The notes under the pieces are model-generated. The model saw only the letters and a list, made by a program, of their open reading frames with translations, was not told the DNA's origin and did not search any database. The translations under genes were made by a program, and so were the position numbers. Source: Clostridiaceae bacterium (GTDB lineage Bacteria; Bacillota; Clostridia; Lachnospirales; Lachnospiraceae). From it: a DNA stretch of 48,343 nt. Positions 1-48,343 of this stretch are shown here, piece by piece; position 1 is the stretch's first letter, and every line of letters begins with the position of its first letter. Location: contig JAJQGL010000072.1 of NCBI GenBank assembly GCA_021200535.1, positions 1 through 48,343 of the forward strand. The letters are read 5' to 3'.

Positions 1-476
1 ACGTCTCGCCGGCTCGGACATGAGTACAACAGACAGCCCTGTCGTGGGAATAATTTGCTCTTGCAGACGGATACGAGATTTACCGGAAGGATTCACTCAA
101 TTCATCTTACGAGCTGGTAAAAACCACAAAAAAGGCCAAATGGAAGAACACCGCCCTTTCATCTGACCGGGAATACTATTATAAAGTGCGTGCATACGCA
201 AAGGTTGACAATGTAATGTACTACAGCAGCTATACCAAATTGACGGCAGCAACGTATCCGGGAGGAAAAAAAGCCGTCACACAGGCTGCAGCGAAGCTGT
301 ACAAAAAATCAACCGCCAAGGGTACCGTGCTGGCGACGATTCCGAAAAACGCCAGGCTGACCTATCTGGGCAAAACCTTCTGCACAGACACAAAACAAAC
401 CTTCCACGTGAAATATACCAAATCCGGAAAAACCTATACCGGCTACCTGCGATCTGCCGCAAAGCTTACCTTTTAA
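1..476 (+). pseudogene. decayed 3' end of a FnIII/SH3-like surface protein gene
   Basis: The reading frame ending in TAA at 474-476 is open from 54, but in the same frame there are stops at 21-23 (TGA) and 51-53 (TAA). The codons before the second stop read TALSWE and those after it ADGYEIYRK, which is what a continuous fibronectin type III strand would give, so the frame was probably once open through both stops. After the FnIII end (YYYKVRAYA) comes a proline/glycine link and a C-terminal module of about 70 residues rich in K, T and Y (AKLYKKSTAKGTVLATIPK) that resembles a bacterial SH3 domain. A GTG at 186 could start a 96-residue product but has no ribosome binding site. The rest of the gene lies outside the window. 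Its stop region overlaps the 3' end of the convergent PAP2 gene by 11 bp. A sequencing error cannot be excluded. Confidence 0.6.
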
Positions 477-1146
477 GCGGCAGATACTGTGCTTTTCCGT
501 TATGCCTCCTTCTCCAGTCCGGAATCACGCTACAGACCAATGCGTAATACAGGCCAAAGAGAAGGATGGCGGAAATGACATCCAAAACGGAGTGCTGTTT
601 TAAAAACATGGTAGAAAGACAAATGAGCACACACAGCGTCAGGGAAGCATATTTCCAGCCAGGTTTTTCACGGAACCTGTGGCTTGTAGAAAACCCCATA
701 TGAATAACGATTGCATTGTAGACATGGATGCTTGGCAGTACATTCGTATCCGTGTCTGCTGCATATACAAAAGACATGATATCTGTAAACACATTTGAAC
801 GGGCAAATCCATCCGGGCGCATGTTCTGCGCATTTGGGAATATATAATAGATCAAAAGGCAGGTACTCATGCCCAGAATCAGCATTCCGGCGCAACGGTA
901 GTAATCCTCCAGATGATCTGTTTGAAAAAACAGGAAAAGAAGCACGGCAACCACATAAACAAACCAGAGCAGATATGGGATAATGAACACCTCACAAAAC
1001 GGAATCCAGTCGTCTATAAAACAGTGGATCGTTGTAAAAGGTACATCGTCCCTTTTTTCCAGCCATGCAAAGCAGTACAGATAAATCGGAAGATACAGAA
1101 TCAATACGATATGTTTGTACTTTTTCATTAAATTAATTATTTTCAT
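466..1146 (-). CDS. PAP2-superfamily membrane phosphatase
   Basis: An integral membrane protein of about 226 residues with roughly six hydrophobic segments. The phosphatidic acid phosphatase type 2 signature can be read in pieces: an RP pair (NMRPDGF), the PSxH motif (VLPSIHVYNA), and the SxxxxxxHxxxD motif (STMFLKQHSVLDV), with histidines expected to act as nucleophile and general acid/base. Family members dephosphorylate lipid phosphates such as phosphatidate or undecaprenyl diphosphate, or act as inositol-phosphoceramide synthase-like transferases; the substrate cannot be told here. I prefer the ATG at 1146. A GTG at 1158 would add four residues but lies almost on the AGAAGG ribosome binding site; the ATG in turn is rather far from it (13 nt). 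It lies 29 bp downstream of the DUF5662 gene on the same strand, so the two may be co-transcribed. Confidence 0.8.
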   Translation of the reverse strand: MKIINLMKKYKHIVLILYLPIYLYCFAWLEKRDDVPFTTIHCFIDDWIPFCEVFIIPYLLWFVYVVAVLLFLFFQTDHLEDYYRCAGMLILGMSTCLLIYYIFPNAQNMRPDGFARSNVFTDIMSFVYAADTDTNVLPSIHVYNAIVIHMGFSTSHRFREKPGWKYASLTLCVLICLSTMFLKQHSVLDVISAILLFGLYYALVCSVIPDWRRRHNGKAQYLPLKR

Positions 1147-1175
1147 TGCAAAAATCACACCTTCTGTTAAAAATT

Positions 1176-1736
1176 TTAATGCTTTGGTGAATGTTTCCAG
1201 TCAATTTCTTTCCGGATATACCGGAATGTCGCATCCTCGCCCTGTTCAGCAAGCATGTGGAGCAGCTTTTCAAGCAGCTGTCTGGCATCCTCATGCAAAA
1301 CATAATGCGCCTTTCCTTTTTCATAATATTCCAAAGGGAACGCATCCGTATATGTATCCGGATTGTAATTCTTGCTGGCAGCAACACGGTCGCAGAACAT
1401 TTCTACAACGTAGCGCGTCGGCATCGGCATTCCCTGCAGCCCCTCACTGGAATTGTTTGAAAAGTCAATCCAGTATTCATAGTGATGGCGGTTTCTTCCT
1501 TTATGGTGCAGCCACGCTGCAGAATATCCTTTCTCTATCTTTTCTTTCTTGTTGGGACTTTTTTTCCCTCCCTGATAGTAGCGGACACCATTCCAAAATT
1601 CAACCGGAGAATATTTAGACCAGTCATGCATGATTCCCTGTTTGTACAGGCCTGCCCGAAAACAATTTCTGCGAACCAGTTTCTTATGGTGCAGAATGGT
1701 TCCCAGATGTCCCCAAAAATTTCTCCACAGATTCAT
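1176..1736 (-). CDS. DUF5662 family protein
   Basis: A 186-residue soluble protein resembling the DUF5662 family, which is common in Clostridia and of unknown function. Conserved-looking pieces are HHKKLVRRNCFRAG, GIMHDWSKYSPVEF, the HHKGRNRHHYEYW block and MPTRYVVEMFCDRVAAS. The many His and Asp residues in a helical context suggest metal binding, but that is inference. The open frame extends upstream to 1898, but the ATG at 1736 is the only start preceded by a good ribosome binding site (ACGGAG, 7 nt spacing), and the upstream codons do not look like a conserved N-terminus. The gene is followed after 29 bp by the PAP2 gene. Confidence 0.65.
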   Translation of the reverse strand: MNLWRNFWGHLGTILHHKKLVRRNCFRAGLYKQGIMHDWSKYSPVEFWNGVRYYQGGKKSPNKKEKIEKGYSAAWLHHKGRNRHHYEYWIDFSNNSSEGLQGMPMPTRYVVEMFCDRVAASKNYNPDTYTDAFPLEYYEKGKAHYVLHEDARQLLEKLLHMLAEQGEDATFRYIRKEIDWKHSPKH

Positions 1737-1951
1737 ATCCAAACTCCGTTTCATTGATTTATTCCGGCCACGTGCAGCCTCCGCACAGAATATAAAGAAT
1801 AATCTCCGGCAGATTGCACGCAGCTTCCATGCATAAACTGTAAATAAATATAACACAAAAAATTTAAAATTCATACCCTGAAAACATTTCCATTCCACAA
1901 TTTATGATAAAATTAAGACGCAGCATGCCGCTTTTTTGTTAAATTTATATC

Positions 1952-1980
1952 TTGCAATCGGTCAGTAAGTTTTCTATAAT
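1952..1980 (+). promoter_or_regulatory. promoter of the thioesterase/acylation cluster
   Basis: TTGCAA at 1952-1957, a 17-bp spacer and a perfect TATAAT at 1975-1980. Transcription should begin near 1987, inside the 25-bp repeat array that starts at the very next base, giving a leader of about 115 nt before the thioesterase ATG. The region 1737-1951 between the divergent genes holds nothing else I can name. Confidence 0.7.
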
Positions 1981-2080
1981 AATCTAGTGATATTTTATAT
2001 AGAAGAGTCAGGTGATTTTTCACTTTAGAGAATCGAGTGATTTTTTATATAGAAGAGTCGGGTGATTTTTTAAGACGGCA
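1981..2080 (+). repeat. four 25-bp direct repeats directly after the -10 box
   Basis: Four imperfect copies start at 1981, 2006, 2031 and 2056, exactly 25 bp apart. The shared core is (A/G)GTGATTTTT, mostly followed by an A/T stretch and AGAAG or AGAG. Copies 1 and 3 are most alike, as are 2 and 4, so the array also reads as two 50-bp units. It spans the expected transcription start and leader of the acyl-ACP thioesterase gene. There are no spacers of the CRISPR kind. Confidence 0.85.
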
Positions 2081-2103
2081 ATATTCTGGGGAGGTTTCAG
2101 GGA

Positions 2104-2814
2104 ATGTATACATTTGAAAGCCGGGTTCGGTACAGTGAGATTGCAGAAGACGGCAAAATCAGCCTTGGCGCAATAATTGATTATATGCAGGACTGCACTA
2201 ATTTTCAATCAGAAGATCTTGGCGTCGGATTAGCTTATCACAAGCAGCGCCATTTAATGTGGGTGCTGAACTCATGGCAGATCGTAATTGACCAGTACCC
2301 GGAAATGGGCGACCGCATCACGGTTGGCACACAGGCCTATGGGTTTAACAAATTGCTGGGATTCCGTAACTTTTTGATTACTGACGCATCCGGCGCACGT
2401 GTTGCAATCGCCAATTCAAACTGGGTGCTCGTCGATACCCGGAGCGGCTCACCTGTGATTGTCACCCCGGAAATCGCAGGCATATACGGAACAGCAGAGC
2501 CTTTGGAAATGGATTACGCTCCCAGAAAAATCAAGCTGCCAAAGGAAAGCGAAAAACGCGACAGCATCCTGGTCCGCGAATATCATTTAGATACCAATCA
2601 CCACGTAAACAACCGCCAATATGTTCAAATGGCGATGGAATTTCTTGACCGGACAGACCGGGTAAAAGAGCTTCGTGTAGAATACAAAAAGCAGGCAATA
2701 CTGGGAGATGAGATTGTTCCCATGGTATACCGGACAGGTGAAAACGAAAAAATAATAGCCCTGAATGGAACAGACGGAAAAGCATACGCGATTGTACAGT
2801 TCTTTCTGCAATAA
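2104..2814 (+). CDS. acyl-ACP thioesterase (FatA/FatB family)
   Basis: A 236-residue double-hotdog protein of the acyl-ACP thioesterase family (PF01643), which releases free fatty acids from acyl-carrier protein in the cytosol. The N-terminal hotdog (residues 1-130) has the YSEIAEDGKISLGAIIDYMQD start and the LMWVLNSWQI strand. The C-terminal hotdog carries the DTNHHVNNRQYV motif near residues 163-174, where Asn and His are the expected catalytic residues. The ATG at 2104 follows GGGGAGG by 9 nt. It is first in a plus-strand series with the DUF4358, DHHW and MBOAT genes. A role in feeding an acyl group to the envelope acylation system is possible but unproven, since MBOAT donors are more often acetyl groups. 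The last codons and stop are part of a 27-bp tandem repeat. Confidence 0.88.
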   Translation: MYTFESRVRYSEIAEDGKISLGAIIDYMQDCTNFQSEDLGVGLAYHKQRHLMWVLNSWQIVIDQYPEMGDRITVGTQAYGFNKLLGFRNFLITDASGARVAIANSNWVLVDTRSGSPVIVTPEIAGIYGTAEPLEMDYAPRKIKLPKESEKRDSILVREYHLDTNHHVNNRQYVQMAMEFLDRTDRVKELRVEYKKQAILGDEIVPMVYRTGENEKIIALNGTDGKAYAIVQFFLQ

Positions 2815-2884
2815 ATACATTCGGGATGCCTTCTGCAGTAAATACATTTGGGATGCTTTCTGCAGTAAATACATTTGGGAATGG
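2804..2884 (+). repeat. 27-bp tandem repeat copying the end of the thioesterase gene
   Basis: Three head-to-tail copies start at 2804, 2831 and 2858, each beginning TTCTGCA and containing TAAATACATT and GGGA. Copy 1 contains the stop codon of the thioesterase gene, so the other two read as repeated copies of its 3' end; each again places a TAA in the thioesterase frame because the period is a multiple of three. The third copy runs up to the ribosome binding site of the next gene. Confidence 0.9.
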
Positions 2885-2891
2885 AGATCAT

Positions 2892-3611
2892 ATGAAAAAA
2901 TCAGAAAAAAAAGCAGCGCAGAAGGCGCGGGAAATGTTTGCGGAAAAAAGCGAAAAAAGACAGCCGTCCCCTATATCTGCTGAAAAACAAGGCAGTGAAA
3001 AAAAACAGCCATCCCCTATACCTGTTGAAAAACGAAGCGTGGAAAGCTACAAGCCGGGAAAGTCGGATTACCGCATTCTGGTGATCTGTGTAATGTATTT
3101 ATTCGTTGCGTTCATCATGATCTGGGGAATCACCCGCATGGTAAAAAATATAAATACAGCCGGAAAGCAGTTAAACGCAGCTGCCGCCGGCAGTGAAACC
3201 GTTGAAAATAATTCTCAGAATGAAGGAAAAGAAATTGATGTTGATGCCCTGATTGCAGCACTGTTAGATCAGGTTGCCTTTGACGGCGAGCTGGAGCTGC
3301 TGGAGGAAACTGTCGCCGCCGGCATGGTCGACACTGCCGAAGGAACCAGTATGCAGATATACATGGGAAGCGGAACACATTCCGATGAAATCATTGTGAT
3401 GACAGCCACGGATGAAACGGCTGCAGAAGAGAATCAGCAATATGCCCAGACACATTTGACTGAAATGAAAAATTCTTTTCAGGATTATCTTCCGGAAGAA
3501 GCAAAAAAGATCGAAGACGCCGTATGTGTCCGCTGCGGAGATTATGTAATCGTCTGCGTGACGTCAGATGCTGACACGGCAAAGGAAATTATTGATGATG
3601 TGGTGAAATAA
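2892..3611 (+). CDS. DUF4358 domain membrane-anchored protein
   Basis: A 239-residue protein with a highly charged cytosolic N-terminus (about 57 residues, with a duplicated block QPSPI), one membrane helix (residues about 60-83, YRILVICVMYLF), and an outside domain of about 150 residues resembling DUF4358 (PF14270). Recognisable DUF4358 pieces are the DEIIVMTATD strand, the EENQQYAQTHLTEMK helix, SFQDYLPEEAKKIEDA and the closing GDYVIVCVTSD strand. The function of DUF4358 is unknown; it is often found next to DHHW and MBOAT genes, as here. The frame is open back to 2826, but those codons come from the 27-bp repeat, and the ATG at 2892 has its own GGAG 5 nt upstream. The gap to the DHHW gene is 20 bp. 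Confidence 0.8.
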   Translation: MKKSEKKAAQKAREMFAEKSEKRQPSPISAEKQGSEKKQPSPIPVEKRSVESYKPGKSDYRILVICVMYLFVAFIMIWGITRMVKNINTAGKQLNAAAAGSETVENNSQNEGKEIDVDALIAALLDQVAFDGELELLEETVAAGMVDTAEGTSMQIYMGSGTHSDEIIVMTATDETAAEENQQYAQTHLTEMKNSFQDYLPEEAKKIEDAVCVRCGDYVIVCVTSDADTAKEIIDDVVK

Positions 3612-3631
3612 AAGGGAGACTGGAAAAAAGC

Positions 3632-4870
3632 ATGAAACGCAAGATCATATACCTACTTACAGGCGCTGTTGTATTAATTGGCATTCTCGTCGTTGTATTT
3701 TATCAGGAGAGAAAACAGAACCGTATCGCCAACCTGGGCAGCGATGTAATCTATTTCAGCGAAGCCTCCGCACCGTCCTCCGATACAGATGGGGAAAGCA
3801 ACGCAACGTCAAATCCGGATTCCAATGCTTCTGCACTTCCGGGTTCCACAGACGCTGCGTCAGCTGCGCCGGCACCTTCGGATTCCAAAGATACAGCGTC
3901 AGCTGCGCCGGTACCTTCTGCATCGGCAAAGCCTGACAGCTCATCCTATCAAAAGATAACCAGCAGCGCAAAAATAGTAAATTACAATGATACCGGCGTC
4001 ACCGTAATCGGTGATACCGCATACGAGCTGTTCAGCTACGTAGACAGTGCGGCGGAAAAATACGCCAAAGCAGTGAACCGCCTCACAAAAGCAGTGGACA
4101 AGGATGTATCCGTATATGATCTGATTGCGCCGACCAGCGCAGGCATCACCATACCGGACAATAAAATAAAAAAAGTAAACACATCCTCCCAAAAGGATTC
4201 ACTGGAAAAAATAGAACAGAAATTATCCGGCAGGGAAATTTTTGTTTCTCTGTACGACAAAATGATGCGGCACCGCACAGAATATATATATTTCCGCACA
4301 GACCACCACTGGACGGCAAAGGGCGCATACTATGCATATCAGGCATTTTGTGAGGCAAAAGGCATTACCCCTCACAAGCTTTCCGAATACAAGAAAAAAA
4401 TATCGAAAGGCTATCTGGGTACATTTTATACAGAAACCAATCAGGACAAGAACCTGAAAAAGGATAACTTCGCCTACTACCTTCCGCTCAGCAGCGGCCT
4501 GTCAATGGAATATACGACAAGTGACGGCACAAAAAGCACCGCACCTGTGGTCGCAGATGCATCGCAGTACGGCGAAAGCCTGAAATACTGCGCCTTTATT
4601 GCGGGGGATAACCCTTATTCTGTCATCAAAAACAAAAAATTAAAGGATAATTCCTCCTGCGTAGTCGTTAAGGAATCCTTTGGCAATGCATTTGTTCCCT
4701 ATCTGGCAGACCACTACCAGACCATTTACGTCATTGATTACCGGTATTGGGAGGGCGACCTGACACAGTTCATTAAGAAAAAAAACATACCGGATGTTAT
4801 TTTAATCAACAACATTTCCATGACACGAAATTCGTATCTGATTGGAAGGCTGTCACAAATCATTCCTTAG
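3632..4870 (+). CDS. DHHW family protein 1 (envelope O-acylation partner)
   Basis: A 412-residue protein with an N-terminal signal anchor (IIYLLTGAVVLIGILVVVF), a long S/P/A/D-rich linker (about residues 45-108, containing a 39-bp duplication), and a DHHW domain. The name-giving motif is in FRTDHHWTAKGAYYAY near residues 222-236, and the second conserved block is VVVKESFGNAFVPYLADHY, where the Ser may be the SGNH-type nucleophile. The family is related to AlgX/AlgJ- and DltD-like proteins that take an acyl group from an MBOAT protein and place it on a polysaccharide outside the membrane. It is directly followed by an MBOAT gene and a second DHHW gene. The start has GGGAG 13 nt upstream, a rather long spacing. 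Confidence 0.85.
   Translation: MKRKIIYLLTGAVVLIGILVVVFYQERKQNRIANLGSDVIYFSEASAPSSDTDGESNATSNPDSNASALPGSTDAASAAPAPSDSKDTASAAPVPSASAKPDSSSYQKITSSAKIVNYNDTGVTVIGDTAYELFSYVDSAAEKYAKAVNRLTKAVDKDVSVYDLIAPTSAGITIPDNKIKKVNTSSQKDSLEKIEQKLSGREIFVSLYDKMMRHRTEYIYFRTDHHWTAKGAYYAYQAFCEAKGITPHKLSEYKKKISKGYLGTFYTETNQDKNLKKDNFAYYLPLSSGLSMEYTTSDGTKSTAPVVADASQYGESLKYCAFIAGDNPYSVIKNKKLKDNSSCVVVKESFGNAFVPYLADHYQTIYVIDYRYWEGDLTQFIKKKNIPDVILINNISMTRNSYLIGRLSQIIP
3857..3934 (+). repeat. 39-bp in-frame duplication in the DHHW1 linker
   Basis: Two copies starting with GCGTCAGCTGCGCCGG at 3857 and 3896, encoding ASAAPAPS and ASAAPVPS. The period of 39 bp keeps the frame, so copy changes would lengthen or shorten the linker by 13 residues. 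Confidence 0.75.
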
Positions 4871-4948
4871 AAAACACACGCGGCACTTCTCACAGAACCG
4901 GCGGTATTTTCTAAAATAGCAAAAGTAAATCCTTAGAATGGAGACATT

Positions 4949-6394
4949 ATGGTTTTTAGCAGTTTAGTTTTTTTATGTGCATTTTTGCCCTGTGTCCTTG
5001 GGCTTTATGTCATTTGTCCCGGACGTTTCCGAAATCTGCTTTTGCTGCTTGCAAGCTTGTTTTTTTACGCCTGGGGAGAACCCAGATACATCCTGATCAT
5101 GCTGTTTTCCACGGTATTTGACTACTGTAACGGCAGGATGATTGAATATTATGACAAACAGGGCAGGCAAAAACAGAAAAAAAGGGTGCTGATTTTGTCC
5201 ATTGCCGGGAATCTGGCCATCCTTTGCTTTTTTAAATATACGGATTTACTGATTCTGTCCTGGAACCAGCTGACCGCCTCCAACCTGAAGCTTCTCGGGC
5301 TGGCGCTTCCGATTGGAATCTCATTTTATACATTCCAGACCATGTCCTATACGATTGATGTCTACCGCGGGCTGGTAAAACCGCAGCACAATATTCTCTC
5401 GTTTGGAATGTATGTGTGCATGTTTCCGCAGCTCATTGCAGGCCCGATTGTCCAATACCAGACGATCGAAGATCAGATTGACAACCGTTTTGTAACAGAC
5501 ATCACCTGGACAGAGGGAATGCAGCGGTTTCTGATTGGGCTTGGAAAAAAAGTGCTGCTTGCCAACCAGATTGGCGAGTTGTGGAGCGAGATATCCGGGG
5601 GCGATCTGGGCAGCCTGAGTACAGCCGGTGCATGGCTCGGCGCTGCGGCATACACTTTCCAGATTTATTTTGATTTTTCCGGATACTCCGATATGGCGAT
5701 CGGGCTTGGAAAACTGTTTGGTTTCCGCTTTCCGGAAAACTTTCTGTATCCATATGAATCCAAAAGTATTTCCGAGTTTTGGTGCCGCTGGCACATTTCG
5801 CTCGGCTCATGGTTCCGGCAATATGTATACTACCCGCTGGGCGGCAACCGCAAGGGAATCCAGATACAGATTATCAATCTCTTTATTGTCTGGTTCCTGA
5901 CCGGTCTATGGCATGGGGCCAGCTGGAATTTCGTGCTCTGGGGAATGTATTATTTTGTACTTCTTGTACTGGAAAAAATATTCCTTCGAAAAGAAATGCA
6001 GCGCTGGCCGGGATTTGTGTGCCATATTTATACCAAATTTTTTGTGATCGTCGGATGGGTGATTTTTGCACTGGAAGATTTTGGACAGATGAAAAGCTAC
6101 CTGAATGCCATGTTCGGCGTGGGTCATGAATTTGTCAATTCAGATGCCATTTATCTGTTTAAAACCTATGGTATTTTACTGATTATTCTGATTCTGGCAT
6201 CAACACGGATTCCCAAAAAAGGAATTCGTAAATTAGAAGAATATATTGCAAAGGCGGAACCGGAATTTGCCGCAAAGAAGGGGCAAAAAGCAAAATTTAT
6301 CGGCTATAGCCTGTATACTCTGCTCCTGCTGATACTAAGCATCGGTTTGCTGATCAACGGTTCTTATAATCCATTTTTGTATTTTAGGTTCTAG
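4949..6394 (+). CDS. MBOAT family membrane O-acyltransferase
   Basis: A 481-residue polytopic membrane protein of the MBOAT family (AlgI/PatA/DltB-like). Typical blocks are the N-terminal MVFSSLVFLCAFLP, LLLLASLFFYAWGEP, FKYTD, LPIGISFYTFQTMSYTIDVYRG, FPQLIAGPIVQY, YFDFSGYSDMAIGLGKLFGF, FWCRWHISLGSWFRQYVY and the active-site histidine in LTGLWHGASWNF (about residue 321). MBOAT proteins of this class move acyl groups from a cytosolic donor across the membrane. The start ATG has GGAG 6 nt upstream. Sandwiched between two DHHW genes, it is the likely channel/transferase of an exopolysaccharide or cell-wall O-acetylation system; the acceptor is not identifiable here because no polysaccharide synthesis genes are in the window. 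Confidence 0.93.
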   Translation: MVFSSLVFLCAFLPCVLGLYVICPGRFRNLLLLLASLFFYAWGEPRYILIMLFSTVFDYCNGRMIEYYDKQGRQKQKKRVLILSIAGNLAILCFFKYTDLLILSWNQLTASNLKLLGLALPIGISFYTFQTMSYTIDVYRGLVKPQHNILSFGMYVCMFPQLIAGPIVQYQTIEDQIDNRFVTDITWTEGMQRFLIGLGKKVLLANQIGELWSEISGGDLGSLSTAGAWLGAAAYTFQIYFDFSGYSDMAIGLGKLFGFRFPENFLYPYESKSISEFWCRWHISLGSWFRQYVYYPLGGNRKGIQIQIINLFIVWFLTGLWHGASWNFVLWGMYYFVLLVLEKIFLRKEMQRWPGFVCHIYTKFFVIVGWVIFALEDFGQMKSYLNAMFGVGHEFVNSDAIYLFKTYGILLIILILASTRIPKKGIRKLEEYIAKAEPEFAAKKGQKAKFIGYSLYTLLLLILSIGLLINGSYNPFLYFRF

Positions 6395-6490
6395 TACAGC
6401 GTTCAAAATTAACTGGCAGTTTGATTTGCCTGTTTTCGCTGTGCCAGGCGTTGGAAATAGTGTGAATTATGCGCAGAAATGAGGTTTTTT

Positions 6491-7606
6491 ATGAAGCTAT
6501 ATTATCGAATTTACCGGTTTGGAATTTTTGGACTGTTATTCATCCTGGGGCTTTCCTGCGTCCTGATGCCTCAGACTGCTTATTCCGAAAACGAAAACAG
6601 ATATCTGGATTCCTTTCCAAAGCTTACGGCGGAATCCATCCTGTCCGGCGAGTTTCAGGAAAGCTTTGAATCGGCATTCAGCGATCAGTTTTCCGCCCGG
6701 AATACCTGGATGACCGGCTCTTCTATCTTGAAAAAGCTGGAGGGATTCCGGGAAATTTCCGACGTATATCTTGGAAGTGACGATTATTATATTACAAAGG
6801 TTACACAGGCGGATATTGACCAAAAACAGTTTATGCAAAATCTGCGCTACGCCGAATACCTCGGCGCTGCCGACGACGCAGAGTGCAGCCTTCTGCTGGT
6901 GCCTTCTGCTGGTGTATTGCTGGAAAACAATCTGCCGAAATACGCCCCGTATTACAATGCCGGTCAAATGTATTCGACAGCAGACACCATCTTAAAAAAG
7001 ACAAAAAATATAGACGTCCGCACAGAAATGCAGGAATATGCCAAACAGACACAGGTATATTTCCGCACAGACCATCACTGGACGCTGTCCGGCGCTTATG
7101 CCGCTTACAGCACATACTGCGACGTCATGGAGCTTGGCAAACACACTTACGGATATTTCTCCGCCAAAAAAATATCTGAGACATTTTTAGGAACAATGCA
7201 CTCAAAGGTACTTTTGCCGGGCATGGACGGCGATACAGTCTACGCCGCAACCAATGTTCCGCAGGCAAAAGTAGTTTATGACGGTGAAGAAAAAAGTACC
7301 ATCTATGACGTTGAAAAATTAACACAGAAAAATAAATACGAATACTTCTTCGGCGGCAACTATGCAAAGGTTACCATCACCATGAATAAAAAGGCGAAAA
7401 ACAAGCTGTTAGTAATCAAGGATTCCTTTGCAAATAGTTTTGTCCCATTCCTGATGGAGGATTATGACGAGATTACCATGATCGACCTGCGCTATTACAA
7501 TGATTCCGTACAGGAGCTTCTGAAAGAAAATTACAGCCAGATTCTGATTCTGTATGAAATGAGTAACTTTGCCGGAGAGCAAAATATTTACAAGCTCACC
7601 CTGTAA
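6491..7606 (+). CDS. DHHW family protein 2 (envelope O-acylation partner)
   Basis: A 371-residue protein with an N-terminal signal anchor (FGIFGLLFILGLSCVLM) followed directly by the AlgJ-like ENRYLDSFPKLTAESILSGE segment and a FSDQFSARNTWM block. The DHHW motif (FRTDHHWTLSGAYAAY) lies near residues 191-206 and VIKDSFANSFVPFLMEDY near the C-terminus. Unlike DHHW1 it has no Ser/Pro linker and keeps the full AlgX/AlgJ-like N-terminal region, so the two partners are probably not redundant. The ATG at 6491 is chosen over 6479 because GAGG lies 6 nt upstream of it. The last codons and stop form the first unit of a 47-bp triple repeat. Confidence 0.88.
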   Translation: MKLYYRIYRFGIFGLLFILGLSCVLMPQTAYSENENRYLDSFPKLTAESILSGEFQESFESAFSDQFSARNTWMTGSSILKKLEGFREISDVYLGSDDYYITKVTQADIDQKQFMQNLRYAEYLGAADDAECSLLLVPSAGVLLENNLPKYAPYYNAGQMYSTADTILKKTKNIDVRTEMQEYAKQTQVYFRTDHHWTLSGAYAAYSTYCDVMELGKHTYGYFSAKKISETFLGTMHSKVLLPGMDGDTVYAATNVPQAKVVYDGEEKSTIYDVEKLTQKNKYEYFFGGNYAKVTITMNKKAKNKLLVIKDSFANSFVPFLMEDYDEITMIDLRYYNDSVQELLKENYSQILILYEMSNFAGEQNIYKLTL

Positions 7607-7703
7607 TCCTTTACTCTTCCGGAGCGCAAAGTATTTACAAGCTCACCCTGTAATCCTTTACTCTGCCGAAGCGCAAAGTATTTACAAGCTCACCCTGTAA
7701 TCC
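7571..7703 (+). repeat. 47-bp tandem repeat at the end of DHHW2
   Basis: Three copies beginning near 7571, 7618 and 7665; the shared core TATTTACAAGCTCACCCTGT recurs at 7585, 7632 and 7679. Copy 1 encodes the last residues of DHHW2 with its TAA stop, copies 2 and 3 are non-coding. The last copy ends within a few bases of the stop codon of the convergent aminopeptidase gene, so the array fills the whole gap between the two genes. No terminator hairpin is evident. Confidence 0.92.
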
Positions 7704-7704
7704 C

Positions 7705-9501
7705 TCAAACTGGCGCGCATACATCTGCCAGCCATTCCCTTTCCTGCCTTGACAGAAATCCTCCAATCTTCTCAAAAACCTGTTCATGGTACTGATTGAG
7801 CAGCTGGCGTTCCCGTTCGCTAAGCTGTGCCGCGTCGATCGCATCCCGCTCAAACGGCACAAAGGTCAACGGCTCAAAGCCCATAAACTGGCCATATTCA
7901 TTTTTTTCACGCTTCACGCAGAGAATCAGGTTTTCCAGACGGATGCCATAGCTGCCCTCCAGATAAATTCCCGGTTCATCGGATGTGATCATTCCGGCCT
8001 CCAGCACTGCATTTTTCCCTTCGCCCCTGAGAATCCGGTAGCGGAACGCATTAGGCGCCTCATGTACGCCAAGCAGATACCCTACGCCATGCCCGGTTCC
8101 ATGGTTATAATCACACCCCATATCCCAAAGCGGCTGTCTCGCCGCATAATCCAGCGCCACCCCGGAACAGCCATAGCGAAATTTTGCCGCGCACAGATTC
8201 AGGTTGCCCCGCAAAACCGCCGTATAATATTTTTTTTGTTCCTTTGTCGGCTTTCCGCCCAGCAAAATGGTGCGGGTAATATCTGTCGTCCCCTCCAGGT
8301 ATTGTCCGCCCGTATCCAACAGCAGGAAATTTTCCGGAAGCAGTCTGGCGTTTGTCTCTTCCGTCGCGGAATAATGCACAATCGCTCCATGCTCCGCATA
8401 GCCGGCAATCGGCTCAAAACTCGGCTCCAGATAATGCTCCTGTTCCCTGCGAAACTCTTCCAGCTTTTCCGCCGCCAGAATCTCTGTCAGCGGAATCTTA
8501 TCAATATTTTGCTTTATCCAGTAAATAAAACGGGTTACTGCAACGCCATCCCGGATATGCGCCTTTTTCTCATTTTCAATCTCTGTCGGATTTTTAACCG
8601 CTTTCCACAGCGTGATGGGGCAGGTACAGTACAGTACCTGCTTCCCAGCCATGTATTCCGACAAAAGAAGCGCATTTGCTGCCGCTTTATCTACAAGGAG
8701 CGGCTGCGAATGCGGATAATCGCGCACAAAATCATAAATCGCGCCATACGGCTTTAGGCAGATTCCATCAGCGGCAAGCTGTTTTTCATCCTCTGGCGAA
8801 AAAATGCGTTCCCCCGCAAAAAGAAAACACGCATCCAGCGTTACAACCAAATACGACAGCACAACCGGAGTGCATGCAATATCATTTCCCCGGATATTTA
8901 ACAGCCATGCAATGTCATCCAGACAGGTCAGCACCATGCCATGCGCATGCTTCTCCTGAATATAGTCCCGCAGTCTAGCAAGCTTGCCGGCACGGCTCTC
9001 GCCTGCATATTCATCCGGCAAAATCCACGCCTTCCGGTGCTGCAGCAAGGGACGATCCGGCCAGATATCCCCGACCAGGTCCCTGCTGATATCCATTTTG
9101 ACCTCTTTTTCCCGTAAAAGCTGTGCCAGCCCCTCAAGCCATTCCTGGGATACCATCCTCCCATCCAGGCCAAGCGTCTGCCCGGGCAAAAGCTTTTCCT
9201 CTATATACTCATAAAGCTTCGGAACGCCCTCCTGCCCCTCCTTATACAGAGTAATACCGCTTCCCTGCAGCTGTGCTTCCGCCTGCAGAAAATACCTGCC
9301 GTCCGTCCATAATCCGGCTTCCTCCATAGACACGACAACGCTTCCCGCAGAACCATCGAAACCGGAAATATATTCTCTTGTCTTAAAATAATCATTCACA
9401 TATTCCGAGCCGTGAAAATCATTTGTCGGAATAAAATACAAATCCACATTCTCCTGCTGCATCCTCTGGCGCAGCAGCTGCAGACGCTCTGGAATCCCCA
9501 T
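7705..9501 (-). CDS. Xaa-Pro aminopeptidase (M24B)
   Basis: A 598-residue cytosolic metallopeptidase of the large, three-domain aminopeptidase P type: two creatinase-like N-terminal domains (residues 1-310, opening with RLQLLRQRMQQENVDLYFIP) and a C-terminal pita-bread domain. The dinuclear metal ligands can be placed in LLDTGGQYLEGTTDITRT (two Asp), HGTGHGVGYLLGVHE (His), DEPGIYLEGSYGIRLENL (Glu) and the final Glu. It removes N-terminal residues before proline. AAGGGGG sits 7 nt before the ATG. It is the last gene of a minus-strand operon, 25 bp after an ABC exporter subunit. Confidence 0.93.
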   Translation of the reverse strand: MGIPERLQLLRQRMQQENVDLYFIPTNDFHGSEYVNDYFKTREYISGFDGSAGSVVVSMEEAGLWTDGRYFLQAEAQLQGSGITLYKEGQEGVPKLYEYIEEKLLPGQTLGLDGRMVSQEWLEGLAQLLREKEVKMDISRDLVGDIWPDRPLLQHRKAWILPDEYAGESRAGKLARLRDYIQEKHAHGMVLTCLDDIAWLLNIRGNDIACTPVVLSYLVVTLDACFLFAGERIFSPEDEKQLAADGICLKPYGAIYDFVRDYPHSQPLLVDKAAANALLLSEYMAGKQVLYCTCPITLWKAVKNPTEIENEKKAHIRDGVAVTRFIYWIKQNIDKIPLTEILAAEKLEEFRREQEHYLEPSFEPIAGYAEHGAIVHYSATEETNARLLPENFLLLDTGGQYLEGTTDITRTILLGGKPTKEQKKYYTAVLRGNLNLCAAKFRYGCSGVALDYAARQPLWDMGCDYNHGTGHGVGYLLGVHEAPNAFRYRILRGEGKNAVLEAGMITSDEPGIYLEGSYGIRLENLILCVKREKNEYGQFMGFEPLTFVPFERDAIDAAQLSERERQLLNQYHEQVFEKIGGFLSRQEREWLADVCAPV

Positions 9502-9526
9502 AGCAATACCCCCTTTTATTTTGGCT

Positions 9527-11287
9527 TCAAGTCACAATCAACTCATAGTATTTCCCTTTTTTGCCCAAAAGCTCTTCATGCGTGCCAGCCTCAGCAATCC
9601 CTCCATTGTCAATATACATAATGCAATCCGCATTCTGGATTGTTGACAGACGATGGGCAATGATAAACGAAGTTCTTCCTTTTAAAAGCTCATTTAACCC
9701 CCTCTGCAGCGCAAGCTCCGTCTCCGTGTCAATGCTTGACGTTGCCTCATCCAGAATCAGAATGGCCGGATCTGCAAGCAATGCACGCGCAAATGAAATC
9801 AACTGTCTCTGCCCCGCGGACAGGCGGCTTCCCCGTTCATTTACCTCTGTCTGGTAGCCGTCCTCCATCTGCATGATAAAATCATGTGCGCAAACTGTTT
9901 TTGCAGCACGGATTACTTCTTCATCTGTCGCTGTTTTATTGCCATAGCGGATATTGTCCATAATCGTACCGCCGAAGATAAAGCTGTCCTGCATCATCAC
10001 GCCCATCTGCCGCCGCAGGGAATGCAGCGTCACCGCCGCAATATCAATACCGTCAATAAAAATCCTGCCTGAATCTACATTGTAAAAACGGCTGATCAGA
10101 TTGACAATGGTACTTTTACCGGCACCGGTCGGCCCCACAAAAGCAATCGTCTGTCCCCGCTTCACGTCAAAGGACAAATTCTGCAGCACCGGAATGCCGT
10201 CTTCATAAGAAAACGTCACGTCCCGAAAGCTGACGTCTCCCCTGATTTCCGGCATTTCAATGGCATCCTGCGCATCTGTAACCTCGACCGGTTCGTCAAT
10301 GGTCTCAAAGATACGTTCCAGATAAGACACTGCCGTGAGGACATTGTTGTAAAATCCGGCAATCGTATTGATCGGCGTCCAGAAACGGCTGATATAGGAA
10401 GTAAACGCAACCAAAACACCGACTTTAATGCCGCCTGCCGCAATCGCCGATACCCCAAGGACGTAGACGAATGCTGTCGTAACTGTAGAAATCAGGTCAA
10501 CCATCGGCGTCATGGCAAAGCTATAATAGGTTGCACGGAGCCACGCCTTCCGGTAATTCATACTCAGATTATTAAAAATGGATATATTTTTTTCTTCCCG
10601 GACAAATGCCTGTGTCACGCGGATTCCATTTATACTCTCTGATATGTATGCGTTTAGGTTCGACTGCTTATTGCTCTGCTGCTGCCACGTATACCGCTGT
10701 TTCTTTTTAATAAAAACGATAAACAGAATCAATACCGGCAGTCCGCACAGGCAGACCAGCGTCAGCTGCACATCCATGCTAAACATAAAGCCAATAATAA
10801 AAAGAAGGCTAAACATATCTGTCACAGTGTTTAAAATACCATTTGACAAAATATCACTGAGATTGTTTACATAATTTACCACGCGGACCTGGATTTTCCC
10901 ATGCGGCCTGGTGTCGTAGTAAGAAAAAGGCAGCTCCTGCAGCCGGGCAAACAAATCCTCCCTGATCTGATAGATGATATCCTGACCGATTTTTACCGTC
11001 AGCGAAATCTTCAAACGGATGCAGACCACAATATAAATACAGAAAAGAACCGTCAGCACCGCTAAAAAGACAATGCCGGCAATGTTTTTTTCCGGAATAT
11101 ACTCATCCATTTCAATCTGGAACAGCTTCGGAATACAGGTTGCAAGCAAAGAAGAGGACAGCATAAAAAACAGTGCCAGAAGCATTTTCTTTTTATGCGG
11201 CTTTACATAATTTGCCAGACGCTTTAGCTGCCCAAAATCAAAGCGCTCCTCCAGTTCTTCATCTACGTCATAACGATTTCTGGCCAT
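9527..11287 (-). CDS. ABC exporter, half with intact catalytic site
   Basis: A 586-residue fused permease-ATPase of the multidrug exporter type (type IV ABC transporter). Residues 1-330 are a six-helix membrane domain after a charged start (RYDVDEELEERFDFGQLKRL). The ATPase has Walker A GPTGAGKST, signature LSAGQRQLISFARAL, Walker B ILILDEATSSID with the catalytic Glu, and switch His in IIAHRLSTI. It lies 18 bp after the other half-transporter gene, whose own catalytic residues are altered, so the two should form one heterodimer like LmrCD, BmrCD or TM287/288. GGGGGAG precedes the ATG. The substrate is unknown; lipids or drugs are typical of the family. Confidence 0.93.
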   Translation of the reverse strand: MARNRYDVDEELEERFDFGQLKRLANYVKPHKKKMLLALFFMLSSSLLATCIPKLFQIEMDEYIPEKNIAGIVFLAVLTVLFCIYIVVCIRLKISLTVKIGQDIIYQIREDLFARLQELPFSYYDTRPHGKIQVRVVNYVNNLSDILSNGILNTVTDMFSLLFIIGFMFSMDVQLTLVCLCGLPVLILFIVFIKKKQRYTWQQQSNKQSNLNAYISESINGIRVTQAFVREEKNISIFNNLSMNYRKAWLRATYYSFAMTPMVDLISTVTTAFVYVLGVSAIAAGGIKVGVLVAFTSYISRFWTPINTIAGFYNNVLTAVSYLERIFETIDEPVEVTDAQDAIEMPEIRGDVSFRDVTFSYEDGIPVLQNLSFDVKRGQTIAFVGPTGAGKSTIVNLISRFYNVDSGRIFIDGIDIAAVTLHSLRRQMGVMMQDSFIFGGTIMDNIRYGNKTATDEEVIRAAKTVCAHDFIMQMEDGYQTEVNERGSRLSAGQRQLISFARALLADPAILILDEATSSIDTETELALQRGLNELLKGRTSFIIAHRLSTIQNADCIMYIDNGGIAEAGTHEELLGKKGKYYELIVT

Positions 11288-11305
11288 AATACTCCCCCTT
11301 CCGCT

Positions 11306-13036
11306 CTATTCCAGCTCAATGTCCGGGAATTGGTGATGGTATACCGTAGCATAATACCCACCCATTGCCACCAGCTCCTGATGCGTTCCCCGCTCAATGA
11401 TCTTTCCCTGGTCAAACACCAGTATCTGATCTGCTTTCATAATCGAAGAAATACGGTATGCAATAATAAATGTTGTACATGTGTGGTTAATATTCTCCAG
11501 CTGCTTTTGAATATAGCTCTCCGTCTCCATGTCGACAGCAGAGGTCGTATCATCCAAGACAAGAATCGCCGGCTCCTTTAACAGCGCCCTCGCCAGGGAA
11601 ATCCGCTGCTTCTGCCCGCCCGACAGGCCAACTCCGCGCTCTCCCACTATCGTATCATATCCATCCGGAAGATTTTTAATAAACAGATTTGCATCCGCCA
11701 TTTTTGCCGCTGCCTTTACCTTCTCAAAGCTGCAGTCCGGCTTGCCATAGGCAATGTTTCCCTCGATCGTATCCGAAAACAAAAAAACATCCTGCATGGC
11801 AATCCCGATATTATCGCGCAAATCGTACAAATCCATATCCCGCACGTTAATGCCGTCCACAAGAACCTCGCCCTCTGTCGTGTCAAAGAAACGGCACAAA
11901 AGGTTCATGACCGTCGTCTTGCCAGAACCGGTCGTTCCAATAATCCCAACCGTCTGACCTTTTTTCACCTCAAATGAAATATCCTGCAAAATCTCCTCAT
12001 CATCCGCCCGGTAAGAGACATGGCGAAATGCCACATCTCCCTGCAGATGCTTGCGCGCAACCGGATTGAGCGGCTTTTTGACATCCGGCTCCGCTATGTA
12101 TGTACCGTATATTTTTTCAACAGATGTTGTAAAACGCTGCACGTCGTTGACCCACCAGCCTGCCATGCGCAGCGGTGTGGTCAGCATCCACAGATATCCG
12201 TTGACCGCAACAAGATCTCCCATGGTCATCTGGCCGTAAACAACCATCACACCGCCTACTAACATCAAAAGAATGTTCAAAAGATACGAGAAAAACTCAA
12301 ACACCGGAACATATTTTTTCCAGATGGCAGCCGCGCCGAATTCCGCATTGCGGTACCGGTCATTTTCCACTGCAAACTTTTCCATCTCGTATTCTTCTTT
12401 CGCAAACGCTTTCACGACGCGGTTTCCGCTGATATTTTCCTGCACAAAGGAATTTAAGCTGGAAAAAGCGTCACGGCATTCCTGAAATGCCGGTTTTACC
12501 TTTTTGGCCTGCGACCAGGTTGTCAAGGCGGCAAGCGGAAGCACCAGAAGCATTCCCAGCGCCAGCGGCACATTGTACCAGAAAATCAGAACCAGCGCCA
12601 GCACAAAATACAAAACATTTTCATAAATCGTATAAATAACATAGGCGACAAAGTGGCGAATGGCATCCATGTCTCCGGTCTGCCTGCCCATCAGCTCTCC
12701 GGTGCGGTTTTTGTTGTAAAATGCAAAATCCTCCTGCAAAAGCTTCCGGTACACTGTGTCGCGCATTTTGTAAAGCACCGCCTGCGAGCTGGTCTCATAC
12801 AGCACCTGGGAAGCCACGCGGCAAACCCCTTTGATCACAACCAAACCCACAAGCAATGCGATCATTGGCAAAAGCAAATCATAATTTCCGTCCTTAATCA
12901 CATTATCTACAATGATTTTCGATATATAAGGGCCAGCCAGCCCGGCGGCTACTAAAACCGTACTCAAAAGCAGTCCCAGGCAAATCCGCCATCTGTATGG
13001 CTTTAAAAACGAATAGAACCATTTCATTGGAGTCAT
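11306..13036 (-). CDS. ABC exporter, half with degenerate catalytic site
   Basis: A 576-residue fused permease-ATPase. Membrane domain residues 1-310; ATPase with Walker A GTTGSGKTT and canonical signature LSGGQKQRISLARAL. The Walker B end reads ILVLDDTTSAVD, so the catalytic Glu is Asp, and the H-switch reads IIAYRISSI, so the His is Tyr. Loss of both residues in one half and not in its neighbour is the known pattern of asymmetric heterodimeric exporters, in which one ATP site binds but hardly hydrolyses. GGAGG precedes the ATG by 8 nt. It begins 41 bp after rsmA and is followed 18 bp later by the intact half. Confidence 0.93.
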   Translation of the reverse strand: MTPMKWFYSFLKPYRWRICLGLLLSTVLVAAGLAGPYISKIIVDNVIKDGNYDLLLPMIALLVGLVVIKGVCRVASQVLYETSSQAVLYKMRDTVYRKLLQEDFAFYNKNRTGELMGRQTGDMDAIRHFVAYVIYTIYENVLYFVLALVLIFWYNVPLALGMLLVLPLAALTTWSQAKKVKPAFQECRDAFSSLNSFVQENISGNRVVKAFAKEEYEMEKFAVENDRYRNAEFGAAAIWKKYVPVFEFFSYLLNILLMLVGGVMVVYGQMTMGDLVAVNGYLWMLTTPLRMAGWWVNDVQRFTTSVEKIYGTYIAEPDVKKPLNPVARKHLQGDVAFRHVSYRADDEEILQDISFEVKKGQTVGIIGTTGSGKTTVMNLLCRFFDTTEGEVLVDGINVRDMDLYDLRDNIGIAMQDVFLFSDTIEGNIAYGKPDCSFEKVKAAAKMADANLFIKNLPDGYDTIVGERGVGLSGGQKQRISLARALLKEPAILVLDDTTSAVDMETESYIQKQLENINHTCTTFIIAYRISSIMKADQILVFDQGKIIERGTHQELVAMGGYYATVYHHQFPDIELE

Positions 13037-13077
13037 TTTTCTTCCCTCCCTGATCAGAATATGTTTCTGTAAGCTTG

Positions 13078-13947
13078 TTAAAGTATAGATGACTGCAGCA
13101 GATCGCTTAATGCGGCAAAATCCTGCAGCGACAGCCTTTCTCCCCGTATTGCGGCAGGAAGCCCCAGCTGTTCCAGCGCATGCGCTGCCTGCTCCTTGGT
13201 CACCGGCAGCCCGGCATCATTGGCAAGTCCATTCTGCAGCGTTTTTCTGCGCTGATTAAAGGAAGCCCGTATGACCCGAAACAGAAATTTCTCATCCTGC
13301 ACCTGTACCGGCCTTTCCTGGTGGCAGGACAGGCGGATTACCGCAGAGCCAACCGTCGGACGCGGCATAAAGCAGTTGGGCGGCACATTCGCTATAATCT
13401 CCGCCTCCGCATAATACTGCACCGCCAGCGACAGCGCGCCGTATTCTTTTCCTCCCGGCACAGCCTGCATCCGTTCCGCTACTTCCCGCTGCACCATCAC
13501 TGTCACACTTTGAAGCGGCACATGGCTTTCAAACAGCTCCATAATAATCGGTGTGGTTATATAGTAAGGAAGATTTGCCACCACCTTGATGGGCCTGCCT
13601 CCGTTATATTTTTGTGCGGCTTCTCTGATATCCATCTTTAAGATATCCTGATTGACAATCGTTATATTATCATACTCTGACAGCGTATCGTGAAGAACCG
13701 GAATCAGATTTTCGTCAATCTCGACCGCCATGACTTCCCTGGCATGCTCACATAAATACTGTGTCATAGTGCCGATTCCCGGCCCAATTTCCAAAACAAA
13801 ATCGTCTTTTGTAACCCCCGCTGCGCGGATGATTTTTTCCAGAACATGGGGATCAATCAAAAAATTCTGCCCATATTTTTTTTGAAAGCGGATATTATAT
13901 TTCTGCAAAACAGCAATCGTATTCTGCGGTATTCCCAGTGACGCCAT
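13078..13947 (-). CDS. rsmA: 16S rRNA adenine N6,N6-dimethyltransferase RsmA (KsgA)
   Basis: A 289-residue S-adenosylmethionine-dependent methyltransferase that dimethylates the two adjacent adenines in helix 45 of 16S rRNA during 30S maturation. The N-terminus has KKYGQNFLID; SAM motif I is EIGPGIGTMT, motif II AVEIDENLIP, and the catalytic motif IV is NLPYYITTPI. The small helical C-terminal domain (RVIRASFNQRRKTLQNGL) is complete and the length is normal. Its AGGAGG lies between the tatD stop and its ATG, 12 bp apart. In many Firmicutes rnmV sits between tatD and rsmA; here it does not. Confidence 0.97.
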   Translation of the reverse strand: MASLGIPQNTIAVLQKYNIRFQKKYGQNFLIDPHVLEKIIRAAGVTKDDFVLEIGPGIGTMTQYLCEHAREVMAVEIDENLIPVLHDTLSEYDNITIVNQDILKMDIREAAQKYNGGRPIKVVANLPYYITTPIIMELFESHVPLQSVTVMVQREVAERMQAVPGGKEYGALSLAVQYYAEAEIIANVPPNCFMPRPTVGSAVIRLSCHQERPVQVQDEKFLFRVIRASFNQRRKTLQNGLANDAGLPVTKEQAAHALEQLGLPAAIRGERLSLQDFAALSDLLQSSIL

Positions 13948-13959
13948 ACGCTCTTCCTC

Positions 13960-14730
13960 CTAATCCTGAATCCGGTACATTGCCCTGGCATTTTCCCCGG
14001 TAACACGTATCACTTCCTCCGCCGTCATGTCCTTAAGCGCTGCAATCTGTTCTGCAACATAAGACAGATACGCAGACTGGTTGCGCTTCCCCCGGAACGG
14101 CTCCGGCGCAAGATACGGCGCATCCGTCTCCAGAACAAGGCGTTCAATCGGCGCTTTTTCTACGACTTCCTTAAGCTTTCGTCCGTTTTTAAACGTAACA
14201 ACGCCGCCAACACCCAGATAAAATCCCATATCCAGATAACACTGAGCCATGTCCCAGCCATAGGAAAAGCAATGGATTACCCCTCCTGCTTTCTTTGCCT
14301 GCTCTTCCCTCATAATAGAAAGCGTATCCTGCGCAGCCTCCCTGCTGTGAATGACAACAGGAAGCCCCAGCTGCTTTGCAAGATCCAGCTGCCTGCGAAA
14401 CCATTTCTGCTGAATCTCTTTATCCGGCTCGTCATAGTGATAATCCAGTCCGATTTCCCCAATCGCAACCACCTTATCCTTTTTCGCTATTCTGCAGAGG
14501 AAGTCCATATCTTCCTCTGTAAGCCCTGCTGTTTCAGACGGGTGGACGCCTGCTGCCGCATAGACAAACGGGTATTGCCCGCTCAGTGCTACAGCGCGCT
14601 CTGTCGAGGCGATGTCCGCCCCGATATCCACAATTTGCCCAACCCCCTGCTCCTTCATTCCCTGCAGAAGGGCATCCCTGTCCTGGTCAAAAGCCGCATC
14701 ATCATAGTGGGCATGCGTATCAAATATCAT
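13960..14730 (-). CDS. tatD: TatD family metal-dependent hydrolase
   Basis: A 256-residue TIM-barrel metallo-hydrolase, a putative 3'-5' deoxyribonuclease of the TatD/YcfH type. Metal ligands are visible at MIFDTHAHYDD (HxH), GEIGLDYHYD (Glu), VIHSREA (His), IHCFSYG (His) and LETDAPYLAPEP (Asp). The frame is open to 14760, but the ATG at 14730 is the start, since AAAGGAG lies 6 nt upstream and the protein then begins exactly as family members do. It lies 47 bp after the antiporter gene. Confidence 0.95.
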   Translation of the reverse strand: MIFDTHAHYDDAAFDQDRDALLQGMKEQGVGQIVDIGADIASTERAVALSGQYPFVYAAAGVHPSETAGLTEEDMDFLCRIAKKDKVVAIGEIGLDYHYDEPDKEIQQKWFRRQLDLAKQLGLPVVIHSREAAQDTLSIMREEQAKKAGGVIHCFSYGWDMAQCYLDMGFYLGVGGVVTFKNGRKLKEVVEKAPIERLVLETDAPYLAPEPFRGKRNQSAYLSYVAEQIAALKDMTAEEVIRVTGENARAMYRIQD

Positions 14731-14777
14731 ACTCGACTCCTTTCCGGCAGACATCCGCACACAGCCCGCCAGTCCTT

Positions 14778-16211
14778 CTATAAAAAGAATATCAGCGTAT
14801 CAATCAAAAATACCGGTACCAGACAACTGATCGACCAGATCAGATATTTAAAGAAAGAAGGCATCTTAATCCCATTTTCCTCCGCTATGGACCGCACCAT
14901 AAAATTCGGTGCATTTCCAATATATGTAATCGCTCCCATAAACACCGCTCCGGCAGACACTGCCATCAGCATAATCTGAGGGATATAGCCCATAATTGTC
15001 TTGACTCCCTCTGTAAATCCAAGAGAGGACGCCGTTGTAAAAAATACCATATAGGTTGGCGTATTATCCAAAAAGCTGGACAGCGCTCCGGTAATCCAGA
15101 AAAACTGCCACGGCTCTGTAATTCCCAGCGCATCTCCTTTGGCCTCCAGAATCAGAAGCGCAGGCGTCATGGTAATGAAGATTCCAATAAACAGCGTTGC
15201 GACCTCTGCGATTGGCCCCCATGTAAAATTGTTGCTGGTGCGGACTTCCTTTTTCGTTGTCCGGAAAGACAAAAATGCGGCAAGCAAAATCAGCACACAT
15301 TCAAAAATAGCAGCCACGGACAGAGAGACATCTCCGTATATTGTCAGCTCTTTGCCAAAAAACGGAACAAAATCCGGCAATGTGCTGCTTAAAATAATGG
15401 CTGCAATAATCATGGCCAAAAAGAAAATATTATGCGCACCGGTCAGCCTCAGCTTCGCTGCAGCGCCCAACCGAACCGGTTTGTCACCGTCAGCCAGGTC
15501 TTTTTTATAGGCTCTGGTATCCAGAATCAGGAAAAGCCCCAAAAGCAAAACCACATTCAATATCATAAGCGGCAATAAACTCAGGCTCCAGAAGAAATCC
15601 ACGCCTCGCATAAAGCCCATCAGCAAAGGAGGATCTCCCACCGGCGTCAGGCAGCCGCCAATATTGGATACCAGAAAGATAAAAAATACCATGATATGTA
15701 CTTTTCTGTGACGCCATCTGTTGGCGCGGATCAGCGGACGAACCATCACCATGCTGGCGCCGGTTGTCCCAATCCAGCTGGCAAGCAATGCCCCGATCAG
15801 AAGCAGCAGTGCATTCAGCTTGGGCGTTGCCGTCAAATCACCCTCAAAGCAGATATTTCCTGTTACACAAAACAAACCAAATAATAATATAATAAATGTG
15901 ATGTAATCGCCAAAGATCGCTTCACAAGCCTCTTCCAGCGCCACACCTGTACCGGCATACACTGCAAATGGAATAAGAAAGGCAAGCGACCAAAACAAAA
16001 CAACAAACGGCTTTCTCCTTTCCCACCATGCCTCTGCTACCAGCGGACAAATTGCAATACAAAGCAGCATCCCCGCAAACGGAATACAGAATAAAATCGG
16101 CAGCGTGGCGCCGATACTCTCTGCTCCCCCTTCCTCCGCCGCCAATGCGACAGAAGGATTCATCAGAAGCATGCATAAAAACATACCCATTGTCCAAATA
16201 ATCTTTTTCAC
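14778..16211 (-). CDS. Na+/H+ antiporter-like protein (NhaD/ArsB ion transporter superfamily)
   Basis: A 477-residue protein with about 12 membrane helices after a signal-like N-terminus (TMGMFLCMLLMNPSVALAA). The two re-entrant, family-typical blocks are WIGTTGASMVMVRPLIRANR and SNIGGCLTPVGDPPLLMGF, followed near the end by FLDNTPTYMVFF and YIGNAPNFMVRSIAEENG, which is the duplicated layout of NhaD and citrate/arsenite-type transporters. Sodium/proton exchange is the usual annotation; the ion cannot be proved from sequence. The GTG start at 16211 has GGGAGG 9 nt upstream. It is the first gene of a six-gene operon with tatD, rsmA, the ABC pair and the aminopeptidase. Confidence 0.87.
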   Translation of the reverse strand: MKKIIWTMGMFLCMLLMNPSVALAAEEGGAESIGATLPILFCIPFAGMLLCIAICPLVAEAWWERRKPFVVLFWSLAFLIPFAVYAGTGVALEEACEAIFGDYITFIILLFGLFCVTGNICFEGDLTATPKLNALLLLIGALLASWIGTTGASMVMVRPLIRANRWRHRKVHIMVFFIFLVSNIGGCLTPVGDPPLLMGFMRGVDFFWSLSLLPLMILNVVLLLGLFLILDTRAYKKDLADGDKPVRLGAAAKLRLTGAHNIFFLAMIIAAIILSSTLPDFVPFFGKELTIYGDVSLSVAAIFECVLILLAAFLSFRTTKKEVRTSNNFTWGPIAEVATLFIGIFITMTPALLILEAKGDALGITEPWQFFWITGALSSFLDNTPTYMVFFTTASSLGFTEGVKTIMGYIPQIMLMAVSAGAVFMGAITYIGNAPNFMVRSIAEENGIKMPSFFKYLIWSISCLVPVFLIDTLIFFL

Positions 16212-16306
16212 AGCTTTACGCCTCCCATCTTTTTGTAAAAAACCTGTTGTCCCATGTCGCTGGCATATAGATGTGTCACCGGCATGCCTACCCTATTGCC
16301 CAAAGT

Positions 16307-16335
16307 ATCATAGCAAACTTCTTTTCAAAAAACAA
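16307..16335 (-). promoter_or_regulatory. promoter of the antiporter-tatD-rsmA operon
   Basis: On the minus strand TTGTTT (16330-16335), a 17-bp spacer ending in TGC, and TATGAT (16307-16312), i.e. an extended -10 promoter. The leader is about 90 nt. Farther upstream, 16360-16480 contains several short inverted repeats (TATATTGTT/AACAATATA, TCGTG/CACGA, CCTG/CAGG) but no obvious terminator for the germination gene. Confidence 0.65.
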
Positions 16336-16542
16336 GTAGAATATTTACTAAAATTTAACTATATTGTTACTATTCACAGCTCATCTGAATTTACTGACAG
16401 GCTCATCGTGCCTGCACGAGAGAGACTGGAAGTAAAGCCAGATAAAGCCTGTGAAGCAGGAACAATATAATTTAACTAACTTCCCATAATACAGGGCAAA
16501 GGAGGCAGTGCCGGCTGGCTGTGTACGGTCAGCTATTCCGAC

Positions 16543-16598
16543 TATTTGTGCACAGCCGCCTATTTCCGCTTATTTATGCACAGCCGCCTATTTCCGGC
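16543..16598 (-). repeat. 28-bp duplication at the end of the germination gene
   Basis: Two copies start at 16543 and 16571 on the plus strand (TATTTRTGCACAGCCGCC followed by TATTTCCG). The stop codon of the GerA-family gene (16588-16590) is inside one copy, in the phrase CGGAAATAG on the coding strand, and the same phrase recurs 28 bp downstream. Further CACAGCC fragments flank the array. Confidence 0.8.
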
Positions 16599-18087
16599 TG
16601 TGTGCAGCCGTAATATTGACACGGAAAAACCGTTTGAGCAGCTGCCTGCCCTCAAACGGGAACAGCGGGGCAAGGTAGCCTTTTCCAATCAAAACCGGGT
16701 TAAAGATCAGTGCCAGCACCAACAGCACGCTTGCGGCAGCAAATCCCCATACGCCAAATGCCGCTGTCAGAATCAGGCTTATAATACGAAAGAATTTGAT
16801 CGCATATCCAAATTCCATATTGCTCTGTGTGTAATTTGCAACCGCCACAAACGCCATATACAGCATGATCTCCGCATTGAACCAGCCGGAGCTGACCGTA
16901 TAATCGCCAAAGACAATACCGGCAACAATGCTGAGCGGCGTTGTCAGCATGTTTGGCGTATTGATCGAAGCCATTTTCAGTCCGTCTATCGCAAATTCCA
17001 GAATTAGCATCTGTGCAATCGGCGGTATATTGATGGGATCTTTGATCAGAATAAATTCAAAATCCTTTGGCACCCATTGCGGATTTTGCAGCAAAAGCAG
17101 AAAGATCGGCGTGATATACACTGCCACAATGCTTGTCAGCATCCTTGTCAGACGCAGATACGTCCCTGTAATCGGAGGGAAATAATAGTCATTGGCATCC
17201 TCCAAAATACTGAAAAGTGATGTCGGTATAATCATGGCCGCAGAGGAATTGTCCACCATCACAATGACACTCCCCTCCAAAAGGCAGGCCGCCGTAGTAT
17301 CCGGGCGCTCTGTATATTTAAATCTCGGAAACGGATTCCACCAGCTTCTCGGAAAAAGCAGTTCTGCCAGGCTTTCCTGATTCATGGTCAGCGAATCCAC
17401 CGCAAGCTCATCAATCCGGTTCAGCACCTTTTTGACCTGTTCCTCCTTTACCCTGCCTTTCATATAAGCAATGGAAACATCTGTTTTCGATGCCCTGCCG
17501 ACCTTATGAATCGTAAAAATCAGATCGGTATCGCGGATTCTGCGCCGGATCAGCGCCAGGTTTGGAATCAGCGATTCTATGAAGCCATCCCTGGAACCGC
17601 GCAGCACCTTATCCTTTTCCGGTTCATCTACGCTGCGGCTGGGATATTCACGAAAATCAAATGCTATGATCTCCTGATAGCCTTCAATCAGAAAGCAGGT
17701 CATGCCTGCCAGAAGCATATGAATAAACTGCTCCTTATCTTTGATTGTCAGAATATCTACAAACGGTGCAAAATTTTTCACAAAATCGTTGTATTGCTGC
17801 GGCATATCCTGCTCCTGAATCGAATACATAAATTCAAGAACCTTTTCAGATACCGTACCCTGCAGAAAACCATCAACGGCAAACAGGCTTGCCTTTCTGC
17901 CTCCGATTATCAAATTTCGATTCAATATATCAAAATTTTCCTCCATATGAAACAGGCTTCGGATTGCCTCCAGCCGCTTATCGTGGCTTCCTTCGAAAAT
18001 ATCCTGCCCGGTGATGCCGCCGGGTTCCCCCTGCATTTCTTCGCCGTAACATAACTGATTGTTATGATTGATTTCCTTTTTTTGCAT
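16588..18087 (-). CDS. GerA/SpoVAF-family spore germination protein
   Basis: A 499-residue protein of the GerA family (A-subunit type). A hydrophilic N-terminal half (about residues 1-270) holds the conserved VLRGSRDGFIESLIPNLALIRRRIRD block, and the C-terminal half has about five membrane helices, including YLRLTRMLTSIVAVYITPIF and NIPPIAQMLILEFAIDGLK. Such proteins sit in the inner spore membrane as germinant receptors (GerAA) or, for SpoVAF, as an auxiliary part of the SpoVA channel. The length and the absence of B and C subunits next to it fit a lone SpoVAF-like protein, but the window shows no spoVA genes. The ATG at 18087 is chosen because GGAGG lies 6 nt upstream; an earlier ATG at 18108 covers this site. 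I found no convincing forespore promoter. Confidence 0.87.
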   Translation of the reverse strand: MQKKEINHNNQLCYGEEMQGEPGGITGQDIFEGSHDKRLEAIRSLFHMEENFDILNRNLIIGGRKASLFAVDGFLQGTVSEKVLEFMYSIQEQDMPQQYNDFVKNFAPFVDILTIKDKEQFIHMLLAGMTCFLIEGYQEIIAFDFREYPSRSVDEPEKDKVLRGSRDGFIESLIPNLALIRRRIRDTDLIFTIHKVGRASKTDVSIAYMKGRVKEEQVKKVLNRIDELAVDSLTMNQESLAELLFPRSWWNPFPRFKYTERPDTTAACLLEGSVIVMVDNSSAAMIIPTSLFSILEDANDYYFPPITGTYLRLTRMLTSIVAVYITPIFLLLLQNPQWVPKDFEFILIKDPINIPPIAQMLILEFAIDGLKMASINTPNMLTTPLSIVAGIVFGDYTVSSGWFNAEIMLYMAFVAVANYTQSNMEFGYAIKFFRIISLILTAAFGVWGFAAASVLLVLALIFNPVLIGKGYLAPLFPFEGRQLLKRFFRVNITAAHSRK

Positions 18088-18216
18088 TTTCCGCCTCCAT
18101 AACCGCAATTAATTTTTAAGTCTCAAAACATTTCCAGAGATAACAGCAATTTCCATTTCTTCTATATAACAGTCTCTCTCAGTATGCACTCTTTTACAAA
18201 AAATATGCACAAAACA

Positions 18217-18245
18217 TTGACAAGTACAAAATAATCATTCATTAT
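18217..18245 (+). promoter_or_regulatory. promoter of the nuclease-like gene
   Basis: Perfect TTGACA (18217-18222), 17-bp spacer, CATTAT (18240-18245). Transcription would begin near 18252, about 80 nt before the ATG at 18334. The leader contains GCCTGAA and a near-complementary TTCAGGGC seven bases later, a possible small hairpin. Confidence 0.65.
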
Positions 18246-18333
18246 GAAAAGCGGCCGGTTTTGCCTGAATCTTTCCGTTCAGGGCGGCTTATCCGTAAAC
18301 TTATTTTTCAGATTCCGATATCCAGGAGGTTCC

Positions 18334-19083
18334 ATGTCAGTCAGTGCTTATGATGAAATTTTATTTGAAAATGCCTGTAAGGAGATTGTCCATATTGACC
18401 GTGAGAAGCATGGAATTGGAACTCTGCAGGAAAAAACGGTTCACGCTGTGCTGAAACAGTTCTATGAGCCGGATATGTCCCATCAGGAAATCCGCATTGG
18501 AAACTATGTCGCTGATATCTTCCGTGCAGAAGAAATCATCGAAATCCAGACGCGCAGCTTTAATTCCATGCGAAAAAAACTGGATTACTTTTTAGAACGC
18601 TATCCTGTCACGATTGTATATCCGATTATCCACACCAAATGGCTTTACTGGATTGATGAACAAACCGGCGAAATCTCGAAAAAAAGAAAATCCCCCCGAA
18701 CCGGGAGAATCTATGATGCCTTTTATGAATTATATAAAATCAAGCCTTATCTCACCCATCCAAATCTGCATCTTTGCCTGATACTGATTGACGCAGAGGA
18801 ATACCGGCTCCTGAATGGCTGGAGCCGGGACAAAAAGCGCGGCTCTACCCGGTATGACCGGATTCCCACAAAGCTGGTAGATGAAATTTACATCGCCGGA
18901 CCAAATGATTACCGCTGTATGATTCCGGAAAACCTGCCGCAGCCATTTAGCTCCGGCGATTTTGCAAAAGCAGCAAAAATCCCCCGCTCCCGCGCACAGA
19001 CAGCGCTGAATATACTAACGTATATCCACGCCGTCTCCCGCGTCGGAAAACAGGGGAACTCCTACCTTTATACATGCAACTGA
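18334..19083 (+). CDS. putative PD-(D/E)XK-like nuclease with C-terminal winged helix
   Basis: I do not recognise a named family. The 249-residue soluble protein has an N-terminal domain in which a helix with Glu33 (LQEKTVHAVLKQF) is followed by strand HQEIRIGNYVADIF (Glu52, Asp61) and strand IIEIQT (Glu70, Gln72). This order resembles the restriction-endonuclease-like core with the last Lys replaced by Gln. Helix SMRKKLDYFLE and strand VTIVYPI follow. The centre (residues about 115-190) is basic (ISKKRKSPRTGR). The last 50 residues (FAKAAKIPRSRAQTALNILTYI) look like a winged helix. Start chosen for AGGAGG 4 nt upstream; an earlier in-frame ATG lies in the promoter. It stands alone, divergent from the germination gene. 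Nuclease activity is inference. Confidence 0.55.
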   Translation: MSVSAYDEILFENACKEIVHIDREKHGIGTLQEKTVHAVLKQFYEPDMSHQEIRIGNYVADIFRAEEIIEIQTRSFNSMRKKLDYFLERYPVTIVYPIIHTKWLYWIDEQTGEISKKRKSPRTGRIYDAFYELYKIKPYLTHPNLHLCLILIDAEEYRLLNGWSRDKKRGSTRYDRIPTKLVDEIYIAGPNDYRCMIPENLPQPFSSGDFAKAAKIPRSRAQTALNILTYIHAVSRVGKQGNSYLYTCN

Positions 19084-19121
19084 AGTTGCATGCAACTAAA
19101 GTTACACGCATCTGAAGCTGC
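19074..19121 (+). repeat. 16-bp tandem repeat over a stop codon
   Basis: Copies at 19074 (ATGCAACTGAAGTTGC), 19090 (one to two changes) and 19106 (three changes). The TGA stop of the nuclease-like gene (19081-19083) lies in copy 1. Each copy is itself a near-palindrome (GCAACT/AGTTGC), so the array can form alternative small hairpins. Confidence 0.75.
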
Positions 19122-19159
19122 ATATTGCCAAGGTTATATACAATCCAGCTGCATACTTT

Positions 19160-22100
19160 TTATTCAGTTTCCTTTGCGTATGAGACGACCGTAACGGCAT
19201 CGGAATATACGGTAATGGAAACGGTTTCTCCATCAAATACATAGCTCTTGGTAAAGCTAAATACCATGGTTTCCTCCAAATCCTCTGCCGTTGAATTCTG
19301 CCAGATCAGCGGTACAACAAAACCAACATATACCGTATTTCCATCATCATCTGTCTCCGCCAGAAGCGACCTGGAGCCTCCCTTTACACCGGACGGTGAG
19401 CTGGATAAAACGGTATCGCTTTCCTCGTCATAGCTTAAAAGCTTCACGGTACTTGTTTCGCTGATTGCGCTAAAGGTGATCAGCGTCTCATACTGATCAT
19501 ACAGCCGTACCTCTACCGGACAATACTCTGTTCCATTCTTCTCCGCCGCCGTTTCTGATGATGCCGTCGTATTTTCATTAACGTCAAAGCTATAATCACT
19601 CAGCTCCATTGTTGTCATCTTTCTCGTCGGAAGAACCTCCACCGTCGCATCCGCATTGCAAATCACATCATCTTTCTCCAAGTGTATATAATAGGTAGTA
19701 ATTGCTTCTGTATACGGCATGACCGACGGATCAATCCGGATTGCATTAACCGTCTCGCAGTCCTCCGTCTCCGTCTCGGAAACTGTACCGGCATAATCAA
19801 CATATGCAACAACGAACTCTGCAAATCCATCCGGCGCATCTTCGGCATCACCGGAAGCGCCATACGCCAGGGTCTGTGCCGTCAGCGTAAAACCGTCTGC
19901 ATCCTCCCAGACCGGCATATCTTCATTATCACTATCACGCGCCTGCACGGTAATATACTGATAGGAATCTGTATCTCCCGCTACCAGCATATCGCTCTCA
20001 TAAATATCATTTTCCAGACTCAGCAAATCCAGTGTCGGCTGCTGGCATGCCGCTGTCGCCGTCACAGACTCCGCAATCCCCTCTGCTGAAAATGTAAACA
20101 GATAGGATGCTGATTTGTCACTGCCCAGATACTCAACCGTGATATACCAGACATCATCCTCCGCCGACGCCTCTTCTAAAGCCAGCCAGTCCTTGTAATA
20201 ACAGATTTTAAAATCCTGGTCAATCACATTGGTTTCGGTCGTGTCATCTGTTTTCACAGCCGTAATGGTCAAATCCTTCCTTTTCACAAAGGCTTCTTCC
20301 CCATATGCATTATAAGCGACAATATCCACATCAACCGCTGTGCCGGATTTCAGCTCAAAATCGTCAATGACCCCCAATTCATCCGGAGTCGGGTTACTTG
20401 TTGTCTCAACCGTAAAATATGCCGAAACGCCATCACATGATATGGTCACGCCATAAACTCCGGTCTTGTTCGTAACATAAGAAATACCGCTAAAATAGCC
20501 ATCTGCGTCAGACAAGACGTTAAGCGTAATATTTTTCTCTGTTACAGCCTCCGGCGTTTCCTCGTCAAGGGTAAACTGAAGGGTGATGTCCTCCGCCGCC
20601 GGGCAAATACTGTCTGTTTTGCCCAAAACATCCTTAAATACAAAGCCTTCCAGCGTTACCGTTTCATAATTATAAGAAGTGCCTTCCTCTGTCGTATTTT
20701 CGATTCCTGATGTATCAATCTCTGCCAGCTCCGGATTCTTAATTTCAAATGTCTCCGTCAGCGAAACCTCATCATTGAGAACTGCGGACACTGCTGCTGT
20801 TCCCGCCGCTTTCACATAAGCGCTTTCCGAAAAAGCAGTTCCTGTCACTTCACAGCTATCCTGTCCGCCGGTAAAAGCTATAACGCTGCTGCCTGAACCG
20901 TCAGTGCTGTCTGCATTGCCTGTGCTGTCTGCCAGCGACCATGCAATCTTATCTGTACCCTGCAGCGCTATTTCATCCCCATACTGATCGACTGCCGTCA
21001 GTTTAAAATAAAAGTCCTGCAGCGAATCATTATTTACATAGAGCTTTTCTGCCGCTATCTCTTCCGCTGTAGTCTGGTCGGTCACCACGGCAATCTCTTC
21101 GATCTGATCTGCCTGCCGTTCAGAGCCCACAGAAATCACTTTGACAACCTGCTCCAGCCCCGTAAGGCTCATGGCCACCTCCAGCCGGTGTCCCTGCAGG
21201 GAAGATGCGTCCACTGCACCGTTACTCACTTCCAGAGACTGATAGTCGCTTAGCGGCTCTGTCAAAGTACCCATATCCTTCACCGTAATTCCAAGGGCGA
21301 TTCCCTCCCCGTCAGCTAAAACCTGTTTCACTGCATCAACTGAGCTGTAAACGACACCATAGTTATCCGCAATCTCATATTTTACGGCTGCATTCGCCTC
21401 CGGCGGTATCGCGTTAGACGTAATCGAAAGCGATTGTATCTGTGTATCTTTCTCGCAGGAAACCGACGCATCCGATGCCAGCTCATTTCCGGCAATATCG
21501 GTAACTCCGGTTATGCTGCTGATTTCATATTTTCCGTCGGCAAAGACAAAATCCTCCGCCGCCGTAAGCAAAAGCGTTGTCTGATCTTCTCCCGCTGACA
21601 GCGTAAAGTACGTGCTGACATCCTCACCAGCTAATGTCACCACTGCGCCGGAAAGCTCTGCATCCACGCTGACCGCCTCGCTCATCGTCAGAACAATGCC
21701 GATTGCCCCATCCGCAACTGCCGCTGCTGCAATCGTAGGCGCATCCTGATCTTTTTCCATAGAGACGACGACCTTTTCTGTCTCTGCGCCATTTACCGTA
21801 AAGGAAGCATAATATTCCTGATAACCCGCTTTGGTTACGCGGATATCATACTCTCCATTGTCCAGCTCCTCTGTCGTCAGATTGTACTGATTCACGGCAA
21901 GAGAATAGGTGCAAATAACCGTACCTTCCTGCAAAATCTCTACCATTGCTCCTTTTACCGCAGTGCCTGACGTCTTTTCCCGTACCGTAACCTGAACCGC
22001 GGCAGATGTCGCTGGCACTTCGGTTGCAGCCGGAGAAGCTTCCGGATCATCTGTTGCGGTCGAAGTGCCGCCCGACGGGTCTTCCGAAGCTCCCGGCTCT

Positions 22101-22855
22101 GCGCTGGCATCCGGATTCACACTGGCATTTGGATTCACGCTGGCATTTGGATTCACAGTGGCCCCCGGCGCTGTTGTGCTTCCCGGTGCTGCCGTGCTGC
22201 CTGACTGGCTGTCAGAATCTGTGCCGGAAGAGCTGTCTGTTCCGCTGCTTCCCGAGCCGGATGTCACCGTTACCGGAATACTCTGTTTCTTTTTGCTGCC
22301 ATCCTTTGCTGTCACCGTAATCGTTGTGCTGCCGGCTGCTTTTGCCGTTACCACTCCTTTTGAAGAAACGGCTGCCACTGATGTATCCGCACTTTTATAA
22401 GAAACGTTTTTGTTCACTGCACTGGCAGGCTTTACCTCAGTCGTGAGGGATGCGGTCTTTCCTTCTGCCAGCGTCACAGAGGACGGCTGAACCGACAGCG
22501 AGGAAACATAAACGTATTTCTTTACCGTAATCTTGCATTTATATTTTTTCCCATTGTATTTTGCTGTAATGACCGTACTGCCTTTTTTGCGCGCCGTCAC
22601 CTTGCCTGTCTTTTTCCCAACCTTCGCCACTTTCGGCTTGCTGGAGGTAAACGTTGCTTTCACCTTTTTCTTCCCGGATGTAACTTTCAATGTTGTCTTT
22701 TTCCTGGCAGATGGCCCCTGAATATACAACGTTGCTTTTTTCTTGTTAATCTTTATTTTTTTTGCAGCCGCCGTGCCCTGCGAAACCGGCATTCCCGACA
22801 CCGCCAGTACAAGTGCCATGCCGACTGCTGCAGCTCTCTTACCTGCTCTTGTCAT
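19160..22855 (-). CDS. large secreted surface protein with bacterial Ig-like domains
   Basis: A 1231-residue exported protein. A signal peptide (AAAVGMALVLAVSGMPVSQG) is followed by two BIG2-type Ig-like domains: a very Lys-rich one at about residues 35-115 (KVAKVGKKTGKVTARKKGST) and one at about 115-205 (SVAAVSSKGVVTAKAAGSTT). Next comes an S/T/G/D/P linker of about 90 residues including an NPNASV repeat, then a carboxypeptidase-regulatory/PEGA-like beta domain (YDIRVTKAGYQEYYASFTV) and several more beta-rich segments to the end. I see no LPXTG, SLH or cell-wall-binding motif, so the means of surface retention is open; the basic first domain might bind anionic wall polymers. The ATG at 22855 has AGGAGG 6 nt upstream; earlier in-frame starts run through this site and into the 19-bp repeats. 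Confidence 0.85.
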   Translation of the reverse strand: MTRAGKRAAAVGMALVLAVSGMPVSQGTAAAKKIKINKKKATLYIQGPSARKKTTLKVTSGKKKVKATFTSSKPKVAKVGKKTGKVTARKKGSTVITAKYNGKKYKCKITVKKYVYVSSLSVQPSSVTLAEGKTASLTTEVKPASAVNKNVSYKSADTSVAAVSSKGVVTAKAAGSTTITVTAKDGSKKKQSIPVTVTSGSGSSGTDSSSGTDSDSQSGSTAAPGSTTAPGATVNPNASVNPNASVNPDASAEPGASEDPSGGTSTATDDPEASPAATEVPATSAAVQVTVREKTSGTAVKGAMVEILQEGTVICTYSLAVNQYNLTTEELDNGEYDIRVTKAGYQEYYASFTVNGAETEKVVVSMEKDQDAPTIAAAAVADGAIGIVLTMSEAVSVDAELSGAVVTLAGEDVSTYFTLSAGEDQTTLLLTAAEDFVFADGKYEISSITGVTDIAGNELASDASVSCEKDTQIQSLSITSNAIPPEANAAVKYEIADNYGVVYSSVDAVKQVLADGEGIALGITVKDMGTLTEPLSDYQSLEVSNGAVDASSLQGHRLEVAMSLTGLEQVVKVISVGSERQADQIEEIAVVTDQTTAEEIAAEKLYVNNDSLQDFYFKLTAVDQYGDEIALQGTDKIAWSLADSTGNADSTDGSGSSVIAFTGGQDSCEVTGTAFSESAYVKAAGTAAVSAVLNDEVSLTETFEIKNPELAEIDTSGIENTTEEGTSYNYETVTLEGFVFKDVLGKTDSICPAAEDITLQFTLDEETPEAVTEKNITLNVLSDADGYFSGISYVTNKTGVYGVTISCDGVSAYFTVETTSNPTPDELGVIDDFELKSGTAVDVDIVAYNAYGEEAFVKRKDLTITAVKTDDTTETNVIDQDFKICYYKDWLALEEASAEDDVWYITVEYLGSDKSASYLFTFSAEGIAESVTATAACQQPTLDLLSLENDIYESDMLVAGDTDSYQYITVQARDSDNEDMPVWEDADGFTLTAQTLAYGASGDAEDAPDGFAEFVVAYVDYAGTVSETETEDCETVNAIRIDPSVMPYTEAITTYYIHLEKDDVICNADATVEVLPTRKMTTMELSDYSFDVNENTTASSETAAEKNGTEYCPVEVRLYDQYETLITFSAISETSTVKLLSYDEESDTVLSSSPSGVKGGSRSLLAETDDDGNTVYVGFVVPLIWQNSTAEDLEETMVFSFTKSYVFDGETVSITVYSDAVTVVSYAKETE
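22104..22157 (-). repeat. 18-bp repeat coding for NPNASV in the linker
   Basis: Three copies at 22104, 22122 and 22140 (CTGGCATTTGGATTCACR on the plus strand), encoding NP(N/D)AS and V. In-frame change of copy number would alter linker length by six residues per copy. Confidence 0.85.
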
Positions 22856-22964
22856 AAATCTCCTCCTCATATTAAAAACCGACGCCCCTTGCCCTGCTGT
22901 ACACATAAATCCTTTTTCTTTCCTGCCTATCCTCAGCAGATATGAATACTTCCAACCAACAAGG

Positions 22965-23117
22965 CTGCTTCCAGCTTGCATACCTGTTTTCAGCTTACAT
23001 GCCTGTTTTCAGCTTACATGCCTGCTTCCAGCTTACATGCCTGCTTCCAGCTTGTATGCCTGTTTCCAGCAGGCACGCATGTTTTCAGCAGGCACACATG
23101 TTTTCAGCAGACATCCC
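22965..23117. repeat. 19-bp minisatellite, about eight copies
   Basis: Plus-strand units of 19 bp start at 22965, 22984, 23003, 23022 and 23041 (CTGYTTYCAGCTTRCATGC), followed by three drifted units at 23061, 23080 and 23099 (TGTTTTCAGCAGRCA...). It lies 110-260 bp upstream of the BIG2 protein start, in a 479-bp gap with no gene. Open frames through it on both strands are products of the repeat. No spacers, so not CRISPR. Confidence 0.92.
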
Positions 23118-23238
23118 CCGAGTACAGCGAAAATTAAATTTGGGTTCCCTTAAAAGTATTATCGCACAATTATGTGGCAAAAAAAAGGGGATTGATACTA
23201 CAAATTGCTGTGAATAGTAACCTTGTATCATCACAAGA

Positions 23239-23277
23239 AAAATTTCCGGCACTGACCATGCCAGCGCCGGAAATTTT
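23239..23277 (-). terminator. terminator of the 500-aa secreted protein gene
   Basis: A perfect 12-bp stem (AAAATTTCCGGC with GCCGGAAATTTT) with a 15-nt loop, about 60 bp after the stop of the gene at 23335. On the minus strand it ends in TTTTT, so it can serve as an intrinsic terminator; the A-rich other side makes it nearly symmetric. Confidence 0.8.
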
Positions 23278-23334
23278 CAGGAATACTTATTTCATAACTG
23301 ACATAGTCAGCTACTACCAATTTAAATTTACAGA

Positions 23335-24837
23335 TTATTCACCTGTCGTTTCACCATCTGCTGATGCATCACCTTCATCGGTACTGCTATCTGGTGAAGT
23401 TTCTACAATAGCCTTTGCCTGACCCATCAATACATAATCTGTTGACCACAGCATAGCCTTTGAATCACCGGATCTGCGGATGAAGATATACTGTCCTTCT
23501 GTTGCCGTAAGAGTCTTCGAAGATGCTCCATTTTTGCCTGCTGCTGAAATCTTCGTTGCCTTTCCAATCGCAGATGCATCTGCTTTGTCGGCTAAAGCTA
23601 CTTCATATGCATAAGCTGAGCTGTTTGAAATGACAACCTTATATTTTGCTTTTGATATATCAACCGCTGTACATGTAACATCCGGTGTTGCTCCATCATC
23701 TGTACTTGAATAAACACCAACGTTTAATACGGTATCTCCATCTTCTACAGCCTCCCCATCATCTGCTGCCTTAGCTGCCAGATCTGCCTTTGCAGCAAGG
23801 GAATACTCTGTGATATTTGATGTTACCTTTTTAGCTGATGCCGGTGTGCGGACATCCAGTTCAGCGTAAGTACCATCTGTCAGTCCCAGCACATCTGCTT
23901 TTAATACATAGGTCTTGCCGGAAAGTTCACCAACAGTTTTATCAGCTGCTATTGCAGCTTCAGCTGTTGTAAATTCACCCAGTTCAGCTGATGAATTGAT
24001 TCTGTACTCAACAGTTGACGCAACCTTAATGGTATGAGCTGAATAGTCAATGGTTGCTTTCGGTCCGTTTGCTGCCTTTGAAATCTTTACCTTTACTTCA
24101 TTGCTTGCAAAGCTGCCTGCCAACGGATATACAGTATAATCTCCCAATGCTTCTGATTCACCTAATGTTTCTGCTTCACTTGCTTTTACACGGAAACGAA
24201 GAGTTGTGCCAAGCTTTGCATAGCTTGAGAAATCATCCTCTGCACTATAATCTGTCCAGTTACCGCTTGCAGTAGAATATTCTACATTCGTTACAGCGAC
24301 CGGATTTTTTGTATCTGTTGTATTATTAATCACAACATTTACTGCGCCGTTTTCATTCACAGTCACATTGCCATCCGCATCTGTAGTTGCCAGGCTTACT
24401 GTGCCTTTCAGCTTAGATATTGCTGCCGGAATCTTTATCAGAATCGGGTCAGTGTCGTTGTTTCCATAAACCTGCAGATAAATGTCCTTGGTCACTGCAA
24501 GGCTGGAGAGATCAACAGTAGTGCCGTATTTGTATACTATGCTACCGTCTACTATGTTTCCGCCATCCCGTTCACAATCATACTCGGTTGCTGTTTTCGA
24601 CTTAACTGTAACGGTGCTGCTGCTTCCTGATGTCTTAACACTAACACTCGGCACTCCTACATAAAACTTTGTATTGCCGCTGCCGGAATAAGTCAGCGTC
24701 TGTGATTCAAAATCTACGCTAACATTACTCGGGTCAATACTGCTCGCATCTGCGGAAGCACCATTGACTCCCACGGATAATGCTGCAGTGAACGCAACTG
24801 CTGCTGCGCCAAGCGCTACTTTTTTAACTATATTCAT
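23335..24837 (-). CDS. secreted beta-rich protein of unknown function
   Basis: A 500-residue exported protein I cannot assign to a family. A clear signal peptide (VALGAAAVAFTAALSVGVNGASA) is followed by a long chain of short beta segments rich in A, T, S, V and D with a single Cys in the middle of the N-terminal half and another near residue 385, and an acidic tail (SPDSSTDEGDASADGETTGE). There is no LPXTG, SLH or transmembrane anchor. Composition, the strong promoter, a long structured leader and an efficient AGGAGG 8 nt before the ATG suggest a highly made surface protein, perhaps S-layer-like, but this is inference. Flanked by its own promoter and terminator, it is monocistronic. Confidence 0.65.
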   Translation of the reverse strand: MNIVKKVALGAAAVAFTAALSVGVNGASADASSIDPSNVSVDFESQTLTYSGSGNTKFYVGVPSVSVKTSGSSSTVTVKSKTATEYDCERDGGNIVDGSIVYKYGTTVDLSSLAVTKDIYLQVYGNNDTDPILIKIPAAISKLKGTVSLATTDADGNVTVNENGAVNVVINNTTDTKNPVAVTNVEYSTASGNWTDYSAEDDFSSYAKLGTTLRFRVKASEAETLGESEALGDYTVYPLAGSFASNEVKVKISKAANGPKATIDYSAHTIKVASTVEYRINSSAELGEFTTAEAAIAADKTVGELSGKTYVLKADVLGLTDGTYAELDVRTPASAKKVTSNITEYSLAAKADLAAKAADDGEAVEDGDTVLNVGVYSSTDDGATPDVTCTAVDISKAKYKVVISNSSAYAYEVALADKADASAIGKATKISAAGKNGASSKTLTATEGQYIFIRRSGDSKAMLWSTDYVLMGQAKAIVETSPDSSTDEGDASADGETTGE

Positions 24838-25202
24838 ATTCTTAGCCTCCTATCTTTAACAATCAAGCACTCCTTTGCTTAATATTACTCTGCCATCTTT
24901 TTGTTTAATAGTTCTGTGAACCAGTCAAACTGCGGCTGATTCACAGATACTCCTATGTTGTTCCATATGTTTTTTCTCATATGTTTATCGTGTACGGACG
25001 ACCTTTTCAGGAAACACGGAATCCATTATCTTGCGCGCGTTGATAATTTACCATGTTTTCTGTCAGGCAGAGTCAGTGAATGTCTGTTCAAAAAACACTC
25101 ACCGTCAGTGAAAAATCTGCTTTTTTCTGCAAAATTCCCCACTTAAGAAAATTTCCCTGTGACGACATTTTTTTAAATTTATAATGTTCACTGGAATAAT
25201 TT
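24838..25202 (-). promoter_or_regulatory. about 365-nt structured 5' leader of the secreted protein gene
   Basis: Between the predicted start near 25202 and the ATG there is an unusually long leader. It holds a hairpin with TCTGTGAA (24913-24920) and TTCACAGA (24940-24947) arms plus inner CAG/CTG pairs, a smaller hairpin AAGCA-AAGGAG-TGCTT near 24862-24877 that shows a Shine-Dalgarno-like loop, two CATATG hexamers at 24965 and 24978, and repeated GTCAGTGAA. I recognise no known riboswitch class. Confidence 0.45.
24885..24944 (-). CDS. possible 19-residue leader peptide
   Basis: A GTG at 24944 with AGGAG 5 nt upstream opens a short frame reading VNQPQFDWFTELLNKKMAE, then TAA. It lies in the long leader of the secreted protein gene, ending about 47 nt before its ATG. 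Its start codon sits in the arm of a hairpin (TTCACAGA with TCTGTGAA). The peptide is aromatic and amphipathic. It may regulate the gene, be a remnant, or be chance; an ATG-initiated longer form of 32 residues in the same frame lacks a ribosome binding site. Confidence 0.3.
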   Translation of the reverse strand: MNQPQFDWFTELLNKKMAE

Positions 25203-25208
25203 ACTAAG

Positions 25209-25237
25209 ATTATAGTATGGAAAGTTAAGATTATCAA
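25209..25237 (-). promoter_or_regulatory. strong promoter of the secreted protein gene
   Basis: On the minus strand TTGATA (25232-25237), exactly 17 bp, and perfect TATAAT (25209-25214). The only good sigma-70-type promoter in the gap. Confidence 0.75.
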
Positions 25238-25296
25238 TTTTTTCAGGAATTAATATCCAGAGTTTCCGGCGCACCGATTCGGTCAATTTGCGCGCC

Positions 25297-25334
25297 AAAA
25301 AAGGCAGTAAGGGAACAAATCCCCCACTGCCGCT
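25297..25334 (-). terminator. terminator of the LRR lipoprotein gene
   Basis: On the minus strand GGCAGT, GG, GGG, a 7-nt loop, CCC, TT, ACTGCC, then TTTTTT: an interrupted 9-bp GC-rich stem with U-tract, about 22 bp after the stop codon at 25356. The plus strand also ends in T-rich sequence, so it may work both ways. Confidence 0.85.
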
Positions 25335-25355
25335 TTTTCGTTTTTTCGTTTTTTT

Positions 25356-26321
25356 CTAAATGGCTTTTACAGCATATCCCTGATATTCAAAAACGGTCTC
25401 ATAGGTTGAAACCATTTCTTCCGGAACATACAGCTTAACCAGATCTGCACATCCGTTCAGCATGGCAGCCTCCGGCTGCAGCTGCTTAGAATGTATGGTG
25501 AGCTGCGTAATTCCACTGCCGTAAAATGCTCCATCGCCAATCTCGGTGACATTTTCAGACAGTTCCATGCTTTTTAATGCTGTGCAGGACCAAAATGCCT
25601 CCGTGCCGATCTTTGTGACAGAATCCGGTATCGTTACGGTGCTAAGCTCATAACAGTTTGTAAACAGCTCTGCCCCGATCTGCGTCACACCATCTTCAAA
25701 GACACATTCTGTCAATGCTTCACATCCGTAAAAAACGCCGTTTCCCATGGTATTCGCATTTGCAGGAACTGTAATTTTTTCCAGCGCTGTACAGTTACAG
25801 AATGCCTCTTGGCCAAGCGACTGCAGGGAATCCGGCAGATTTATCTCCGAAAGCTCCGGACACTCCGCAAAGCAGCTTTCTCCGATTGATTCAAGCGTAT
25901 CCGGTAAAACCACCTCTGTCAGCGCCGGGCACGAATAAAATGCGTTGGTGTCAAGCACGGTAACCCCCTCTGGAATCGTAATCTTTTGCAGTAAGACATT
26001 TGATTCGAAGGCCGATTCACCAATCTGTGTTACCTGATATTCTGTATCCTGATAGATAACCGTGTTGGGAATGGTAATATCCTCCAGCGCAACATCGTTG
26101 TAAGTGGCCACTGTCATAGATGGCTCATCCGCATCCTCAAGCACTTCATAGATTAAACCCTCACCCAGAATCGCCCTTAAATTTGTGTCATATGATGCCT
26201 CTACGGTTATCTGATTTTCTGCCTCTTCTGTATCTTTGCTGCATGCCGAAGCAGCTACAGCCATGCATGCAGCACAGCCGCACAGCAAAAACATTCTCCA
26301 ATATTTTGTTCTTTTTCGCAC
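25356..26321 (-). CDS. leucine-rich repeat (LRR_5/BspA-type) lipoprotein
   Basis: A 321-residue lipoprotein. The signal peptide MFLLCGCAACMAVAASACSKD carries a lipobox before the Cys near residue 27. From about residue 60 to 300 there are eight or nine LRR_5 repeats of 22-23 residues, e.g. IGESAFESNVLLQKITIPEGV, with a final degenerate unit at LNGCADLVKLYVPEEM. LRR_5 proteins are common on gut Clostridia and Bacteroidetes surfaces and mediate binding to proteins or other cells; the ligand is unknown. The GTG at 26321 is the start: AGGAGG lies 5 nt upstream, and the open frame beyond it passes through this site. Single gene with its own terminator. Confidence 0.88.
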   Translation of the reverse strand: MRKRTKYWRMFLLCGCAACMAVAASACSKDTEEAENQITVEASYDTNLRAILGEGLIYEVLEDADEPSMTVATYNDVALEDITIPNTVIYQDTEYQVTQIGESAFESNVLLQKITIPEGVTVLDTNAFYSCPALTEVVLPDTLESIGESCFAECPELSEINLPDSLQSLGQEAFCNCTALEKITVPANANTMGNGVFYGCEALTECVFEDGVTQIGAELFTNCYELSTVTIPDSVTKIGTEAFWSCTALKSMELSENVTEIGDGAFYGSGITQLTIHSKQLQPEAAMLNGCADLVKLYVPEEMVSTYETVFEYQGYAVKAI

Positions 26322-26516
26322 ATGTACCTCCTTTTTTTGCAAGCCATATGTCAAAATTCCCCGCATCTCTGCGCATTTTTGCGCATGTCAGCGGATGACT
26401 TAAATAGCAGCCTTAAAGATTCTATTTATTTTTATCGGCACAATTTCGAAAAACATTATTATGATTTTTGAACGAGGTGCTAGTATTTCAGTATCCCCCA
26501 GATACGAAAGCTGTAT

Positions 26517-26545
26517 TTGCTTAAACCCCGAAAGTATGCTATGAT
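26517..26545 (+). promoter_or_regulatory. promoter of the ECF-S/hybrid kinase pair
   Basis: TTGCTT (26517-26522), 17-bp spacer ending in TGC, TATGAT (26540-26545): an extended -10 promoter. A small inverted repeat GTATC-CCCCA-GATAC (26491-26505) just upstream could be an operator. The rest of the 384-bp gap has a GCGCA/TGCGC hairpin (26371-26384) in the leader of the opposite LRR gene. Confidence 0.65.
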
Positions 26546-26705
26546 AAATAAGAACTTTCTGTTTATGTGTATCAGGAGTGCCTTGAGAGTGAAAATAAAT
26601 TTTTCACCCGGCAAGTTTGTGACTGCGCATTGCAAAGCTACGCTGTGCGCGGCTTGCACAAACATTGCTTTATGCGCAAAAAACAGCGCAAAAATGAGGG
26701 AAATT

Positions 26706-27287
26706 ATGAACATAAAATCAAAATTATCTTTTTTATCTGCTGTGAAAAATACCGGGATTATTCTCTTCTGCAGTATATTAAATATCGCAGGTTTTTTTAT
26801 TACCACAACTCTTCAGGCGCCCTTTTTTCTGGACAGTATCGGCACGGCTCTGTGCGCCTGCCTGTTAGGACCTGTCGCCGGCTCTGCTGCCGGAATCCTT
26901 TCATTTTTCCTGTCAAATATTATTATACCGCGCTTTTGGGCGTATTTTTTGTTTCAGGTTTTGATTGCAGCCTGCATTTATATTGGCTATCTGAAAACAG
27001 ATTTCAACGAGCTGTTTCTGCTTCTTTTTACAGGCATTGCCGCCTCTATTGCCATTGTTTTTTTCAGTTTTCCGCTTGTCTACTTTTTACAGGACGGAGA
27101 CATTGGAAATATCTGGGGAGACGCCTTAAAAGATATGATGGAGGAAAATGGAATCGGCCTGCCGTTTGGCTGCCTGCTAGGGGAACTATTTGTCGCTGTG
27201 CCCGATATGGTCATAACCGTACTTTTTGCATTTGCAGGCATACGCATTTCAAAAAAAATAAAATCAGGAGGTGCTGTCAGCGAATGA
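26706..27287 (+). CDS. ECF transporter S-component-like membrane protein
   Basis: A 193-residue membrane protein with five or six helices. The early block QAPFFLDSIGTALCACLLGPVAG, continuing GILSFFLSN, resembles the start of ECF vitamin-transporter S components and of related membrane sensor domains. No ECF ATPases or T component are in the window; S components can use a shared module elsewhere. The stop overlaps the ATG of the hybrid kinase gene (ATGA), so the two are translated together, which points to a part in sensing. The frame runs back to 26517, but AGGG 5 nt before the ATG at 26706 and the protein's natural N-terminus fix the start. Confidence 0.65.
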   Translation: MNIKSKLSFLSAVKNTGIILFCSILNIAGFFITTTLQAPFFLDSIGTALCACLLGPVAGSAAGILSFFLSNIIIPRFWAYFLFQVLIAACIYIGYLKTDFNELFLLLFTGIAASIAIVFFSFPLVYFLQDGDIGNIWGDALKDMMEENGIGLPFGCLLGELFVAVPDMVITVLFAFAGIRISKKIKSGGAVSE

Positions 27288-30200
27288 AAAAATTAATATC
27301 CGTTTTTTTGCTTTTGCTCGGCTTTGTTTTTCCAATACAGGCTGAGGCACAGAAAAATCAGAATTATCAGGCTGATTACAATACGTTTTTATATACGATT
27401 GACAACGGTTTAACCTCAAATGAAATCACTTCGATTGCGCAGACCTCTGATGAATATATCTGGGTAGGTGCATACTCCGGCCTGTTTCGCTTTGACGGCA
27501 ACCAGTTTGTGCGAGAAACCTTTGACAACCGGATTAATTCCGTCACCTGCCTCCTTGCCGACGACAACAGCCGGCTCTGGATTGGAACGAACAACAACGG
27601 GATCGCCTGCTATAACCTGATCTCAAACGAGCTTACCTTTTACACGGCAGAGGACGGCATTACAGCAAATTCCATCCGCTGTATCACACTGGACTCCTCT
27701 GGAAACGTATATGTCGGCACGATCAAAAACATGTCAGTTATTGCTCCGGACGGCAGCATCAAAGCGCTGGCCTGGCATGACACCACCTATTCCATCACAG
27801 ACCTTACATACTCCGAAAAGCTGGACATTGTGGCCGGTATCACAAACCGGGGCACGCTATTCTACATGAAAGACCAGTCCGTAATACAGGAGAAGTCCTG
27901 TGATTCCGATACGGGAGAAAGCTTTAGCTGTATTTCAACATCTGCAGACGATAATTTCCTTGCCGGAACCTCCGGTAATTCTGTTTATTCTGCAGCCTAT
28001 GGCAGCGGCGGGATAAAATGTAAGCTGCTCACTGCGATACCGGATATTTCCAACATCAGTAAAATATATTATTCCAAATCAGATAACTGCTATTTTATTG
28101 GTTCGGAAACCGGTCTTGGAAGCCTCAGTGCAGATCAGGTTTATCAGGCCTTTTCGGTCGATAATTTTGACAGTTCCGTTTCCGGGGCGTTAAAAGATAC
28201 GCAGGGAAATCTTTGGTTTGTATCGACAAAGCAGGGCGTCTGCAAGTTTTCAAAAACAGCGTTTCGCAAGCTGTTTCAAACTGCCGGCATCTCGCCAGAG
28301 GTTGTAAACAGCGTAAAAAAAATTGGCAGCTGTGTCTATATTGGCACAAATACAGGCCTGATTCTTTACGATGAAGCTGCTAAAACTGTTATAAAAAATA
28401 AATTAACCCATAAATTAAGCGGCATCCGCATCCGCCACATTATGCAGGATTCCAAAAAAAACATCTGGATTAGCACATACAGCCAGAATGGCTTATGCTG
28501 TTACAAGCCGGATGGAACAACAACATATTTTAACGAGAAAAACGGCGCTTCGGGCAATATGTTCCGCTTTACATTAGAGCTAAAAGACGGTACTATTTTT
28601 GCTGCCAGCAGTACCGGAATCACTTTTATAGAAAATGGGACTGTCACCAAAACACTCGGACAGAAAGACGGGCTTTCTACCGAACAGATTCTATGTGCTG
28701 TAGAAAAGGACGATGGCACCATTCTTGCCGGAAGCGACGGCGGCGGAATTTATGTGATCAAAAAACAGACTTGTGCTGATGTCATCAATGAAGCGCAGGG
28801 AATCAGCTCCCTTGTAATACTTCGCATTATTCCTGCTGCATCTGGTTATCTCTATATCTCATCAAGCGAAATTTATTATGATAACGGAACGGAAATCCGC
28901 ACACTAAAAAACTTTCCGTACAGCAACAATTATGATATTTATATTTCACAGGATCAGTTTGCATGGGTTTTTAACAGTGCGGGGATTGTCGTTGTTTCTC
29001 TTGATGAACTGATAGAGGACAACAGCTACAGCTATGTTTTTATCAACAAAAACAAAGGCTTTGACACGACGCTTACCTCAAATTCATGGCATTGTATTAC
29101 TGAAAATGAAATTGCCTATCTCTGCTGCAGCACCGGCGTCCGAAAATTTGATCTCGCCAGTTTTTTAGAACCTCTGGATAATGTACCCATACTAGTCAAT
29201 CAGCTCCTGGCTGACAACGAAGCAATTCAGCCGGAAAAGGATGGTTCTTTTCTGATTCCGTCTACGGCAAAACGTTTTTCTATCTATCCGGCAGTGCTGG
29301 ATTATACTCTGTCAGAACCTCTGGTTTATACATATCTTGAGGGGTTTGATGAACAGGGCGCATACACAAGCAAAAGTGATCTGACTGAAATTACCTTCAC
29401 AAATCTTTCCTATGGCAGCTACCGTTTCCACATCCAGATCTTAAATGAAACCACAGGGGAAGTTTTACAGGAAAGCATTTATACAATCGAAAAAGAACCG
29501 CAGTTTTTTGAACACCGCTTTTTCTATATTTATCTGCTGCTTGTCTGCCTTTTTGTAATAACATTTTTCAGCTGGGCGATTGCCCGGACGGTAAATATGT
29601 CAAGGCTTGGCCGCCAGATTGCCGAAACACAGCGCGCACGCCGGGAGGCAGAGGAGGCTAACCTTGCAAAAACCCAGTTCCTTGCAAATATGTCACATGA
29701 AATCCGCACGCCGATCAACGCGATTATGGGCATGAATGAATTAATTCTCCGCCAGGACACATCACCAGAAATTACGCAGTATGCCAATGACATTCAGCTG
29801 GCGGGAACAACCCTTTTGTCGATTGTAAACGATATCCTTGACCTGTCCAAAATTGAGTCCGGGAAAATGAATATTGTGTGCGATACCTACGATCCCCTTA
29901 CCCTGTTTACCGAAGCAAGCTCCATGCTGGAGGTCAGGGCACAGGAAAAGGGGCTTTCCATTAAGCTGGTGATTGATAAGCTGATACCGCGCAAATTATA
30001 TGGGGACCCTGTCCGTATACGTCAGATCATATCAAATCTGTTAAGCAATGCTGTCAAATATACCGAAAAAGGAGAAATTGTATTTTGCGTATCCTTAAAA
30101 ACGATTGAAGAAGAAACAGCCGTCTTAGACTTTTCCGTCAGGGATACCGGCATTGGCATACGTCCGGACGATATCCAGAAAATTTTTGAAAGCTTTGAAC

Positions 30201-31240
30201 GGTCAGATGAAAAACGCAATGCCAATATTCAGGGAACCGGTCTCGGGCTGAATATTACAAAACAGCTTCTGAACCTGATGGGCAGCGATATCCATGTCGA
30301 GAGCGAGTATGGGAAGGGCTCTGTATTTTACTTTGTCCTAAGACAGAAAATCATTGATTTTGCTCCGATGGGCAATATAAATAACAGCCGCAAAAAATTT
30401 AACTCTGCGGCAAAGCACTACGAGCCAACTTTTTGCGCACCGGACGCAAAGCTTCTTGTCGTTGATGACAACGAGATGAACTTAACCGTCTTTCAGGGAC
30501 TGTTAAAGGATACAAAGGTACAGATTGACACGGCTTTAAATGGGCTGGACGGATTAAGCCTGATGCGGCAAAATCATTATGACCTGATTTTCCTTGATCA
30601 TATGATGCCCGGATTAAACGGTGTGGAAATTCTCGAAAAAATCAAGGAAGAAGAAACTTTATGCCATGATGTACCTGTCATTGCATTGACCGCAAATACC
30701 ATTGCCGGAGCAAAGAATTTTTACCAGGACGCCGGATTTACCGACTATCTGGCAAAACCGGTTTCCGGCAGCGTGCTTGAAAAAACCATACGCAAATATC
30801 TTCCGACAGATATGCTGCTTCCTGTCACTGTGAACACCGCAGCAAAAGAAAATAAATCCGGTTCTGACTATGAAGCCCTGTTTCAGGCGGAAACGCCGGA
30901 AGCAAACCCTGAGATTGACCAAAAGCTAGGGCTGCATTACAGCGCCGACATGGAAGAACTTTACCGGCAGCTCCTGAAAATGTTTTTGGAAAATGGAGAT
31001 CCAACCATCGAGCAGCTGGCGGCAGCTTACCGCGCCGGCGACTGGGAGGACTATGAAATCCGGATACATTCATTAAAAAGCACCGCAAAAACAATCGGCG
31101 CAATCCCCTTATCCAGTGATGCCAAAGCGCTGGAGCATGCCGCCAGCGAAAAAGATCTCGACTATCTGCACGGACACCATGAAGCGTGCATGGCCCATTA
31201 CCGCGACGTTTTAGAGCGTGTAAGGAAAATGTTTGATTAA
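27284..31240 (+). CDS. hybrid two-component sensor (beta-propeller, kinase, receiver, HPt)
   Basis: A 1318-residue membrane-bound phosphorelay protein. Order: signal peptide (LISVFLLLLGFVFPIQAEA); a two-component-regulator-propeller sensor of about 640 residues with repeats such as YIWVGAYSGLFRFDG and RLWIGTNNNGIACYN; a Y_Y_Y domain (about 665-740); one membrane helix (about 745-768); HisKA with phospho-His in NMSHEIRTPINAIMG (about 805); HATPase with N box (ISNLLSNAVKYT), DTGIGI and GTGLGLNITKQL; receiver with phospho-Asp in LIFLDHMMPG (about 1105); HPt with His in IHSLKSTAKTIGA (about 1262). This is an HTCS/Y_Y_Y-type glycan-sensing layout, but it ends in HPt, not AraC, so a separate response regulator must take the phosphate; none is nearby. 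It overlaps the ECF-S-like gene by 4 bp. AGGAGG is 12 nt from the ATG. Confidence 0.93.
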   Translation: MKKLISVFLLLLGFVFPIQAEAQKNQNYQADYNTFLYTIDNGLTSNEITSIAQTSDEYIWVGAYSGLFRFDGNQFVRETFDNRINSVTCLLADDNSRLWIGTNNNGIACYNLISNELTFYTAEDGITANSIRCITLDSSGNVYVGTIKNMSVIAPDGSIKALAWHDTTYSITDLTYSEKLDIVAGITNRGTLFYMKDQSVIQEKSCDSDTGESFSCISTSADDNFLAGTSGNSVYSAAYGSGGIKCKLLTAIPDISNISKIYYSKSDNCYFIGSETGLGSLSADQVYQAFSVDNFDSSVSGALKDTQGNLWFVSTKQGVCKFSKTAFRKLFQTAGISPEVVNSVKKIGSCVYIGTNTGLILYDEAAKTVIKNKLTHKLSGIRIRHIMQDSKKNIWISTYSQNGLCCYKPDGTTTYFNEKNGASGNMFRFTLELKDGTIFAASSTGITFIENGTVTKTLGQKDGLSTEQILCAVEKDDGTILAGSDGGGIYVIKKQTCADVINEAQGISSLVILRIIPAASGYLYISSSEIYYDNGTEIRTLKNFPYSNNYDIYISQDQFAWVFNSAGIVVVSLDELIEDNSYSYVFINKNKGFDTTLTSNSWHCITENEIAYLCCSTGVRKFDLASFLEPLDNVPILVNQLLADNEAIQPEKDGSFLIPSTAKRFSIYPAVLDYTLSEPLVYTYLEGFDEQGAYTSKSDLTEITFTNLSYGSYRFHIQILNETTGEVLQESIYTIEKEPQFFEHRFFYIYLLLVCLFVITFFSWAIARTVNMSRLGRQIAETQRARREAEEANLAKTQFLANMSHEIRTPINAIMGMNELILRQDTSPEITQYANDIQLAGTTLLSIVNDILDLSKIESGKMNIVCDTYDPLTLFTEASSMLEVRAQEKGLSIKLVIDKLIPRKLYGDPVRIRQIISNLLSNAVKYTEKGEIVFCVSLKTIEEETAVLDFSVRDTGIGIRPDDIQKIFESFERSDEKRNANIQGTGLGLNITKQLLNLMGSDIHVESEYGKGSVFYFVLRQKIIDFAPMGNINNSRKKFNSAAKHYEPTFCAPDAKLLVVDDNEMNLTVFQGLLKDTKVQIDTALNGLDGLSLMRQNHYDLIFLDHMMPGLNGVEILEKIKEEETLCHDVPVIALTANTIAGAKNFYQDAGFTDYLAKPVSGSVLEKTIRKYLPTDMLLPVTVNTAAKENKSGSDYEALFQAETPEANPEIDQKLGLHYSADMEELYRQLLKMFLENGDPTIEQLAAAYRAGDWEDYEIRIHSLKSTAKTIGAIPLSSDAKALEHAASEKDLDYLHGHHEACMAHYRDVLERVRKMFD

Positions 31241-33705
31241 TTTCCTTTTATGGCCAGCTCGGCAGGCGGTTTCGACAAGATACTGCGTACAGGCAGCAGA
31301 CACGTTATGAGATTCAGCAGATACAATACCAATATAATGACAAAGGAACACCACCATGGAAATGCCAAATCTATCCCCAGTGACGGAATCGAGCTAAAAA
31401 AGTGAATGACTCCGCTGGTAAGCAGCACGCCCGGAAGGGCGGTATAAGTTGTGATGAGAAGCATTTCCAGAAGATATGCCTGCATAATGCTTCCCCTGAC
31501 AATGCCTAACAGACGGTATACCGTCAGCTCCTCCGTCCGGGATGCGACATTTGATTTTACCATAAAAAACACAACCACAAAGGAAACCACAACCGCCGCT
31601 GCGGCAAGAAGGTTACGGCTCACCGTATTCTCTTGTTTTTCTTCCTGATACGCTTTGATCTGGTCACTGTATGGACTTGTCACAGAAACCGTCATGGTAT
31701 CTTTATATTTCTCTGCATAGCCTGTCAGCTGTTCCATTACATTTTCCACATCATCTGTATACAGATAAAACTTTTTGGACGATAAAATGCTCTTCTCCAG
31801 GACCTTTTTGCAGCCTGCCTCTGTCAAAATATAATCGATGCTTATCGCACTATTCTCCGGAATGCAAAAGCCGCCCTGAACCGAAAAATAGCTGGTGTCC
31901 GTAACAGAGTAAGATACCGCAAGCTTGTTTTGTCTTCTCATCTTTTCATATTCGTCACTCGAAAGATACACACCATCGTCCCCTAAGGCAGTTTCCCCTT
32001 CGTATTCCAGCGAATCCCCATAGACTGCCTCAGCCTGTTCCTGTGTCATCATCCTGCAGCCGACGGCATTCAGCATGGTCGCAGCATTTTGTTCCAGATA
32101 AATATCCGGCTCATTGGTATCCGAAATTCCGACAATCGTAAAAGTATCCTGCGTCACAGAAAAGATCAGCTTTTCGTCAACAAAATCCTCTACAGAGTCA
32201 TAAAGACTTTTATATGGGCTGTTTGTTTCCAAAAAGCGGTCGATCAGCCACCGGTCAACAACAATCTCGGTAAGATTTTCCGGCATCCTGCCGTAAATCA
32301 AATCCTCCTCACTGACATGCTCGATGGATACATAGGAAAAATCAGTAAAGCCAATGCCTTTTCCCTCCAGCTGCGGAAATCCGGAATAATAAAAGTTCAG
32401 GGAACCTGTGGAGGATTTAAATACGCTCAAATCAGAAATTCCATCCTTACAATCCTGATAAAACGAGGAAAATGCATCGTCGTATTCGCTATCGAAAACG
32501 TGCGCCGCTGTTTCCGCTTCAATAGCTATATAATGCGAATCCGTTGTTACAACATCCTTTTTATCATAAAAAATTGCCCCTGCATAATTTGCCAGTGAAA
32601 TAGTCAGCAGCACAGACATAACCAGCAGTGTTGTAATAATAAATGACTGCTTTTTTCCCATCAGGCGGATATTTTCTATTGCCAGTTTCCAGATTTCACG
32701 CCGGGCAAGCGAAGCATTTTTTTGTTTTTCAATACGCGGTAAGGAAAAATCGAACTCTTCAATCTGCTCCATGCCAATATCCGGCTTTTTCGCGTCAATC
32801 ATCTCGCAGTTAATGTCTGCGCTTTCCATCAGGATATCGCAGTCTGTCAGATTTTGAATATAAAGCTTTCCGTTTTTCCACGCCATGTTAAAACGCAATG
32901 CAGGTGTTTTTTCTCCCGGTTCCCGATAGAGTGACACCAAAAAATCCTCACCCTGTTCAATTTTCGTCTGCTCCATATCCTGCAGATAGATATTTTCATC
33001 ATCCATGCGCTGGTATACGCTTGGATTTGTATTTTGATAATCTTTTATAATTCTGCCGTCCTGAATTTCCAGTATACGGTCTGCAAATAACTTCGCAATC
33101 CTTTTTTCATGCGTCACGACAATGACGAGACATTCCCTGGAAATATTTTTTAATATATTCATGGTGCGCAGGGTATTTTCTTCATCCAGATTGCCGGTCG
33201 GCTCGTCCGCAAGAATAATCTTCGGCGACTTCACCAACGCCCTTGCAATCGACACTCGCTGCTGCTGCCCATTAGACAGCTGAGATACCAGCTTCTTTTT
33301 ATATCTGGCAATCTGCAGCTTTTCTAAAACATACGCAACCCTCTCCTCTTTTTCCTCCTCCGAAAGATCAAAGGTATTTAACGCCAGCTTCACATTATAG
33401 GAAACAGTATAATCCTGCAAAAGATAATAATTCTGAAATACATATCCAAATTTGTCATTGCGGATTTTTTCAATCCGCTTTGGGTCATATTTCTTTAGCT
33501 TCGTATCTCCCACGGCAATCTCGCCGGATGTAAATACATCCAGCCCGCCTATCGTATTCAGCAGCGTTGTTTTTCCTGATCCGCTTTCTCCCCAGATGCA
33601 AACCATACCGGCAGATTCAAACTCCAGATTAATCCCATTTAAAACATGAAGCTCATTCTGCCTGCCCCTGTTGAAATATTTTTCTAAATTCCGGATGCTG
33701 ATCAC
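31237..33705 (-). CDS. MacB-like ABC ATPase-permease fusion, subunit 2
   Basis: An 822-residue protein with an N-terminal ATPase of the LolD/MacB class (Walker [10 protein letters not shown], signature [15 protein letters not shown], Walker [13 protein letters not shown], His in VVTHEKRIA), a linker of about 120 residues, one membrane helix (about 355-378), a large outside domain of about 300 residues, and three C-terminal helices in the FtsX/MacB arrangement. Such transporters use ATP to move substrates outside the membrane or to sense/resist antimicrobial peptides. The GTG start overlaps the stop of the partner gene (GTGA), so they should assemble together. Its stop shares the bases TTAA with that of the convergent hybrid kinase gene, leaving no room for a terminator. 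Confidence 0.9.
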
Positions 33706-36134
33706 ACTATCATCCTCCCCTCCAGCAATCGGTTAAAGCCTGCCACGGCAAGACAGCCAAGCGCTGCATTATACAAGATAAATACCAGATATGCTGATAT
33801 GTCATAATAGACAAAGAAATCCGTAACCACTGGAATGCCGGCGCAGTACAGTATAAACATAACCGCAGCCGAAAACAGCACCGCCTCCGCAATATAGCGC
33901 AGCATTTCATATAAACTGATCCGGTAAATAACCGGAAGCTGCAGCCCCATGAGCTTTAATACCCGGTAATCCCCAATACGGATTTTCATCATTGCCCGCA
34001 AAACCAGAATCCCGACAACAAAAAGCGCAAGGAGAATTCCCACAGAAATCCCAATGACTGTAAGGCGCTCCGTAACCAGCTCATCCTCATATTCGACTGA
34101 GCTGATCCGGTATGTGCTGACCGCAACAAAGCCCTTTTTTCCCAAGGCTTTAAGCACACGGTCTGTCTTTGCATAATTTGTAATATAAACCGATGCCTGC
34201 GTCTGTTGTCTGCAATAATATTTATTAAAAAATGTCTCGCTGACTTCCATAAACACGCCGCTCAGATTGTTGTATTCCTCACCGCTGACAGTACAGATTT
34301 CATACTGGCTCTCATCCTGGCTTCCCAGCTCCTTCAATGCCTCCGGCGTATTCTGACGGTCAAGGTTCACCGCTAAATGAAACCGGTTCTGGCCCGGCAC
34401 TGCATTTTCAACGCCATATTGGCCTCCCATTCCATAAGAATCTGTATCATCATCCATTGACGGGGGAATATAATTTCTGGATACCCGCATCTGTTCCCCG
34501 CTGTCCGCATCCGCTTCCAGTCCGTCTCCGATCACCGGAATAAATACATTACTGCCTGCATACGTCTGCTGCAGGGCATCGTAAGAATATTCAAAGGTCG
34601 CCTGGTCTCCATCCGCAGAGGCTGTCAGCATCCTGCAAAAATCTCCATAAAAATATATCTGATCGGTTTCCTCTTTCAGGATACCAGCCACTGTAAATGT
34701 GTTATAGTAATATTCTCCCGCCCCGAAAATGGCCTTTGACGTGAAATAAATCTTAATGGTGTCTCCCATCTTGCTGCCGGAGGAAGCCCCAACAACAATT
34801 TCTTTTCTATTTTCCGGAAGATTCCCCTCCGCCAGATCTGCCTCTGAAATGCAGGAGTCTGATTTCATGAATTTATCCTGCTTTAAAAATTCCGGCGCCG
34901 CATAATCATCCTCCGACAGAGATTCATCTGCATTTTGGGAAATATAAGCGCTATATGTATATTTGTAATCTGTCCCTTCCTCACTGTAATAATTTACATC
35001 ATTGGCATAGTCATACAGATCTGCGGCAACGACATTGGAAACAGATTTTATTTCGTCCAAATCTTCCTCTGTAATCTCTGCGCCGTCCTGATGCCTGACA
35101 GACAGACGCGTATCGTCCTGATGCGCAAAAATACTGTCGTCGTATTCCTTTGTCGCGGTATCATCCGCATGACTGTATAGCTGCCCAATAAACAAAAACG
35201 ACACCAGCGCCACAAATACAAAAAAAGCACGGAAGGTCAATGCCCTGCCAAACTGGGTTTTCCTGTTCATGGAAGCAAAAACAGCTGCAATCCTCCTGTA
35301 CCGTTTTCGAATTGCCTTTTTCTCCTCTTTGGTCTGCTGTTTTTTTCCCTCTTGTCCGTTCTCCTCTTCGGCCTGCTGTTTTTTCCCCTCTTGCCCGTTC
35401 TCCCCTTCGGTCTGCTGCACATTCCCCTCTTGTGCCGCCAGCGTTTCCCTCTCCTTTTGATTGACAGGCGTATCTGCAACAATCTCCCCGTCATGCAGCC
35501 GGATTTTTCTGGTCACATACGGTTCTGCCTGATCATAGTTATGTGTTACCATTAAAATAAGCTTATCCTGTGAAAGCTCTTTTAAAAGCTGAATAATCTC
35601 ATTTCCCGTCTCGCTGTCAAGGTTGCCGGTCGGCTCGTCCGCAACAATGACCGGCGCATTTTTCGCAAGCGCCCTCGCAATGGACAGGCGCTGCTTCTGA
35701 CCGCTGGAAAGCTCCGACGCTTTCTGATCTGCATAATCCTTTAAACCAACCTTTTCCAGATATGCCATCGCGTGTTTTTGCATGTCATCCATTTGCTCTG
35801 TCATAATCATCAGGGCACTCACTACATTGTCCAGCGCTGTATAATGCCCGATCAGCTCATAATCCTGAAAAACAAAGCTGATTTCTTCCCGGCGGTAAGT
35901 CTCCCAGTCCGAATTGTCATAATAAAATGTCGGCTCACCCCGAAAAAACATTTCCCCCTCATCAAACGTATCAACGCCGCTAAGAACATTCAGCAGCGTC
36001 GATTTCCCGCTTCCGCTCTCCCCGGTGATCGCCACAAACTCCCCCAACTGAAATTGCAGGGTGACCTTGCGCAATGCCTGTGTCACAGAAGTATCTGTAT
36101 AATAATACTTGCTGACATTTTGCAGCCGCAGCAT
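33702..36134 (-). CDS. MacB-like ABC ATPase-permease fusion, subunit 1
   Basis: An 810-residue protein with the same plan as the next gene: ATPase (Walker A GESGSGKST, signature LSSGQKQRLSIARAL, Walker [13 protein letters not shown], His in MVTHNYD), a charged Gln/Glu/Lys linker at about residues 236-285 made of 13-residue repeats, one helix (AFFVFVALVSFLFIG), an outside domain of about 350 residues, and three C-terminal helices. The two fusions probably form a heterodimer. The ATG at 36134 is chosen because GGAGGAGG precedes it by 4 nt. A 197-bp gap separates it from the M56 gene upstream; I see no clear terminator there, so the three may be one transcript. Confidence 0.9.
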   Translation of the reverse strand: MLRLQNVSKYYYTDTSVTQALRKVTLQFQLGEFVAITGESGSGKSTLLNVLSGVDTFDEGEMFFRGEPTFYYDNSDWETYRREEISFVFQDYELIGHYTALDNVVSALMIMTEQMDDMQKHAMAYLEKVGLKDYADQKASELSSGQKQRLSIARALAKNAPVIVADEPTGNLDSETGNEIIQLLKELSQDKLILMVTHNYDQAEPYVTRKIRLHDGEIVADTPVNQKERETLAAQEGNVQQTEGENGQEGKKQQAEEENGQEGKKQQTKEEKKAIRKRYRRIAAVFASMNRKTQFGRALTFRAFFVFVALVSFLFIGQLYSHADDTATKEYDDSIFAHQDDTRLSVRHQDGAEITEEDLDEIKSVSNVVAADLYDYANDVNYYSEEGTDYKYTYSAYISQNADESLSEDDYAAPEFLKQDKFMKSDSCISEADLAEGNLPENRKEIVVGASSGSKMGDTIKIYFTSKAIFGAGEYYYNTFTVAGILKEETDQIYFYGDFCRMLTASADGDQATFEYSYDALQQTYAGSNVFIPVIGDGLEADADSGEQMRVSRNYIPPSMDDDTDSYGMGGQYGVENAVPGQNRFHLAVNLDRQNTPEALKELGSQDESQYEICTVSGEEYNNLSGVFMEVSETFFNKYYCRQQTQASVYITNYAKTDRVLKALGKKGFVAVSTYRISSVEYEDELVTERLTVIGISVGILLALFVVGILVLRAMMKIRIGDYRVLKLMGLQLPVIYRISLYEMLRYIAEAVLFSAAVMFILYCAGIPVVTDFFVYYDISAYLVFILYNAALGCLAVAGFNRLLEGRMIV
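35334..35430 (-). repeat. 39-bp repeat coding the charged linker of ABC subunit 1
   Basis: Units start with CTGCTG at 35334, 35373 and 35412 on the plus strand; they encode QQTEGENGQEGKK, QQAEEENGQEGKK and a partial third. The linker joins the ATPase to the first membrane helix, so repeat number would change the tether by 13 residues per unit. Confidence 0.88.
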
Positions 36135-36331
36135 AAATCCTCCTCCCTCCAACAAAAAAATTTAAGCATGCCTAATCCTGTTTACCATTTTATCACAAAC
36201 GGTCATTTTACTAAGCACCTATTTTTTGACATTTTTTACCGAAAAGCTCATGGGCGCATCGAATTTTGCGTGCATAAATCTGCAATTATCAAAGCCGCAT
36301 TTTTCACATTTTCGTCAAAGAGCCTGATTGG

Positions 36332-38470
36332 TTACGGTTCCTCTGTACTCTCACCGGAGCGGTTAAAGCTTAGGTTTTGTGCCGTTCCTTTTTTCGTGTC
36401 ATAGCTGTAAGTGCCGCTAACAGCGCCTCCATCTTCTGTATTTGCCGCAAAGCTGATTTTAAGTATATCGTCCTCCAGCTCCTGTACATTGTAAATGACA
36501 GCGTCATTTTCCGCGAAAACAATTTCATCTTCCCCATACTGCTGAAACAACCCGGACAGAACGCTGTTTCCGTCCTCCTGCGAAAAATATACTTTTTTGC
36601 GTTTGACATCATAAATCGTAAAGGTCTGAGAGGATGTTCCATTGTACAGTAAAAGGGCATACCTGTTTTCTTCCTCCCCGGAGGATAACCACATCAGATC
36701 ACAATAATAACCACGGATATCCTTCCATTTTTTCGAATGGCTGCGGGGCGATACAGTCACTGACTGAACCTCCTGCGTCCCTGTGCTGTCCTGTTTTGTT
36801 GTGACAAGGATACAGGTATCGCCATCCTCATTTTCCAGGGTATATTCCTGCACCTCCCCTTCCTGCGCGGTATTCTCTTCCCCCTGCCGGTAAGCCTCGA
36901 TCTGCTCCTGTGTCAGCTCCTGCTTTTCGTAAGTTTGCAGATCCTCCTGCCAGACATAATAATTGACTCCCTGCGCAGCGACAGCCTGAAAAACGTTATC
37001 CGTTCCGTCTAACAGATCAAAGTTTGCGGATTCACACTGGCTTTCCTGATCTGTAATCACATAAATCCCCTCACAGAGCAGCGGCAAATCCTGATCTTCA
37101 ATATTAATCAGGCTATAGGAATATGTCTTATAATCCTCCGCCTGCAATGCAGCGCCTGATGTGACCGCCGTATGCTCAAAATCTTTCTGGGTAAACGCTA
37201 CCTTCTGTCCGAGCACAATCTCCTGTACCGAATCCCCATTATAATCTCCTGCGCACAATGCCATGCCCTTCGTAAATGTATATTCATTCATTCCGGCTGC
37301 ACCAAAATAATCCGCCACATCACACGCTGTTATCTCATTTCCAAAACTATCATACATGACAAGCTGAAACGAACCCTGACAGGTTGCTTTTCCCTCTGTT
37401 CCATCTGTCATTTCCAGCTGGACAACCCGGTCAAGCCCCTCCGGCGACGTGCTGGTAACCTTTGCCACAACAAGATTATCTGACTCGCCAAAAAGAGCTT
37501 CTTCCTCTGTTTCCGTTCCTCCGCCCCAGGTGCCCCCTGCCCATGCCAGACGGATTGGCAGCAAAAAGAAACACAAAAGCAGCGTCAGCGAGAGAAGCAA
37601 AACCGCCGACAGCCCATTTCCTGCAGAATCCTGCCGCTGATACATTAATCTTCTGGCACGCCCGGCTGTTCCTCTCTCCCCGACACTGACCATGGACAAA
37701 AGCGACCGCGGTGTCTCCCTGGTCTCCCTGTCAAAGTTTAAGACAGCCTGCGCATACTCCCGCTGTCTCTTCCAGTGATTTGCCCGCAATGTCCGATCAT
37801 CCAGATGCATTTCCAAATCAATATTCCACCAATAATAATAGAGCCAAAACACCGGATTGAACCAGTGCAGCGCAGTAATAAACGTTACCAGCGCCCGGCG
37901 GATGCTGTCCCATCTGTGTTTTTCCATGTGGCGCAAAAGCCAGAATAAATCCCTTGTCTGAAACCCTTTCGGCAAATACAGCCTTCTGTGTATCACACCC
38001 AGCTGCACCGGCGACCTGAGCAGCGCAGCTTCGTAAATATTTTCTCCCAGCAGCGCGGCACCCCGCAGTGCGCGCCGAAGCCTTATCTGATAAAACGCAG
38101 CACAAAAAAGCACGGCTGCCACACCAAAAATCCAGATAATAGCACAGCCCCGAAATCCCACTGTAGTTGTGATCTCCCCTTCAAAAACAGCCCGCCAGCT
38201 CCGCATGACACCGCTGTCCTTTTCCAGCGTCAGCCCAATATCCGCCAAAAGCTGATGAAACTTCCGGTTCCATGCCGGTACTGCACAAAAAATGCTGGAA
38301 AGCGCAACCGGACACACGCTGCGCAGATAGACAATCCTCCACTCCCAGATCATATGCTTCCGCTCCAGGTTCCTCAAAAAAAACCGCACGAGCAATACCA
38401 GCGGCAGCAGACAGGCAGAGACAATGCCCATTGAAAAAACAGTATAAAAAACACGATAAAGCCAAACCAT
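36332..38470 (-). CDS. M56 (BlaR1-like) membrane protein with degenerate zinc motif and outside sensor domain
   Basis: A 712-residue protein. The N-terminal 320 residues resemble the BlaR1/MecR1 peptidase M56 domain: four membrane helices, SPVQLGVIHRRLYLP, then the place of the zinc motif, and ALHWFNPVFWLYYYWWNIDLE. At the zinc motif (residues 181-185) the sequence is HMEKH instead of HExxH, and the downstream ligand region reads DLEMHLDD, where the family has EMACDE. Proteolysis is therefore unlikely. A C-terminal outside domain of about 370 residues includes GDYNGDSVQEIVLG, an FG-GAP/calcium-loop-like piece. No BlaI-type repressor is adjacent; two MacB-like transporters follow. A receptor role for the transporters is inference. 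AGGAG lies 12 nt from the ATG. Confidence 0.75.
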   Translation of the reverse strand: MVWLYRVFYTVFSMGIVSACLLPLVLLVRFFLRNLERKHMIWEWRIVYLRSVCPVALSSIFCAVPAWNRKFHQLLADIGLTLEKDSGVMRSWRAVFEGEITTTVGFRGCAIIWIFGVAAVLFCAAFYQIRLRRALRGAALLGENIYEAALLRSPVQLGVIHRRLYLPKGFQTRDLFWLLRHMEKHRWDSIRRALVTFITALHWFNPVFWLYYYWWNIDLEMHLDDRTLRANHWKRQREYAQAVLNFDRETRETPRSLLSMVSVGERGTAGRARRLMYQRQDSAGNGLSAVLLLSLTLLLCFFLLPIRLAWAGGTWGGGTETEEEALFGESDNLVVAKVTSTSPEGLDRVVQLEMTDGTEGKATCQGSFQLVMYDSFGNEITACDVADYFGAAGMNEYTFTKGMALCAGDYNGDSVQEIVLGQKVAFTQKDFEHTAVTSGAALQAEDYKTYSYSLINIEDQDLPLLCEGIYVITDQESQCESANFDLLDGTDNVFQAVAAQGVNYYVWQEDLQTYEKQELTQEQIEAYRQGEENTAQEGEVQEYTLENEDGDTCILVTTKQDSTGTQEVQSVTVSPRSHSKKWKDIRGYYCDLMWLSSGEEENRYALLLYNGTSSQTFTIYDVKRKKVYFSQEDGNSVLSGLFQQYGEDEIVFAENDAVIYNVQELEDDILKISFAANTEDGGAVSGTYSYDTKKGTAQNLSFNRSGESTEEP

Positions 38471-38531
38471 TCTGTATAAGCACTCCTGATAATTTCTTCA
38501 TAAGTTCATTAAATATAAATCATCTGGCTTT

Positions 38532-38561
38532 ATTTTATCTCTCCATGCCCTTTCCTGTCAA
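38532..38561 (-). promoter_or_regulatory. promoter of the M56 gene
   Basis: On the minus strand a perfect TTGACA (38556-38561), 18-bp spacer and TAAAAT (38532-38537), about 60 nt before the ATG. Confidence 0.6.
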
Positions 38562-38580
38562 CGGTATAAAAAGGCATGAG

Positions 38581-38609
38581 TTGCGGCACAATAACAAATA
38601 TATTATAAT
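38581..38609 (+). promoter_or_regulatory. promoter of the NAD synthase gene
   Basis: TTGCGG (38581-38586), 17 bp, perfect TATAAT (38604-38609). Transcription would start near 38616, giving a leader of about 200 nt that contains all of the hairpin element. Confidence 0.65.
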
Positions 38610-38642
38610 ACAATACATACCCTTTTTAATAAATATACCACG

Positions 38643-38818
38643 GAATGGAGAATAGCGTGAAAAATCACACTGATGTGCTGATTTTTCACAATCCTCTGTA
38701 AGAGGATTTGGCTATTTGTGCCGGAGCGTCACAAATTAGCCCTAGTGGCAGATGAGAAATTGCCTTCGCAAATTTCTCATCGCCCCGTCGCGTAAAACGC
38801 TCCAGAATGGAGAATAGC
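38643..38818 (+). promoter_or_regulatory. hairpin-rich leader element flanked by two copies of the nadE ribosome binding site
   Basis: GAATGGAGAATAGC occurs at 38643-38656 and 38805-38818, followed by GTGAAA and ATGAAA. Between lie H1 GTGAAAAATCA/TGATTTTTCAC (38657-38667 with 38679-38689, perfect 11 bp); H2 AATCCTCT/AGAGGATT (38690-38697 with 38701-38708); H3 GGCTATTTGTG/CACAAATTAGCC (38710-38720 with 38730-38741, one bulge); H4 GATGAGAAATT/AATTTCTCATC (38751-38761 with 38771-38781). The H3 loop contains GGAGCGT (38723-38729), complementary to ACGCTCC (38797-38803); the end of ACGCTCC can instead pair with the GGAG of the gene's ribosome binding site (38809-38812). The first copy opens a 14-residue frame (VKNHTDVLIFHNPL, 38657-38701). 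It may be a cis-regulatory RNA, a mobile palindromic element, or both. Confidence 0.7.
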
Positions 38819-40768
38819 ATGAAAGATGGATTTATAAAAGCCGCCGCGGTCACAACCAGCATCGAGGTGGGAAATACGAATTATAATACAGAGCAAATCA
38901 TAAACGCAATAAACGAAGCAGCAAAAAACCATGTCAGGCTCGCTGTTTTCCCGGAGCTTTGTCTGACCGGATACACCTGCAATGACCTCTTTTTGCAAAA
39001 TACTCTTCTGGCAGGCGCTTTATCCGGTTTAAAACAAATTCTGAAAGCCACGGAGGGAACAGACATGCTGGTACTGATCGGCTTCCCTTTTTACTACACA
39101 AATACCCTGTACAACGTAGCAGGCGTTTTATTTGAAGGAAAGCTGCTTGGCATTGTTCCAAAGCAATTTATTCCAAATTATTCTGAATTTTACGAGGCAA
39201 GATATTTTTCCGCTCCTGATTTTCCGTGTGATTTTATACAAATTCCCGAGCTGGGCGACTGCGGAAAAAATATCCCATTTGGCACAGACCTTTTGTTTCA
39301 GGCTGCAAATCTGCCTGAATTTGTACTTGGAATTGATATCTGCGAAGATCTCTGGATGCCCATCCCGCCTTCCTGTGAACATGCCCTGGCAGGCGCTACT
39401 GTGATTGCCAATCTCTCCGCCAGCGATGAAACCACCGGAAAAGATATTTACCGCCGCGACCTTGTATGCAGCCAGTCAGCGCGCCTGATCAGCGGATATA
39501 TTTACGCAGATGCCGGGGAAGGTGAATCTTCAACCGACCTGGTTTTTTCCGCCCACAACTTAATTGCGGAAAATGGCACCCTCCTTCAGGAATCGCACCG
39601 CTTTGAAAACGGCATGATCTGCAGCGAAATTGATCTGGGCAGACTGGTCAGTGAACGCCGCCGCATGACAACCTATACCAAAGGCAAACCCCAGACACAC
39701 ACATACCATACGCAGACGTTCCTCTTCCAAAGCCTGGAGGATACAAAACTGACGCGCCGCTATGCGCAGACGCCGTTCGTTCCGCAGGACAAGGCGGACC
39801 GCGACCGCCGCTGCAGCGAAATACTTCGCATTCAGGCAATGGGCCTGAAAAAACGCCTCACACATACGCACTGTACAAATGCCGTGATCGGAATCTCCGG
39901 CGGACTGGATTCCACCCTTGCACTTCTCGTAACAGCAAAGGCTTTTGACCTGTGCGGAATCGACCGCAGCCGCATTTTGTGCGTTACCATGCCATGCTTT
40001 GGCACAACCGACCGAACCTACCAAAACGCCTGTGAGCTGACAAACATTCTCGGCGCCACGTTAAAAGAAGTACCAATCCACGAAGCAGTAACGCTTCATT
40101 TCCGGGATATCGGACACGACAGCTCCATTCATGACGTTACCTATGAAAATGCACAGGCACGGCAACGCACACTGATTCTAATGAATCTTGCCAATCAGAA
40201 TAACGGTCTTGTCATCGGCACTGGCGATATGTCAGAGCTTGCACTCGGCTGGGCGACTTACAACGGCGACCACATGTCCATGTACGGCGTAAACTGCTCC
40301 ATCCCCAAAACACTTGTCCGCTATCTGGTTCAGTATTATGCAGAAACCACAGACGAAAAAAAACTGCATGACATCCTTTCCGATGTCTTAGACACTCCGG
40401 TCAGCCCAGAGCTTCTCCCTCCAAAGGACGGGGAAATCTCCCAAAAAACAGAAGACATTGTCGGACCGTACGAGCTGCATGATTTTTATTTGTATTACAT
40501 GATGCGCTTCGGCTACACTCCGTCAAAAATCTTCCGTCTGGCAAATTACGCATTTTCCGGTCAGTACAGCCAGGCAGTCATCTACAAATGGCTCCGTACC
40601 TTTTACCGGCGCTTTTTTTCACAGCAGTTTAAGCGTTCCTGTCTGCCGGATGGGCCTAAGGTCGGCAGCGTTGCGCTTTCCCCGCGCGGGGACTGGCGTA
40701 TGCCAAGTGATGCGTCTGTAAGCCTCTGGATGAAGGAGCTGGATGAACTGGAAAACAAGCTGCAGTAA
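38819..40768 (+). CDS. nadE: glutamine-dependent NAD(+) synthase
   Basis: A 649-residue two-domain enzyme that makes NAD from nicotinic acid adenine dinucleotide, ATP and glutamine in the cytosol. The N-terminal nitrilase-type glutaminase (about 1-290) shows the catalytic triad as Glu46 (VFPELCLTGY), Lys near 115 (GIVPKQFIPNY) and Cys near 175 (GIDICEDLW). The C-terminal synthetase (about 330-640) has the PP-loop GISGGLDSTLAL (about 358-369), IGTGDMSELALGWATYNGD and VNCSIPKTLVRYL. Length matches the bacterial long form. The ATG at 38819 has GGAG 6 nt upstream; an ATG 12 nt earlier overlaps that site. The gene is alone on its strand between the M56 gene and addA, with the hairpin leader upstream. 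Only 30 bp separate its stop from that of addA. Confidence 0.97.
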   Translation: MKDGFIKAAAVTTSIEVGNTNYNTEQIINAINEAAKNHVRLAVFPELCLTGYTCNDLFLQNTLLAGALSGLKQILKATEGTDMLVLIGFPFYYTNTLYNVAGVLFEGKLLGIVPKQFIPNYSEFYEARYFSAPDFPCDFIQIPELGDCGKNIPFGTDLLFQAANLPEFVLGIDICEDLWMPIPPSCEHALAGATVIANLSASDETTGKDIYRRDLVCSQSARLISGYIYADAGEGESSTDLVFSAHNLIAENGTLLQESHRFENGMICSEIDLGRLVSERRRMTTYTKGKPQTHTYHTQTFLFQSLEDTKLTRRYAQTPFVPQDKADRDRRCSEILRIQAMGLKKRLTHTHCTNAVIGISGGLDSTLALLVTAKAFDLCGIDRSRILCVTMPCFGTTDRTYQNACELTNILGATLKEVPIHEAVTLHFRDIGHDSSIHDVTYENAQARQRTLILMNLANQNNGLVIGTGDMSELALGWATYNGDHMSMYGVNCSIPKTLVRYLVQYYAETTDEKKLHDILSDVLDTPVSPELLPPKDGEISQKTEDIVGPYELHDFYLYYMMRFGYTPSKIFRLANYAFSGQYSQAVIYKWLRTFYRRFFSQQFKRSCLPDGPKVGSVALSPRGDWRMPSDASVSLWMKELDELENKLQ

Positions 40769-40798
40769 CAGGCAGCCTGTGCTTACCCCTGCAGTAAA

Positions 40799-43700
40799 TC
40801 ACAGAAAGATTTCCTCTCCAAGCGCAAAGGAATAAATAACCTTTTCAGAAACCTCCCTGCCGGTAAGCCGCTTAAGTGCACGGGCATAATAATCAAGCTG
40901 CGCACGGTATTTTTCCGCCAGCCTGCTGCCCTGCCCACGCTTAACGGCATCTGTCTTATAATCGACCAGCACAATATGATCTCCCTCTGTGAAATATGCG
41001 TCAATGATTCCCTGTACCACAATCATTTCCTCACTGTCCTGCTCCGGATAAAGCTCCTTTGCGCTGATACCAAGCATAAACGACTGCTCGCGGCGAAGCG
41101 TCCCCTCCTGCCATGCGCGTGCCATCCGGGCGCCGATTTCCGTATCAAAAAATACAACAAACCTTCTGACATCTAAAAGCGCTGCTTCCTCCTGAGACAA
41201 ATATCCCTCCTGCACCATCTGCGCAAGAAAAACCCGGTACTCCTTTTCTGTCCATTTTTGCCCGGACTCCCGGATTTCCTGATAAGGGAAGTGCTGCATT
41301 ACCAAGTGGTACAGAGTTCCTCTTGCAGCACCGGAAAGCTGTTTTTCCTGCAAAAAGGCAGGGCGCGGAATTTCAATTTCATCCGCCTGTCTGCTTTCGG
41401 TATCATCCATCTGTCCGCTTTCAGTTTCAGCCGCCTGTCCGCTTTCAAAATCCAGATACTCCGCCACCTCTTCCTCTAGCTGCTCTGCCCTTTCAACCGA
41501 ACGGCGTTTCAGCTCTGACACCGACACTTTAACCGGAAGCCCTGCCTCCTGCCGGTAAGGATACTGATACTCCATTTCCCATTCCAGTGCCTCATGCATC
41601 GCCCTGTCGTATACCCTTTCCGTATCCCAGTTTTTCAGCATACGGTACTGCTCCGCGGAATCCGCAAGCTCATCTTTTCCCTTTTGCAGCACTCCCTCCG
41701 GAAAATAAATTTCCAGACCAAATAAATCATCAGACACAAGATCGGAAAAATTTATTGCCGCCTCAAGATTTGCGGCAGCCTTTTCCACACTACAGCGAAT
41801 GCCCTGCCTGCCCAAAAGGGACGGCATAATCCAATCCAGATAAGTCTGTGCGCCGGACAGCTGGTAAAAATTCTGATACAAAGAACGGGTCGCCCAGACA
41901 GAAAGCTTCTTTTCCAGACCAGATGCCACGCCGGTAATAATCAGTTTTTCCTTTGCTCTTGTGAACGCCACATACAAAATACGAATTTCTTCTGCCAGCG
42001 TCCCCGACACAATCTGATCGGCCATAAAACGCTTTAGCAGCGTAGGCTGCTTAATCCGCATCTTCAAATCAACGTAATCACAGCCAACACCATAATCCCC
42101 ATCAATAATCGTTCCTTTTCTGGCATCCATCAGATTAAAGCGCTTTCCCATGCCAGCCACAAATACAATCGGAAATTCCAGTCCTTTGCTCTTGTGAATC
42201 GTCATAATGCGCACGGCTGCAGCATTTTCCCCATCCACATTTGCCTCGCCAAAATCCACATTTGCCTTCTGCAGGCTCTCAATGTATCTGGTAAAACCAT
42301 ACACTCCCCTGTGCCCATTTTCTGCAAATAAAATCGCCTGCTGCAAAAGGATGTCCAGATTTGCTTTCCTCTTTTCGCCGGATGGCATGGCAGACATAAT
42401 CTGATAATAATCCGTCTCATCAAAGATTCTCCGCAAAAGCTCGTAGACACTGCGCGTTTTGGATAGCTCCTGATAACGCTGCAGCCTGTCATAAAAAAGC
42501 GACAGCTTCCTATACAGCTTCTCATACAGCCTTCCATCCCACAAACCTGCTTCCTTCTTTTCTAAAAACGCCTTGATTTTATCCCAGAAATCCAACTCCT
42601 GCGGCATTGTCCCCAGCCACGCCAGCTCTTCATCTGTCGTCCCGACCAGGCACGACCGTAGCACGGCTGCCAGCGGAATGTCCTGCCTCGGATTATCAAT
42701 GACGTGGAGCAGATTCAAAATAGTATCAACCTCCAGCGAGGTAAAGTAGCCGGTGCGCGTATCTGCATACGCCGGAATGCCCATGTCGTTCAGCACCTCT
42801 ATAAATTCCTCTGACCATCCGGACAGGCTTCGCAAAAGTATTGCAATATCCCCGTACCGCACCGGCCGATAACCCTGTTTGTCCTGAACATATAAGGGAT
42901 TGTCCCCCAAAACCATATCCCGTATTTTTTCTCCAATGACGGCAGCCTCCAGTGCACGTTTTGATACTGCCTCCTGATTTCCCTTTTGTTCAATCAGTAC
43001 CATTTCGGTCTTTCCGGCAATGCGCCGGTCTGTCTCCGGAAACGCTGCCCCCGGCACCAGCCTGACATCCTGATCATACACAATGCCGCCCAGCTGCTCA
43101 ATCATTATTTTTTCAAACACCGCATTTGCCGATTCCAGCACAGAAGCACGGCTGCGAAAATTTTGACGGAGGTCAATGCGCTGCTCCCTGCTCTCTGCCC
43201 CGCCATACCGTTTGTATTTTTCCAGAAAAAGCTCCGGCCTTGCCAGTCGGAATTTGTAGATGCTCTGTTTCACATCCCCTACCATAAAAAGATACGGTTT
43301 TTCCTCTGGCCCGCGGCAAATACTGGTCAGCAGAAGCTCCTGCACAAAATTGCTGTCCTGATATTCATCCGTCAATACCTCTTCATAATATTCCTGCAGC
43401 TCTTTCGCCGTTTCGCTTGGGCGGATTCCTTTTTCATCCCTGACCACCAGTATCTGAAGCGCAAAATGCTCCATATCCGCAAAATCAAGCAAGCCCTCTT
43501 CCCGCTTTTTCTCTGCAAAAGCGCAGCCAAAATCCTGTACCAGGCGAATTAACTCTGTGACAGCCGGCGCCATTTCCTGAAGGTCGGAAAGCATCTCTTC
43601 CGCACTTTGAAAAAAATATTTTCTTTTTAGCTCTGCAAGTCCGTTTTTCTGATAACTCTCCCGAAGATTTTTCGCAAGCTCTTTTTCCCCGGGTGATACC

Positions 43701-44581
43701 GTTTTATCCCGAATTGCCTTAAGACGCGCCGGATTATATGCCTCAAATAGCGCATAAAAATCCTGATATCCCTTTGCTTTGCCAAGCGCTTCCAGATAAG
43801 CAATATCCGAACGGATTGCCGCCTCATACGCAGCCGGCCCGTCTGGCCTCCGGCAAATCTCCAAAACGCTTTTTGCCACGGTCAGATATTCCGATACATA
43901 TTTGTGCAGCATCTCTGTCAGCTGCCGCACCCAGGCCGTCTCTTCCATCTCCTGCAAAGATTGTATCTGGTACATTTCCATGCATTCATTCAGCCATTCT
44001 TCCGGCCAGGGATAACTGGTAGAAATATTGTATAAAGTAAACACCAGCTCTTCGACCGCACTGTCCGTCCGTCCGGTCGAAAAAATATCCGTAAAGCGAA
44101 GAAAAGCACTGTCCGGCTCTTCCTTCGCAGCCGCATACTTTTGTTCCAAAAGTTCTGCCAGCACATCCTGCTTCATCAGCTCCAGATCCGTCTCATCCCC
44201 CACGGAAAATACAGGGTCGAGATCAATGACATGGAAATAATTCCGGATGACCGACTGGCAGAAGCTGTCAATCGTCGTTATCTGCGCCGTGTGAAGCAAG
44301 CTTGCCTGTTTCTGCAAATGCTGGTTTTCCGGCTGCTCCTGAAGCTTTTCCTCCAACGCATTTTCAATGCGGGCGCGCATCTCTGCTGCTGCCGCCTTTG
44401 TAAATGTAACCACCAGCAGCCTGTCAATATCCTTCGGCGAATCCCCCTCCGTCACCTGTGAAATAATGCGTTCAACCAAGACCGCTGTCTTTCCGGAACC
44501 TGCAGCAGCAGAAACCAAAATATTTTTCCCCCGCAAATCAATCACTTGCTGCTGATCTGCTGTCCATTTTGGATTACCCAT
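40799..44581 (-). CDS. addA: ATP-dependent helicase/nuclease subunit A (AddA)
   Basis: A 1260-residue UvrD-type helicase fused to a RecB-family nuclease, part of the AddAB complex that processes double-strand breaks to Chi-like sites for RecA loading. Motifs: Q motif and Walker A (KWTADQQQVIDLRGKNILVS, SAAAGSGKTAVL), Walker B LTDEYQDSN, motif III MVGDVKQSIYKFRLARP, motif V MTIHKSKGLEFPIVFVAG, motif VI YVAFTRAKEKL, and C-terminal nuclease residues in GTLYHLVMQHF, GIIDAYF and IVLVDYKTDAV. The ATG at 44581 is used (GGGAG 6 nt upstream); it overlaps the end of addB by 8 bp, so translation is coupled. A charged segment rich in ESGQ/ESRQ (about residues 1045-1065) is a low-complexity insertion before the nuclease domain. 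Confidence 0.97.
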   Translation of the reverse strand: MGNPKWTADQQQVIDLRGKNILVSAAAGSGKTAVLVERIISQVTEGDSPKDIDRLLVVTFTKAAAAEMRARIENALEEKLQEQPENQHLQKQASLLHTAQITTIDSFCQSVIRNYFHVIDLDPVFSVGDETDLELMKQDVLAELLEQKYAAAKEEPDSAFLRFTDIFSTGRTDSAVEELVFTLYNISTSYPWPEEWLNECMEMYQIQSLQEMEETAWVRQLTEMLHKYVSEYLTVAKSVLEICRRPDGPAAYEAAIRSDIAYLEALGKAKGYQDFYALFEAYNPARLKAIRDKTVSPGEKELAKNLRESYQKNGLAELKRKYFFQSAEEMLSDLQEMAPAVTELIRLVQDFGCAFAEKKREEGLLDFADMEHFALQILVVRDEKGIRPSETAKELQEYYEEVLTDEYQDSNFVQELLLTSICRGPEEKPYLFMVGDVKQSIYKFRLARPELFLEKYKRYGGAESREQRIDLRQNFRSRASVLESANAVFEKIMIEQLGGIVYDQDVRLVPGAAFPETDRRIAGKTEMVLIEQKGNQEAVSKRALEAAVIGEKIRDMVLGDNPLYVQDKQGYRPVRYGDIAILLRSLSGWSEEFIEVLNDMGIPAYADTRTGYFTSLEVDTILNLLHVIDNPRQDIPLAAVLRSCLVGTTDEELAWLGTMPQELDFWDKIKAFLEKKEAGLWDGRLYEKLYRKLSLFYDRLQRYQELSKTRSVYELLRRIFDETDYYQIMSAMPSGEKRKANLDILLQQAILFAENGHRGVYGFTRYIESLQKANVDFGEANVDGENAAAVRIMTIHKSKGLEFPIVFVAGMGKRFNLMDARKGTIIDGDYGVGCDYVDLKMRIKQPTLLKRFMADQIVSGTLAEEIRILYVAFTRAKEKLIITGVASGLEKKLSVWATRSLYQNFYQLSGAQTYLDWIMPSLLGRQGIRCSVEKAAANLEAAINFSDLVSDDLFGLEIYFPEGVLQKGKDELADSAEQYRMLKNWDTERVYDRAMHEALEWEMEYQYPYRQEAGLPVKVSVSELKRRSVERAEQLEEEVAEYLDFESGQAAETESGQMDDTESRQADEIEIPRPAFLQEKQLSGAARGTLYHLVMQHFPYQEIRESGQKWTEKEYRVFLAQMVQEGYLSQEEAALLDVRRFVVFFDTEIGARMARAWQEGTLRREQSFMLGISAKELYPEQDSEEMIVVQGIIDAYFTEGDHIVLVDYKTDAVKRGQGSRLAEKYRAQLDYYARALKRLTGREVSEKVIYSFALGEEIFL

Positions 44582-47500
44582 TTTCTTCTCCCTCATCTCC
44601 ATTTTTCTGTTTCTTTTCCCTGATCTGGTACAAAACGGCATCATCACTGAGTTTTTCTAGCACCCGGTAACGGTTTCCGGCAATTCTCCGGTCAAAGCGG
44701 CAGATGCTGTGATATGGACAGTACCGGCACGCACTCTCACCGGATGCATCTGCCCGAAGATAAGGATTCACCGCTATTTCCCCTGCCATAATTTCATTTT
44801 TTATCTGCCAGAGCTTATCCTCGGTATATTTCATCAAATCCTGAAAGTCCTCTGTTGTAACCGTTTTGGAAATTTTTTTCAAATGTCCCGTTTTATCTGT
44901 CGCCGCCGGAATCACTGCAGATGATTTATCCGGCGCGAGGCCTCCTCCTTCTGTCCCAAAATCACAATCCATCGCAGGCAGCACCGGGTCATCCTCATTG
45001 ACCAGCCCATCCATTTTCAGGCTTGCAAGAATCTGGTCCTCTATCTTTTCTTTCCCCGCCTTGCCCTCAATCATCGGATCATCAATCTGATAATACAGCA
45101 CGCCCGCCGGGATTACCAGTTTCTTTTCCGCTGTCTGCTTATCCTCCACGGCCGCTTTCATATAAATCATTAGCTGCATCTGCAAACCGTAGTACAAATC
45201 GGACAGGGAGATGTTCTTTTTCCCTGTTTTATAATCAATCACCTTTATATAATCTGCATTGCCGTCCAGCATGCTGTCTATGCGGTCAATCCGTCCAATC
45301 AGCCGCAGGTCATTTTCCCAGCCTGACGTATTTTTCTCCTGCCCGCTCCCTACGGCACGCTCCTGCCCATCAAACTCTTTTACGATCTCCCGCCCGCTTG
45401 CCCGGTGCAATACCTCAAACGTAAATTCGCTGTCCACTGTCTTAAATTTCCCCAGCTTCATCTGTTTGGTAATCGCCCAGATTGTCCGGTCTAAAATCCG
45501 GCGAAGCCTGCTGATCAGATAAGTATCCCGTTCTGTCGCATACAAAAGCCCATTTTTATAGCGCTCTACCGTTTCATTCATGCACATATCCGCTTCAACC
45601 CGCTGTTCCTCTTCCGGTATATCCTCCCAGCTTTTCCCCCGTGCAAGCATTTTTTGGGTATATAAATCCAGTGCTTCATGAACAATATTTCCAATGTCGA
45701 AAAATTCCACCTGATGCCCGGCCCGTTCTTTCAAATGCAGCCCATACTGCATAAAATACGAAAACGCACATGCCGCATACCGTTCAAACTGTGAGGTACT
45801 CGCCGTCAGAGTGTCACGGTATAGCGCCTTTACCACTTCTTTTGAAAGCGGACTTTGCTCTTCCCGGTAAAATGCTGCGTCAAGCAGTCTGTCTGACAGC
45901 TGCTTTCTCTCCGTATCGCCGGCATAATATGAAAATACCTCCTGCCACCTTGCATCCGTATACTGCCTGTTCCGCAAGCCCTGAATCAAAAATCCAACGC
46001 CTCCTGTTGTCCCCAGCAGATGGCGTTCATCTGTTTCCTGTTCCTCAATCACCGTAGTAATTTCCGGAAAGAGCTTTTTGATCCGGTCAATAATATATGC
46101 CGGATTTCTCGCCTTTCCGTCATTCCCTGTCTCGCAGTATGTCAGATACAAATGCCTGGACGGCTTTGTCAGGTTCAAATACAGATAATATTGTTCTGTA
46201 TAGACCGCATCCCGCATGGTAGGCGCCAGCTCAAATTCCGCATCCGCCAGAAACATCCTCTCTGAATCAGAAATAACGCCCCCTCTGCTGCCGCCTTTTG
46301 GCAAATTACAGTCGTTCATTCCCAGGAAAAATAAATGCTGAATATGCGCAAGCCGTGTCCGGTTCATATCCCCGACCAAAACCTGATCAACACCGGGCGG
46401 AATCAAACCGATTCTCGCCTCGTCAAAGCCAGTGTCAAGAAGCTCTTTAAACTCCTTTAGCTTCATTTCTTCATCACCCAAAAGTGACACCAGCCTGTCC
46501 ATTACCCCAAGAACAATCTCATAAATCTGGTCATATTCCTTTGCCAGGGAACGCTCTCCGGCCTCTTCAAAGCTCTTCTGCAGCTTCTTAACCGCAATAT
46601 AATATTCCTGCTCCTCCATCCACTCACAGATTGCCTGTACATATTCCCGAACCGTGTGCGTTCCCTTGCCGATACTTTCGTATAATTTCCCCAGCTGTTC
46701 CACCGTCTCCAGCCGGACTGTGTCCAGCTCCAGCTCCAATTCCCTCTTTTTCTCCGCGTCTGCACTGCGAAATACCCCGTCTATCCTCCACACCTCACAC
46801 CATTTTTTGTAACCCCGGATTCCTGTCGCACGCAGAAAATTGTCCAAAAGATAGCTTTGTTCCTCTGTCGCCTTCGAAAAGAAATTCTTCTCAAAAACCA
46901 TGATCTTTTCTGCCTGAAAGCTGTTTTGAAAAATAGCAAGCACACATCGGAGCAATTCAATAAATGGATGCTCTAAAATATTTTTCTTCTGGTCTACGAA
47001 GCATGGAATCCCGCACCTCCCGAAAACCTCCTTTGCCAGAACGCCGTAAGTCTCCAGATCACCTGTAATCACAGCAATATCACGGTATCTGCAGCCTTCT
47101 TCCTGCAAAAGCTGTTTCATCTTCTGTGCAACAAATTCCACTTCGTTTTCCGGCTGTTTCAGCAAATGAATGGAAATGTCCTTTACACTGCCCGAATAAG
47201 TCTGAACCGGATAACGGAACAGATTTCTTTCCAGATGATTCAAACCCTCTGCTGCCGCAAAACGGCTCTGTTCCGTTTTTCCCCCACACCAGATTTCTGG
47301 ACAGATTTCAATCCTGTTTTCTGCCGCTATTTTTCGCAGCCGAATAATCGTCTGCTGGCTCATATAAAAAAGACTGTGCTTTGGCAGCGGCTTTATCAAG
47401 GCTTCAGAAGAAGCCTTTGCTTCGGAAGAAGCCTTTGCTTTGAAAGAAGCCTTTGCTTTGAAAGAAGCCTTTGCTTTGAAAGAAGCCTTTGCTTTAGAAG

Positions 47501-48254
47501 GAACCATCGCTTTGGAAACTATGTCTTCTGCAGTATCCATGGTTACAGTAACATATACCTTTTTCGCCACCCGCAAAAGCTTTTCAATAAACTGGTACTG
47601 CGTTGGCGTAAACCCGGTAAAGCCATCCAGGCAGATTGTGCTGCCGCGCAGAAGGTCTGAATCCTCCGCAACCGCCGAAAGCACGGTCAGTATTTCTTCT
47701 GATGTAATATAATGATCTTCCAGATACGCAGTAAACCCCTGATAAATTTTCTTCATATCTTCCAGCTTTTTCGCCAGTGCCGGATGCTTTCCTGCCGCCT
47801 GAATCATTTCATCAATCACTGTTTCATCCGCACCATATTGCATCAGCTCTGACAGAAAAGATTTTATTTCCTGTACATACCCTTTTTTGTGAATATTTTT
47901 TCCAAAATATGCAAGCTCGTCCTCCAGATTTTCCAGTACCTTTTTCAGGATCATTGTCTTGTCCATATCATCCAGAACCGGAAGGCGGCACGAGCCTGTT
48001 TCCTCAAACACACGAAAAGCAAGTCTGAGAAAACTCTGAACATCTATATTCATAATTCCTTTGACTTCACTGATACGAATCAGCTCTTTCTGCGTCTGCA
48101 TGGTAAACTGTTCCGGCACAATAAAAATAAAATTATTCTCCGGGGATTCTCCATGGGAACTCTTTTGAAGCCGTTTTGCCTCTTCCGATAAATAATGCTG
48201 TATATAATAAGTTTTTCCCCGTCCGGATCCTCCCAAAATTAGTTGTAATGACAT
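44574..48254 (-). CDS. addB: ATP-dependent helicase/nuclease subunit B (AddB)
   Basis: A 1226-residue partner of AddA. N-terminal Walker A GGSGRGKTYYI, then an inactivated helicase-like fold, the VGDMNRTRLAHIQHLFFLGMND segment, and a C-terminal nuclease domain with IKVIDYKTGKK. The four-cysteine iron-sulphur site is complete: one Cys in YAACAFSYFMQYG and three in CRYCPYHSIC. Start set at the ATG at 48254, 4 nt after GGGGAG; the frame continues upstream to 48308 without a site. Odd feature: residues about 250-285 are a 6-residue repeat (KAKASF) inserted between two helices of the helicase-like part. First gene of addBA; its promoter is probably beyond the window edge. Confidence 0.96.
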   Translation of the reverse strand: MSLQLILGGSGRGKTYYIQHYLSEEAKRLQKSSHGESPENNFIFIVPEQFTMQTQKELIRISEVKGIMNIDVQSFLRLAFRVFEETGSCRLPVLDDMDKTMILKKVLENLEDELAYFGKNIHKKGYVQEIKSFLSELMQYGADETVIDEMIQAAGKHPALAKKLEDMKKIYQGFTAYLEDHYITSEEILTVLSAVAEDSDLLRGSTICLDGFTGFTPTQYQFIEKLLRVAKKVYVTVTMDTAEDIVSKAMVPSKAKASFKAKASFKAKASFKAKASSEAKASSEALIKPLPKHSLFYMSQQTIIRLRKIAAENRIEICPEIWCGGKTEQSRFAAAEGLNHLERNLFRYPVQTYSGSVKDISIHLLKQPENEVEFVAQKMKQLLQEEGCRYRDIAVITGDLETYGVLAKEVFGRCGIPCFVDQKKNILEHPFIELLRCVLAIFQNSFQAEKIMVFEKNFFSKATEEQSYLLDNFLRATGIRGYKKWCEVWRIDGVFRSADAEKKRELELELDTVRLETVEQLGKLYESIGKGTHTVREYVQAICEWMEEQEYYIAVKKLQKSFEEAGERSLAKEYDQIYEIVLGVMDRLVSLLGDEEMKLKEFKELLDTGFDEARIGLIPPGVDQVLVGDMNRTRLAHIQHLFFLGMNDCNLPKGGSRGGVISDSERMFLADAEFELAPTMRDAVYTEQYYLYLNLTKPSRHLYLTYCETGNDGKARNPAYIIDRIKKLFPEITTVIEEQETDERHLLGTTGGVGFLIQGLRNRQYTDARWQEVFSYYAGDTERKQLSDRLLDAAFYREEQSPLSKEVVKALYRDTLTASTSQFERYAACAFSYFMQYGLHLKERAGHQVEFFDIGNIVHEALDLYTQKMLARGKSWEDIPEEEQRVEADMCMNETVERYKNGLLYATERDTYLISRLRRILDRTIWAITKQMKLGKFKTVDSEFTFEVLHRASGREIVKEFDGQERAVGSGQEKNTSGWENDLRLIGRIDRIDSMLDGNADYIKVIDYKTGKKNISLSDLYYGLQMQLMIYMKAAVEDKQTAEKKLVIPAGVLYYQIDDPMIEGKAGKEKIEDQILASLKMDGLVNEDDPVLPAMDCDFGTEGGGLAPDKSSAVIPAATDKTGHLKKISKTVTTEDFQDLMKYTEDKLWQIKNEIMAGEIAVNPYLRADASGESACRYCPYHSICRFDRRIAGNRYRVLEKLSDDAVLYQIREKKQKNGDEGEENG
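47398..47510 (-). repeat. 18-bp minisatellite inside addB
   Basis: About six units of GAAGCCTTTGCTTTGAAA (plus strand) between 47398 and 47510, encoding KAKASF/KAKASS/EAKASS. It keeps the frame and adds a basic, flexible loop not needed for the AddB fold. Confidence 0.92.
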
Positions 48255-48343
48255 AATACTCCCCATTCCGAAGCGTTTTAAAAGCCGCGCCGCTGCCGAC
48301 ACTTTCAAATATCTCTTTCGGCTCTGCGTTTTAAATGCATCAC

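Follow-up and report, generated by a model that had tools for sequence, protein, structure and literature searches.

Probable mobile structured elements located between the Shine-Dalgarno sequence and the start codon of genes in Lachnospiraceae

The BOX, RUP and SPRITE repeats of pneumococci are described as small, dispersed and structured (BOX also being modular), are thought to be parasitic and non-autonomous, and may influence co-transcribed genes (PMC3049150). Small modular repeats such as BOX are the closest kind to the element described here, which is likewise small, dispersed, structured and modular (PMC3049150). Unlike the pneumococcal repeats as described, the element occupies the spacer that separates the Shine-Dalgarno (SD) sequence from the start codon, and in many copies an SD flanks it on either side; it possesses a pseudoknot core and is without an Rfam match.

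REP sequences are dispersed hairpins situated outside genes, and HEARO and omega RNAs insert beside ATGA or GTGA. The element resembles REP sequences with RAYT (Y1) transposases in consisting of dispersed hairpins, but is found in the spacer between SD and start codon, with some high-copy genomes lacking a Y1 match. With HEARO and omega RNAs it shares the character of a structured, putatively mobile RNA near ATG-like motifs, while differing from them in having no Rfam covariance match and in being too short for a nuclease gene. Like MITEs it is short, apparently non-autonomous and highly base-paired, with an apparent target duplication in some copies, the SD block being repeated in part of them; unlike MITEs it is strictly oriented and positioned at start codons, and no terminal inverted repeats were found to join the ends of the copy in the nadE leader, the pair at 38625-38634/38830-38839 lying outside the repeated part. 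The likeness to the nadA and pnuC motif NAD riboswitches consists of its lying, in this single genome, in the leader of a gene for NAD synthesis, while the absence of an Rfam match and a distribution unconnected with NAD distinguish the element from them. No comparable element was found in the literature among the matches listed, with subscription papers lying outside the coverage of that search.

The copy in the nadE leader

The window, being the whole stretch of 48,343 nucleotides analysed, was found to contain one copy of the element in the leader of the NAD synthase gene nadE and a second, apparently decayed copy (Table 1), the latter directly preceding an ATG (48254-48252) within and near the start of ORF 44574-48308 at the contig edge. 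The four hairpins described in the initial annotation (11, 8, about 11 and 11 bp) were recovered by an inverted-repeat search, and both its complement between the H3 loop and the strand ahead of the SD and the alternative, SD-hiding pairing of CTCC with GGAG were present as claimed. For H3, the inverted-repeat tool returned arms at 38714-38723/38727-38736 (10 nt, 90%), with the helix used in the analysis being 38710-38720/38730-38741 with a single bulge. A 23-nt direct repeat (38643-38665/38805-38827, 91% identity), absent from that annotation, was identified flanking the hairpins, which places an SD on either side of them in the nadE leader. The left of these is probably the native SD of nadE. 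A good promoter had also been claimed upstream; no site on the + strand passed the threshold of the promoter scan used, the three sites in 38460-38860 being all on the - strand, and a TATAAT with a weak -35 was seen by eye. The short leader ORF was not conserved among copies on inspection by eye, with GTG TAA or other frames being present in some, and a conserved leader peptide was rejected on the same inspection as frames and stops vary between copies.

Table 1. Features of the two copies of the element in the window and of the nadE gene
Feature	Coordinates	Strand	Remarks
Left SD block, GAATGGAGAATAGC	38643..38656	+	GGAG 38647-38650; direct repeat with 38805-38818
Leader ORF, 14 codons, GTG...TAA	38657..38701	+	From translation
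Hairpin H1, 5' module, 11 bp	38657..38689	+	Arms 38657-38667/38679-38689
Hairpin H2, optional module, 8 bp	38690..38708	+	Arms 38690-38697/38701-38708
Hairpin H3, core	38710..38741	+	11/11 pairs changed on both sides in alignment A3
Pseudoknot 5' strand, H3 loop, GGAGCGT	38723..38729	+	4/7 pairs changed on both sides in alignment A3
Hairpin H4, optional module of varied sequences, 11 bp	38751..38781	+	Arms 38751-38761/38771-38781
Pseudoknot 3' strand, ACGCTCC	38797..38803	+	CTCC 38800-38803 alternatively pairs with SD
Right SD block	38805..38818	+	GGAG 38809-38812; repeat of left block
nadE, NAD synthase with carbon-nitrogen hydrolase domain	38819..40768	+	Pfam NAD_synthase 1.3e-28, CN_hydrolase 5.9e-18
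Second copy, weak, apparently decayed	48249..48315	-	R1 22.7 bits, E 0.0018

Structure and occurrence of the copies

Forty loci of the same genome (L001-L020, L041-L060) were inspected, from which an alignment of 33 distinct core copies (A2) was prepared, L016 holding the copy already taken from L011, and L018, L050, L051, L056, L057 and L060 being left out as they yielded no complete core. A covariance model (R1) with a structure of H3 and the anti-SD hairpin, without the pseudoknot, was built from A2, and 78 matches from several genomes, spread over 73 loci, were fitted to it (A3). The core was found to consist of H3, the strand ACGCTCC and, joining the two, a region in which H4 may or may not be present; GGAATGGAG-N6-ATG usually comes next, the spacing from SD to ATG being 6 in 83/111 copies according to the first script. 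H1 and H2 are optional upstream modules; H1 and H4 occur in different sequences, H2 is missing from some other copies and H4 is missing or replaced in others.

Covariation in the stems across relatives, which the initial annotation had set as its test, was present for H3 and the pseudoknot in A3. The two helices pair in 96.0% of cells, with 15/18 pairs changed on both sides and a covariation score of 0.268 (0.108 when shuffled, at most 0.047 when slid). In A2, which holds 33 close copies of one genome, covariation was weak, being seen in 2/18 pairs, a count equalled or exceeded in 119/500 shuffles, with a score of 0.099 (0.081 when shuffled, at most 0.062 when slid). The pseudoknot score of each copy's own loop with its own tail (83 distinct) was 20.2, against 16.8 for re-paired loops and tails (maximum 17.8 of 300), a control that preserves neither relatedness nor genome. 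Matched loops and tails include GGAGCGT/ACGCTCC, GAAGCGT/ACGCTTC, GAGCGA/TCGCTC, GAGCAA/TTGCTC and GCAGGCAC/GTGCCTGC. In A3, G.U outnumbered A.C both in H3 (58 against 12, one outer pair supplying 44 G.U and 6 A.C) and in the pseudoknot (25 against 5), an excess that points to structure on the mRNA-sense strand. The element is a structured RNA with covarying helices, and the support for its pseudoknot comes from copies of more than one genome. In many copies H1, too, was seen by eye to have changes in one arm that are matched in the other, and template-switch (hairpin-templated) repair could partly contribute to the compensatory changes in the stems, H1 included.

A blastn search of the same genome with the nadE leader segment yielded 56 pieces with an E of 1 or less. 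With R1, whose E-values are approximate, matches at E up to 0.01 were identified in 20/41 genomes, numbering 51 in this genome, 43 in G012, 30 in G020, 26 in G010, 13 in G022 and 11 in G031, a member of another family of the order; no R1 match was found in 6/24 genomes of the same genus (G002, G007, G015, G016, G018, G021). Wider searches, in which strict filters were applied and few candidates were scored per genome so that the counts are lower bounds, gave a match at E 1e-6 in at least 27/200 sampled genomes of the family and in at least 4/391 genomes of the class, this genome being included in both and all four of the latter being of the same family, which is taken as Lachnospiraceae since the best named nadE relatives belong there. 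On contigs C27, C54, C64 and C72 of G101 the matches start at base 1, and draft assemblies therefore probably undercount the copies. No blastn match to the element was found in the phage or plasmid collections. A phage or plasmid origin was considered and rejected, the only exact-pattern match in viral_contigs (L240) reading as part of an ordinary gene, with no element seen around it.

Start codons, sites without the element and SD blocks

Of the 111 copies in A2 and A3, 95 were found to be followed by an SD and a start codon that opens an ORF of 60 codons or more, while the same rule, which also accepts frames open to the locus end, was satisfied by 932/6551 (14%) of the SD-like tetramers in those loci, the copies' own included. 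The sixteen failures comprise four upstream members of tandem arrays (L181, L224, L226, L236), one copy that meets the locus end (L212) and 11 without a clear gene. As R1 itself contains an SD and a start codon, a further model (R2) was built from 33 truncated copies from which both were removed, and 17/20 newly fetched G222 copies found with it passed the same rule, this sample and the first both being drawn from model matches, mainly in element-rich genomes. Of the three copies that failed, L343 and L351 were upstream tandem copies, as is L358, which passes, yet with an ORF that begins inside the next element.

Pfam searches with 20/95 of the downstream proteins identified unrelated families (two proteins being without a match), including phosphofructokinase, pyrroline-5-carboxylate reductase, enoyl-CoA hydratase, MatE, M50 peptidase, UvrD-type helicase, galactokinase, DnaJ and cytidylate kinase. 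Few of the 95 proteins, many of which are cut by the locus end, were alike between genomes, the exceptions being a nadE pair (the second member having been found via nadE), a MatE pair (41%), another pair (35%) and a group of ABC-type ATPases. Downstream genes so unrelated and rarely shared argue against a dedicated regulon. At L053 (~455-490), the element was seen by eye to adjoin directly a terminator-like hairpin that carries a T run, leaving the gene behind it without an obvious promoter.

Orthologous sites were then compared. No R1 match was found in the nadE leader in 10/10 same-genus genomes where the start was located (to an accuracy of one base), nor in three further same-genus nadE loci, which may or may not include the leader. 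Of 80 named nadE loci, three of which include fewer than 100 leader bases, L127 matched strongly and L108 weakly, no match with an E of 1 or lower being found in the remaining 78. The nadE leader of G009 bears a different insert, another dispersed sequence composed of a GTGAAAAATAAATT hairpin and a AGCAAACG..GTTTGCT hairpin followed by an SD. This sequence was also met in L026 (~1880-2010, - strand), L295-L299, L304, L305 and L306, was seen by eye directly before start codons in several loci, and may share the H1 module with the element. At pfkA, the arrangement GAGGAGGATA-[element]-TTATG of this genome corresponds to AAGGAGGACATT-ATG or a similar sequence in the orthologues, and no R1 match was found at the start codon in 24/24 fetched same-genus orthologues (25 other genomes having a pfkA match). 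The insertion in this genome thus sits 3' of the native SD and two bases before the ATG. Elsewhere in the pfkA loci, R1 matches were present behind pfkA in L282 (E 0.00028) and in L270 (E 0.9), and the sequence upstream of the SD in L280 resembles, by eye, a decayed 3' end of the element.

The left edge of the element could be parsed in 71 of the 111 copies, the edge being misplaced in some of these (e.g. L049, L197, L229). An SD-like tetramer was present within 14 bases before H1 in 43/71 parsed copies, and the left edge ends in TA in 41/71. The longest stretch common to the left and right SD blocks had a mean of 5.58, against 4.83 between copies of the same genome (0/1000 shuffles reaching the observed mean), and at least 8 nt were common to both blocks in 15/71 copies (shuffles: mean 6.7, maximum 12). 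The G222 copies (23/30) gave 8.78 against 6.02 (0/5000 shuffles), with at least 10 nt in common in 11/23. Clear repeats of the SD block were identified in L211, L203, L345, L341, L127 and L001, while the blocks differ in L002, L003 and L195, L002 and L003 being near-identical copies. This likeness fits duplication of the block followed by divergence, and equally an exchange between homologous SD-like stretches. In tandem arrays (L224, L226, L236, L181, L343, L351, L358), a copy was found to follow the SD of the preceding copy.

Similar copies at unrelated loci together with orthologous sites without the element are the general marks of a mobile dispersed repeat. With good confidence, though with mobility itself inferred from such comparisons, we regard the copies as a family of non-autonomous mobile structured elements of about 80-170 nt, in gene-sense orientation, that insert between the SD and the start codon. 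The target would be the SD region, a block of which would be duplicated or exchanged upon insertion, and its duplication would leave the invaded gene with an SD that can still serve its start codon. It is suggested more tentatively that these elements constitute a new class, which would insert at the ribosome-binding site by recognising or annealing to the SD, would keep its insertions translatable through an SD on both sides, could stack in tandem, would rely on neither a Y1 transposase nor a reverse transcriptase of the host, and whose pseudoknot would gate the new SD.

Predicted SD gating, alternative explanations and implications

The nadE leader segment gave a folding z of -5.9, with 0/200 shuffles folding equally well. 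Predictions that left out the pseudoknot gave each of the four SD bases of nadE a probability of 0.004-0.068 of being unpaired, and those in which 38797-38803 was constrained to its pseudoknotted state gave 0.297-0.998. For the bare pseudoknot duplex the predicted energy was -12.7 kcal/mol in the nadE copy and -16.9 kcal/mol in the commoner form, the cost of closing the pseudoknot being left out, against -5.3 and -4.9 kcal/mol, respectively, for the SD-hiding hairpin. As the pseudoknot is predicted to be the stronger, the default state of the new SD is probably open. In 31/59 distinct 3' ends each of the four SD residues has a possible upstream pairing partner (shuffles: mean 4.2, maximum 9), and in 8/59 parsed 3' ends two or fewer have one, the script having placed some SDs at AAGG.

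An effect of the element on translation is likely, and a dedicated ligand is not needed for it. The pseudoknot would hold the new SD open in the mRNA, and if H3 were opened, for example by a ribosome moving along the leader ORF, CTCC would be free to mask this SD. The old SD would after insertion face this short ORF, and a ribosome translating it could, by inference from the predicted structures, open H1-H3 and thereby close the new SD. Of the translational RNA switch proposed in the initial annotation, the architecture and the SD-hiding alternative are real and a general effect on translation is possible, but its NAD ligand is unsupported, near-identical copies preceding genes with no evident NAD link, which is in substance the finding that the annotation itself had named as refuting it.

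These foldings also bear on the possibility that the copies form a large regulon under a shared translational regulator, in which a pseudoknot/anti-SD switch would respond to a common signal (protein, metabolite or temperature). The constant position next to the SD, the covarying pseudoknot, an SD predicted to be closed without the pseudoknot and open with it, and the 3' ends in which the whole SD can pair upstream are all in keeping with such a regulator. However, the genes behind the copies are unrelated and seldom alike between genomes, occurrence within the genus is patchy, and some 3' ends pair two or fewer SD residues, and we consider this explanation improbable.

Mobilisation of the element in the manner proposed for REP or PATE sequences, through a Y1 transposase of the IS200/IS605 type, appears highly improbable. 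The hairpins on the 5' side, the frequent TA at the left edge and three PF01797 matches in this genome (G000) would agree with such a mover, but PF01797 was undetected in G010, G020 and G022, which have 26, 30 and 13 R1 matches and are 90, 87 and 60% complete, and the SD block is apparently duplicated, while insertion of IS200/IS605 elements is not known to generate a duplication. Reverse transcriptase (PF00078) was undetected in G012, G010, G006 and G022 (each with at least 12 R1 matches, the genomes being 60-95% complete). These two were the movers searched for, and both were rejected as each was undetected in some high-copy, albeit incomplete, genomes.

An NAD-pathway riboswitch of nadE, the reading of the initial annotation, agrees with the location of this copy and with a leader whose predicted folding can switch, but is practically ruled out by the distribution described above (2/80 named nadE loci, 0/10 same-genus leaders), by copies that precede unrelated genes and by the lack of any element match at the Rfam gathering score. 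The three Rfam matches below that score were to miRNA and HTH-XRE models at E 0.43 or worse, and no known Rfam family was accepted for the element. A T-box leader unrelated to the element was identified in L215 (815-1008, - strand; 93.6 against a gathering score of 93).

With a family of mobile elements as the preferred explanation, some Lachnospiraceae may each translate dozens of their genes from leaders that one mobile family has rewritten. If this is true, the element would avoid harm to its host genes by targeting and duplicating the SD. It might then also account for annotated spurious small ORFs and N-terminal extensions, although this is a guess. Near-identical pseudoknot leaders on unrelated genes would provide a natural series for the effects of leader structure on translation.
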